From Armatimonadota bacterium (lineage in GTDB: Bacteria > Armatimonadota > Armatimonadia > Armatimonadales > Capsulimonadaceae), in assembly GCA_019239955.1 (NCBI GenBank), contig JAFAZD010000010.1:1-41300 (forward strand): a DNA stretch of 41,300 bases, read 5' to 3'. A model generated the notes under the pieces. That model had not been told where the DNA came from. It ran no database searches and saw only the letters and a list, made by a program, of their open reading frames with translations. Positions 1 through 41,300 of the stretch are shown in pieces (positions within the stretch are counted from its first letter, which is position 1; every line of letters starts with the position of its first letter). The position numbers and the translations under genes were made by a program.

Positions 1-1024
1 CGTCCCGCGCGGCGTCCACCGAGCGGTAGTAGCGGACGATGCTCTCCTCCTGCACCTCGTCGGGCGTTGGGACGTGCTTGCGGTCCGGGTAGAGCAGCAA
101 CGGGGTCGGTCCTGGGCCGAGAATGATCGGCGCGGGCGAGCGCTGGATGGCCGGCAGGTCACGCGCGTCGATCAGGATGCCGGTGTACTGCTCCAGGTGA
201 GCGTCCACAGGGAGGTCGGTCCCGCCTGGGTCGGGCGCGGGCGGGGGGTCTGCCGGGACGGCTTCGGGGGCCGGCGCGGGGTCGGGCAGGACGCGGATGC
301 GGTCGGCCTGAACCAAGCCATCCGGCCCCTGCGTACCGATCAGGCGGACCTGCATCCCTCGCTTCAGGTCGCCGACCTGGCCGGCGCGCTCGGTCGCGCG
401 CAGGATGATGTCCGAGCCGCGCGTGTCCACAGTCAGGCGCTGGTCGTCCGGGCCGAGCAGGAAAATCCGCTCACCGTCCGCATCCACTTTGGTGATGCGG
501 GCGTCCAGGCTGATGTCTTTTCCCGCCGGCGCGGGGACGGCGGGCACGACGGGCGCAGGGGCCTCCGGGGCGGGCAGGACCAGGGCGGCGGGTGCGGGGC
601 CGTCGCCGAAGGCGCGCGGGGACAGAACGCGGACATGGTCGGCCTCAATGAAGGCCGAACTGAGCCGCGTGCCGGTGATGCGGACGCGCATTCCCCGGCG
701 CAGGTCGGTGGTGTCGCCCGCGCGGTCGGAGTCGCGCAGCCGGATGTCGGCGTTGTAGTCGTCCACGTTGTAGCGGCGGTTGTCATCGCCGTAGATCACG
801 AGGCGGTCATGGTCGGCGTCCACGCGGCGGATCAAACCATCCAAGGCGAAGCCGGCCTGGCCACGGTAAGGGTAGGACGAGTCGGAGGAGGTATCCGAAT
901 CGGAGGCAGGAGCGTAATTGGTGTTGTCGTAGGTAATGGCGGAGTCGTCCGCGTTGGCGGGAGGCAGGGCGGCGGTCAGCGGGAGGCTCAGGGCGAAGGC
1001 GACGCCGAGTAGCGCGCGTTTCAT
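1..1024 (-). CDS. Secreted protein with two DUF5666-like repeats (5' part only; runs off the window)
   Basis: The frame opens with ATG at 1024 and stays open for 341 codons to the window edge, so the C-terminus is missing. Residues 1-25 form a signal peptide (MKR, hydrophobic ALLGVAFALSLPL, Ala-rich cleavage region). Two related beta-type repeats follow at about 58-134 and 170-246. Each has a core of the form 'I..VDADG.R..L.G.D..R..VD', then 'DLRRGM.VR..GT' and 'ADR(H)VRVL', which matches the DUF5666 style. They are joined by Pro/Ala-rich linkers. The last part (about 279-341, with YTGILIDARDL and a later RYYRSVDAAR) resembles the C-terminal domain of LPP20/FlgT-like envelope proteins. I infer an exported envelope protein. 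The molecular role is unknown. Repeats and signal peptide are directly seen; family names are by recognition. Confidence 0.75.
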   Translation of the reverse strand, partial: MKRALLGVAFALSLPLTAALPPANADDSAITYDNTNYAPASDSDTSSDSSYPYRGQAGFALDGLIRRVDADHDRLVIYGDDNRRYNVDDYNADIRLRDSDRAGDTTDLRRGMRVRITGTRLSSAFIEADHVRVLSPRAFGDGPAPAALVLPAPEAPAPVVPAVPAPAGKDISLDARITKVDADGERIFLLGPDDQRLTVDTRGSDIILRATERAGQVGDLKRGMQVRLIGTQGPDGLVQADRIRVLPDPAPAPEAVPADPPPAPDPGGTDLPVDAHLEQYTGILIDARDLPAIQRSPAPIILGPGPTPLLLYPDRKHVPTPDEVQEESIVRYYRSVDAARD

Positions 1025-1122
1025 GGGGTCTCTCCTGGCGGTCAATAGAGCGGGGCGAAGGCAAGTGGCCGGTGTCCCATGCCGGCGGGCGCGGAGTGTC
1101 AGCAGACGCACACGCCCAGTGC

Positions 1123-1128
1123 ATTATA
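1123..1128 (-). promoter_or_regulatory. Putative -10 box (TATAAT) for the secreted DUF5666-like protein
   Basis: On the minus strand a perfect TATAAT lies about 100 bases upstream of the ATG at 1024. No good -35 box is seen at 17 bases, so this is tentative. Confidence 0.4.
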
Positions 1129-1480
1129 CAACGATTTTCCGACCCTCTCCCCAGTAATTATGCGGGATTTTTTGGTCTCCTGGACTCCCCAGAAGCCACA
1201 GACTCGGCCGAGCATCTCCGCACGGGTCTCGGACTTCGCGTAGCCTTCCCCGGCGTTGTTCGTCCCGTTAACCCCGTGAGGCCAGCCAATCGGTTGATGC
1301 AACAACGCCACACCAGGCCACTCTTCAGCGAAAGAAAGTAGTCCCTGCGGGACTGAAGAACGTTGCGCGGCAATTTTCTTCCCGTCTCTCCTCCCCCTCC
1401 CATTCCCGGCATCTCCTGTGGCAGCGCCAGTGTCTTCCTCAACACTCCGACTCCGCATCATAATCCGTTTTGCCTGCCAG
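1129..1480. other. Intergenic stretch with no convincing gene
   Basis: This lies between two divergent secreted-protein genes. It holds a 9-bp inverted repeat (GGCGTTGTT at 1252-1260 and AACAACGCC at 1301-1309) around a 40-base interior, and a small palindrome AGTCCCTGCGGGACT at 1339-1353. A 120-codon open frame crosses it on the minus strand, but it has no ribosome site and no family I recognise. I treat it as a regulatory or decayed repeat region. Confidence 0.4.
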
Positions 1481-1483
1481 CCA

Positions 1484-1507
1484 TTGACAAAAAAAATCGT
1501 TTATAAT
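1484..1507 (+). promoter_or_regulatory. Putative promoter of the PEP-CTERM gene
   Basis: A perfect TTGACA (1484-1489) and a perfect TATAAT (1502-1507) sit in an A/T-rich island about 90 bases before the gene. The 12-base gap is much shorter than the usual 17. Either a weaker -10 (TAGATG, 1507-1512) pairs with the -35, or only one of the boxes is used. Confidence 0.45.
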
Positions 1508-1597
1508 AGATGTGCGGCGTCCGCAGTACCCCCGCCGCAGGCAATCAGGCCTGTCCGAGCAACACCCACGTTCACTCGAATTCCGTTCAAGAAAGGT

Positions 1598-2260
1598 ATG
1601 GCCATGACGTCTCGTCTGCTGTCACAACACTTCCCCCTGAAGCACTTCCCGTTTACAGGGCGCCTCCATTCCCGCCTCGCTCCGCTGGGCGGCGCTACGC
1701 TCCTTGCTGCCCTGGGGATCGCGTCCGGGCGACCCGCCCAGGCTCAGGGACTCGTGTCCGGGAACACGTCCTTCGCAACCGCCGCGAACTTCTACTTTTC
1801 TTCTGGTAGCACCGTCCCGAACCTCGGCAACGGGCTAGGTTCAGCCATGCTCGGCGACACCCGCTTCTTCAAGTTCCTGGTCACGTCGCCCGGCAACGTC
1901 GATCTGGAACTGATAGGAGGCTCCAGCTCTCGTGATCGCGGACCCATCTCGCTCTATGATGCCAACCAGAATCCGTTGCAAACGCTTTCCTCTGGAGGTC
2001 TCACGGGGTCACTGGCGGACGGCTTTTACTACACGTCCTTCAATGTCACTGTCGCTACATTCAGTCCTGGAGATCCGGGCAATAACCTCTATAATTTCCA
2101 GATTGCTGGATCGGGTAGTGGAATAATTCCTCCACCCACCGCATCGGTGGCTCCCGCCGGGGCGCCTCCTGCCGCCGTTCCCGAGCCTGGTACACTATCC
2201 TTGCTCGGCCTGGGGCTGGGCGGGGTGGTGCTGGCGGCGCGGCGGCGACGGCGGGAGTAA
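1598..2260 (+). CDS. PEP-CTERM sorted extracellular protein
   Basis: This 220-residue exported protein has a signal peptide (about 25-50, hydrophobic GGATLLAALGIA ending near PAQAQ) and a C-terminal PEP-CTERM tripartite tail: VPEPGTL, a hydrophobic helix (LGLGLGGVVLAA) and a basic end RRRRRE. In known systems the tail is recognised by exosortase, which releases the protein to the surface or extracellular matrix. The mature part is Ser/Gly-rich, resembles a small beta-sandwich, and is not assigned to a named family. The start at ATG 1598 is chosen because GAAAGG lies just upstream; the ATG at 1604 is the alternative. A stem-loop terminator follows at 2285. A decayed copy of the last part of this gene lies about 850 bases downstream. 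Confidence 0.8.
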   Translation: MAMTSRLLSQHFPLKHFPFTGRLHSRLAPLGGATLLAALGIASGRPAQAQGLVSGNTSFATAANFYFSSGSTVPNLGNGLGSAMLGDTRFFKFLVTSPGNVDLELIGGSSSRDRGPISLYDANQNPLQTLSSGGLTGSLADGFYYTSFNVTVATFSPGDPGNNLYNFQIAGSGSGIIPPPTASVAPAGAPPAAVPEPGTLSLLGLGLGGVVLAARRRRRE

Positions 2261-2284
2261 CCGCGTCTTGCCGCCTTGAGACTG

Positions 2285-2309
2285 GCCCGCCTCTCGCACG
2301 GGGGCGGGC
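2285..2309 (+). terminator. Stem-loop terminator after the PEP-CTERM gene
   Basis: GCCCGCC (2285-2291) pairs with GGCGGGC (2303-2309), followed by a short pyrimidine run. A related hairpin ends the decayed copy at 3137-3169. Confidence 0.55.
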
Positions 2310-2330
2310 TTCTCCACATCTATGGTGCGG

Positions 2331-2336
2331 TATAAT
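2331..2336 (+). promoter_or_regulatory. Putative -10 box (TATAAT) for the protease module
   Basis: A perfect TATAAT lies 31 bases before the first gene of the module, directly after the PEP-CTERM terminator. The -35 region is weak. Confidence 0.4.
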
Positions 2337-2367
2337 GACGGCACTACCCGGTTGCAGGAGGCAAGTG

Positions 2368-2658
2368 ATGGCGGTCCATGAGTCGGAACTGACGGATTTA
2401 TCACGGCAGGGTCTGGCGCTTTATGAGGCCAAGTTGAAGGCACTGCTGGAGCCGCAATACAATGAGCAGTTTGTGGCGATCCACGTGGACACGGAAGATT
2501 ATGCGGTCGGACGCACCTCCAGCGCGGCGACTCAGGTGCTGTTGAAGCGGCATCCCATTGACGGCCGGCTCGTCGTGCGAAAGATCGGCCCGGAACCGGA
2601 GTACGGCCTGGCCGCCCGCCTGCTGATGGGCGAGATGATGGCGGCGCACCAGAAATGA
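2368..2658 (+). CDS. Small partner protein of a DTGF aspartic protease pair
   Basis: This 96-residue soluble protein begins at ATG 2368 behind a strong AGGAGG (2356-2361, 6-base spacing). An upstream in-frame ATG at 2335 lacks such a site. The N-terminal half is a likely helix (LALYEAKLKALLEPQYNEQ). The second half holds FVAIHVDTEDYAVG and the basic RHPIDGRLVVRKIGPEPEYG, a pattern I recall from small proteins encoded just before clan AA proteases in several phyla. Its stop overlaps the protease start (ATGA), so the two are translationally coupled and probably act together. The biochemical function is unknown. The arrangement looks like a toxin-antitoxin operon, but I have no direct evidence of toxicity. 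Confidence 0.7.
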   Translation: MAVHESELTDLSRQGLALYEAKLKALLEPQYNEQFVAIHVDTEDYAVGRTSSAATQVLLKRHPIDGRLVVRKIGPEPEYGLAARLLMGEMMAAHQK

Positions 2659-3017
2659 TCTACGGGCACGTCCGCGACAAGTTCGCACGACTGACGATCC
2701 CCCTCCCCGGGCTGGACGGGTCGGCGGCCATCGAGTTCATCCTGGACACGGGCTTTGAGGGACATCTCTCACTGCCGGGAACGGTGGTGGACACTCTGGA
2801 CGCGACCTACCTGGGCGACCGCCCGGTCGCCTTCGCCGACGGGGCGGTGCGTACACGCCCCTTCTACCAGATCATGCTAGAATGGCAGGACGAGTTGCGT
2901 CCCGTCGAAATCATCGCTCTGGACGGCAAGCCACTCCTCGGCGTGGAGTTGATGGAAGGCTCGTTCCTGCAAGCCGAGATGAGGGACGGCGGTGAAGTCT
3001 CCCTCGAGCCGCTGTGA
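2655..3017 (+). CDS. Clan AA (retropepsin-like) aspartic protease, DTGF type
   Basis: This 120-residue protein carries the clan AA signature FILDTGFEGHL (about 30-41), in which the Asp of DTG is the catalytic residue expected in a retropepsin-type homodimer. A hydrophobic segment ending in LLGVELMEG (about 96-105) corresponds to the conserved 'LLG..LL' that follows the active site in the DTGF family. The length of about 120 is normal for the family. No signal peptide or membrane segment is seen, so a cytoplasmic role is likely. The start overlaps the stop of the partner gene by four bases. The substrate is unknown. Family assignment is good; the functional role is inference only. Confidence 0.8.
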   Translation: MIYGHVRDKFARLTIPLPGLDGSAAIEFILDTGFEGHLSLPGTVVDTLDATYLGDRPVAFADGAVRTRPFYQIMLEWQDELRPVEIIALDGKPLLGVELMEGSFLQAEMRDGGEVSLEPL

Positions 3018-3030
3018 CAGCGGACGGCAT

Positions 3031-3114
3031 CCATGTCGGGCATCCGCACCCTCGTTCGCCCTGCTCGGCCTGGGGTCGGGCGGGGTGATGCTGGCGGCGC
3101 GACGGTGGGCATGA
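3031..3114 (+). pseudogene. Remnant of a PEP-CTERM gene (3' end only)
   Basis: Read in the frame that stops at 3112-3114, the sequence encodes SFALLGLGSGGVMLAARRWA. This is nearly the same as the membrane helix and basic tail of the PEP-CTERM protein ending at 2260, and the DNA at 3060-3104 is highly similar to 2204-2248. There is no start codon, signal peptide or PEP box ahead of it. It is best read as the leftover 3' end of a duplicated PEP-CTERM gene, followed by its own terminator. Confidence 0.65.
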
Positions 3115-3136
3115 GCCTCCTCCGCCTTCAACACGC

Positions 3137-3169
3137 AAGCGCCCGCCTCTCGTGCTGAGGCGGGCGCTT
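3137..3169 (+). terminator. Strong stem-loop terminator after the PEP-CTERM remnant
   Basis: AAGCGCCCGCCT (3137-3148) pairs perfectly with AGGCGGGCGCTT (3158-3169) around a 9-base loop, with a T-containing tail. It lies between converging transcription units and may also serve the minus strand. Confidence 0.7.
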
Positions 3170-3218
3170 CTCATGTTTGGCCGGTCTTCGGCTACGGAAA
3201 GTCTATTGCGGCCTTCCC

Positions 3219-4040
3219 CTACCCCGTGAACAGAACGGTGTCGCGCTGGAGGTAGCCGCGCAGGCGCAGGACGGCCTGGGTGTGGAGTTGGTAGACGCGG
3301 GACTCGGAGACGGTGAGGACCTTGCCGATCTCCTTGAAGGTGAGGCCTTCGTAGTAGTAGAGGGAGATCACCAGACGCTCCCGGTCGGGGAGGCGGTCAA
3401 TGCCGGTGGCCAGGGCCTCGCGCATGGCCCCGGACTCGACGTCGGCGACGACGTTGGCGCTCTCGTCCTGCAGCACGTCCGTCAGGTGCAGGCGCTCGCT
3501 GTCGCCGCCCCCGCCGCCCATGATCACGTCGTCCAGGGACATGACGTTGGCCCGGCTGGTGTTGACGAGCAGCTTCTGCAGGTCATCGGTCGTCATGTTC
3601 ATCTCGGCGGCGACCTCGTCCTCGGTGGCGGGACGGCCCAGGCGGACTTCGAGCTGGTAGTACGTGCGCTCCAGGGTCTTGACGTTGTCCCGGACGGAGC
3701 GGGGGACCCAGTCCTCCTCGCGCAGCATCTCTAGAATGGCGCCGCGAATCAGGGCGATGGCATAGGTCTCGAATTTGACCTGGCGGCTGGCGTCGAACTG
3801 GTCCACGGCCTTGATCAGCCCCATGACCCCGGCGCTGACCAGGTCATCGCGTTCCAGGTTGGGCGGCAGGCTGGTGACGACCCGGCCCGCCGTGATCTTG
3901 ACGAGGTAGGCGTAGTGGTTGATGATCTGGTCGCGCGCCTTCTGGTCCTTGCGCCGCTTGAACCGCTGCCAGAGGTCGGCCATGTTGGCGGCGCTGGGGC
4001 CCGGTCTCCCGGCGGTTGTGCCGGCACTGGTGGTCGTCAT
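3219..4040 (-). CDS. fliA: RNA polymerase sigma factor, FliA/WhiG family
   Basis: This 273-residue sigma-70 family protein has regions 2, 3 and 4 in order. Region 2 (about 30-110) includes LVSAGVMGLIKAVDQFD and FETYAIALIRGAILEMLRE, which match the FliA/WhiG form 'L.S.G..GL..A...FD' and 'F.TYA..RIRGAI.D.LR'. Region 3 (about 120-195) includes GRPATEDEVAAEM. Region 4 (about 215-268) includes LPDRERLVISLYYYEGLTFKEIG and the recognition helix around VSESRVYQLH. Such factors direct RNA polymerase to flagellar, motility or developmental promoters. No flagellar genes are visible here, so the regulon is open. The upstream gene overlaps its start by four bases (ATGA), giving a two-gene operon. Neither an anti-sigma factor nor a FlgM-like gene is evident beside it. 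Confidence 0.85.
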   Translation of the reverse strand: MTTTSAGTTAGRPGPSAANMADLWQRFKRRKDQKARDQIINHYAYLVKITAGRVVTSLPPNLERDDLVSAGVMGLIKAVDQFDASRQVKFETYAIALIRGAILEMLREEDWVPRSVRDNVKTLERTYYQLEVRLGRPATEDEVAAEMNMTTDDLQKLLVNTSRANVMSLDDVIMGGGGGDSERLHLTDVLQDESANVVADVESGAMREALATGIDRLPDRERLVISLYYYEGLTFKEIGKVLTVSESRVYQLHTQAVLRLRGYLQRDTVLFTG

Positions 4041-4333
4041 TTCCTGCTCTGATCTCCCTCACGGCTCGCGCGTTCGGCCGGCCCGGTCACGTCCTCGACG
4101 CCCATCGGCGGCGTCGCCTGATCCACGTGCGCGCCGCGCCCCCCGTCCGGCGGCTGCCCCCGGCGCAGCAGGGCGCGCAGCCCCAGACCCGCCAGCCCGA
4201 ACACGGCGAACGCGACACCCACCCGCAGCAGGGCCATCCACAGGTCCGTCCCTACCGCCAGGCTGACGCCCCCGACGACCAGGCCGGCCAGCGCCGCGAT
4301 CTGCCACGGCAGGCGTTCCCCGAATTGGTCCAT
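4037..4333 (-). CDS. Small two-TM membrane protein co-transcribed with the sigma factor
   Basis: This 98-residue protein has two predicted membrane helices (about 10-28, AALAGLVVGGVSLAVG; about 33-55, ALLRVGVAFAVFGLAGLGL) followed by a basic and then polar cytoplasmic tail (about 56-98). It has no recognised domain. It overlaps the start of the FliA/WhiG-type sigma gene by four bases and shares its promoter at 4390-4418, so it is probably translated together with the sigma factor. A role as a membrane partner of the sigma factor is possible, but nothing in the sequence shows it. Confidence 0.65.
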   Translation of the reverse strand: MDQFGERLPWQIAALAGLVVGGVSLAVGTDLWMALLRVGVAFAVFGLAGLGLRALLRRGQPPDGGRGAHVDQATPPMGVEDVTGPAERASREGDQSRK

Positions 4334-4389
4334 GTCCCCGTCACACTGCCGCTGCTGCCGGACGCGCCGGCCGTATGCCGCTCCCGTAT

Positions 4390-4418
4390 ACTATACCATA
4401 CGCGGCCCGTCACTTCAA
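4390..4418 (-). promoter_or_regulatory. Sigma-70 type promoter of the sigma factor operon
   Basis: On the minus strand TTGAAG (4418-4413) and TATAGT (4395-4390) are separated by exactly 17 bases and lie about 55 bases before the first start codon at 4333. An inverted repeat, CCCGTCA (4406-4412) and TGACGGG (4425-4431), overlaps the -35 box. It could be an operator or the terminator of the upstream ECF sigma gene. Confidence 0.65.
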
Positions 4419-4455
4419 GCAAAATGACGGGGCAGGGTCCGCCGCCCCCGGCGCG

Positions 4456-5997
4456 TCACATCCAGCCGAGGGCCTGATCCACCCAGCCGCGCAGTCCGTC
4501 CCAGAATCCGCCGCCCTCCGTCGGGCGCGTCACGGGCAGGTCGCGCGCGACCATCTGCAGGGCCTTGAGGGCCAGCCGGGGCGCGAACTCGCGCCGCGTC
4601 GCGCCCCGCCGCCACAGGAACTGCTCCACAAACCCCGTATGCACGAACGGATAGCAGTCGTAGACCCAGACCATCGCCAGCCCCAGCAGCGGGTCGCCGA
4701 AATGCCCCCAGAGGTAGACGAACTCGGTGAGCGGGTTCTGCCCGTAGCGCGGGTCCCGCGGCCAGCCCAGCGGCTCGTCGAAGGGGCCGGCGCCCGGCGC
4801 GATCCGATACCCCTGCGGAAAGAAGTGCATGTAGCTGGTATAGACGAGCGGGGCATGGATGTCCGCGACCGCCGCCTTGACCTGGTCGAGTGCCGCCGCG
4901 AACCAGGGGTCGCGCAGCCAGTCCGTGCGGGCGCGTCCTTCCTCAGCCAGCCAAGGGTCGGCGTTCCACCGGGCATCGTCGGTGAGGACCGCCGCCTCAT
5001 CGGAGAGCGTCCGGCGCGGCAGTTTGGCCCCAATAGGATCGGCCATCAGGCCGTCGGTCGCCCCCTGGAGCCGGTCAATGCCTTCGAAGGCCCGCTCGGT
5101 GGCGAGCCGGATACGGTGCGGCGTCCCGCCCAGCGCCCACAGCGTCAGGTTCTCGCCGCGCGGCACTTCGCAGAGGCTGAGAAAGCCGTTCCCGTCGGCC
5201 ACCGGCCCATGAATGATCGGGGGGCCGGGGATGTTCAGGCGCTCCAGCACAGGAACCAGCGCGGCGCGTTCCGGGTCAATGTCGCCCCGGAAGTCCACGG
5301 TCTTCTCCGTGCCGTCGGCCAGCGCTAGCTTGACGCGCGGCGTGAACGGCTGCCACGGCTCCGGGTCAGGCTGGACGGACAGGACACTGGCCCCCGGGAA
5401 GGCAACCTGAATCAGCGACGTGTGATTTTCCGACAGAGCAAAAGTCTCGGCAGGCATGGGTTTTCCTTTCAGGAGTGATGCGCCCAGGTCGGCGCGCAGG
5501 CGGCGTTTGGCGGCCATCAGGCGGCTGCGGACCGTGTTGAGGGGGATCGCCAGGATGTCGGCCACCTCCTCGCGCGACCAGCCGCCGACGTAGTGCAGCA
5601 GCAACGTCGTGCGGAGGGCGTCGGGCAGGTGCGCCACGGCGTCACGGATGGCGAGACGTTCGGCGAAGTCATTCTCCTCGCTGGCCTCGCTCACGGCGGT
5701 CAGCGGCTCCCCCAGCCGTCGCGTGCCCCGGCGTCGGCGGTAGTCGGCGCACAGGGAGAGCGTGACGTGCCGCAGCCAGGCCGCGAACCGGCCTCGGGCG
5801 CGCAGGTCGGGGAGGCGCTGAAGGGCGTAGACCAGCGCCTCCTGCGCCACGTCCTGGGCGTCGTCGGCATTCCCCAGTGTCCGGTACGCCAGCGCGAAGG
5901 CCGTGCGCCGGTGCCGCTCGGTCAGCCGCCCTGCCGCCAGCCGGTCCCCCGCCAGCACTCGACGGACAAGTTCCTCATCAGTTTCATCCACCATCAT
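4456..5997 (-). CDS. ECF sigma factor fused to a large C-terminal kinase-like domain
   Basis: This 513-residue protein is far longer than the usual ECF length of about 170-200. Region 2 (about 8-85) shows ELVRRVLAGDRLAAGRL, YRTLGNADDAQDVAQEAL and GRFAAWLRHVTLSLCADYRRR. Region 4 (about 118-172) shows LPDALRTTLLLHYVGGWSREEVADIL and NTVRSRLMAAKRRLR. The remaining ~330 residues begin with VKLALADGTEKTVDFRGDI and ...LERLNIPGPPIIHGP, like the N-lobe of aminoglycoside phosphotransferase (APH)/choline kinase folds. They end with FGDPLLGLAMVWVYD, where active kinases have a GDP..DLA helix. A clear catalytic HGDLH.GN motif is absent (YMHFFPQGYRIA stands in its place), so the domain may sense a ligand rather than phosphorylate. 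It is monocistronic in this window. The fusion reading is inference from residue patterns; the sigma half is secure. Confidence 0.8.
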   Translation of the reverse strand: MMVDETDEELVRRVLAGDRLAAGRLTERHRRTAFALAYRTLGNADDAQDVAQEALVYALQRLPDLRARGRFAAWLRHVTLSLCADYRRRRGTRRLGEPLTAVSEASEENDFAERLAIRDAVAHLPDALRTTLLLHYVGGWSREEVADILAIPLNTVRSRLMAAKRRLRADLGASLLKGKPMPAETFALSENHTSLIQVAFPGASVLSVQPDPEPWQPFTPRVKLALADGTEKTVDFRGDIDPERAALVPVLERLNIPGPPIIHGPVADGNGFLSLCEVPRGENLTLWALGGTPHRIRLATERAFEGIDRLQGATDGLMADPIGAKLPRRTLSDEAAVLTDDARWNADPWLAEEGRARTDWLRDPWFAAALDQVKAAVADIHAPLVYTSYMHFFPQGYRIAPGAGPFDEPLGWPRDPRYGQNPLTEFVYLWGHFGDPLLGLAMVWVYDCYPFVHTGFVEQFLWRRGATRREFAPRLALKALQMVARDLPVTRPTEGGGFWDGLRGWVDQALGWM

Positions 5998-6088
5998 CAG
6001 TAAGGCGCGGCGAGGCGGCGAAAGGGATCAGTGCGCCTCATTTTTCGATCACTGTGCGGCTCGGTCGGGGACAGTTGCTTTAAGCCCG

Positions 6089-6103
6089 ATTGTGTGGCAC
6101 AAT
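6089..6103. promoter_or_regulatory. Operator-like palindrome upstream of the ECF-fusion gene
   Basis: ATTGTG-TGG-CACAAT is a perfect 6-bp inverted repeat located about 95 bases upstream of the ECF-fusion start, next to an A/T-rich TATTAT on the minus strand. It lies in the divergent region before the alpha-2-macroglobulin operon. A regulator binding site is plausible but not shown. Confidence 0.35.
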
Positions 6104-6231
6104 AATATCTGAGGTTCCCGCTCAATGGGCGTTCCTGTCTCTATGGCAGGAACAAGGATACCCCAGGCAGCAGCCCCAGCCTGCCTGATACAAAGTGAAG
6201 ACATTGCTGCCGGTTTCGCGGAGGTGCTGCC

Positions 6232-7731
6232 GTGGCGAATCACTTCTGGCTGTTCCCCTGGTTTGCGTTGGTCGCCGGGCTGGCCGCGCTGCTGTTCGGC
6301 GGCCTAGCGCGCGGCGCGGCGACCGCCACCTCCCCGGATCGCCCCCCGCCTTCGCTCCTGCTCCTTTGGCTGCTGGCCGTAATCGGCGGGACGCTGGGGA
6401 GCCTGCGGCTGGGCGCGGCGGCGGGGGTGGACGTGATCGGGGCGCGCGGGCTGCTGCTGGGCGCGCTCGGCGGCGCGGGGCTGGTCCTGCTGTGCCGGGG
6501 CGCGGCCTCTCCGGCGCGTCCTCCGCGCCTGCTGGGCCTCGGCACGGCCCTGGTCGCCGGCGGACGGCTGTGGCTGACGCACGGCGAGATCACCGGCCTG
6601 ACTTCCCTGGCCCTCGGGGTCGCCCTGAGCGTACTGTGCCTGGACGTCGCCCCGTCGCTGTTGCGCTCCCCGACTGACGATACCGACGGTGACGCCGCCT
6701 CTGCGTCCGCGCTGGCGATGCTCTACGTCCTGGGGCTGGCGGCGGCGACGGTGCTGGGGTTTGTCCGCGCCCAGATCCTGGGCGACATGTACTGGGCGGG
6801 CATCCCGCTGCTGCTGGGGGGCGGACTCTCACTGGGCGCGGCGGTCGGCGCGGGGCTGGCACGCCGTTTCCCTTCGCTGCCCCCTGCCCTCCCAACTCTC
6901 CTCGCCGGCCTGCTGGTCGCCGTGTTGCTGTCGCGGCTGGCCCATTCGTGGCGGCCTCTGGAGATGCTGGGAATGGGCGCGGCGCTGTTCGGACTGCTCG
7001 GCGCACTGTCCGTCCGGCCCGACACCGAGGGGGAGGCGACGGAGACGTCCGGCGATCGGCTGGGGCCGCTGGTCGGCTTCGTGCTGATCGTCGCCGGGTG
7101 CGCGCTGGCCTTCGCGCTCTGGTCGGGTTACGGCCTGGGGCTGCTGCTGCTGGGCGGGTGGCTCGTTGCCGGGCCGAGAATGCTCACGCGGCGGGCGGAC
7201 GCGGCGATAGGCGCTGGGCTGGGCTTCGGCTCCGTGCTGCTGATCCACCGCCTGGCGGTCCTGCAGAACACGGACGCCGTGCGTGCCTCCGGGCCGGGGG
7301 ACACCTGGGACCTGTTCGCCATCGGACTGGGCGCGCTGCTGCCGCTGCTGGCGGCGGAGTGGGCGCGGCGGGACGCCTCGGCGGGGCGGCTGCCCGGCTG
7401 GGCAATCGCGCTGCAATGGCTGCTGGCGCTGGTCGTGCCGGCCCTGCTGCTGGACTACCTCTGGCCGCCCCGGTCCGTGGCGGGCGTGTTGCTGGGCGCG
7501 GCGCTGGGGCAGCTTCTGGCGGCCCTGGATGGGGACGCCGACCGCCGCGCCTCCGCCCTGGCGGTCGGCGGCGTCCTCTTCAGCCTGATGCTGTTCCAGT
7601 TCCTGCCGGCGCTACAAGAGATCAACCCGCCCACGCGCTACCTGCGGGTCGCCGTCATTTTGGGCGCCGCGCTGCTGCTCGTGCTGCGCCTGTTCGTGCC
7701 CGGACGCGCCCCGCGCCGCGCCGTCGTATAG
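6232..7731 (+). CDS. Polytopic membrane protein, first gene of the alpha-2-macroglobulin operon
   Basis: This 499-residue protein is almost entirely hydrophobic, with roughly 14-16 predicted membrane helices separated by short Arg/Asp/Gly-rich loops. I do not recognise a family motif; it is not an obvious transporter, glycosyltransferase or protease. The GTG start at 6232 is preferred because GGAGG (6220-6224) lies 7 bases upstream. The stop is only 12 bases before the alpha-2-macroglobulin gene, so the two are surely co-transcribed. A membrane platform for the macroglobulin, which is anchored by an N-terminal helix, is a reasonable guess from context alone. Two small hairpins (6131-6153 and 6163-6187) lie in the leader. 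Confidence 0.75.
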   Translation: MANHFWLFPWFALVAGLAALLFGGLARGAATATSPDRPPPSLLLLWLLAVIGGTLGSLRLGAAAGVDVIGARGLLLGALGGAGLVLLCRGAASPARPPRLLGLGTALVAGGRLWLTHGEITGLTSLALGVALSVLCLDVAPSLLRSPTDDTDGDAASASALAMLYVLGLAAATVLGFVRAQILGDMYWAGIPLLLGGGLSLGAAVGAGLARRFPSLPPALPTLLAGLLVAVLLSRLAHSWRPLEMLGMGAALFGLLGALSVRPDTEGEATETSGDRLGPLVGFVLIVAGCALAFALWSGYGLGLLLLGGWLVAGPRMLTRRADAAIGAGLGFGSVLLIHRLAVLQNTDAVRASGPGDTWDLFAIGLGALLPLLAAEWARRDASAGRLPGWAIALQWLLALVVPALLLDYLWPPRSVAGVLLGAALGQLLAALDGDADRRASALAVGGVLFSLMLFQFLPALQEINPPTRYLRVAVILGAALLLVLRLFVPGRAPRRAVV

Positions 7732-7743
7732 GAGGAGGACACG

Positions 7744-10700
7744 ATGGCCGCCCCCGATTTTCCCAGGCTGCGTCGGCGCATGGCGCTGACCGCCGCGATC
7801 TTGATGACCGCCGGGGCGCTGGCGTTGATCGCGCTGACCCAGCCGCCGGAGGGACAGGTCGCGGGCGTCTGCATGGACGCGGACACGGGAAAGCCGCTCG
7901 CCCACGTGCTGATCTCACTGGACCGGGACACGGGCCGTGACACGGACGACGAGGACGATGCGGAGACCCCGCCTCGGAACGCGCGCGGCGACACGTCCGC
8001 CCCGCCCGGATGGCATCAGGACAGCCAGAGAGACACGGAGTTGGACGCCGCCGGCGAGGCGCCTGATAAGAAGGACCACTGGTCCGCCCGCACGGACGCG
8101 CAGGGCCATTTCTCGCTGCAACACCTCCCCGCTGGGGAATATAAACTTCAGGCATCCTCGTCCGGGCACGAGCTGGACAAGGAGCGGACGGTCATCATCA
8201 CCGACGGCCACACCGAGCGGCTCGCGCTCGCCCTGGATCGGTATGCGTCCAGCCTCGGCTTTGAGATCTCCACGCGCAACTGGACGCCCCAGGAGTCGCC
8301 GGTACTGCCCCTGCACGGCCTGCTGCTGACGCGCGCTGTCGGCGTCTCCGTAGATCGGCTTGACCTGAACGGCACGCTCGCCCATCAGCCCGACCTGCTG
8401 GCTGGCCCGGAAGACCGCGCCTCGGACGCCGAGGGCGCGGACAAGACTCCTCAGTGGCCCGGCCAGTTCTCCCCCGTCCGCCACTGGACCTACACCGTCA
8501 CGCAGGCCGACGCGGAAGGCTCCTTCGTGGAGCGCGTCCCGCTCGGCCCGCTGCCGCCGGGGATGTACCGCGTCACCGCCCACACGCGGGACGATGGGGA
8601 CAACGTGACCGCCATTGCGTGGGCGCTGGTGACGCATCTGGTCCTGGTCCGCAAGACGTTCGGCGGTCAGATGCTGGCCTATGTGACCGACATCGCCACG
8701 GGCCAACCCGTCGCCAACGCCTCGGTGCTGCTCTATGACCAAGTTGGCAAAGCCGGCAAACTGCTGCGCCAGGCGCGCACGTCGCCGGAGGGCCTGGCTC
8801 GTCTGTCTACGCAGGGCGGCGGAGAAGAAAGCGAGGGCACGCTGGTCGCGCGCGACGGAGCCTCTGTGGTCGCGCTGTCGCAGAATCTGAACAGCCCCGG
8901 CAGCAACGGAACGGCCTCCAGCGGCCGGGACCTGCGGGCGTTCCTTTACACCGACCGGCCCGTGTACCGGCCTGGGCAGAGCGTCCACATCAAGGGCGTC
9001 ACGCGCTGGTTTGACCCGAAGGCCGGGTTCTCCGTGCCCGCCGGGCAATCGGTCACGCTGGACGTGCGGGACGGGCAGGACACGCTGATCAGCCATCAGC
9101 AGCTCACGACGGACGAGTTCGGCTCCTGGGCGGCGACGCTGGCGCTGTCCCCGGAGGCGCTGACGGGCGAGTATACGATTCGGACGCAGATGGGTGAGGA
9201 GACGCAGGAGGCGACGTTCGATGTCGCGGCCTACCACAAGCCGGAGTACCAGGCGTCCGTGACGTTCTCCAAAGACCGTTACATTCGCGGCGAGACCATT
9301 GACGCGACGGTGACGGCCTCCTATTACTACGGTGCCCCCGTCGCCGGGGCCGAGGCCCAGATCACCGCCTATCGTGCTGACGATTCGGGCCGCGAGCAGG
9401 CGCATCCCTTCCGGTTCCGGGCCGGAGAAGAAGAAAACACGGAGGCCGGGGAGCAGACCGTGGACGAGACGGTGCATCTGGACGACAAGGGGCAGGCGCA
9501 CGTCCGCATCCCCACCAAAGACGCGCCGGAGGACTCCGGGGACCAGACCTACACGGTGCAGGCGGACGTGAAGGACACCTCCGGCGAGGACATTCATGCC
9601 GAGGGCACGGCGACGGTGGCGCAGGGACTGTTCTCGCTGGAGGCAACGCCTTCCGCGCAGTTCTGTCATCCAGGCGACCCGCTCACCGTGGCCGTGAAGG
9701 CGGCGGGGGAGGGCGGCGGGCCGCAGGCCGGGCAGGCGGTGACGATCAAGACGGTTTACGAGGCCTGGCGGGATGGCCGGGAGGTGGACACGCCGGTTTC
9801 GGACGTACATATCACCACCGGCCCCGATGGGCAGGCGGCCGTGCCGCTGTCCGTTCCCCGAGCCGGCGATCTGACCGTGCGGCTGTCGGCGACGGACGCG
9901 CGCGGTAACACGATCACGACGGAAACAGACATCCCCGTGCTGGGGGCGAGCGAGGACCTGCCCGCCGAGACGCCCGACCTGTCCGTGATGCTGGACAAGA
10001 AGCGGTATGGGCCGGGCCAGACGGCCCACGTGCTTATCAGCACCGCCCACCCCGGCCCCTCGGCCCTGGTCACGGTGGAGGGGCGGACGCTGTACCACGC
10101 CTACGTCGTGCCGCTGGCGCGGCGGGCGACGGCGATGGACTTACCCATCGGCGCGGAGGACGCGCCCGGCGTCACCGTCTCCGTCTGCTGCGTCTGGAAC
10201 AAGCAGTTCCTGAGCAGCCGGGACGATGAGAACCTGGTGGTCGCCGACGACCGGCGCATCCTCAACGTCTCGGTCGCCGCCGACCGCCAAAATTACCATT
10301 CCGGTGACCCCGCGACCATTCGGGTGCAGACGCGGGATGCGCAGGGGCGGCTCGTGCCCGCTGAGGTCTCCATCGGCGTCGTGGACGAGGCCATCTACGC
10401 CATCCAGCCCGAGTCATCGGACACCATCGGCGAGGCGATGCAGGCGGAGCAGTACGATGCGGTGCAGACGGAAAGCTCGTGCAAGGAGATTTACGAGGGC
10501 GACGTGGACAAGGGGGAGACCGGCATTGACATCCGGCGCAAGTTCCCCGACACCGCCCTTTGGCGGCCCGCCGTCCGCACCGGCCCCGACGGCCTCGCCA
10601 CCGTCCCGCTGACCCTGCCGGACAATCTGACCACCTGGCGCATCACCTGCGTCGGCGAGACCAAAGACACGCGGGTCGGCAAGGGCGTCGGCAAGTTCAC

Positions 10701-12720
10701 GGTCAATAAGGACCTGTTGGTGCGTCTGGAGACGCCGCCTTTCTTGACAGCGGGCGACACGGGCCAGTTCATCGCGCTGGTGCATAACAACACCAACGCG
10801 CCGCTGCAAGCCCAGGTGAAGCTCGCCGCCACCGGCCTCACGGTGTCGCGCGACGACCTAACCCGGACGGTAAGCGTCCCGCCGGGCGCGCCGGCGCGGC
10901 TGACGTGGGACGTGAGCGCCGCCCAGCCTGGCCCGATCCAGGCGCAGGTGACGGCGCAGGCGGGGCCGCTCTCCGACGGCGTCGCCCAGCCCATCCCCGT
11001 CCTGCCGCACGGGGCGATACAGGACGTGTGGCACTCCGGGACGCTGCTGCACCGCGTCTCCCAGTCCATCACGCTGGACCCCGCCGCCCTGCCCGGCTCC
11101 TCCGTCCTCCATGTGCGCCTTGCGCCCTCCCTGGCCTCCTTGGTGCTGCCCGCGTTGGATTATCTCGCCGCCTACCCCTACAGCAGCACCGATGCCACCG
11201 TGAGCGCCTTCCTGCCGGATCTCGCCCTCGGCGGCGCGGCCAATCCCTTCCGCCTCAGCGACAAAACCTGCGCCCGCCTGCGCGACATGACCCAGCGCGG
11301 CGTTCTCCGCCTCGCCCGCTTCCAGAACAGCGGCGGCGGCTGGGGCTGGTTCTCCACCGGCAAGCCGGACCTGTGGATGACCGCCGACGCCGCCTGGGGC
11401 TTGGCGCGGGCGCACGACGCGGGCTTCCGCGTCACCCCCAGTGTGCTGGACGCCGCCGCGCGCTCCCTGCGCAGCCAGGTGATTGATGCCGAACGCTCCG
11501 CCCGGCCCGGCAAGGACACTGACCTGGCGCTCGCCTCCCTCGCGCTGGCGCATCTGGGGCGGGCGCAGGACGCGCAGGACACGCTACGCTACCTGCAAAG
11601 TCGCTGGCTCGCCGTCCCCGCCTCCCCCCGCTGCGCCGACCTGGCCCGTGCGGCGCTGGCATCAGAGCGACTTGGCCCAGACGGACACGTCCAGGCGCTC
11701 TCCCTGGTCAATCAACTGGGACGCGGCGCGCGGCAGACGGGTACGCTTGTCTCCTGGCCCGCCCGGTTCCACCCGCAGGCCGCCGGCATCGCCGAGGACG
11801 CGCCGGACACCGAGGCGACCGCTTGGGCGCTGCTCGCCGCCGAGTCCGTCCTGCCCGGCGATCCGCGCGCCGACGGCGCGGCCCGCTGGCTGATGACCCG
11901 GCTCAGCGGCGACCACTGGGGCGACCCGGACACCACCGCCGTCGTCCTCCTCGCCCTCACGCAATACATGAGCCGCGCCCAGGAGGGACAGCCGGACTTC
12001 ACCGCGAAACTGTTCCTCAACGGCCACCCCGTTCGGCAGATCCGCTTCGGCGTCGGCTCCGTGTTCCAGCCGGATCGGGTGATTGACGTGCCAGGTGCGG
12101 CGCTCCACGCGGGGGCCAATACCGTCTCGCTGGAGAAGGTCGGGATGGGCCGGCTGTACTATTCACTGGACCTGCGGCAGTGCCTCGCGCAGCCCACCGC
12201 GCCGCCCCCGCCGACGCTGTGGACGCGGCTGGTGGACCACATCCGCTACCCTGACGGCGTCCCGCTGCCGCCCGCGCCATCGGGCTACCGGGTCAGGCGC
12301 GTCTACCTGCGGCTGACCTCGCGGCGCAACTTCCTGTGGGAAGACACCGTGCCCGCGCCGGACACGCATTTGAACGCGGGTGAGAGCGTCTTGGTCCGCC
12401 TGATCATTGACTGCGTCCGCCCCGGCTCGCGGGTGGTGGTGGAGGAACCCGTCCCCGCCGGCTGCCGCGTCGCCGAGGTCTCCGGGGAGGACGCCGGGAC
12501 GTGGGACAACTGGTGGGACTATACAGATGTGCGCGACGACCGGATTGTCTTCTTCGTCCATGACATGACGCGCGGCGAGCACGAGATTGACTACCACCTA
12601 CAGGCCCAGACGCCGGGGGCCTATGACGTGATGCCCACTCTGCTCACCAGCACTGCCGACCCGACTTTATATGCGCTGGGGGGCCATGCCGATAAGATTC
12701 AGATAGATGCGAAGGAATAA
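7744..12720 (+). CDS. Bacterial alpha-2-macroglobulin family protein without a thioester motif
   Basis: This 1658-residue protein has a non-cleaved N-terminal helix (about 13-32) and no lipobox, so it is probably tethered to the inner membrane facing the periplasm. A carboxypeptidase-regulatory-like domain with an acidic insert follows (about 37-165). Macroglobulin domains come next, including the MG2 signature YTDRPVYRPGQSVHIKG (about 402-418). The A2M domain (about 925-1010) shows TALWRPAV and LPDNLTTWRI. An alpha/alpha toroid (about 1110-1450) follows. Where trapping macroglobulins have YPYGCTEQT, this one has YPYSSTDAT (about 1144-1152), so both thioester-forming residues (Cys, Gln) are lost. 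Family knowledge says such members cannot covalently trap proteases; they may act as structural or inhibitory scaffolds. No PBP1c gene is adjacent, unlike the E. coli YfhM locus. RBS: GGAGGAGG before ATG 7744. Confidence 0.9.
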   Translation: MAAPDFPRLRRRMALTAAILMTAGALALIALTQPPEGQVAGVCMDADTGKPLAHVLISLDRDTGRDTDDEDDAETPPRNARGDTSAPPGWHQDSQRDTELDAAGEAPDKKDHWSARTDAQGHFSLQHLPAGEYKLQASSSGHELDKERTVIITDGHTERLALALDRYASSLGFEISTRNWTPQESPVLPLHGLLLTRAVGVSVDRLDLNGTLAHQPDLLAGPEDRASDAEGADKTPQWPGQFSPVRHWTYTVTQADAEGSFVERVPLGPLPPGMYRVTAHTRDDGDNVTAIAWALVTHLVLVRKTFGGQMLAYVTDIATGQPVANASVLLYDQVGKAGKLLRQARTSPEGLARLSTQGGGEESEGTLVARDGASVVALSQNLNSPGSNGTASSGRDLRAFLYTDRPVYRPGQSVHIKGVTRWFDPKAGFSVPAGQSVTLDVRDGQDTLISHQQLTTDEFGSWAATLALSPEALTGEYTIRTQMGEETQEATFDVAAYHKPEYQASVTFSKDRYIRGETIDATVTASYYYGAPVAGAEAQITAYRADDSGREQAHPFRFRAGEEENTEAGEQTVDETVHLDDKGQAHVRIPTKDAPEDSGDQTYTVQADVKDTSGEDIHAEGTATVAQGLFSLEATPSAQFCHPGDPLTVAVKAAGEGGGPQAGQAVTIKTVYEAWRDGREVDTPVSDVHITTGPDGQAAVPLSVPRAGDLTVRLSATDARGNTITTETDIPVLGASEDLPAETPDLSVMLDKKRYGPGQTAHVLISTAHPGPSALVTVEGRTLYHAYVVPLARRATAMDLPIGAEDAPGVTVSVCCVWNKQFLSSRDDENLVVADDRRILNVSVAADRQNYHSGDPATIRVQTRDAQGRLVPAEVSIGVVDEAIYAIQPESSDTIGEAMQAEQYDAVQTESSCKEIYEGDVDKGETGIDIRRKFPDTALWRPAVRTGPDGLATVPLTLPDNLTTWRITCVGETKDTRVGKGVGKFTVNKDLLVRLETPPFLTAGDTGQFIALVHNNTNAPLQAQVKLAATGLTVSRDDLTRTVSVPPGAPARLTWDVSAAQPGPIQAQVTAQAGPLSDGVAQPIPVLPHGAIQDVWHSGTLLHRVSQSITLDPAALPGSSVLHVRLAPSLASLVLPALDYLAAYPYSSTDATVSAFLPDLALGGAANPFRLSDKTCARLRDMTQRGVLRLARFQNSGGGWGWFSTGKPDLWMTADAAWGLARAHDAGFRVTPSVLDAAARSLRSQVIDAERSARPGKDTDLALASLALAHLGRAQDAQDTLRYLQSRWLAVPASPRCADLARAALASERLGPDGHVQALSLVNQLGRGARQTGTLVSWPARFHPQAAGIAEDAPDTEATAWALLAAESVLPGDPRADGAARWLMTRLSGDHWGDPDTTAVVLLALTQYMSRAQEGQPDFTAKLFLNGHPVRQIRFGVGSVFQPDRVIDVPGAALHAGANTVSLEKVGMGRLYYSLDLRQCLAQPTAPPPPTLWTRLVDHIRYPDGVPLPPAPSGYRVRRVYLRLTSRRNFLWEDTVPAPDTHLNAGESVLVRLIIDCVRPGSRVVVEEPVPAGCRVAEVSGEDAGTWDNWWDYTDVRDDRIVFFVHDMTRGEHEIDYHLQAQTPGAYDVMPTLLTSTADPTLYALGGHADKIQIDAKE

Positions 12721-13660
12721 CGAACCAAGAGAGCCGGAAAGAGAGTCAGCGAATAAATTCGCCGCTCGGTGGCGCGGATGCCGAATGTCCGCCTGCGCGG
12801 ACAAAGAGCGCGTGTCCGCGCGGGCGGACACTCAGCCGCAGGCTCCCGAGCGGCGAATTTATTCGCTGGCGCTTCACTCGCCGGGGATTCATGCGCTGGT
12901 GATCGCCCTCGGCGTGTGTCTTCTGGCAGCACTGGGCCTCTTGACGGCTCGGCCAGCGACGCCAAGCGGCACGGTGCTGGGGACGTATGGGACGGATTTA
13001 GCGGGGCGGACGCCGCACCAGCGGTACAATGCGCGGCGGGCGGCGGCGGCCATTGACGGCGCGGTGATCGCGCCGGGGCAGACCTTCTCGTTCAGCCGCA
13101 CGGTGCGGGGGTGGAGCGCGGATCGGGGCTTCTTGAAAGCGCCGGTCAGTTACGATGGGGTGCTGGTGGACGACTACGGCGGCGGGGTCTGTCAGTGCTC
13201 CACGACGCTTTATAACGCGGCTTTGCTGGCCGGACTGCCGATTTTGGAGCGTCACCCCCACACGTTCGCGCCGGGCTACGCGCCGCCGGGGCGGGATGCC
13301 GCCGTCGCCTATTCCGGCGTGGACCTGCGCTTCCGCAACCCCTATCCCTGGCCGCTGACCGTCCGCGCCGCCGGCGAGGGGCTGATGCTGGTCTGCCGCA
13401 TCGAGGGACGGGGCCAGGAAAACCATGTCGTGCTGCGGAGCCGGGCGCTGGACTGGTTCGCCCCCAGCCCGGCGCTTATGCGGCCCGGCGCGGGCGTGGC
13501 GCGCTCGCGCTGGCACTTGACGGGGCGTGACGGTATGCGCGTGGCGATCTACCGGGACTTCTACGCGGGGGCGCAGCGTGTCCGGCATGAGGCCATCTCC
13601 GATGACACGTACCGACCCATCTCCCGCGCCGAATGGACGACGCAGACAGGGGTACGCTGA
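12707..13660 (+). CDS. VanW family protein with a palindromic element in its N-terminal region
   Basis: This 317-residue protein has one membrane helix (about 66-84, ALVIALGVCLLAALGLL) followed by the VanW domain (about 100-225), with the typical APGQTFSFSRTV, DDYGGGVCQCSTTLYNAAL and ERHPHTFAPGYAPPGRDA. VanW proteins occur in vancomycin-resistance and other envelope loci; their activity is not established, and some members are linked to peptidoglycan or L,D-transpeptidase-like chemistry. The ATG at 12707 overlaps the macroglobulin stop by 14 bases. Between the start and the helix, codons 14-54 are made of a branched palindromic repeat that is read through in frame. A start after the repeat would leave only a short lead before the helix, so the true start is uncertain. 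Confidence 0.8.
   Translation: MRRNNEPREPERESANKFAARWRGCRMSACADKERVSARADTQPQAPERRIYSLALHSPGIHALVIALGVCLLAALGLLTARPATPSGTVLGTYGTDLAGRTPHQRYNARRAAAAIDGAVIAPGQTFSFSRTVRGWSADRGFLKAPVSYDGVLVDDYGGGVCQCSTTLYNAALLAGLPILERHPHTFAPGYAPPGRDAAVAYSGVDLRFRNPYPWPLTVRAAGEGLMLVCRIEGRGQENHVVLRSRALDWFAPSPALMRPGAGVARSRWHLTGRDGMRVAIYRDFYAGAQRVRHEAISDDTYRPISRAEWTTQTGVR
12747..12868. repeat. Branched palindromic element (copy A) inside the VanW reading frame
   Basis: The outer arms at 12747-12769 and 12846-12868 are a perfect 23-bp inverted repeat containing GCGAATAAATTCGC. Inside are two hairpins, TGTCCGC-CTGC-GCGGACA (12786-12803) and TGTCCGC-GCGG-GCGGACA (12813-12830), which are also inverted repeats of each other. 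The same hairpin type and terminal palindrome recur at 25051-25157, so this is a dispersed element family. It adds about 40 Arg/Ala/Glu-rich codons to the VanW protein. Confidence 0.8.
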
Positions 13661-14457
13661 TGTTGCAACACGACCAGAATTTGCAGGAAGACGTCCCGGC
13701 GGCGCAGGTGCGCGTCACCGCGGAGGAGTTCGCCCGCGCGGTGGCCCGCTATCAGGCCCGACGCGAGGAGGCGGCACAGCACCTGGAAGGCACCGTGACC
13801 ATCGGCGAGGCCGTGCGGGAATTGGGCCTGGAGGCAACGCCGGAGGAGTTGCTGCAGGAGGTGCGGGCGGCGCGGACGCAGCAGGCCCGGCAGGGAAAGG
13901 CACGCCGAGGAAGCGGCCTGGCTTGGGCCGGTGCGTCCGTGCTGGCGCTGTTGTTCCTGGGCCTCACGACGCTGAATCTGCGCCACCCGCCCACGGCAGT
14001 CTCCATCCCGGTGGCGGCCCCGGTGCCCGCCGCCCCGGCGGAGACGACGATCGCCGCGCCGCCGGGAACCGTCGTGCAGGATGCCGGCGGGCGGGAGTCC
14101 ATCCTCCGCACGCTGGGCGAGGTCAAGGACGGCGTGCCCGTCCAGAGCGCACTGTCGGCGACTCCGGACGGTGTCAGCATCGCCAACTTTTCCAGCATGG
14201 GCACGGCCTGGCATCTGATCAAGCATGACGGCCATCTCTACATCCGGGGCTGGATGGCGGCGATGTCGCCCGCCGCCATGAAGACAGGCCCTGTAGAAAT
14301 CTACGACATGAAAGCCGGGGTCGCCTCCGGGGCCACGCCGAAGCCGGTCACGCTGCGCCTGGATAGGCTCCGGGTCTTGTCGGCCCTCAGCAACGATGAG
14401 ATGATCAGCGCAAAGGGCGTCGTTCCTGATAAGCACTTCGCGGAGCCGTGGCGATGA
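13660..14457 (+). CDS. Single-pass membrane protein of the macroglobulin operon
   Basis: This 265-residue protein has a cytoplasmic N-terminal part (1-80) with helical segments including TIGEAVRELGLEATPEELLQEV, one membrane helix (about 88-105, LAWAGASVLALLFLGLTTL), a Pro/Ala linker, and an extracytoplasmic beta-type domain (about 140-265). The outer domain contains SILRTLGEVKDG, GTAWHLIKHDGHLYIRGW and a late EIYDMKAG. No named family is recognised. The start at ATG 13660 overlaps the VanW stop (TGATG) and has AGGGG 7 bases upstream; an earlier in-frame ATG at 13633 lies inside VanW. Its stop overlaps the next gene's ATG, so it is a tightly coupled operon member. Its role is unknown. Confidence 0.7.
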   Translation: MLQHDQNLQEDVPAAQVRVTAEEFARAVARYQARREEAAQHLEGTVTIGEAVRELGLEATPEELLQEVRAARTQQARQGKARRGSGLAWAGASVLALLFLGLTTLNLRHPPTAVSIPVAAPVPAAPAETTIAAPPGTVVQDAGGRESILRTLGEVKDGVPVQSALSATPDGVSIANFSSMGTAWHLIKHDGHLYIRGWMAAMSPAAMKTGPVEIYDMKAGVASGATPKPVTLRLDRLRVLSALSNDEMISAKGVVPDKHFAEPWR

Positions 14458-15602
14458 GCAACTCGTATGACGTCATTGTGGTCGGGGTGGGCGCGATGGG
14501 GGCGGCCGCGTGCCGACATCTGGCGCGGCGCGGCGTGCGCGTGCTGGGGCTGGAGCAGTTCGGAATCCCTCACGCGCTGGGCAGCTCGCACGGCTCCTCG
14601 CGCCTGTTCCGCATGGCTTATTTTGAACACCCCGATTACGTGCCGCTGCTGCAGCGGGCGTATGCGCTGTGGCGGGAATTGGAAGCGGAATCCGGTCAGA
14701 CGCTGCTGCCCCTGACCGGCGGCCTGTATATCGGGCCGCCCGGCTCGGAGCTGGTTTCCGGCTCGCTGGCATCGGCCCGGCGGCACGCCCTGCCGCACGA
14801 GGCGCTGGACCGGGCGCAACTGGCCGCGCGGTTCCCGCAGTTCCACCTGCCGGACGGTTACGAGGCCATCTATGAACGGCAGGCGGGGTTCGTCCGGCCC
14901 GAACTCGCCGTGGCCGTGATGGCGGAGCGGGCGCTGCGCGACGGGGCGGAGCTGCACGGGCACGAGCCGGTCATCGCCTGGCAGGAAGATGGGAATGGCG
15001 TGACGGCGGAGACAGCACAGGCCGTGTACAAGGCCGAGCGCCTGGTCTTCTGCGGCGGGGCGTGGAGCGGGCGACTCGTGCGGGACCTGGGCGTGGCGCT
15101 GACCGTGACGCGGCAGGTGATGGCCTGGGTCTGGCCGCGCCGCCCCGACCTGTTCGCGCCGGACCGGTTCCCGACCTGGGCTATCGCCAACGAAGACGGG
15201 ACGCTGCACTACGGCGTCCCCCTGCTGCCGGACGTGCCCGGCGTCAAGATCGCCCATCATGGGCGCGGCGTCCCCACCGACCCGGACGCGGTGGCACATC
15301 AGGCGCTCCCCGGCGACGAGGAGGACTTCCGGCCCGCCCTCCGGCGCTTCCTGCCGGACGCCGACGGGCCGACGCTCTCCCTGCGCGTCTGCCTGTACAC
15401 CAACAGCCCGGATGGGCACTTCATCATTGACCATCACCCCCGGCATCCGCGCGTGACTCTCGCCTGCGGCTTCAGCGGCCACGGCTTCAAGTTCGCCCCG
15501 GTCATCGGCGAGGCACTGGCGGACCTGGCGCAGCAAGGAACGACCACTCTGCCCATCGGTTTCCTGAGGCTGGGCAGGTTCGCAACACCTATGGGCCGGT
15601 GA
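14454..15602 (+). CDS. solA: FAD-dependent N-methyl amino acid oxidase (SolA/sarcosine oxidase type)
   Basis: This 382-residue protein belongs to the monomeric sarcosine oxidase/N-methyltryptophan oxidase family. The N-terminal Rossmann motif DVIVVGVGAMGAAACRHLA binds FAD. The family segment GSSHGSSRLFR follows (about residues 41-51), and RVCLYTNSPDGHFIIDHHP (near residue 313) contains the Cys that carries the covalent flavin in this family. These enzymes oxidatively demethylate N-methyl amino acids, giving formaldehyde and H2O2. The length (about 380) is normal. ATG 14454 overlaps the preceding stop (ATGA) and has GGAG 8 bases upstream. It is the last gene of the five-gene operon. Why a cytoplasmic amine oxidase travels with a macroglobulin is unclear; the exact substrate cannot be told from sequence. 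Confidence 0.85.
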   Translation: MSNSYDVIVVGVGAMGAAACRHLARRGVRVLGLEQFGIPHALGSSHGSSRLFRMAYFEHPDYVPLLQRAYALWRELEAESGQTLLPLTGGLYIGPPGSELVSGSLASARRHALPHEALDRAQLAARFPQFHLPDGYEAIYERQAGFVRPELAVAVMAERALRDGAELHGHEPVIAWQEDGNGVTAETAQAVYKAERLVFCGGAWSGRLVRDLGVALTVTRQVMAWVWPRRPDLFAPDRFPTWAIANEDGTLHYGVPLLPDVPGVKIAHHGRGVPTDPDAVAHQALPGDEEDFRPALRRFLPDADGPTLSLRVCLYTNSPDGHFIIDHHPRHPRVTLACGFSGHGFKFAPVIGEALADLAQQGTTTLPIGFLRLGRFATPMGR

Positions 15603-15781
15603 CGTGCCGGCCATCGGAGAGGGTGCGTAGCGCGGACGGCGGCCCGTCTTCAAAATCGGAAACAAAATGGTATCCCGGATGTCAGAAGATGTGTCTCATT
15701 TCACAGACAGCGGGAACACTATGGGGCTAGAATCGGTCAAGCCAAGAAGTATGGGCAAACTGAAATCAGGCAGATGACCTT

Positions 15782-16699
15782 ATGGAGAGCCAAAAAACAA
15801 CGTTATTGAGCGGGAAATCCCGGCAACGGCAAACGCCCGACGCCGAGCTTCACCTGCGCGCTACCGACGTTCTGGAAGCCATGACCGACGCCTTCATCGC
15901 GTTGGATCGGGAGTGGCGCGTCATCTACGTCAACGCGGAGGCCGCCCGCATGGGGGGGAAGGCGCCCGAGGAGATTCTGGGCCGGACCGTCTGGGAGGCG
16001 TGGCCCACGACACGCAGCGTGCGGATCGAGCGCGAGTATCGCCGGGCCATCGCGGAGCGGACGTCGGTACAGTTTGAGTTTCAGTACCCTGGGCCGCAGC
16101 CGATCTGGGTGGAGATTCATGCGTACCCGTCCGATGACGGGCTGAACATCTTCTTCCGGGACATCACGGAGCGGAAGCAGCGGGAGCAGGAGCGGCGGGC
16201 CTTCCTGCGGGACGTGCTGGCGAGCGTCACCGAGGGCAAGCTGCGGCTGTGTGACGAGACGACCCCTCTTCCCAGGCGGCTGACCTGGCTCGGCGAGCCG
16301 CTCCCGCTCACGGCCTCGACGCTCACCGACCTGCGTACTCTCGTGCAGGCCGCCGCGCACGACGCGGGCTTCTCCGAGGAGCGCGCGTTCGGCCTGATCA
16401 CCGCGGCCGGCGAGTGCGCCATGAACGCCGTGGTCCACGCGGGCGGGGGGATGGGGAGCGTCTCCGTGGCCGACGGCGATACGGTGCAGGTGCGGGTCGA
16501 GGATCACGGGCGCGGCATCGCCGTCGAGTCCCTCCCCCGGGCGACGCTGGAAAAGGGCTTCACCACGGCGGGGACACTGGGCTATGGGTTCAAGATGGTG
16601 CTGGAGGCCGTGGACCGCGTATGGCTCCAGACGGGCCCTACAGGCACCACCGTCGTCATCGAGCAGGATCGCCTGTCGCCCAAACCCGCCGCGCTCTGA
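15782..16699 (+). CDS. PAS domain protein with RsbW/RsbT-like HATPase domain
   Basis: This 305-residue soluble protein has a PAS domain at about 25-125 (MTDAFIALDREWRVIYVNAEAAR, GRTVWEAWP, IFFRDITERKQ), a short helix, and a C-terminal GHKL ATPase domain at about 165-300. The ATPase shows the N-box AAGECAMNAVVHAGGG, the G1 box VEDHGRGIAVESLP and the G2-type GTLGYGFKMVLEAVD. There is no histidine-containing dimerisation helix, so it is not a classical histidine kinase. The ATPase type matches anti-sigma or serine kinase (RsbW/RsbT) regulators. It probably senses a ligand, redox state or light through PAS and controls a sigma or anti-sigma partner. No partner is adjacent. It is monocistronic, with a 180-base upstream gap and a strong hairpin after it. 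Confidence 0.8.
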   Translation: MESQKTTLLSGKSRQRQTPDAELHLRATDVLEAMTDAFIALDREWRVIYVNAEAARMGGKAPEEILGRTVWEAWPTTRSVRIEREYRRAIAERTSVQFEFQYPGPQPIWVEIHAYPSDDGLNIFFRDITERKQREQERRAFLRDVLASVTEGKLRLCDETTPLPRRLTWLGEPLPLTASTLTDLRTLVQAAAHDAGFSEERAFGLITAAGECAMNAVVHAGGGMGSVSVADGDTVQVRVEDHGRGIAVESLPRATLEKGFTTAGTLGYGFKMVLEAVDRVWLQTGPTGTTVVIEQDRLSPKPAAL

Positions 16700-16721
16700 G
16701 TTGCTGGGACAGCACCGACTC

Positions 16722-16761
16722 GAACGACTCACGCCCGCCTGAAGGCGGGCGTGAGTCGTTC
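16722..16761. terminator. Perfect 18-bp stem-loop between the PAS gene and tRNA-Met
   Basis: GAACGACTCACGCCCGCC (16722-16739) and its exact complement at 16744-16761 enclose a TGAA loop. It lies between convergent units (the PAS gene on +, the tRNA on -) and can terminate both, although neither side has a long T run. Confidence 0.65.
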
Positions 16762-16782
16762 TCTATCAGGAGCGCCAACAAG

Positions 16783-16856
16783 TAGCGGCGACGTGATTCG
16801 AACACGTGACACCGCGGGTATGAACCGCGTGCTCTAACCAACTGAGCTACGCCGCC
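16783..16856 (-). tRNA. tRNA-Met (anticodon CAT)
   Basis: The minus-strand sequence folds into a complete cloverleaf. The acceptor stem is GGCGGCG/CGCCGCT, with a G-T first pair. The D arm contains GCTCAGTTGGTTAGAGC, the anticodon arm CGCGG-TTCATAC-CCGCG (anticodon CAT at 16822-16820), the variable loop is short, and the T arm is ACGTG-TTCGAAT-CACGT. The discriminator base is A. CCA is not encoded. The non-mismatched first region and GTTGGTTAGAGC fit an elongator Met (or an Ile2 tRNA modified at C34) rather than an initiator. A clear promoter lies upstream. Confidence 0.93.
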
Positions 16857-16914
16857 GTGAGTGATTGTCTCATGTCCCGTCGCAGGGGACCTGCTCTTGG
16901 ACGATGCTGAACCC

Positions 16915-16944
16915 ATTGTACCCCCTCAAATCAGGGATTTTCAA
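16915..16944 (-). promoter_or_regulatory. Promoter of the tRNA-Met gene
   Basis: On the minus strand TTGAAA (16944-16939) and TACAAT (16920-16915) are spaced by 18 bases, about 58 bases before the tRNA 5' end. Confidence 0.65.
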
Positions 16945-17008
16945 GGGCAGGGTCGGTTTTTTCACGGGTATACCCTCGGCGCAGGATGAGATTAGACAAA
17001 GGGCCGCG

Positions 17009-17491
17009 TCATCGGCGATGGTGATGACGGCGGGCGAGATGCCCCGACTCCGCCCGCCTGCGGCGCGAGGCCAGGCAGTTGACGTGCCCCACGACCGTTG
17101 GGCGGACGGAGACCCGGCCGATTCCCCGATAGTGACGGCCCATGATCGCCCGCGCGCCCCGGACGTTGAGGTCAATGTCCGAGCCGTGTCCGATGCGGTC
17201 GCACACGACCGCACGCACGAAGCCGCCGCTGCGGGAGGGGAGTTGGAGCACCGTCCCCAGCCGGTAACGGTTGGAGGCACAGGTCACGCCGTAGAGCCGC
17301 GTGTTCTCCGAGTAGGTGTGGCCGTTGGCCGCGATCCCGTCGTTGTCGTAAAAGGTGGTGGCAAGCCCTCCGCCGCCGTGGTGACGGGCGTGGTGATGGC
17401 GCGCGGCCAGAGCAGGCTTCACGGACGCCATCAGCAGCAGGCCCAGACAGGCCGCCGCATGGCGAAAATATCGTTGCGGGCGAACGTTCAT
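17009..17491 (-). CDS. RlpA-like double-psi beta-barrel secreted protein
   Basis: This 160-residue protein has a signal peptide (about 1-29, CLGLLLMASVKPALA), a His-rich segment (RHHHARHHGG), and an RlpA-type double-psi beta-barrel (about 43-115). The barrel shows ATTFYDNDGIAANGHTY, RLYGVTCASNRYRLGTVLQL and VCDRIGHGSDIDLNVRGARAI, which matches the RlpA core 'ASWYG..F.G..TA.G', 'G..V.V' and 'V..NDRGPF....IDLS'. RlpA proteins bind or cleave denuded peptidoglycan glycan strands. The usual SPOR domain is absent and there is no lipobox Cys, so this is a short soluble periplasmic version. The Arg/His-rich tail (SRRRRAESGHLARRHHHRR) is unusual. Promoter at 17633-17660. Confidence 0.8.
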   Translation of the reverse strand: MNVRPQRYFRHAAACLGLLLMASVKPALAARHHHARHHGGGGLATTFYDNDGIAANGHTYSENTRLYGVTCASNRYRLGTVLQLPSRSGGFVRAVVCDRIGHGSDIDLNVRGARAIMGRHYRGIGRVSVRPTVVGHVNCLASRRRRAESGHLARRHHHRR

Positions 17492-17632
17492 TGAATCTCA
17501 GGGGCCGCCGCGTTGGATTTGCGGTACGACGCTTCGGTGGCGCAGACCGCACGGCGGGCGACGCATCTGTCTCTGTCCCGGTGTGCGTCAACGGCGGGAT
17601 CAGGCCGTCAGCGTACAAGAAAACGGCCCCCT

Positions 17633-17660
17633 ATTATACCTCAACCGCCAAAAAAGACAA
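17633..17660 (-). promoter_or_regulatory. Promoter of the RlpA-like gene
   Basis: On the minus strand TTGTCT (17660-17655) and TATAAT (17638-17633) are spaced by 16 bases. The leader to the ATG at 17491 is about 135 bases. The -35 overlaps the T-rich tail of the terminator of the upstream gene. Confidence 0.6.
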
Positions 17661-17664
17661 GCTT

Positions 17665-17688
17665 CTCCGCAAACATTTTTTTGCGGAG
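17665..17688 (-). terminator. Rho-independent terminator of the VOC gene
   Basis: CTCCGCAAA (17688-17680 read on the minus strand) pairs perfectly with TTTGCGGAG (17673-17665), followed on the minus strand by AAGCTTGTCTTTTTT. It lies about 50 bases after the stop of the VOC gene. Confidence 0.65.
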
Positions 17689-17738
17689 GGACTTTGCATG
17701 ACGTCAGGTGCGCTGGGGGCCAATAGGCAAGACTGTGA

Positions 17739-18260
17739 TCAGGGCTGTGCTTCCGGGGCTTCGCGGAGCAGACCTTCCAGGTCCAGCCGCCGCGTGTACA
17801 TCGCCAGTTCCCCGTCGGGCGTGCGCGGCCACGCCTCCGGCGGGCGGTCCCAGTATAGCTCCACGCCGTTGCCGTCGGGGTCGCGCAGGTAGAGGGCCTC
17901 GCTGACCCCATGATCGCTCGCGCCCTCCAGCGGGACGCCCGCCGTCCGCAGGCGGCGCAGCGCGTCGGCGAGCGCGGCGCGCGTGGGGTAGAGCACGGCG
18001 AGGTGGTAGAGGCCCGTCGTCCCCATCGGCGGAGGCCCGCCGCCCTGGCTCTCCCAGGTGTTCAGCCCGATGTGGTGGTGGTAGCCGCCCGCCGACAGGA
18101 ACGCCGCCTGCCCGCCGAAGCGCTGGGTGAGCTCGAAGCCGAGCACACCGGAGTAGAAGTCCAACGCCCGCTGTAGATCGGCGACCTTGAGGTGGACGTG
18201 GCCGATGCGGACGCGCGGGTCAATCCGGGAGCGGGTGCTCCCCGCCTCTTCACTTTCCAT
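17739..18260 (-). CDS. VOC family (glyoxalase / extradiol dioxygenase-like) protein
   Basis: This 173-residue protein is one complete VOC module pair. The first metal ligand is in RIGHVHLKVADLQRALDFY (H23), the second in GLYHLAVLYPTRAALADAL, and the last in DPDGNGVELYWDRP (Glu). This layout matches the catechol-2,3-dioxygenase-like subgroup (CatE/YfiE type) often annotated as glyoxalase. GGYHHHIGLNTWES is also characteristic. It probably binds a divalent metal and acts on a small aromatic or glyoxal-type substrate in the cytoplasm; the substrate is not determinable. The start at 18260 is supported by GAGGAGG just upstream. It is monocistronic with its own terminator. Confidence 0.85.
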   Translation of the reverse strand: MESEEAGSTRSRIDPRVRIGHVHLKVADLQRALDFYSGVLGFELTQRFGGQAAFLSAGGYHHHIGLNTWESQGGGPPPMGTTGLYHLAVLYPTRAALADALRRLRTAGVPLEGASDHGVSEALYLRDPDGNGVELYWDRPPEAWPRTPDGELAMYTRRLDLEGLLREAPEAQP

Positions 18261-18923
18261 GATGCCTCCTCACCGCCTGCGCTTGGCCGCCATTTCGTTC
18301 ACTTGATTCGGGAACGGCTAACACGGTCTTATACGTAAGCAGACTTAAGAACGATGCCACGACGGGATTACAACTGGGTCAGGGTGTTCTTGGCGGCGCT
18401 CCTGATGACACGATGCGTGTCGTCCGCGGCGTCCCTCATTCCATTTTCCTCCACGGCCTCGTATTGCTCCCCTGCACGGGCGGCCTCCCATGGCACCGCT
18501 GTGCCGCAGACACGGCATCATTTGGGACGGGCGGCCAGACGCGCGTCAGGTGATCCCGACACCGACCGGGCCGACCTCCTCGGCGTCAGCGGCGTCGCGG
18601 CACACGCCCCCGGCGCTTCCGCGCGCCGCCCGATCTTCGGCGTCTTGCTCCTCGGCGCGGGGCGGGCCGCCGCGTCGGCCGTCCCTCCCCCGCCGCCGGC
18701 CCAATGTCGGCTCGCTGTTGCGGCCCCCCGCACTGCTTGCCTCCCCACCCGCTCATGCGGCCCCCGCGGCCCGCCTCCCGTCGTTCCTTCCGCCTGAAGC
18801 TCCGCCTGCTCAGGCGTCACCACGCTGACCAAACCATGCCCCGCTGACCCGATCCTCCAGACGCGGCTCCCGGAGGCGCGCCTGCACGGGTCAGCCCCTT
18901 GACGAAGCGAAAGGAACGACGAA
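18261..18923. other. Stretch of about 660 bases without a convincing gene
   Basis: Open frames on both strands (for example 18354-18797 + and 18518-18832 -) give Ala/Pro/Arg-rich translations without family resemblance, start-site support or normal hydrophobic patterning. The only structure seen is an A/T-richer patch at 18310-18360, which probably holds the promoter of the minus-strand VOC gene. It may contain a decayed gene. Confidence 0.5.
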
Positions 18924-19196
18924 ATGAATGCGACAAACTGCGGAGTCGGCGTCCGCTGCCCCGGCTGCCTCTGCGATCTGCGTCCGACGCGGGAGTACGG
19001 CGCGGACGTGCAGTGCTGCTCGCGGTGCGGCGGCCTGTGGATCGGGCGTCATGGCCTGTCCCGGCTGACGGCGCACCTGCCCCAGAAGCGCCTCGACCTG
19101 AGCCTGGCCTGGCATGAGCTGGGCGCGCTGCTCGGCGGCGATCAACGGCCCGCCCAGCCGGAGCGGCCGTGCCGGCGGGAAGGGAGAGAGCCATGA
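18924..19196 (+). CDS. TFIIB-type zinc-ribbon protein (first of a tandem pair)
   Basis: This 90-residue protein carries one zf-TFIIB ribbon. The first knuckle is RCPGCLCDL, the second CCSRCGGLWIGRHGLSRL (about 30-48), which is the family pattern 'CP.C...L...........C..C.G.W.D..EL'. The C-terminal third is helical and ends in a basic, charged tail. The start is ATG 18924 with AAAGGA upstream. Its stop overlaps the ATG of the second zinc-ribbon gene (ATGA). Such proteins are widespread; they bind zinc and are sometimes proposed to bind nucleic acid, but the function is unknown. Confidence 0.75.
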   Translation: MNATNCGVGVRCPGCLCDLRPTREYGADVQCCSRCGGLWIGRHGLSRLTAHLPQKRLDLSLAWHELGALLGGDQRPAQPERPCRREGREP

Positions 19197-19399
19197 GCGG
19201 GCACACCCTGGCCTCGCCGCTGCAACGCCGTCGCCAGTGCCCCGCCTGCCAATGGGAGATGCTCCCGGACGGCCGGCTGGGCGTGGAGGTTGATTACTGT
19301 CCGCTGTGTCGCGGCGTCTGGCTGGACGGGGGAGAGCTGGAGGCCATCGTCGCCCGCACAGTCGTGGCCGCCGAGCAGTCTCAGGGGGACAGGAGATGA
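19193..19399 (+). CDS. TFIIB-type zinc-ribbon protein (second of a tandem pair)
   Basis: This 68-residue protein is almost only a zf-TFIIB ribbon: QCPACQWEMLPDGRLGVEVD then YCPLCRGVWLDGGELEAIV. Its four Cys are in two CxxC knuckles, and the helix WLDGGELEAI follows as in the family. Here the ribbon lacks the second G of the usual CGG (CRG). It starts at ATG 19193, overlapping the previous stop, with a purine-rich GGGAGAGAG just ahead. The pair is translationally coupled, which suggests the two ribbons act together, perhaps as a heterodimer. That is inference. Confidence 0.75.
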   Translation: MSGHTLASPLQRRRQCPACQWEMLPDGRLGVEVDYCPLCRGVWLDGGELEAIVARTVVAAEQSQGDRR

Positions 19400-19407
19400 C
19401 CCCTGAT

Positions 19408-19429
19408 CCGCGCCCGATGAACGGCGCGG
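19408..19429. terminator. Stem-loop between convergent zinc-ribbon and GH116 genes
   Basis: CCGCGCC (19408-19414) pairs with GGCGCGG (19423-19429). A second small hairpin GGGCTGGCAGCCC follows at 19460-19472. Both lie in the 80-base gap between converging genes, so a two-way terminator is likely although T runs are missing. Confidence 0.4.
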
Positions 19430-19478
19430 CCCCCTACGTCCGTTGTTGACGCCGCCGGTGGGCTGGCAGCCCTGCCCC

Positions 19479-22049
19479 TTACGCAGACGCTGCGGTCCCC
19501 GGCGGCGCTCCCAGCGCCAGTTGCTGCCCGGCGGCGAGCGTCTGCGGCGGGTCGAGCGTCTGCGTCCGCCCGTCCAGCGTCACCGTGCGGAGGGTCAGCG
19601 GCGGGCCGGAGCGCCAGTCCAGGGTCGCGGGGCCGTCCGCCGGGCGGGTGAGGACGCCCCAGCCGCTGCCGGTGGAGAAGAAGGCCTCAAACTTGCCGGG
19701 GCGGTACGGGGCGAACGTCAGAGACTGCGCGACGGCGTCATATTGGAAGCCGGTGAGCGCGAGCACGGCGGCCCAGCTCGCCATCGCGCGGGCGTAGTGG
19801 TGGCCGCACTCGGCCTCGTCAAACGGGCTGCGCCGCCGGCCGTCGTAGCGGGCGCGGATCGCCGCGATGATTTTCAAGCCCTCCTCGGTCTGGCCCTCCT
19901 GCAGCATCCCGACGGCCGCCGTGTATTCAAAGCCGGTCATCACCTCGTTGTAGTACGGGAAGGGGCGGCGCGGACGGCGGCCCTTCGGGTAGGTCGCCAT
20001 CAGCAGTGCCGACTCGTGCCCCAGCGCGAACGTCCGCAGGTGGTTGAAGTGGGCGTACAGATCGGGCTGAAAGTTGTAGCGCAGGATGCTCTGTAATGTC
20101 GTCTGCACATGGCCGGGATCAAGCAAGTGGCCCAGCCCGCAGACGTGCGCCATGTACTGGCCGACGAGTTGATCCACCAGACAGCCCCCGCCGAGTTGGA
20201 GTTCCGGGTCGGCCAGGTTCGTCGCCCCCGCCCCCAGCCGCAGACCGGGGGCGATAGCGTCCGCGTCGTTCGGCGGCACGATTTGATGCTCATAGTAGTC
20301 GCCGTTGAACAGGTGGGCGTCAATCCATTGGCGGCCACGCCCAAATAGGTCGTGGCAAGTCGCAGCAAAATCATCTTCGCCCAGGGACTTTGCCATCTCC
20401 TCGGCGGCCCGCAGCGCACCCAGATACCAGACGCCCATCTGCGGATTCGGGCCGTAATACTCCACGTCCATCGTGTTGTGCTGGCAGCCTTCCATCACGC
20501 CATCTTTGTCCGCGTCCCAGCCGCCTGCGATCCAGCAGAACTCCAACGCCCGTTTTGCGTGCGGCCACAGCACCCTCAGCATCGCCTCATCGCCCGACAG
20601 CCGCCAATCACGGTACAACTTCATCAGGCAGCCCATCTGCCCATCGGCGGCGGCCACCCCGTCGCCAGCCCGGCCCAGCGGCAGACCGACGCGGAAGGAC
20701 ATCTTGCCCTGGGCGTCCGTCGCGTGGGCGAACTCCACCTCGCGCATGGCGCGGGACAGGTCCCCGAACAGGAAGGCGGTGGCCTGTTCGTAGTTCCAGA
20801 CGTGTGTGCAGGAACCGTGACAGCAGCCGCTCTTGTCGCCGCACCCCTCCCAGCCGTAGAAGCGGCCATCGGCGGTGCGGAAGCAAGTCTGGGAGCGCAG
20901 GGTGCTGAGGTTATAGAGCGCGGCCTCTTTGACAACCGGGGGCAAGTCACTGTCGCAGAACGCACGGACGAACGCCAGGGTGTCCGCTTCCAACTGCGGC
21001 AGATCGGCGGCGACGCGCCGCGCGGCGTCCCATGCATCCCGATGCTGCGTCGTGTAATAGTTGCCGATCCAGTTGGGGTTGGCCCCCCCGGCCCCCAATT
21101 CTGGGGGAGCCGGACAGCAGGACTCTGTTCCCTCCCCCCCGCTATTGGGGGCCGGGGGGCAGGGCGTCCAAGTCATGCGGTTGGGGAAATGCCAGGCCAG
21201 CAGGAAGGTGATGGACTCGGTGCCGTGCGGCGGCAGCGTCAGGCCCGCCGTCAGGGAGGCCACCGGCGCGTCCACGCCGCCTCCTTCCCGCTCTTCCAGC
21301 CGACCGTCCTCCGAGAAGTCGTCCCAGAAGTCCAGCAGCGTGTCGCCCCAACTGAGGTTGGCCCAGGCGGTGCGATACGTCACGCCTTCCGTCGCCGTCG
21401 TGCAGAGGGCGATGTTCCCCCATTGCTCGGCCTGCGGGTCCACGCCGTCCGAGCGCAGGAAGACGCCGGCCAGGCCGCCGTTCCGCCGGAACAGGTTGAC
21501 GTTCTTGCTCGCCGCACCATTCGTGCCGTCCGCGCCGATGAAATTCTGCACGGAGCCGCAGACCGAGACGGCGAGCGGCGTGTCGGTCGTGTTGGTCAGC
21601 ACGTAGCGCAGCACGGCGACCGGGAGGCCGCTCCGTTCGGCGTCGCCGGGGATGAGGGGATTGAACGCTTGCAATCGCACCTCCACCGGCACGTCGGGGT
21701 CGGACAGCAGCACCTGCCCCAGCGGATAGGCGGCCTCAAACGCCGCCCGGCGGAAGCGCGGCAGGCCGTGATTGCGGGCCGGACTGCCGAACCCGCCCTC
21801 GTACTCGGACAGGTCCAGGGGTCCTTCCAGCGCGCGGGCGACGGCCTCGCCGCCTTCGGTCCGGGCGTAGAGGGCGAAGAAGGTCTTCTCCAGCGTGAAG
21901 CCCTTGGCGGGCCGGTTGACGATCTCCCAGTCCCGCAGGTCCCCCCGCCCGCCCAGCGAGACCGTGCCCGTGCCGATGCCGCCCAGCGGCAGGGCGATCC
22001 GGGCGAGGTGGTCCTGGTCGTAGCGCGTCAGAACGGGCCACGGTGTCAT
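19479..22049 (-). CDS. Glycoside hydrolase family 116 (GBA2-like) enzyme carrying an in-frame palindromic insert
   Basis: This 856-residue cytoplasmic protein (no signal peptide) is related to bile-acid beta-glucosidase GBA2. The N-terminal beta-sandwich (about 5-280) starts with ALPLGGIGTGTVSLGGRGDL. The alpha/alpha toroid (about 350-810) contains the family block FYGWEGCGDKSGCCHGSC and THVWNYEQATAFLFGDL; E421 here is a candidate nucleophile. HNTMDVEYYGPN (D528) matches the family's acid/base region. GH116 enzymes hydrolyse beta-glucosides or beta-xylosides. The start at 22049 is preferred over the ATG at 22064 because AAAGGAG lies 5 bases upstream of it. Residues about 294-322 are encoded by a palindromic repeat. 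It is the last gene of a minus-strand carbohydrate operon, 12 bases after the GH50-like gene. Confidence 0.85.
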   Translation of the reverse strand: MTPWPVLTRYDQDHLARIALPLGGIGTGTVSLGGRGDLRDWEIVNRPAKGFTLEKTFFALYARTEGGEAVARALEGPLDLSEYEGGFGSPARNHGLPRFRRAAFEAAYPLGQVLLSDPDVPVEVRLQAFNPLIPGDAERSGLPVAVLRYVLTNTTDTPLAVSVCGSVQNFIGADGTNGAASKNVNLFRRNGGLAGVFLRSDGVDPQAEQWGNIALCTTATEGVTYRTAWANLSWGDTLLDFWDDFSEDGRLEEREGGGVDAPVASLTAGLTLPPHGTESITFLLAWHFPNRMTWTPCPPAPNSGGEGTESCCPAPPELGAGGANPNWIGNYYTTQHRDAWDAARRVAADLPQLEADTLAFVRAFCDSDLPPVVKEAALYNLSTLRSQTCFRTADGRFYGWEGCGDKSGCCHGSCTHVWNYEQATAFLFGDLSRAMREVEFAHATDAQGKMSFRVGLPLGRAGDGVAAADGQMGCLMKLYRDWRLSGDEAMLRVLWPHAKRALEFCWIAGGWDADKDGVMEGCQHNTMDVEYYGPNPQMGVWYLGALRAAEEMAKSLGEDDFAATCHDLFGRGRQWIDAHLFNGDYYEHQIVPPNDADAIAPGLRLGAGATNLADPELQLGGGCLVDQLVGQYMAHVCGLGHLLDPGHVQTTLQSILRYNFQPDLYAHFNHLRTFALGHESALLMATYPKGRRPRRPFPYYNEVMTGFEYTAAVGMLQEGQTEEGLKIIAAIRARYDGRRRSPFDEAECGHHYARAMASWAAVLALTGFQYDAVAQSLTFAPYRPGKFEAFFSTGSGWGVLTRPADGPATLDWRSGPPLTLRTVTLDGRTQTLDPPQTLAAGQQLALGAPPGTAASA
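21082..21160. repeat. Palindromic element (copy C) in frame inside the GH116 gene
   Basis: Arms at 21082-21109 and 21132-21160 form an imperfect inverted repeat of about 28 bases. Each arm is itself a hairpin (CCCCCAATTCTGGGGG on the left; CCCCCGCTATTGGGGG on the right). The element encodes a Pro/Gly/Cys-rich stretch between HFPNRMTWT and NWIGNYY of the hydrolase without breaking the frame. Confidence 0.75.
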
Positions 22050-22060
22050 GGCGTCTCCTT

Positions 22061-24163
22061 TCATTTGGACCGAAGCCGGAGGCCGGGGGCGGCGAGGTTG
22101 GCGCGGCGCATGGCGGCGATCAGGTCCCACTTGGGATGGTCGGCGACGTCCACCGTGCCGAAGGCGTAGTCCTCGCCATAAACGAGGTCCGGCCCGTGCC
22201 CGCCGCCTCGGCCGGTCAGCGGCTCGTCGCGGTACTCGAACCAGGCGAGGCCCACACAGTAGGGGTTGCGGGCGGCATCGGCGACGTAGCGTGCGTACAG
22301 GCGGCCCGCGTCGGCGTCCTCGGTGGACCAGGTGGCGTCGTAGACGCGGAAGCCGCGCTGCCCGGCGTACTGGGGCGGGAACGAGAACTCGCCGCAGAAA
22401 GTTGGCTTGTCCGTCCGGCGCATCAGCCGCGTCAGCCGGTCGTCGGCGAAGGTGAAGGCGTAGTTGTCGTAGCCGATCACGTCGCAGTGCCGGGCGATCA
22501 GGTCCCAGTCCTGCTCGTTCTCCCACCAGCCCGGCACGATCCAGAACCCGGCGTACAGGTGCTTCGGGTCCAGCGACTTGACGGTCTGCTCGATCAGCGC
22601 GTAGTAATGGTCGGCGTAGAACTGGCGTAGCGCCTCCACGTCGGCATCGGGCGGCTTGGGCGCGGCGGCATAGAGGCCGGCCCGGTCGGTCGCGGTGACG
22701 CCCCACGCCGCGGCGAGGCGGCCCACGTCGCCGCCGTAGCGCGCCGCCAGCGCCTCGTCCACCAGCGCCCGTTTGGCGGGCACGTCCCCGCCCCGCCCCA
22801 GGATGTCCCGAATCTCACCCGCCGTGATGATCTCGTCATGCTCGTTGCCGAGGGACCAGGCGACGACCGTTGGATCGTCCCGGTGGGGCGTGATCTGCGG
22901 GGCCAGCACGTCATGGAGTTTGGCCGCGGTCGCCGGGTCGAACGGGTCCGGGTGGCCTGCCAGCGTCGGCACCCCGCCCCGGTTCAGGACGGGCAGCGAG
23001 GGCAGGTCCGCCTCGATGTCGCACCACTTGCCGAAGCCCGAAAAGCCCCACGCCTTCAGCCGCTGGACCGTGCGCGTGTGGAACACATTCCGCCAGTCGC
23101 CGCCGTACTTGCGGATTAGGTTGGCCGTGGGGAACGAGACCGCCTGGACGTTCGGGCTCCAGGCGAACGGGTCGCTGCCCCACGCGGCGGCATACGGCCC
23201 GTCGCGCGGCGGCAAGCCCGCGAACAGATATTCGCGGCCCGTCACCGGCGTCCGGTCGCCGTCGGCCAGGGGCGCGGTGCAGACGCTGGTGTAGAAGCAC
23301 GGGTTCCCCTCCGGCGACAGCAGCCACCAGACGCCGTTGTGCCGGACGGTCTGGAAGACACCCGTTGCGTTGTCATGCCAGCCGGCCTTGCGCCAGCCGC
23401 CGAAGCGGTCATAAGCCGCGCGGGCGCCGGACCAGGCTTGCAGCCGACGGTCTTCCTCGGCACGGTCGCGCCGGAGGTCGGCGTCGGCGTGGGTCTTCCC
23501 CGGCCAGTCGCCGTCACGGAACTGCCCGTAACGGTCCACCAAGGGGGTTAGGGAGTGGGGGTCGGCCGGCGGGCGGGACAGGCGGAACGTCGCCTCCACG
23601 GTCAGCGCCGTGCCTGCCTTGAGATGCCAGCCCTCCACCCGGCGCGGCGCCTGCGGCTCAAACAGCATCAGAGGCGCGGACAGCGCCGGGAAGCTGAACG
23701 CCAGGGGCCGGCCCTGCCCCGGCGTCAGACGGACGGAGGCCGGGACAATCCAGTAGTCGGCGGCCCCGTGCGCCCAGTTGGGAATCTGTCCCGCCGTCAA
23801 CGCGCCCGTGTCCGGCTTCCAGCCGGACGGCTCATCCGTAATTTTCTGCCCGTCCAGCCAGAGCTGCGCCCGCCCGGTGCCGAAGACGGCCCGCACCCGG
23901 TAGTCATGATCGTACCGCCAGGCGGGGACCGATGCGAAAAAGTGCCAGTTCGTGCCGTCGGCCACGCCCAGGATGAGCTTGAGCGTCCGCAGCGTGCAGG
24001 GCGCGTCGCCCGCCGACGAGTTCTCAAAATCCAGCCAGAAGCCACGCTTGGCCCCGAAATCCGACTGGTTGGCCAGCCAGAAGCGGTTCTCCGAGGCGCG
24101 GACCACGTCCCCCGCACCCATCACCAGGATGGCGAGACACGCCCACAGGAAAAGTTTTTGCAT
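22061..24163 (-). CDS. Secreted clan GH-A hydrolase, GH50 (beta-agarase)-like
   Basis: This 700-residue protein has a signal peptide (about 1-24, LFLWACLAILVMGAGDVVRA), an N-terminal carbohydrate-binding-like beta-sandwich (about 25-210) and a TIM-barrel domain (about 220-690). Barrel landmarks are GVWWLLSPEGNPCFYTSV, RLKAWGFSGFGKWCD, VVAWSLGNEHDEI with the likely acid/base E441, and PTFCGEFSFPP with the likely nucleophile E592. The order and wording of these motifs resemble GH50 agarases and relatives, but the true substrate could be another beta-galactoside or plant or algal polysaccharide. It is encoded 26 bases after the YHYH gene. Its stop lies 12 bases before the GH116 start, so secreted and intracellular sugar cleavage are probably coupled. 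Confidence 0.75.
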   Translation of the reverse strand: MQKLFLWACLAILVMGAGDVVRASENRFWLANQSDFGAKRGFWLDFENSSAGDAPCTLRTLKLILGVADGTNWHFFASVPAWRYDHDYRVRAVFGTGRAQLWLDGQKITDEPSGWKPDTGALTAGQIPNWAHGAADYWIVPASVRLTPGQGRPLAFSFPALSAPLMLFEPQAPRRVEGWHLKAGTALTVEATFRLSRPPADPHSLTPLVDRYGQFRDGDWPGKTHADADLRRDRAEEDRRLQAWSGARAAYDRFGGWRKAGWHDNATGVFQTVRHNGVWWLLSPEGNPCFYTSVCTAPLADGDRTPVTGREYLFAGLPPRDGPYAAAWGSDPFAWSPNVQAVSFPTANLIRKYGGDWRNVFHTRTVQRLKAWGFSGFGKWCDIEADLPSLPVLNRGGVPTLAGHPDPFDPATAAKLHDVLAPQITPHRDDPTVVAWSLGNEHDEIITAGEIRDILGRGGDVPAKRALVDEALAARYGGDVGRLAAAWGVTATDRAGLYAAAPKPPDADVEALRQFYADHYYALIEQTVKSLDPKHLYAGFWIVPGWWENEQDWDLIARHCDVIGYDNYAFTFADDRLTRLMRRTDKPTFCGEFSFPPQYAGQRGFRVYDATWSTEDADAGRLYARYVADAARNPYCVGLAWFEYRDEPLTGRGGGHGPDLVYGEDYAFGTVDVADHPKWDLIAAMRRANLAAPGLRLRSK

Positions 24164-24189
24164 GACCCTTTGCGTTCCTCAGAATGCTG

Positions 24190-24972
24190 TTACGGTGGCC
24201 CGAACGGCGGGGGCGGCCCGAAGGGAGGCGGCGGGCCGAACGGCGGGGGTGGGCCGCCGGGACCGCTGCCTGCGCCGGGGTGGTCAAAGTTGCTCGTCTC
24301 CACGACGCCATGATACCCGCCGAGGATGTACGGATAGCCCGCCGTCACATGGTAGTGGTAGCCGCGAACTTTGTCCCAGTGGCCGTTGCACGAGTCCAAG
24401 TCCTTCGGCGGGCGGCCGTCCTCGCCGTTCGGGCCATAGATGGGAAAGCCGTCAAAGGCATAGCCGATCAGCGGCGAATGCTGGCCCTTCGGGTCCTTGA
24501 ACGGCGAATGGATGCAGACCGGGTACTTGTGATAGTGGTAGCGCCCCTGGGGGTCGGGATGGCCGCAGCACGAGTCGAACGTCTCTGCCTTCACCGCGTC
24601 CTGCCCATTGGCGTTGTACTGGTTGTAGAAGGGAATCCCGTTGACGGCCACCCCGATGGGGCCGAAGGGCGTCCGGGTGATCTGGGCGACGTAACGCGGA
24701 TGGCGCGGGATGACGAATCGATAGTGCTGCTTCAGAATGAGGTTCGGGTTGCTGGCGTTGGGAAAGTCCCCATGGGGATGATCGGGGATGCCGTCACTTT
24801 GCACGATCATGTCGTCTTTGGTCCACGTGACCTTGACATTGGGATGGAACGGGTTCTGACCGGCGGCAGCCGGGTTTTGAACGGCCCCGACCCGAGCGGG
24901 TGTGACATCCGACAGGAAGAGGACTGCCAGGCAGAGCATTGCCATGCCAAGACGCAGAAACTTGGGTGTCAT
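24190..24972 (-). CDS. Secreted YHYH-domain protein with a Gly/Pro/Phe repeat tail
   Basis: This 260-residue protein starts with a signal peptide (MTPKFLRLGMAMLCLAVLFL). It then carries a YHYH domain (about 50-225) with two family motifs, GRYHYHKYPVCIHSPF and GYHYHVTAGYPYILGGYHG, and paired Cys (DSCCGHPD, DSCNGHWD). The His-rich motifs suggest metal binding; the domain's function is not established. The tail is a tandem (GPPPPF)n repeat ending GPP, encoded by GC-rich tandem DNA at 24190-24245. ATG 24972 is the likely start, but the ribosome site is weak. It is the first gene of the operon with the GH50-like and GH116 hydrolases, so an accessory role in polysaccharide use is plausible. Confidence 0.75.
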   Translation of the reverse strand: MTPKFLRLGMAMLCLAVLFLSDVTPARVGAVQNPAAAGQNPFHPNVKVTWTKDDMIVQSDGIPDHPHGDFPNASNPNLILKQHYRFVIPRHPRYVAQITRTPFGPIGVAVNGIPFYNQYNANGQDAVKAETFDSCCGHPDPQGRYHYHKYPVCIHSPFKDPKGQHSPLIGYAFDGFPIYGPNGEDGRPPKDLDSCNGHWDKVRGYHYHVTAGYPYILGGYHGVVETSNFDHPGAGSGPGGPPPPFGPPPPFGPPPPFGPP

Positions 24973-25050
24973 GCCGCCCTGTTCGCCACCGGCCAGCGGA
25001 TTTCCTTGTTCGCCTGGCGCGATGCCAGGGGCAATCAGTTCTCGTGCCGG

Positions 25051-25157
25051 GCGAATGAATTCGCGGCTTGGGCAATGCGCTATCGGCCTTCGCCGATGCA
25101 GAGCAACGATGTCCGCGAAGGCGGACAGTGCATTGAATAGCCGCGACTTCAGGCGCC
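25051..25157. repeat. Branched palindromic element (copy B) upstream of the YHYH operon
   Basis: Outer arms near TGAATTCGCGGCT (25056-25068) and AGCCGCGACTTCA (25139-25151) match at 12 of 13 positions. A middle stem CAATGC/GCATTG and two hairpins, ATCGGC-CTTC-GCCGAT and TGTCCGC-GAAG-GCGGACA (25110-25127), lie inside. The last hairpin and the GCGAAT.AATTCGC end match copy A at 12747-12868. It sits in the leader or promoter region of the minus-strand operon. Confidence 0.7.
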
Positions 25158-25235
25158 AGGCAAAAACTGAATGACTCCGGGTGTCGCACCTCCTTCGCCG
25201 GGCCGGCCATCCGCCCAGCGATTTTTCTGCCGGGG

Positions 25236-25265
25236 TTGACAAACGGCGGGCGGCGCGGCTATACT
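25236..25265 (+). promoter_or_regulatory. Promoter of the ABC exporter, followed by a ~335-base leader
   Basis: TTGACA (25236-25241) and TATACT (25260-25265) are perfect or near-perfect boxes spaced by 18 bases. The start codon lies at 25607, leaving an unusually long leader. The leader contains a possible short frame starting at 25322 and a small hairpin GGCACA...TGTGCC around a T6 run near 25555. Attenuation is possible but not shown. Confidence 0.7.
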
Positions 25266-25606
25266 CTATTCCGTTCGCCCCGGCGGACGCCATTCTGACA
25301 GGAAGGAAGCGGCCCTTGACGATGATTCCTCGCATCATGTTTGAGACGGCAGTACAGGCAGACGCCTGGCGTGCGTCCCGGTGGGCCGGCTTCGTCCTGC
25401 TTCCCCCGGACAGCGCCCCACAGGCCCATTCCGTCTGCACCGCGTCCACCGGAGAACGTCGCCGCTAACACAGCGTCCCCGAAAAGCAGCGTTCCTCCGA
25501 CCGGCCCCGGTGCTCCCTTCGCTTTCCCGATGCGAGGCACACCGAGGCTTTTTTGTGCCCGCACGACAGAACTGACACTCGGCTTTGCACGACGCAAGGA
25601 GGTTTC

Positions 25607-27796
25607 ATGGCGACACGGCTGGCCCCACCCCGACCGCAACATCAAGAAGAAGAGCCGCTGATCCGGCTGGAGGCGGACTTCGACGCCGACGGACGCTTCG
25701 GAAGGCGCACCCTGGAGGTGACGCCCGACGCCGTGCGTGTCCTGGAGGCGTCCGGCGCGACGGCGTTCCAGATGCCCATCGCCGACATCCAGACGGCCCG
25801 CAACGAGCCGCTCGTCGGCGGCGGGCGGCTGGAGGTCACGGCCAATGGCGGCGACATCCTGCCCGTCGTCACGTACTCCCAGTCGGTCGCCGCCCAGTTC
25901 AGCGAGGCGGCGCGCGGCATCGAGCAGCTGGCCAAGGGCGAGCCGCTCTCCATCAATCTCAAGCAGGAGCGGACGCGCTGCCCCAAGTGCGGGCGGCTGC
26001 TGCCGGAGAAGGACGGCATCTGCCCGGCCTGCGTCAACCGCGGGAAGACGATGCTGCGCATCGCCGGCTTCCTCGCGCCCTACAGGCCGCAGGCCGCCGG
26101 GCTGGCGCTGATGGCTGTGCTGACCACGTCGCTCAACCTCGCCCCGCCGCTGATCCAGCGCAACCTGATCAACACCGTCCTGATGGGCCACCGGGGGCTG
26201 GCGCACCTGTACGGGCTGGTGGGGCTGTGGCTGGGGATCGTCACGGCGAACGTGGGCGTGCAGATCGTCACCGGGCGGCTGACGGCATTCCTGGCCGGTC
26301 ACATCGCCGCCGACCTGCGGGCGCGGTTGTACCGGGCCATCGAGTACCTGCAGATCGGCTACTTCGACAAGAAGCAGGTCGGCGCGATCACCAGCCGGGT
26401 GACGCAGGACACCGACCGGGTGTGGGGCTTCCTGGTGCACCGCGTGCCCTATCTGGTCACGAACGGCCTGCTGATGGTGGGCATCGCCATTTTCCTGCTG
26501 CGGACGAACGGACTGCTGACGCTGTGCATTCTGGCCCCCATGCCGGTCGTGATCGTGCTGGCGGCGGCGTTCTGGAAGCCGATGTCCACCCTGTTCACGC
26601 GGGTCGGGCAGAAGTGGGCGCGCTTCCACATGCACCTCAACGAGTCGCTGTCAGGCATCCGCGTGGTGAAGGCGTTCGCGCAGGAGGACCACGAGAACGA
26701 CAAGTTCACCCGGCGCAACCAGGAGCTGATGAACGCGGGCATCACCGCCGACTCGCGCTGGTTCACGCTGTTCGGCGCGATGACTCTCTTCACGAGCCTG
26801 GGCGCGCTGATCAACTGGACGGTGGGCGGGGCGATGGTGTACCATCACCGGATGAGCCTGGGCGACTTCTGGCTGTTCAACGCCTACCTGACGCTGATCT
26901 ACATGCCCTTGCAGTGGTTCGGCCAGCTCAACAACTGGTTCTCGCGGGCGATGGCTGGCGCGGAGCGCATCTTCGAGGTGATGGACACCCAGCCGGAGCC
27001 TTATCTCAAGGGAGCGCAACGGGAGACGGCAATCGTCGGCGAGGTTGAGTTCGCCAACGTGCGCTTCGGCTACGACAAGTCCAACCCTGTCCTGAAGGGC
27101 CTGAACTTCACGGCCAAGCCGGGCGAGATGATCGGCCTGGTCGGCAAGTCCGGCGCGGGCAAAAGCACCACCATCAACCTGATCTGCCGCTTCTACGAGC
27201 CGGACGCGGGCAGCCTGACCATTGACGGCGTGGACTACCGGGACATCAGCCTCCAGACGCTGCGCCGTCAGATCGGCCTCGTGCTGCAGGAGCCGTTCCT
27301 GTTCAACGGCACGGTCGCCGAGAACATCGCCTACGGCAAGCCCGGGGCGTCGTTTGAGGACATCATGGAGGCGGCGAAGGCGGCCAACGCCCACAACTTC
27401 ATCCTGGGCAAGCCGGACGGCTACGACACGATGGTGGGCGAGCGCGGCGCGAAGCTGTCCGGCGGCGAGCGCCAGCGCGTCTCCATCGCCCGCGCCATCC
27501 TGCACGACCCGCGCATCCTGATCCTGGACGAAGCGACCTCCAGCGTGGACGTGGAGACGGAGAAGCAGATCCAGGAGGCCATCGGGCGGCTGACAAAGGG
27601 CCGCACCACCTTCGCCATCGCGCACCGCCTGTCCACCCTCCGCAACGCCGACCGCCTGATCGTCCTGGACGGCGGCCAGATCGTGGAGATGGGCACGCAC
27701 GCCGAGCTGATGGAGAAGCAGGGCGAGTTCCACAAGCTCGTCCAGACTCAGAGCCAGGTCACGCAGATCATCGGCATCGGCACCCAGGGCGAGTAG
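25607..27796 (+). CDS. ABC exporter (half transporter) with N-terminal zinc ribbon
   Basis: This 729-residue protein has an N-terminal soluble beta domain (about 15-115) and a CxxC...CxxC ribbon (CPKCGRLLPEKDGICPAC, about 125-142). A six-helix transmembrane domain follows (about 150-460) and then an ATPase domain (about 475-729). ATPase motifs are Walker A VGKSGAGKSTT (about 510), Q-loop LVLQEPFLFN, signature LSGGERQRVSIARAIL (about 616), Walker B ILILDEATSSVD and H-loop AIAHRLSTL. It should work as a homodimeric exporter. The ribbon plus the leading domain resembles the exporter type that NCBI calls cyanophycin metabolism-associated, whose partner is a DUF1854 protein; one such gene lies at 32925. 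AAGGAGG 6 bases before ATG 27607's counterpart at 25607 fixes the start. The substrate is unknown. Confidence 0.88.
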   Translation: MATRLAPPRPQHQEEEPLIRLEADFDADGRFGRRTLEVTPDAVRVLEASGATAFQMPIADIQTARNEPLVGGGRLEVTANGGDILPVVTYSQSVAAQFSEAARGIEQLAKGEPLSINLKQERTRCPKCGRLLPEKDGICPACVNRGKTMLRIAGFLAPYRPQAAGLALMAVLTTSLNLAPPLIQRNLINTVLMGHRGLAHLYGLVGLWLGIVTANVGVQIVTGRLTAFLAGHIAADLRARLYRAIEYLQIGYFDKKQVGAITSRVTQDTDRVWGFLVHRVPYLVTNGLLMVGIAIFLLRTNGLLTLCILAPMPVVIVLAAAFWKPMSTLFTRVGQKWARFHMHLNESLSGIRVVKAFAQEDHENDKFTRRNQELMNAGITADSRWFTLFGAMTLFTSLGALINWTVGGAMVYHHRMSLGDFWLFNAYLTLIYMPLQWFGQLNNWFSRAMAGAERIFEVMDTQPEPYLKGAQRETAIVGEVEFANVRFGYDKSNPVLKGLNFTAKPGEMIGLVGKSGAGKSTTINLICRFYEPDAGSLTIDGVDYRDISLQTLRRQIGLVLQEPFLFNGTVAENIAYGKPGASFEDIMEAAKAANAHNFILGKPDGYDTMVGERGAKLSGGERQRVSIARAILHDPRILILDEATSSVDVETEKQIQEAIGRLTKGRTTFAIAHRLSTLRNADRLIVLDGGQIVEMGTHAELMEKQGEFHKLVQTQSQVTQIIGIGTQGE

Positions 27797-27842
27797 GGGC
27801 GCGGCTTGCTGCGCCCCGTCCTAAAGGCGTTGGCAGACGCTG

Positions 27843-27920
27843 TGCAGAAAACTTGCGTCTGAGGACGAGTTATATTGTGGTACAATGACACAGACTCTAT
27901 TCCAATGCAAGTTTTCTGCA
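27843..27920. promoter_or_regulatory. 14-bp inverted repeat around the promoter region of the ATPase/RloB pair
   Basis: TGCAGAAAACTTGC (27843-27856) and its exact complement (27907-27920) flank a 50-base interior. The interior holds a second matched pair GTCTG (27857-27861)/CAGAC (27891-27895), a small palindrome ATTGT-GGT-ACAAT, and a likely -10 box TACAAT (27881-27886). No good -35 is visible. The repeat could be an operator, an RNA leader structure, or the end of a mobile insertion. Confidence 0.65.
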
Positions 27921-27952
27921 TATGCTTTCCGTTTGCCCTTCGGTGCCCGCCC

Positions 27953-29272
27953 ATGATCATTGAAATTAAAATCGCCAACTACCGCTCCATCAACGCCGAA
28001 CAGACATTGAGCTTTGTAGCGGAGAATGCCAAGCGCCACCCCGATAATTTGATTTCCTGCAAGGGATACAAATTGCTCAAAGCCACCGCCCTGTTCGGCG
28101 CGAATGCCTCCGGCAAGAGCAACTTCGTTCGAGCCATCCAGGTGATGCGCGATTTCGTGCGCGACTCGGCGACTCGCATGAACGAGGGCGATCCCATCAC
28201 GACAGTGGAACCCTACCGTCTTGATCCCGCGATGCGCGATGGGCCCTCACGTTTTGAGATCACATTCGTCACGGATGGCATTGTGTACGTCTACGGATTT
28301 GAGGCTAATCGGAGCCGAGTCCAGTCAGAGTGGCTGACAGCGGAACGAGAGACAACAGGAGCTAAGGTCTGCGACTTCCAGCGCACGTTCAACGCAACGC
28401 TCGGTACAGATAGCTGGGAATTTGCGGGCTTCAAGAAGTCCGACGCCCGCCAGATCATGACACGGACATTGCAAAACATGCTGGCACTCTCCGTTGGTGC
28501 TCAACAGAATGTTGATGTAATTCGGCCGGCCTACCGCTACATCCGCAACAACATTCGGACATTTGACATGTCCAGCGAGGCGGACCTCTTGGTTGCCCTA
28601 ACGGCACGACTGTGTGAGACAGAAGAGCATACTAGGCAGGCAGTAATCGCCCTGCTTTCTGACGCAGATACAGGCATGGAGGACTTCCGCATCGAAACCA
28701 AGACGAAAGGCAATCTGCCTGATGTTGAGCCTGGTATGCCGGACGAAGTGTCGGATTTTCTTCTGGCAATACGAAGATTCGCTGCCGTGAGTCCGACGCC
28801 AAGCATTGTTTCAATGCGCCGCGATAGTGAGGGAAGGATGGTGGAATTTGACTTCGAGGCCGACGATTCACAAGGGACACAACGCTTTATTGGGATTGCC
28901 GGGCAATTTTTAGATGCTCTGAAGACCGGAGCTTTCATCGTCTTAGACGAGTTAAGTGCCAGTATGCACCCGCTGCTGACACGCCGCTTGCTCGAACTCT
29001 TTCAGAGCGCCGGGGCGAACACCACTGGGGCGCAACTGTTGTTCACCACCCATGACTCGTCTCTGCTGGATCAGGACCTGTTCCGGCGTGACCAGATTTG
29101 GCTCGCCGAGAAGTGCGACGGAGCATCCACATTCTTCTCACTCGCGGACATCCAGCCTCCCGTTCGCAACACGGAGTCGTTCCTGCGCAACTACCTAATC
29201 GGACGATACGGCGGTACGCCGCATCTGGGACGGGCCTTTGACGATTTAGCCGCCGGTGGGGTCAGAGCATGA
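27953..29272 (+). CDS. AAA family ATPase (RloA/AbiLi-like), defence candidate
   Basis: This 439-residue ATPase of the SMC/OLD-like AAA_15/AAA_21 group has Walker A LFGANASGKSN (about 47-57) right after an N-terminal IKIANYRSINAEQTLSF. Walker B is FIVLDELSASMHP (about 325-337), followed by an LLFTTHDSSLLD switch (about 360-371). The stretch between is the helical insertion typical of these proteins. It lacks a C-terminal TOPRIM domain; the nuclease-like partner is the next gene, which overlaps it by four bases (ATGA). Such ATPase/RloB pairs are related to abortive-infection and RM-linked Rlo systems. ATG 27953 is chosen because homologous N-termini begin M..I.I.NYRS; no clear ribosome site is seen. 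The base composition is visibly less GC-rich than the neighbours, suggesting transfer. Confidence 0.82.
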   Translation: MIIEIKIANYRSINAEQTLSFVAENAKRHPDNLISCKGYKLLKATALFGANASGKSNFVRAIQVMRDFVRDSATRMNEGDPITTVEPYRLDPAMRDGPSRFEITFVTDGIVYVYGFEANRSRVQSEWLTAERETTGAKVCDFQRTFNATLGTDSWEFAGFKKSDARQIMTRTLQNMLALSVGAQQNVDVIRPAYRYIRNNIRTFDMSSEADLLVALTARLCETEEHTRQAVIALLSDADTGMEDFRIETKTKGNLPDVEPGMPDEVSDFLLAIRRFAAVSPTPSIVSMRRDSEGRMVEFDFEADDSQGTQRFIGIAGQFLDALKTGAFIVLDELSASMHPLLTRRLLELFQSAGANTTGAQLLFTTHDSSLLDQDLFRRDQIWLAEKCDGASTFFSLADIQPPVRNTESFLRNYLIGRYGGTPHLGRAFDDLAAGGVRA

Positions 29273-29892
29273 GGCCGAAGCGCCCCCAGAACCCGCGCAG
29301 GCGCAGGCACTCACTGCTGATTCAGTGTGAAGGGCAGAAGACGGAGCCGAATTATCTCGATGAACTCTGTAAAGTGTGCGGCGTTCGACACCGGCTGGAG
29401 GTGAAGGTGAAAGCCGGCAAGGGGCAGAGCGCGGCCGTGACGGTCAACGCGGCCATCACGGAGGGTCAACGTAGAGTACAGGGTGAGAAGGTTTATGACG
29501 AGGTCTGGTGCGTGCTGGACGTGGAACACGCCGGGCACGAGGCGAAGCTGAACGAAGCCATCGCATTGGCACGGAAAAACAACATCCGCCTGTTCCTGTC
29601 CAATCCCTCGTTTGAGGTATGGCTGATCGCCCACTTCGAGCGCACCAAACGTGACTTCGCCAATGGCGACGCAACGAAAGGCTATTTGTCACAGACGTAT
29701 TGGCAGAAGCACTTCGGTTGTGACTATGACGAGGGTGATGAGCGCCTGTATGAAAGATTGGCGGATCGCGTGGGTGTGGCACTGGACAACGCACAATGGG
29801 TGCTGGAAACCTTTCACGAGAATGCTTCCTGCCGGGACAGCAACGCCTCCACGGAGGTCTACCAGTTGGTGCGAGAACTTCTACAGGTGTAG
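29269..29892 (+). CDS. RloB-like TOPRIM-type nuclease-like partner
   Basis: This 207-residue protein of the RloB family begins with a basic tail (MRPKRPQNPRRRR), followed by LLIQCEGQKTEPNYLDEL (about 16-33). The Glu of CEG and the TEPNY block match the first TOPRIM-like motif. EVWCVLDVEHAGHEAKLNEAI (about 78-98) takes the place of the usual WCVFD.DDH; here it reads DVEHAGH, so the second Asp of DxD is replaced by Glu. SNPSFEVWLIAHFER (about 113-127) is the third conserved block. In this family the ATPase gates a nuclease-like effector against phage; that activity is known for related systems and not shown here. The start overlaps the ATPase stop, a clear two-gene operon. Confidence 0.85.
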   Translation: MRPKRPQNPRRRRHSLLIQCEGQKTEPNYLDELCKVCGVRHRLEVKVKAGKGQSAAVTVNAAITEGQRRVQGEKVYDEVWCVLDVEHAGHEAKLNEAIALARKNNIRLFLSNPSFEVWLIAHFERTKRDFANGDATKGYLSQTYWQKHFGCDYDEGDERLYERLADRVGVALDNAQWVLETFHENASCRDSNASTEVYQLVRELLQV

Positions 29893-29998
29893 CTCCGCGC
29901 GCGTCCTCCGGCCCAGATTGCCGATAATTTCCCTGGAGAACAGACGATGGTTTCAGAAGGGGAATGTGGGAGAGGGTTCGGACGACGATATGCAAATC

Positions 29999-30061
29999 TG
30001 CCAAAACGAACTCCGCCCCGCCCCCTTCTCCGGTGATTCAAACTTTGCCAAAACGAACCCC
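29999..30061 (+). repeat. Two 16-base direct repeats, TGCCAAAACGAACYCC
   Basis: Copies at 29999-30014 and 30046-30061 differ at one base. The second forms part of a hairpin (TTTGCC... with CCCC-TTTGTCT-GGGG-GCAAA) just before the HEAT gene. The surrounding 200 bases hold no gene; the apparent coding extension of the HEAT protein through it is not credible. Confidence 0.5.
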
Positions 30062-30098
30062 TTTGTCTGGGGGCAAATTCCTGTGGGAGAACAGAGAC

Positions 30099-30662
30099 GT
30101 GGAGAGATGCGAGGTTCAAGCACTGATTGACCGCCTGGCGGAGCGCCACACCGACTGGACGGTGTTCGAGGCGCTGGCCCGACACATCGTCCGCGACGAA
30201 CACGCTCTGCGGGCGGTGCTGGACGCCATCACTTCGCATCCCAACCCGAAGGTGCGGCGGCTGTGCGCGGACCTGATGGACCACCACGGAGATGACCGTT
30301 GTGTGGAGACGCTGCGGCAGGCCCTGCATGACCCCGTGCCGCGCGTCCGCCGCCAGGCAGTCCACTCCTTGAGCTGCCAGCGGTGCAAGACCTGCGCCCT
30401 GACCGTGGGCGTCGTCCCGGTCCTGACCGACGTGGCGCTCACGGACGAGAACATGTGGGTGCGCCGCGAGGCCGTCTGCGCCCTGGCGTTCCAGCCGCGC
30501 GACGCTCGCGCCGCCGCCGCGCTGCGTGTCCTCCTCGCCCGCGAGACCGACCCGAAGATCACCAGCGAGGTTCACGGGGCGCTGCGGATCCATGACGAGG
30601 AGTACCGCCGGGCGAGCAACGCGGCCGCCAGGGTGCGTCAGCAGAGAATTGATAGGATGTAG
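30099..30662 (+). CDS. HEAT-repeat protein with a Cys cluster
   Basis: This 187-residue all-helical protein has roughly four HEAT/PBS-lyase-like repeats. Visible repeats are VLDAITSHPNPKVRRLCADLM, LRQALHDPVPRVRRQAVHSL, LTDVALTDENMWVRREAVCAL and LRVLLARETDPKITSEVHGAL. A conserved-looking LSCQRCKTCAL (about 100-110) may bind metal or a cluster. GTG 30099 is preferred, with GGGAGA upstream, because the homologous start wording (LIDRLAERHTDWTVFEALARHI) follows at once. An open frame continues upstream to 29964 but only through repeat sequence. It is probably a protein-protein interaction module. It sits between a defence-like pair and a radical SAM gene. Confidence 0.7.
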   Translation: MERCEVQALIDRLAERHTDWTVFEALARHIVRDEHALRAVLDAITSHPNPKVRRLCADLMDHHGDDRCVETLRQALHDPVPRVRRQAVHSLSCQRCKTCALTVGVVPVLTDVALTDENMWVRREAVCALAFQPRDARAAAALRVLLARETDPKITSEVHGALRIHDEEYRRASNAAARVRQQRIDRM

Positions 30663-30705
30663 GGGCTTGGCATGGCAAGCCCCTACATCACCCGCCAAGC
30701 CCCTC
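30661..30705 (+). promoter_or_regulatory. Alternative stem-loops before the radical SAM gene
   Basis: AGGGGCTTG (30661-30669) can pair with CAAGCCCCT at 30676-30684 (6-base loop) or with an identical CAAGCCCCT at 30697-30705, directly before the ribosome site GGAGG (30707-30711). The choice of partner could expose or mask the ribosome site, since CCTCC of the second arm region is complementary to GGAGG. It may equally be a terminator of the HEAT gene. Confidence 0.45.
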
Positions 30706-30716
30706 CGGAGGCAAAC

Positions 30717-31778
30717 ATGGGACTGAACATGCACATGGAAGTGGCGGGCTGCCCGACGGTCTGCAAGCACTGCTGGGCGCAGGGCGTCCCCTACGGGATG
30801 ATGCCTCTGGAAGACATACGTTTCGCGTTAGAGGGGGCGCGGCAGTTTTGTGACGACGCCGGCATTGACTTCGGCTCTTACCCGATGCACGAGATCGCCG
30901 CCCACCCGCAGGCCGCAGAAGTGATGCGGCTGTTCCGGGAGGTCTGCGGTGACGACTTCGAGCCGCTGCCGACCACCGGAGTACCGTTCGCCACGCGGGA
31001 CGACTGGCGGGAGTTGGCCACCGCCATCGGCGCGCAGGGCACGCGCCATTTCTGGGTCGCCTTTCACGGCCTGGGGGCGGAGCATGACGCACTGGTCAGC
31101 CGGGATGGGGCCTTTCAGGAGACGTTGCTGGCCGTCGAGCGGGTCAAGTGCCTCGGCTTCCGCTGCGGGGCCAATGTGTTCGTGACGCGCGAGTTGGCTG
31201 CCCAATTTGAGCCAATGGCGGAGACGCTGCAAAGGCTGGGGCTGAGCGGGATGGCCTGGGACGTGGCGCGCTACTATCCGACGGCACGTGCGCGCCAGTA
31301 CGAGGCGCACCGGCCCACCCTGGACGACCTGCGCCCGATCTCGGACCGGGTGCGGAGGCTGACCATCTACGGCGAGGTGCAGTGGAAGAACCTGGAGGCG
31401 TACACCGAGGCCGCCTGGGTTCGCAAGGCTATGCGCGACGAGTGGGAGGCCGCCTGCCAGCCGTGGGAACTGATCCCCCAGGAAGGCGTCTCTCTGGTCT
31501 GCCGCCCCAACCTGGACGTTCACACCGGCGAGGCGGGGCTGTATGGGCAGCGGCACGGCAACCTCAAGGCAGACGGCGTCGCCACCACGCTACGACGGGC
31601 CATTGACTACGGCCCGCGTTCCAAGGACAGCCTCTACCGGCTCCCGGATCCGCTACCGTCCATCGCGGAGTTGGCAGAGCGTCACGGCGACCCGTGCGGC
31701 CAGGCCGTCTACTTTGAGGCCTCGTCCATGCGCTACCGCTGGCTCGACCGCGCCGCCGGAAAGGCCGGGGCGGCTTGA
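30717..31778 (+). CDS. Radical SAM protein of unknown substrate
   Basis: This 353-residue protein begins MGLNMHMEVAGCPTVCKHC. C12, C16 and C19 form the CxxxCxxC motif that binds the 4Fe-4S cluster and S-adenosylmethionine. The rest is consistent with a partial TIM barrel (DFGSYPMHEIAAHPQ, TRHFWVAFHGLG, RCGANVFVTREL, GMAWDVARYYPTARARQY) and a C-terminal region with SLVCRPNLDVHTGEAGLYGQR. There is no SPASM Cys cluster. The start at 30717 has GGAGG at 30707-30711; an earlier in-frame ATG at 30672 lies in the hairpin. The substrate is unknown. It overlaps the next gene by its stop (TTGA), and two GNATs follow, suggesting a small modification pathway or resistance function. Confidence 0.8.
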   Translation: MGLNMHMEVAGCPTVCKHCWAQGVPYGMMPLEDIRFALEGARQFCDDAGIDFGSYPMHEIAAHPQAAEVMRLFREVCGDDFEPLPTTGVPFATRDDWRELATAIGAQGTRHFWVAFHGLGAEHDALVSRDGAFQETLLAVERVKCLGFRCGANVFVTRELAAQFEPMAETLQRLGLSGMAWDVARYYPTARARQYEAHRPTLDDLRPISDRVRRLTIYGEVQWKNLEAYTEAAWVRKAMRDEWEAACQPWELIPQEGVSLVCRPNLDVHTGEAGLYGQRHGNLKADGVATTLRRAIDYGPRSKDSLYRLPDPLPSIAELAERHGDPCGQAVYFEASSMRYRWLDRAAGKAGAA

Positions 31779-32341
31779 AACCTCTGGAAACCGAGCGGCT
31801 GCTTCTGCGGGTGTTTTGCACAGGCGATCTGGAAGACGTCTATCGGGAAGTGTATTCTGACCCGGACGTGGCGAATTTCTACTGCGGCCGGACGAAGACG
31901 CGGGAGGAGACGCAGGAGTGGCTGGCGTTTCGCACCGCCGAATGGGGCTACACTGGCTCCTTCGGGCGGCTGGCCGTCGCGCGCAAGAACGATAGGGCGC
32001 TGCTGGGAATGGTCGGTCTGGATGCCTACGTGAACAACTTCGCGCGATTCCCCGACGATCCGGCCCCGCGCTTCAACGACGTGGAGGTGGAATTGAGCTT
32101 CGCCTTTGGCAAGCGATACTGGGGCCAGGGGTACGCCTTTGAGGCATCGCAGGCGCTCATCCGTTTTGCGTTCGAGGACCGGCGGCTCCGGCGGCTGGTG
32201 GGCGGCGCGGCCCTGGAAAACGAGCGGTCGCGCCGGCTGCAAGAGCGGCTGGGCTTCCGGGTGATGCTGACGGCGGACGGCGGCGGGTACATTACGATTT
32301 TGGAGAACACCCTGATTCCCGAAAAGGAGACGGGCCTGTGA
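31775..32341 (+). CDS. GNAT N-acetyltransferase, RimJ/RimL type (first)
   Basis: This 188-residue protein has the GNAT fold of the Acetyltransf_3 (RimJ-like) group. It begins with LETERLLLRVFCTGDLEDV; FGRLAVARKNDRALLGMVGL is the central strand pair, VEVELSFAFGKRYWGQGYAFEA holds the acetyl-CoA loop (usual pattern 'W.QGYA.EA'), and NERSRRLQERLGFR is the final helix. It should transfer an acetyl group to a protein N-terminus or small amine. It starts with TTG (31775) overlapping the TGA of the radical SAM gene and ends overlapping the next GNAT, so translation is coupled. The acceptor is unknown. Confidence 0.8.
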   Translation: MKPLETERLLLRVFCTGDLEDVYREVYSDPDVANFYCGRTKTREETQEWLAFRTAEWGYTGSFGRLAVARKNDRALLGMVGLDAYVNNFARFPDDPAPRFNDVEVELSFAFGKRYWGQGYAFEASQALIRFAFEDRRLRRLVGGAALENERSRRLQERLGFRVMLTADGGGYITILENTLIPEKETGL

Positions 32342-32895
32342 ACCTGACCATGCCGCCGCTGGAAACGGAGCGCCTCCTCGTCCGGCCTTACACGATGGAT
32401 GACCTGCCGAACGTGCCGCAGTGCTCCGACCCGGATCGGCGGCGGGAGTGGCTGGAATGGACGGTGCGGAACTATCAGCAACTGGCGGGACTGTATCAGC
32501 CGCCATACGGCGACCGGGCCGTCGTGCTCAAAGAGGCGGGCGTCCTCATCGGCTCGGTCGGCTATGTGCCATCGTGGGGGCCTTTCCAGCGGCTGCCGTC
32601 ATTCCGTCAGGCGGGCGATGACCCCGCCTCCCCGCTCTGCACGCCGGAGATGGGGCTGTTCTGGACGCTCGCCCCAGAGCACCGGGGGCGCGGCTATGCG
32701 ACGGAGGCCGCCCGCGCCCTGATCGGCTTCGCCTTCACCGACCTGCAGGCGCGGCGGGTGGTGGCGACGACGGAGCATGACAACCTGCCGTCGCAGGCGG
32801 TGATGCGCCGGCTGGGCATGACCCTGGAAGCGAACCCATTGCCGGAACCCGAATGGTTCCAGGTGGTGGGGGTACTGCACAACACTATAGGATAA
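32338..32895 (+). CDS. GNAT N-acetyltransferase, RimJ/RimL type (second)
   Basis: This 185-residue paralogue of the preceding gene begins PPLETERLLVRPYTMDDLPN. The acetyl-CoA loop is WTLAPEHRGRGYATEAARAL (R/Q-x-x-G-x-A form HRGRGYA) and the last helix region is HDNLPSQAVMRRLGM. It starts at GTG 32338, overlapping the previous TGA by three bases. Two similar but clearly diverged acetyltransferases in a row point to an old duplication or to two acceptors in the same pathway. No sign of an aminoglycoside-specific motif is seen. It is followed by a 29-base gap to the DUF1854 gene. Confidence 0.8.
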   Translation: MNLTMPPLETERLLVRPYTMDDLPNVPQCSDPDRRREWLEWTVRNYQQLAGLYQPPYGDRAVVLKEAGVLIGSVGYVPSWGPFQRLPSFRQAGDDPASPLCTPEMGLFWTLAPEHRGRGYATEAARALIGFAFTDLQARRVVATTEHDNLPSQAVMRRLGMTLEANPLPEPEWFQVVGVLHNTIG

Positions 32896-32924
32896 GACGG
32901 GAGTGCCGGAAAGGAGATACGTGA

Positions 32925-33398
32925 TTGAATCCGGAAACGCTGAGACTGTTTTACTCGCCCAAGGACCGCCTGCGGCTGACGGTGGGGGAGGAACGTTCGT
33001 ACCATACCGTCAAGCCGGTGTGGGCGGCACCGCTGTCGCGGCCCGACACATACCTGGCGTTGCTGGATGGCAAGGGCGCGGAGATCGTGATGCTGCCCGA
33101 CCCGGCCCAACTGCCGCCCGACTCGCTGGCGGCGGCGCGAGAGGAGCTGCGCCGCCGTTACCTGACGGCGACGGTGACGCAGGTGACGCACGCCAGGCAG
33201 GAGTTCGGGGCGACCTACTGGAGCGTGGAGACGGACCGGGGGCCGCGCGACTTCGTCACGCAGAACCTACAGGAGAACGCCATCTGGCTGTCGGACGTAC
33301 ACTTACTGCTGCTGGACGTGGACGGCAACCGCTTCGAGATCACGGACGTGTCGCGGCTGGACGCCCCGTCGCGGCATTACGTTGAGACGATCCTGTGA
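32925..33398 (+). CDS. DUF1854 family protein
   Basis: This 157-residue soluble protein matches the DUF1854 family. The N-terminal LRLTVGEERSYHTVKPVWAAP and LSRPDTYLALLDGKGAEIVML are followed by a helix (SLAAAREELRRRY). The end is a beta region with WSVETDRGPRDFVTQNLQENAI and the DVDGNRFEITDVSRLD motif. The start is TTG 32925, backed by a perfect AAGGAG (32911-32916) at 8 bases. In other bacteria this family is usually encoded right after the zinc-ribbon ABC exporter found here at 25607. In this window the two are separated by six genes. Function is unknown; a link to polymer or cyanophycin metabolism has been suggested by naming only. Confidence 0.8.
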   Translation: MNPETLRLFYSPKDRLRLTVGEERSYHTVKPVWAAPLSRPDTYLALLDGKGAEIVMLPDPAQLPPDSLAAAREELRRRYLTATVTQVTHARQEFGATYWSVETDRGPRDFVTQNLQENAIWLSDVHLLLLDVDGNRFEITDVSRLDAPSRHYVETIL

Positions 33399-33428
33399 AA
33401 AAGGGGCCGCGCCGGGTGGCGCGGCCCC
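33398..33428 (-). terminator. Rho-independent terminator of the YsnF operon
   Basis: GGGGCCGCGCC (33403-33413) pairs with GGCGCGGCCCC (33418-33428) around GGGT. On the minus strand the stem is followed by TTTTT. It overlaps the stop of the convergent DUF1854 gene and may terminate both sides. Confidence 0.75.
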
Positions 33429-33433
33429 CGATG

Positions 33434-34585
33434 TTAACGGGGTCTGGTGCGGTCCACCGTCTCGTCCCTGTCCAGCATCTCGCTACGGTGATCCGTGACG
33501 TCGGCGGCCTGCTGCACGTCGCCGGTCTTCTCGACGCGCAGTTCCTCACGCTGGACGGAGCCGGTCAGGTGCTGGGTCTCCGTGACCTGCCGCTTGCCGA
33601 TCTCGACCTCCTCGCGCACCACCGGGGTCTTCTCAATCGTGACCTGCTCCTCCATCACCGGGATGCGAATCTCCTGCTCGGTCTGGCGGAAGTCCGTGTT
33701 ACCAGTGACGGGGGTGCCGACCGGGCGGCGCTCGACGACGACCTCCTCGCGGGTGACGGGCACCTCGATGGTCTTGGTCTCGGTGATGATGTCCTTGTGG
33801 ACGTGGACCTCGCCCGCCGAGACCCGCTGCGTACTCGCGCGCAGCTCCTCCTCGCGGAGTTGGATGCGCTCCGGGGACTCCCCCAACTCGCGGGCCGTGC
33901 CGGTGGACGCGGTCGTGCCGTAAACGCCCGCGTCCGCCGGGGCGGTTCCGGCGGCGTCCAGGCGCGCCGGGGCGGGCGGGACGTAGTCCGTCCGGGTCGC
34001 CTCCACGCCGGAGCCGACCGGGGCCGGGGCCGTGTCCACGAAGTCGGTCTGGGCGGCGGTGTTGCCCCGGTAATCCGAGGGCCCCTGCACGTCATCCGCG
34101 CCGTCGCGCTCCAGGATGCGGCGGACCTCGGCGGCCTGGGCATCGTTGGCGTGGACGCCGATCAGGATGCCGCCGGCGCCGAGGCCGGTCTCATACTCGC
34201 GGGCGCGGTCCTCCGGGATGCCCGCGCCGACCAGGCCGCCGAGGATGCCGCCGGTCAGACCGCCCGCGCCCGCCCCGACCAGTGCCGCCGCCAGCGGCCC
34301 GACCACCAGCGGGGCCGCCAGGCCCCCGGTGGCGGCGACGGCGGCGACGCTGCCGGTGGCGGTCAGGGCGGCGATGATCGCCCCCAGCGTCCCGCCGATG
34401 CCCGCGCCGACGCCCGCGCCCTCGGCGGCCTTGGTGCCGGTCCCCTCGGCGAAGTCACGGGCCTGGCCCGTGTCGTTCATCATGACGCTGATGTCGTTCT
34501 GGGAGTAGCCCAGGTTCTGCAGATCAGTGACCGCCCGCTCGGCCTCGGCGCGGTCGTGGAAAAGTCCGGTGATCAAATCGGCCAT
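33434..34585 (-). CDS. YsnF/DUF2382 stress protein with glycine-rich hydrophobic segment
   Basis: This 383-residue protein has an N-terminal general-stress (GSP17M/YflT-like) domain (about 1-50, ITGLFHDRAEAERAVTDLQNLGY). A long Gly/Ala-rich hydrophobic segment (about 58-125) resembles glycine-zipper membrane inserts, and GVHANDAQAAEVRRILERDGAD follows. The C-terminal DUF2382 (YsnF/AvaK) domain (about 245-370) is made of charged repeats: IQLREEEL, VHVHKDIITETKTIEVPVTREE, VEKRPV-type strands and VVREEVEIGKRQVTETQ. The family is linked to general stress and desiccation responses; the mechanism is unknown. It is the second gene of a two-gene minus-strand operon, with AGGAGG upstream of ATG 34585. 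Confidence 0.82.
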   Translation of the reverse strand: MADLITGLFHDRAEAERAVTDLQNLGYSQNDISVMMNDTGQARDFAEGTGTKAAEGAGVGAGIGGTLGAIIAALTATGSVAAVAATGGLAAPLVVGPLAAALVGAGAGGLTGGILGGLVGAGIPEDRAREYETGLGAGGILIGVHANDAQAAEVRRILERDGADDVQGPSDYRGNTAAQTDFVDTAPAPVGSGVEATRTDYVPPAPARLDAAGTAPADAGVYGTTASTGTARELGESPERIQLREEELRASTQRVSAGEVHVHKDIITETKTIEVPVTREEVVVERRPVGTPVTGNTDFRQTEQEIRIPVMEEQVTIEKTPVVREEVEIGKRQVTETQHLTGSVQREELRVEKTGDVQQAADVTDHRSEMLDRDETVDRTRPR

Positions 34586-34611
34586 GGTGATACCTCCTGT
34601 ATCGTGATCCG

Positions 34612-35391
34612 TCAGCGGCGGTTCCCCGTGCGGTCCACGGTCTCGTCGGTGTCCAGCATGTCGGCGCGGTGGTCGGTCGCATTCTCGACGCGGACATCGC
34701 CGGTGTTCTCGATGCGCGCCTCCTCGCGGCGGACGGTGTCGGACAGGCGCTCGGTCTCCGTCACGGACCGCTTGCCGACCTCGACCTCCTCGCGCACGAC
34801 GGTCTGCTTCTCCAGCGTCGCCTCCTCGCGCGACAGCGGCACGACAATGTCGGCGGTGTCCTGCCCGATGGGGGCCGCGGAGGCCGCCTGGCCGGTGACG
34901 GGGCGGCGCTCGATCACGAGCTCCTCGTGGGTCACGGGCACGTCAATGGTCTTGGTCTCGGTGACAACATCCTTATGGACTCGTACCTCGCCGGCCTGAA
35001 CCCGCTGCTTGCGGGCGGTCAGCTGCTCCTCTCGGAGCTGGATGCGCTGGACGCCCTCCTGCGCGAGCGCCGGGTTGACGCGGTCGCTGATGTCCGCCCC
35101 GTCGCGTTCCAGAATGGCGCGGGACTCGGAGGCGCGGGACCCGGTGACGGTGACGGTGTAGCCGCCCGCATGGCCGGCGGCGTAGTCGGCATCGGCATTC
35201 GTGCGGTTCAGGTAGGACGCGCTTTCCAGGTAGGGCTGAGAGCCGGCGTACTGGCCGGTCGCGGCGCTACGATAAGGCGCGAGGTCGATCTCGTTCTCGT
35301 TGAAGCCGGCGGCAATCAGGTCACGGACGGCGCGCTCGGCACTGGCCCGGTCGGCGAAGTAGCCGGCGATGGCATTCTGGGTGGTAGTCAT
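34612..35391 (-). CDS. YsnF/DUF2382 stress protein (short paralogue)
   Basis: This 259-residue paralogue of the downstream gene has the same N-terminal stress domain (IAGYFADRASAERAVRDLIAAGF), then a Tyr/Ala-rich linker and a nucleotide-like YTVTVTGSRASESRAILERDGAD. The DUF2382 domain (about 115-240) has IQLREEQLTARKQRVQAGEVRVH and VVREEVEVGKRSVTETERL. It lacks the glycine-zipper segment, so it is probably soluble while its partner is membrane-associated. The start is supported by AAAGGAG just before ATG 35391. It is the first gene of the operon. The upstream region has an operator-like repeat at 35454-35471. Confidence 0.82.
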   Translation of the reverse strand: MTTTQNAIAGYFADRASAERAVRDLIAAGFNENEIDLAPYRSAATGQYAGSQPYLESASYLNRTNADADYAAGHAGGYTVTVTGSRASESRAILERDGADISDRVNPALAQEGVQRIQLREEQLTARKQRVQAGEVRVHKDVVTETKTIDVPVTHEELVIERRPVTGQAASAAPIGQDTADIVVPLSREEATLEKQTVVREEVEVGKRSVTETERLSDTVRREEARIENTGDVRVENATDHRADMLDTDETVDRTGNRR

Positions 35392-35453
35392 TTACTTACT
35401 CCTTTGTCGCATTTGTTTACATTTTCGAGGTCGGCGGCTTTCCGGTCGCACGT

Positions 35454-35471
35454 TTTGTCCCGCTTGACAAA
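35454..35471. promoter_or_regulatory. Operator-like palindrome upstream of the YsnF operon
   Basis: TTTGTC-CCGCTT-GACAAA is a perfect 6-bp inverted repeat about 65 bases upstream of the first YsnF start. It also contains a TTGACA-like box on the plus strand. A stress regulator site is plausible. Confidence 0.4.
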
Positions 35472-35614
35472 CATTGCGTCGTCGCCACGCGGTTCTTACC
35501 CAGCGTCCCGCAGGCGTAAACAGCGCGGCCCGCCCTGACTCAGCTCGCTCTCTGATTTGAGCTGAAAAAAAATTGCCGGGCGCTGCGCCCGTCTTTCCAG
35601 TCCCCGCGCCCTGG

Positions 35615-35645
35615 TTGACAGGGAGGCACAGTGGCCGGGTACACT
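35615..35645 (+). promoter_or_regulatory. Promoter of the broken glycosyltransferase gene
   Basis: TTGACA (35615-35620) and TACACT (35640-35645) are spaced by 19 bases. The ATG at 35654 is only 9 bases after the -10, so the transcript would be leaderless or nearly so. Confidence 0.5.
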
Positions 35646-35653
35646 GGGGGTCT

Positions 35654-36615
35654 ATGACGACCATCTCCGTTGTTACGCCGACGTTCCGGCGGGAGGACTT
35701 GCTGCGGCGGTGCGTCGAGAACGTGCTGGCGCAGAGGGTGGAGGCGGAGATCCAGCATCCGAGCCGCTGATCCGGGCGGCCTGGATGGACGACCCGCGTG
35801 TGACGGTGCTCAACACGTACCGGACGGAGCGGGCGGTGGCGCGCAACACTGGGGCGGCGCTGTCGCGGGGCGACTGGCTATACTTTTTGGATGACGACGA
35901 CTACGTGCTGCCGGGGGCGTTCGCGGCGATGCTGGAGGTCGCCGAGCGGACGCGGGCGACGCACGTCTACGGGGGCTATCGCATCACAGACATGGCCCAG
36001 ACGACCGACGAGGTGATCCGGCCGGACATCAGCGGCGACATCTTCCCGCTGCTGCTCGCCGGGGAAACCCTGCCGCCGCAGGCACGCTGGGTGCGCCGCG
36101 AGTATTTCTTTCGGGTCGGCGGCTTCGACCCGCTGATGGTCCCGGTAGAAGACGTTGACCTGTTCCGTCGCATCAGTCGGATCGGGCCGGTCGCCCGCAC
36201 GGATTTTGTCGTGGCAGTGGTCCGCGTCAATCACCCCGCCACCACGACGACCGACAGTCAACGACAGAACAGCCAGTGGCTCCGCAGCCTGGACCAGTGC
36301 CTGTCCCTGCCGGAGACGCTGTCGCGGGTTCTGCGGCGCACCGCGCAGGAGCCGTACTGGCGGGGCCGCTGCGCGCGGATCTACCTGGGGTCGGCCGGGC
36401 GCAATCTGCTCCAGGGGCGGCATGGGCTGGCCTGGGGCCGGCTGCTGGCCGCGCTGCAGCTGTCGCGGCTGCCGTCGGGTGATCGGAAGCTGTTCTGGCG
36501 GGGCTTCCGCCGCCAGCCGGGGGAGCCCCTGAAGCCGGAGACGGACTCCGCCCAGGTCGATGACAGCCCAATGCCGATTTCGGGTACACTGGGAGGCGTC
36601 ACTAAGGAGATTTAA
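35654..36615 (+). pseudogene. Glycosyltransferase family 2, frameshifted with a short deletion
   Basis: The N-terminal GT2 start MTTISVVTPTFRREDLLRRC runs from ATG 35654 to VLAQR and then stops at 35768-35770. The rest continues in another frame from about 35740 (ASEPLIRAAWMDDPRVTVL, RAVARNTGAALSRGDWLYFLDDDDYVLPG, with the DxD motif, and WVRREYFFRVGGFDPLM..VEDVDLFRR) to 36615. The nucleotide-binding VDDGS-type motif expected between the two parts is missing, so a few dozen bases appear lost along with the frame. The remainder is otherwise well preserved, which suggests a recent event or a sequencing error. Intact, it would have transferred a sugar to a polysaccharide or protein. It lies just before serC. 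Confidence 0.7.
36560..36590 (+). promoter_or_regulatory. Putative promoter of serC inside the end of the GT2 remnant
   Basis: ATGACA (36560-36565) and TACACT (36585-36590) are spaced by 19 bases, 33 bases before the serC start. Confidence 0.4.
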
Positions 36616-36622
36616 GGTATCC

Positions 36623-37711
<1,089 letters not shown>

Positions 37712-37756
37712 CAGGGGGGCAGGACTTCTCATGGCCGGCGGCGAATCCCACGCGGT

Positions 37757-38968
37757 ATGAATCGGCGTCCCCCGCTGCGCGTCGCATTTTCCCTACTGCT
37801 CCTGCTGGCCGGCCCGGCCGCCCGGTCGGACATCGCGCCGCCGACCGGCAACACCCCCGCGGCCGCCCCCCCCACGACCACCGCCCCGCCCGTGGTCATC
37901 ACGCCCCCGGCCGGCGGAGGCTCGCCCGTGCCCGTGCCGACCGACCAGCCGCCGCCGGAGGTCGCCCTGCCGTCGCCGATCCCACTGGGGCGCGGCTTCC
38001 TGTTCAGCGGCGCACTGGATGCCCGCTATCGCACCGCGACCACGGGGCGTACCCGGCAGGGGTGGATCAACGCCGCCGAGCTGGACCTGAACCACCCGCT
38101 GACGCGCAACGGACAGGCGATCGGCAACATCCGCCTACAGGTGATCGCCGAGAACCCGCCGGACATCCCGAACGCCCAGGAGGTGCAGGTCGGCGAGGCC
38201 TACGTGCTGTACCGGCTGCCCATCCAGACGGAGACGGATTCGACCGCCTACCTGAAGGTGGGCCAGTTCCAGCTCCCCTTCGCGCTGCTGGCGGTCTACG
38301 ATCCGCACCTGCTCCTCCTGCAGCCGCTCTACGCGCAGTCTCTGGGCCTGCGCACGGACTTCGGCCTCGCCATCTCCGGGCGCTTCTACGGATATCTCAA
38401 CTATGACTTCTCCGTCACCACCGGCTCCGGCCCCGACCACTTCGACCTGAACCCGAATCGGGTGATCACTTTCCGGCTGGGGCGCACGTTCGTGACGCGC
38501 AACGGCACGGTCACCGTCGGCGGCTCGCTGCTGCAAGGGCATCTGCCGATCACGGACCTGGACTCGACCCACCCGCTCCCCTTCGAGCTGCCGCCGTCCG
38601 GCTACGTGCGCGCGGACCGTGGCTTCACGGCCAAGACGCGCGTCGCCGGCGACGGCACTTATAACTACAAAAGCCTGACGGGGCGCGGCGAGGCGATGAT
38701 CGGTGCGGACCAGGACAGCCGCGTACTCGGCTACTATGCCGAGGGCGACTACCGCTTCAGCCCTCGCGCCGGCGTCGTGGCGGCGCACTCCCTGTTCGAG
38801 TACCCCCAGCGCGACAGCCTCTCCAGCCGCAACGCGGTCGGTCTGACCTACGCCCCGGACTCGAACCTGACCTTCCGCGCCCTGTATGAGGACCTCTACG
38901 ACGTGCCCAGCGCCGGCACGGGACGCACAAATCACCGCTTCACCGTTCAACTGCTGCTGCGGTTTTAG
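37757..38968 (+). CDS. Outer-membrane beta-barrel (porin-like) protein
   Basis: This 403-residue protein has a signal peptide (about 1-24, AFSLLLLLAGPAARS) and a Pro/Thr/Ala-rich linker (about 25-70). A region of alternating hydrophobic and polar residues follows that looks like 14-16 beta strands (for example GFLFSGALDARYRTAT, GRFYGYLNYDFSVTTG, RVITFRLGRTFV). It ends FTVQLLLRF with the terminal Phe typical of barrels inserted by BamA. VGQFQLPFALLAVYDPHLLLLQP resembles phosphate-selective or OprP-like barrels, but no firm family is assigned. It is probably a channel in the outer membrane. It may be co-transcribed with serC. Confidence 0.75.
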   Translation: MNRRPPLRVAFSLLLLLAGPAARSDIAPPTGNTPAAAPPTTTAPPVVITPPAGGGSPVPVPTDQPPPEVALPSPIPLGRGFLFSGALDARYRTATTGRTRQGWINAAELDLNHPLTRNGQAIGNIRLQVIAENPPDIPNAQEVQVGEAYVLYRLPIQTETDSTAYLKVGQFQLPFALLAVYDPHLLLLQPLYAQSLGLRTDFGLAISGRFYGYLNYDFSVTTGSGPDHFDLNPNRVITFRLGRTFVTRNGTVTVGGSLLQGHLPITDLDSTHPLPFELPPSGYVRADRGFTAKTRVAGDGTYNYKSLTGRGEAMIGADQDSRVLGYYAEGDYRFSPRAGVVAAHSLFEYPQRDSLSSRNAVGLTYAPDSNLTFRALYEDLYDVPSAGTGRTNHRFTVQLLLRF

Positions 38969-39018
38969 CCCCCGTTCTACGACCCTTTAAACCACAAAGT
39001 TATTTGCCACAAAGGGTG

Positions 39019-39048
39019 TTGCTTCCGGCCGGCCCGATGTGGTATACT
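39019..39048 (+). promoter_or_regulatory. Promoter of the rpsB-tsf-pyrH operon
   Basis: TTGCTT (39019-39024) and TATACT (39043-39048) are spaced by 18 bases. The leader of about 105 bases before rpsB can form a GC-rich stem (GGGGGCGCGTG with CACGCCCC near 39090-39120), a possible S2 feedback site by analogy with other bacteria. Confidence 0.6.
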
Positions 39049-39160
39049 GTGCGGACGGAATTTCCCAATCCTCACCCGCCGGGATGGGGGCGCGTGTGCC
39101 GCCCGCGGTCACGCCCCTGGTTGAACGGCGGGGACGTAAAACACACAAGGAGTTACAATT

Positions 39161-40108
39161 TTGTCAGTTCTCGCCATGAAGGACCTGCTCGAAGCGGGCG
39201 TCCACTTCGGCCACCAGACCCGCCGCTGGAATCCAAAGATGAAGCGGTACATCTACGGGGGCCGCAACGGGATTTACATCATTGACCTGCACCAGACGCT
39301 GAAACTGTTCGATGAGGCCTACGCCTACGTGCAGGAATTGGCCCAGAACAACGGCAAACTGCTGTTCGTGGGCACCAAGAAGCAGGCGCAGGACGCGGTC
39401 GCCGAGGCGGCCAAGCGGTCGCGCTCGTACTTCGTCAACTCCCGCTGGCTGGGCGGGATGCTCACCAACTACCGCACCATCCTGACCCGCATCGCCCGCC
39501 TGCGCGAGCTGGAGCGCATGGACGCGGAGGGCGTCCTGGACTCGCTGCCCAAGAAGGAGGCCGCCGAACTGCGCGAGGAGCGCGACCGGCTGGAGCGCTA
39601 TCTGGGCGGCATCAAGGAGATGCCGGGCCTGCCCGACGCGATCTTCATCGTGGACCTGAAGAAAGAGCGCATTGCCGTGCAGGAGGCCCGCAAGCTGGGC
39701 ATCCCGATCATCGCCATCGTGGACACCAACTGCGACCCGGACGAGGTGGACTACGTCATCCCCGGCAATGACGACGCCATCCGCGCGATCCGCCTGATCT
39801 CCAACAAGATCGCCGACGCCATCATCGAGATCAAGGGCGGCGAGTGGCAGGAGACCGCCGTGGAGGCGGCCGAGGAGGGCAAGACCGGCGAGGAGGCTGA
39901 CGCCGCCGCCGTGGCCGCACAGTGGGAGGCCCTGGAGCGCCAGGTCGGCGGCGGGGCGGCGACGGGCGGCGCGTCCGGCATCCTCACGGAAGGCAACGAG
40001 ACGGGCGCGACTCACCCGGTCGGTGCGGAGGCCGCGACCACCGACGCCGAGGCCGCGTCAGAGATCGCCGCCGAGACCGGCCAGCCGACCGTCGAGCGGC
40101 CCGTGTAG
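39161..40108 (+). CDS. rpsB: 30S ribosomal protein S2 with long acidic C-terminal tail
   Basis: This 315-residue S2 protein has the standard blocks [77 protein letters not shown] and [26 protein letters not shown]. It begins at TTG 39161; AAGGAG (39147-39152) is 8 bases upstream and homologues carry the extra MSVL-type residues before MKDLL. After about residue 230 it continues with an Ala/Glu/Gly-rich acidic tail of about 85 residues, longer than in most bacteria. It binds S1 and 16S rRNA on the small subunit. First gene of the rpsB-tsf-pyrH operon. Confidence 0.95.
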
Positions 40109-40122
40109 GACGTTAACCCGAC

Positions 40123-40200
40123 AGACCTAACCCTGCCGCTTCGCGGCGGTCCCTTCCCTGGCAGGGAAGGGAAAGGTCGCTTGCGACCAGGGTTAGGTCT
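40123..40200 (+). repeat. Cloverleaf-like palindromic element (copy D) between rpsB and tsf
   Basis: A perfect 13-bp outer stem (AGACCTAACCCTG at 40123-40135 with CAGGGTTAGGTCT at 40188-40200) encloses three perfect hairpins: GCCGC-TTC-GCGGC (40135-40147), CCCTTCCCT-GGC-AGGGAAGGG (40151-40171) and GGTCGC-TT-GCGACC (40175-40188). It fills the gap between the genes and ends 6 bases before the tsf ribosome site (GAAAGG). It could modulate expression of tsf or simply be a dispersed repeat. Confidence 0.85.
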
Positions 40201-40218
40201 TTCTTGAAAGGCAGCACT

Positions 40219-41088
40219 ATGGCAGAGATCACCGCCGCAATGGTGAAGGAATTGCGGGACAAGACGCAGGCCGGCATGATGGAGGCCAAGAAGGCCCTCA
40301 CCGATGCCGACGGCGACATGGACGCCGCCATCCGCGCCCTGCGCGAGAAGCACAAGAACATGCAGGTTAAGGAAGGCCGCACCAGCGCCGAGGGCGTCGT
40401 GGAGGCGTTCGTGCGTGAGCATAACCGCCTGGGCGTGCTGGTGGAGATCAACTCGGAGACCGACTTCGTGGCGCGCAACGAGGAGTTCATCGCCCTGGCG
40501 CGCGACATGGCCCGTCACGCCGCCGAAAATCCCCAGGCCGCCAGTGTGGACGAACTGCTGGACGCCACCCACACCGAGACGGGCCAGCCGGCCCGCCTGC
40601 GCGTCCAGGAAGTCTTCGGCAAGATGCGCGAGAACATCATCTTCAAGCGCTTCGCCGCCTTCCGGACGGAGGACGGGACGGTGGACGCCTACGTCCACAA
40701 GACCGGCGGGGCCGGCGGCAAGATCGGCGTCCTGATCGAACTGGCCGGTGAGGGCGAGGCGGTCAAGGAGTTGGCGCACGAGGTCGCCATGCACATCGCC
40801 TCGGCCCGCCCCAAGTACCTGCGGCGCGAGGACGTGCCGGAGTCGGTGGTCAGCGAGGAGCGCGAGATCGTCCGCACCCGCACGATGGCCGACCCCAAGA
40901 ACGCCAGCAAGCCCGCCAACATCCTCGACAAGATCATTGAGGGCGGTGTCGGCACGTTTTATAAAGAGCAGGTGCTGCTGGAACAGCCTTACGTGCGCGA
41001 GCCGAAGCAGACCATCGCGCAGTTGATCCAGGGCAAGGCGGAGATCAGGCGCTTCGTGCGCTTTGAGGTCGGCGAGGCGGCGGCCTAG
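40219..41088 (+). CDS. tsf: Elongation factor Ts
   Basis: This 289-residue EF-Ts is the guanine nucleotide exchange factor for EF-Tu. The N-terminal UBA-like domain shows MVKELRDKTQAGMMEAKKAL. The core includes EGRTSAEGVVEAFVREHNRLGVLVEINSETDFVARNEEF (in pieces), the exchange-active TDFV motif (about residues 80-83), and a dimerisation-type second subdomain with FGKMRENIIFKRF. Length is normal. ATG 40219 is used because GAAAGG lies 7 bases upstream; a TTG at 40204 is in frame but lies in front of that ribosome site. It follows rpsB and the cloverleaf repeat, and pyrH starts 3 bases after its stop. Confidence 0.95.
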   Translation: MAEITAAMVKELRDKTQAGMMEAKKALTDADGDMDAAIRALREKHKNMQVKEGRTSAEGVVEAFVREHNRLGVLVEINSETDFVARNEEFIALARDMARHAAENPQAASVDELLDATHTETGQPARLRVQEVFGKMRENIIFKRFAAFRTEDGTVDAYVHKTGGAGGKIGVLIELAGEGEAVKELAHEVAMHIASARPKYLRREDVPESVVSEEREIVRTRTMADPKNASKPANILDKIIEGGVGTFYKEQVLLEQPYVREPKQTIAQLIQGKAEIRRFVRFEVGEAAA

Positions 41089-41091
41089 CCG

Positions 41092-41300
41092 ATGGACGAT
41101 GACCAGAAGACGAAATGGTCCCGCGTGCTGCTCAAGCTCTCCGGCGAGGCCTTCGCCGGGGACGGCACACAGGGCGTCATGGACTACAACGCCGTCGCCG
41201 CCATCGCGGGCGAGGTCGTCAGCCTGCACCGGCTCGGCGTCCAGGTCGCCATCGTGGTCGGCGGCGGCAACATCATGCGCGGCCAGCTCGCCCAGGCGGC
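41092..41300 (+). CDS. pyrH: UMP kinase (5' part only; runs off the window)
   Basis: The frame from ATG 41092 reads 69 codons to the window edge. It shows the UMP kinase start WSRVLLKLSGEAFAG, the YNAVAAIAGEVV helix and the nucleotide-binding VAIVVGGGNIMRG. This enzyme phosphorylates UMP to UDP and is usually hexameric in bacteria. Its place after rpsB-tsf is the usual bacterial order. The C-terminal part, with the UMP-binding and effector sites, lies outside the window. Confidence 0.93.
   Translation, partial: MDDDQKTKWSRVLLKLSGEAFAGDGTQGVMDYNAVAAIAGEVVSLHRLGVQVAIVVGGGNIMRGQLAQA

Follow-up and report, generated by a model that had tools for sequence, protein, structure and literature searches.

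The 41,300-nucleotide stretch of Armatimonadota DNA analysed here (the window) carries a gene for a GH116/DUF608 glycoside hydrolase in which a short, nearly palindromic segment is read through as protein. The locus raises the question of whether this segment is a copy of a dispersed repeat that has come to encode part of an enzyme, or an ordinary Pro/Gly-rich loop whose palindrome is a coincidence of GC-rich codons.

An in-frame palindrome in a glycoside hydrolase gene

A sequence-only reading of the window had proposed a palindromic element inside the gene, with a hairpin in both arms and the frame kept, and each of these points is borne out. The near-palindrome spans 79 nt (21082-21160, with the ends GCCCCCCCGG...CCGGGGGGC) and consists of two inverted half-units, each of which forms a hairpin (Table 1); on the plus strand it reads GCCCCCCCGGCCCCCAATTCTGGGGGAGCCGG, then the spacer, then CTCCCCCCCGCTATTGGGGGCCGGGGGGC. 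Its arms (21084-21114 and 21129-21159) are 81% complementary and are separated by 14 nt, and the element strand folds better than its shuffles both as RNA (z -2.5) and as DNA (z -4.5; none of 200 shuffles folds as well). The start had been placed correctly at 21082; the end had been put at 21168, about 8 nt too far. The minus-strand open reading frame stays open across the palindrome, and the 79 nt supply some 27 in-frame residues of the protein; altogether 30 residues, PCPPAPNSGGEGTESCCPAPPELGAGGANP, separate HFPNRMTWT from NWIGNYY.

Table 1. Features of the element and its host gene (window coordinates).
Feature	Position	Strand	Remarks
Host gene, GH116/DUF608 glycoside hydrolase, 861 aa, intact	19482-22064	-	open reading frame and Pfam domains
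Full (dimeric) palindromic element	21082-21160	-	encodes roughly residues 302-328 of the GH116 protein
Half-unit with exact core CCCCCAGAATTGGGGG (core 21092-21107)	21082-21114	-	gene reading PAPPELGAGG
Spacer between half-units	21115-21128		encodes ESCC
Degenerate inverted second half-unit (core 21136-21151, 3 mismatches)	21129-21160	-	gene reading PPAPNSGG

The host frame has no internal stop, and its product matches the Pfam families Glyco_hydr_116N (E 3.5e-59) and DUF608 (catalytic domain, E 6e-37). Judged by alignment scores, the better label for the host is DUF608/arabinofuranosidase-like rather than plain GH116 glucosidase, because the nearest solved relative, the exo-beta-D-arabinofuranosidase 8ic6, scores 481 bits and the classical GH116 beta-glucosidases score 97. 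The segment lies in a loop, from FPNR to GN[YH]Y, that is anywhere between about 10 and 70 residues long across 76 homologues and falls into a short and a long class. The best GH116 relative, labelled Armatimonadetes (L101), matches at 72%. By regular expression, the loop measures 38 residues in the window protein and 33 in the nearest relative, a net gain of +5, and a clean empty site is therefore not demonstrable for this gene. Thus, the expectation that GH116 homologues would lack the insert holds for the element sequence, which they do not carry, and fails as a simple absence, the loop often being filled by unrelated inserts.

Cysteines are common in the long loops of these homologues, with at least two in 21 of 45 and none at all in the 31 short loops; the Cys-bearing long loops of this subfamily are possibly metal-binding or disulphide loops. 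A CC motif occurs in 13 of the 45 long loops and is also encoded by the spacer of the element. We considered whether the spacer is native loop sequence and set this aside: the half-units around it are as far apart as in other dimers, and the spacer matches, in part only, the spacers of other dimers with 44-nt spacing. The shared CC is left as a coincidence without explanation.

An AlphaFold2 model of the protein (28 sequences; mean pLDDT 76, pTM 0.85) places residues 299-331 outside any secondary structure, with ordered strands on either side, and pLDDT falls below 50 at residues 307-327. The predicted structure fits a disordered linker loop for the element segment.

A dispersed family of half-units and inverted dimers

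The 5.0-Mb source genome (a 409-contig draft with 5.6% contamination) contains 87 perfect matches to the 16-nt core CCCCCAGAATTGGGGG, or 202 when one mismatch is allowed, and 0 matches to the reversed core; the element is therefore not a product of chance. BLAST with the window copy likewise returned full-length and half copies on many contigs. The sequence-only reading had proposed searching the genome for further copies and counting those inside genes, and both turn out to be numerous. This count decides against the ordinary-loop reading, in which the segment is a Pro/Gly-rich GH116 loop and the palindrome an accident of codon usage: the loop is indeed naturally variable and often Cys/Gly-rich in homologues, but an identical core recurs in unrelated genes and intergenic DNA, and this explanation, refuted by the genome count, is almost certainly wrong.

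The aligned exact-core copies give the consensus TCCGGCT-CCCCC-AGAATT-GGGGG-C[CG]GGGGGG. Of 110 elements examined in the source genome, 84 are single units and 26 are dimers, in which two inverted units flank a spacer, mostly at a core-to-core distance of 44-50 nt, and which end in the inverted repeats GCCCCCC...GGGGGGC. The palindrome described in the sequence-only reading is thus real as a full dimer, but the smallest dispersed unit is the half-palindrome. Neither a GTAG nor a CGTC terminus appears in the exact-core position table, whose sides show TCCGGCT and C[CG]GGGGGG. Direct repeats at the edges, as a target-site duplication would leave, are no commoner than in re-paired flanks in the source genome.

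Among 291 genomes of the phylum, the exact core is present in eight, the source genome included. Only one other, G018, is rich in it, with 32 exact copies; it belongs to a different family within the same order. Six more hold 1-3 copies each. In G018, 26 of 41 elements are dimers and edge repeats are only marginally commoner than in re-paired flanks. As a separate observation, the G018 dimers (loci L250-L284) are longer (about 86 nt between cores), lie mostly between genes and are often positioned centrally within palindromic targets; flanks symmetric at 9 or more of 12 bases surround 6 of the 26, compared with 0 of the re-paired flanks. No palindromic targets were seen around dimers in the source genome. 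The viral contigs, phages and plasmids searched gave no match to the element, Rfam returned only chance matches far under threshold, and a literature search for the letters of the core found no paper with CCCCCAGAATTGGGGG. The family, of a REP/RPE-like kind and from a poorly studied phylum, was thus not found described in the papers searched.

An inverted pair of REP-like units that forms hairpins around a spacer also raises the possibility of a REPIN mobilised by a RAYT transposase, and the genome holds 16 matches to Y1 transposases. Elements are not enriched near these genes, however: they lie near 3 of 15 Y1 loci in the source genome, about what their density predicts, and in G018 the contigs that carry its two Y1 genes have none. 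Single units far outnumber dimers in the source genome, over a third of the copies lie within genes, and the sole Y1 gene closely flanked by palindromes has a different one, GCGAAT-ATTCGC. We regard RAYT mobilisation of this element as very unlikely. An autonomous parent element was sought as well and rejected, since inverted cores 300-3500 nt apart flank ordinary genes, such as an ORF that resembles alanine racemase by sequence.

The window holds other repeats besides this family. A second palindrome, GTAGGGGC-(N12-13)-GCCCCTAC (GTAG...CTAC; 30659-30686), is found 72 times genome-wide, the reversed control giving 0; the window copy supplies the TAG stop of the upstream ORF, and others appear to be translated, as AQHGAPLQNAA in MutL (L203) and AQHAAPLQNA in an FHA protein (L190). 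A third, with the core GCGAATNNATTCGC, lies at 12742-12873 and 25051-25064, forming an inverted pair in the window; in locus L097, copies at 1386 and 1925 closely flank a Y1 transposase gene on both sides, a classic RAYT-with-REP arrangement. An 18-nt tandem repeat (24190-24262) encodes the PPPPFG-rich C-terminus of the minus-strand ORF 24190-25449, and two blocks in direct orientation, 33516-33870 and 34694-35048 (74-81% identical, 1178 nt apart), are probably a tandem gene duplication.

Reading frame, hosts and net length of the genic copies

To place the copies relative to genes, every exact-core locus was fetched, a codon model was trained on these loci, and coding context was scored over 240 nt on each side of the element, with the element itself left out. 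By this census, whose gene calls come from our own codon model with a Pfam or alignment check for part of the genes, 40 of 110 elements lie in frame and without a stop between flanks that code in one frame. At the same loci, random positions scored in frame in 54% of cases, simulated frameshifting insertions of 32 nt in 1% and insertions of 33 nt in 56%. Set against the 1% and 54%, the 40 of 110 indicate that the in-frame copies are real, at about two-thirds of the density at random positions.

The in-frame hosts are intact and often essential genes; DNA polymerase I (PolA) is among the hosts. Pfam domains around many of the elements identify MutL, PolA, PriA, ValRS (with two elements), CoaBC, SecDF, a uroporphyrinogen-III synthase fusion, a 2-oxoacid dehydrogenase E2, MutS2, ThyX, Lnt, BirA and a nucleotidyl transferase; DXS, MurF and AlaRS were recognised from their sequences and then aligned with relatives.

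None of the six frames of the consensus unit contains a stop, yet the genic copies do not use them evenly. Among 31 single in-frame units, PAPPELGAGG is read in 16 and PPAPNSGGAG in 8, followed by SGSPRIGGGG (4), APPPPILGEP (2), RLPQNWGRGG (1) and PPRPQFWGSR (0), so that the two Pro/Gly/Ala-rich frames hold 24 of the 31 (p = 6e-7 if the pair is fixed in advance, about 1e-5 allowing for the choice of pair); 11 of 12 dimers encode PPAPNSGG..PAPPELGAGG. Such uneven use of the six open frames suggests that the encoded peptide is under selection, and it is the pattern expected if flexible, non-hydrophobic peptides are favoured.

Orthologues from the same family and order were gathered by two concatenated-query searches, whose E-values are not comparable with single-gene ones. 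Same-family relatives of CoaBC, DXS, MurF, PriA, BirA, AlaRS, Lnt and others, up to 82% identical, do not carry the element sequence. A half-unit encodes about 10.7 residues, and the net gains over relatives, which are roughly 60-80% identical and have variable loops, are mixed. They amount to +13 residues in CoaBC, +10 to +13 in PolA, about +15 in Lnt, +16 to +21 in BirA (two units), and +13 to +36 in PriA (+23 to +28 against its two nearest relatives), and to +5 to +12 in MurF, +3 in DXS, +2 to +4 in the nucleotidyl transferase, about -2 and +2 at the two ValRS elements (nearest relative), -3 to +14 in SecDF (+1 against one relative) and -2 to +7 in AlaRS. Gains are often smaller than the unit, so that in several genes the native loop has shrunk by roughly what the element added; as far as these alignments can tell, the element often takes the place of a variable loop with little net gain in length.

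Small gains, such as those of DXS, ValRS and GH116, are not explained by clean insertion. They could instead reflect spread by short-patch replacement, in which template switching or gene conversion at hairpins overwrites the native loop and no transposable unit is inserted. The net change is often far below the 32-nt unit (SecDF and the nucleotidyl transferase belong here too), and neither a clear target-site duplication nor transposase linkage was found. CoaBC, Lnt, BirA and PriA, however, show near-full gains, the same picture would arise if insertion were followed by the loss of redundant loop sequence, and the loops of the relatives compared are variable. We hold replacement to be rather unlikely as the route of spread; its stronger form, in which a palindromic unit rewrites the surface loops of essential proteins genome-wide with one stereotyped Pro/Gly/Ala peptide at near-constant length, seems quite unlikely.

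The GH116 insert is instead very probably a copy of a non-autonomous palindromic family of the REP/RPE type, spread through the genome as half-units and dimers and tolerated in loops. On this model the family, presumably mobile, would have spread as half-units of about 32 nt and inverted dimers of about 79-85 nt that land all over the genome, and genic copies would survive when the frame is kept and the site is a tolerant surface loop or linker. Surviving copies would then be read in frame, in host proteins that are presumably expressed, as a flexible, non-hydrophobic Pro/Gly/Ala peptide that the hosts may tolerate neutrally. The GH116 copy would fill the length-variable loop that joins the N-terminal beta domain to the catalytic domain, and the enzyme most likely keeps its activity.

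Coding copies make up about a third of those examined, in hosts such as DNA polymerase I, PriA, ValRS, AlaRS, CoaBC and DXS. They form a natural set of in-frame loop insertions within one genome, a model for mobile DNA donating protein segments that could also show which reading frames selection tolerates, and the mixed net gains raise the testable question of insertion versus replacement.

Relation to known palindromic repeats

Bacterial MITEs resemble the family in having terminal inverted repeats, in lacking coding capacity of their own and in being dispersed. Typical MITEs carry a target duplication; in the Armatimonadota family none was detected, nor did the flanks examined contain a parent insertion sequence. 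REPINs, which share with our dimers the hairpin-forming inverted REP pair and spacer, are defined in extragenic space, adjoining RAYTs (Bertels and Rainey 2011, PMC3116915), whereas the Armatimonadota copies are often intragenic and away from Y1 genes, and in the source genome dimers are not their predominant unit.

The GTAG/CGTC-tagged REPs are palindromes of 20-40 bp that occur as singles and inverted dimers and are intragenic in Opitutus terrae, Thauera and others, where dimers encode 20-30 aa and the genes affected code for DNA polymerase I and tRNA synthetases, among others (Di Nocera et al. 2013, PMC3733652). The present family is like them in its singles and inverted dimers, its genic copies and its PolA and tRNA synthetase hosts, and unlike them in a consensus without a GTAG or CGTC end and in the absence of a transposase link. 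Palindromic targets have been described for some REP families (PMC3733652), which sit inside them as the G018 dimers do.

In Rickettsia, many copies of RPE-1, RPE-4 and RPE-6 are carried in frame by ORFs whose products are likely functional (PMC3733652). The resemblance to these elements suggested by the sequence-only reading holds for dispersal and in-frame genic copies, as a likeness of organisation. Like the Rickettsia RPEs, the Armatimonadota family is a dispersed, multicopy palindrome found in frame in intact, conserved genes, those for DNA replication and repair included, and absent from the orthologues of relatives; unlike them, it resides in a high-GC genome, its dominant form is a 32-nt half-unit, and it often adds little length. 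It is, in sum, an untagged addition to the intragenic REP/RPE kind.
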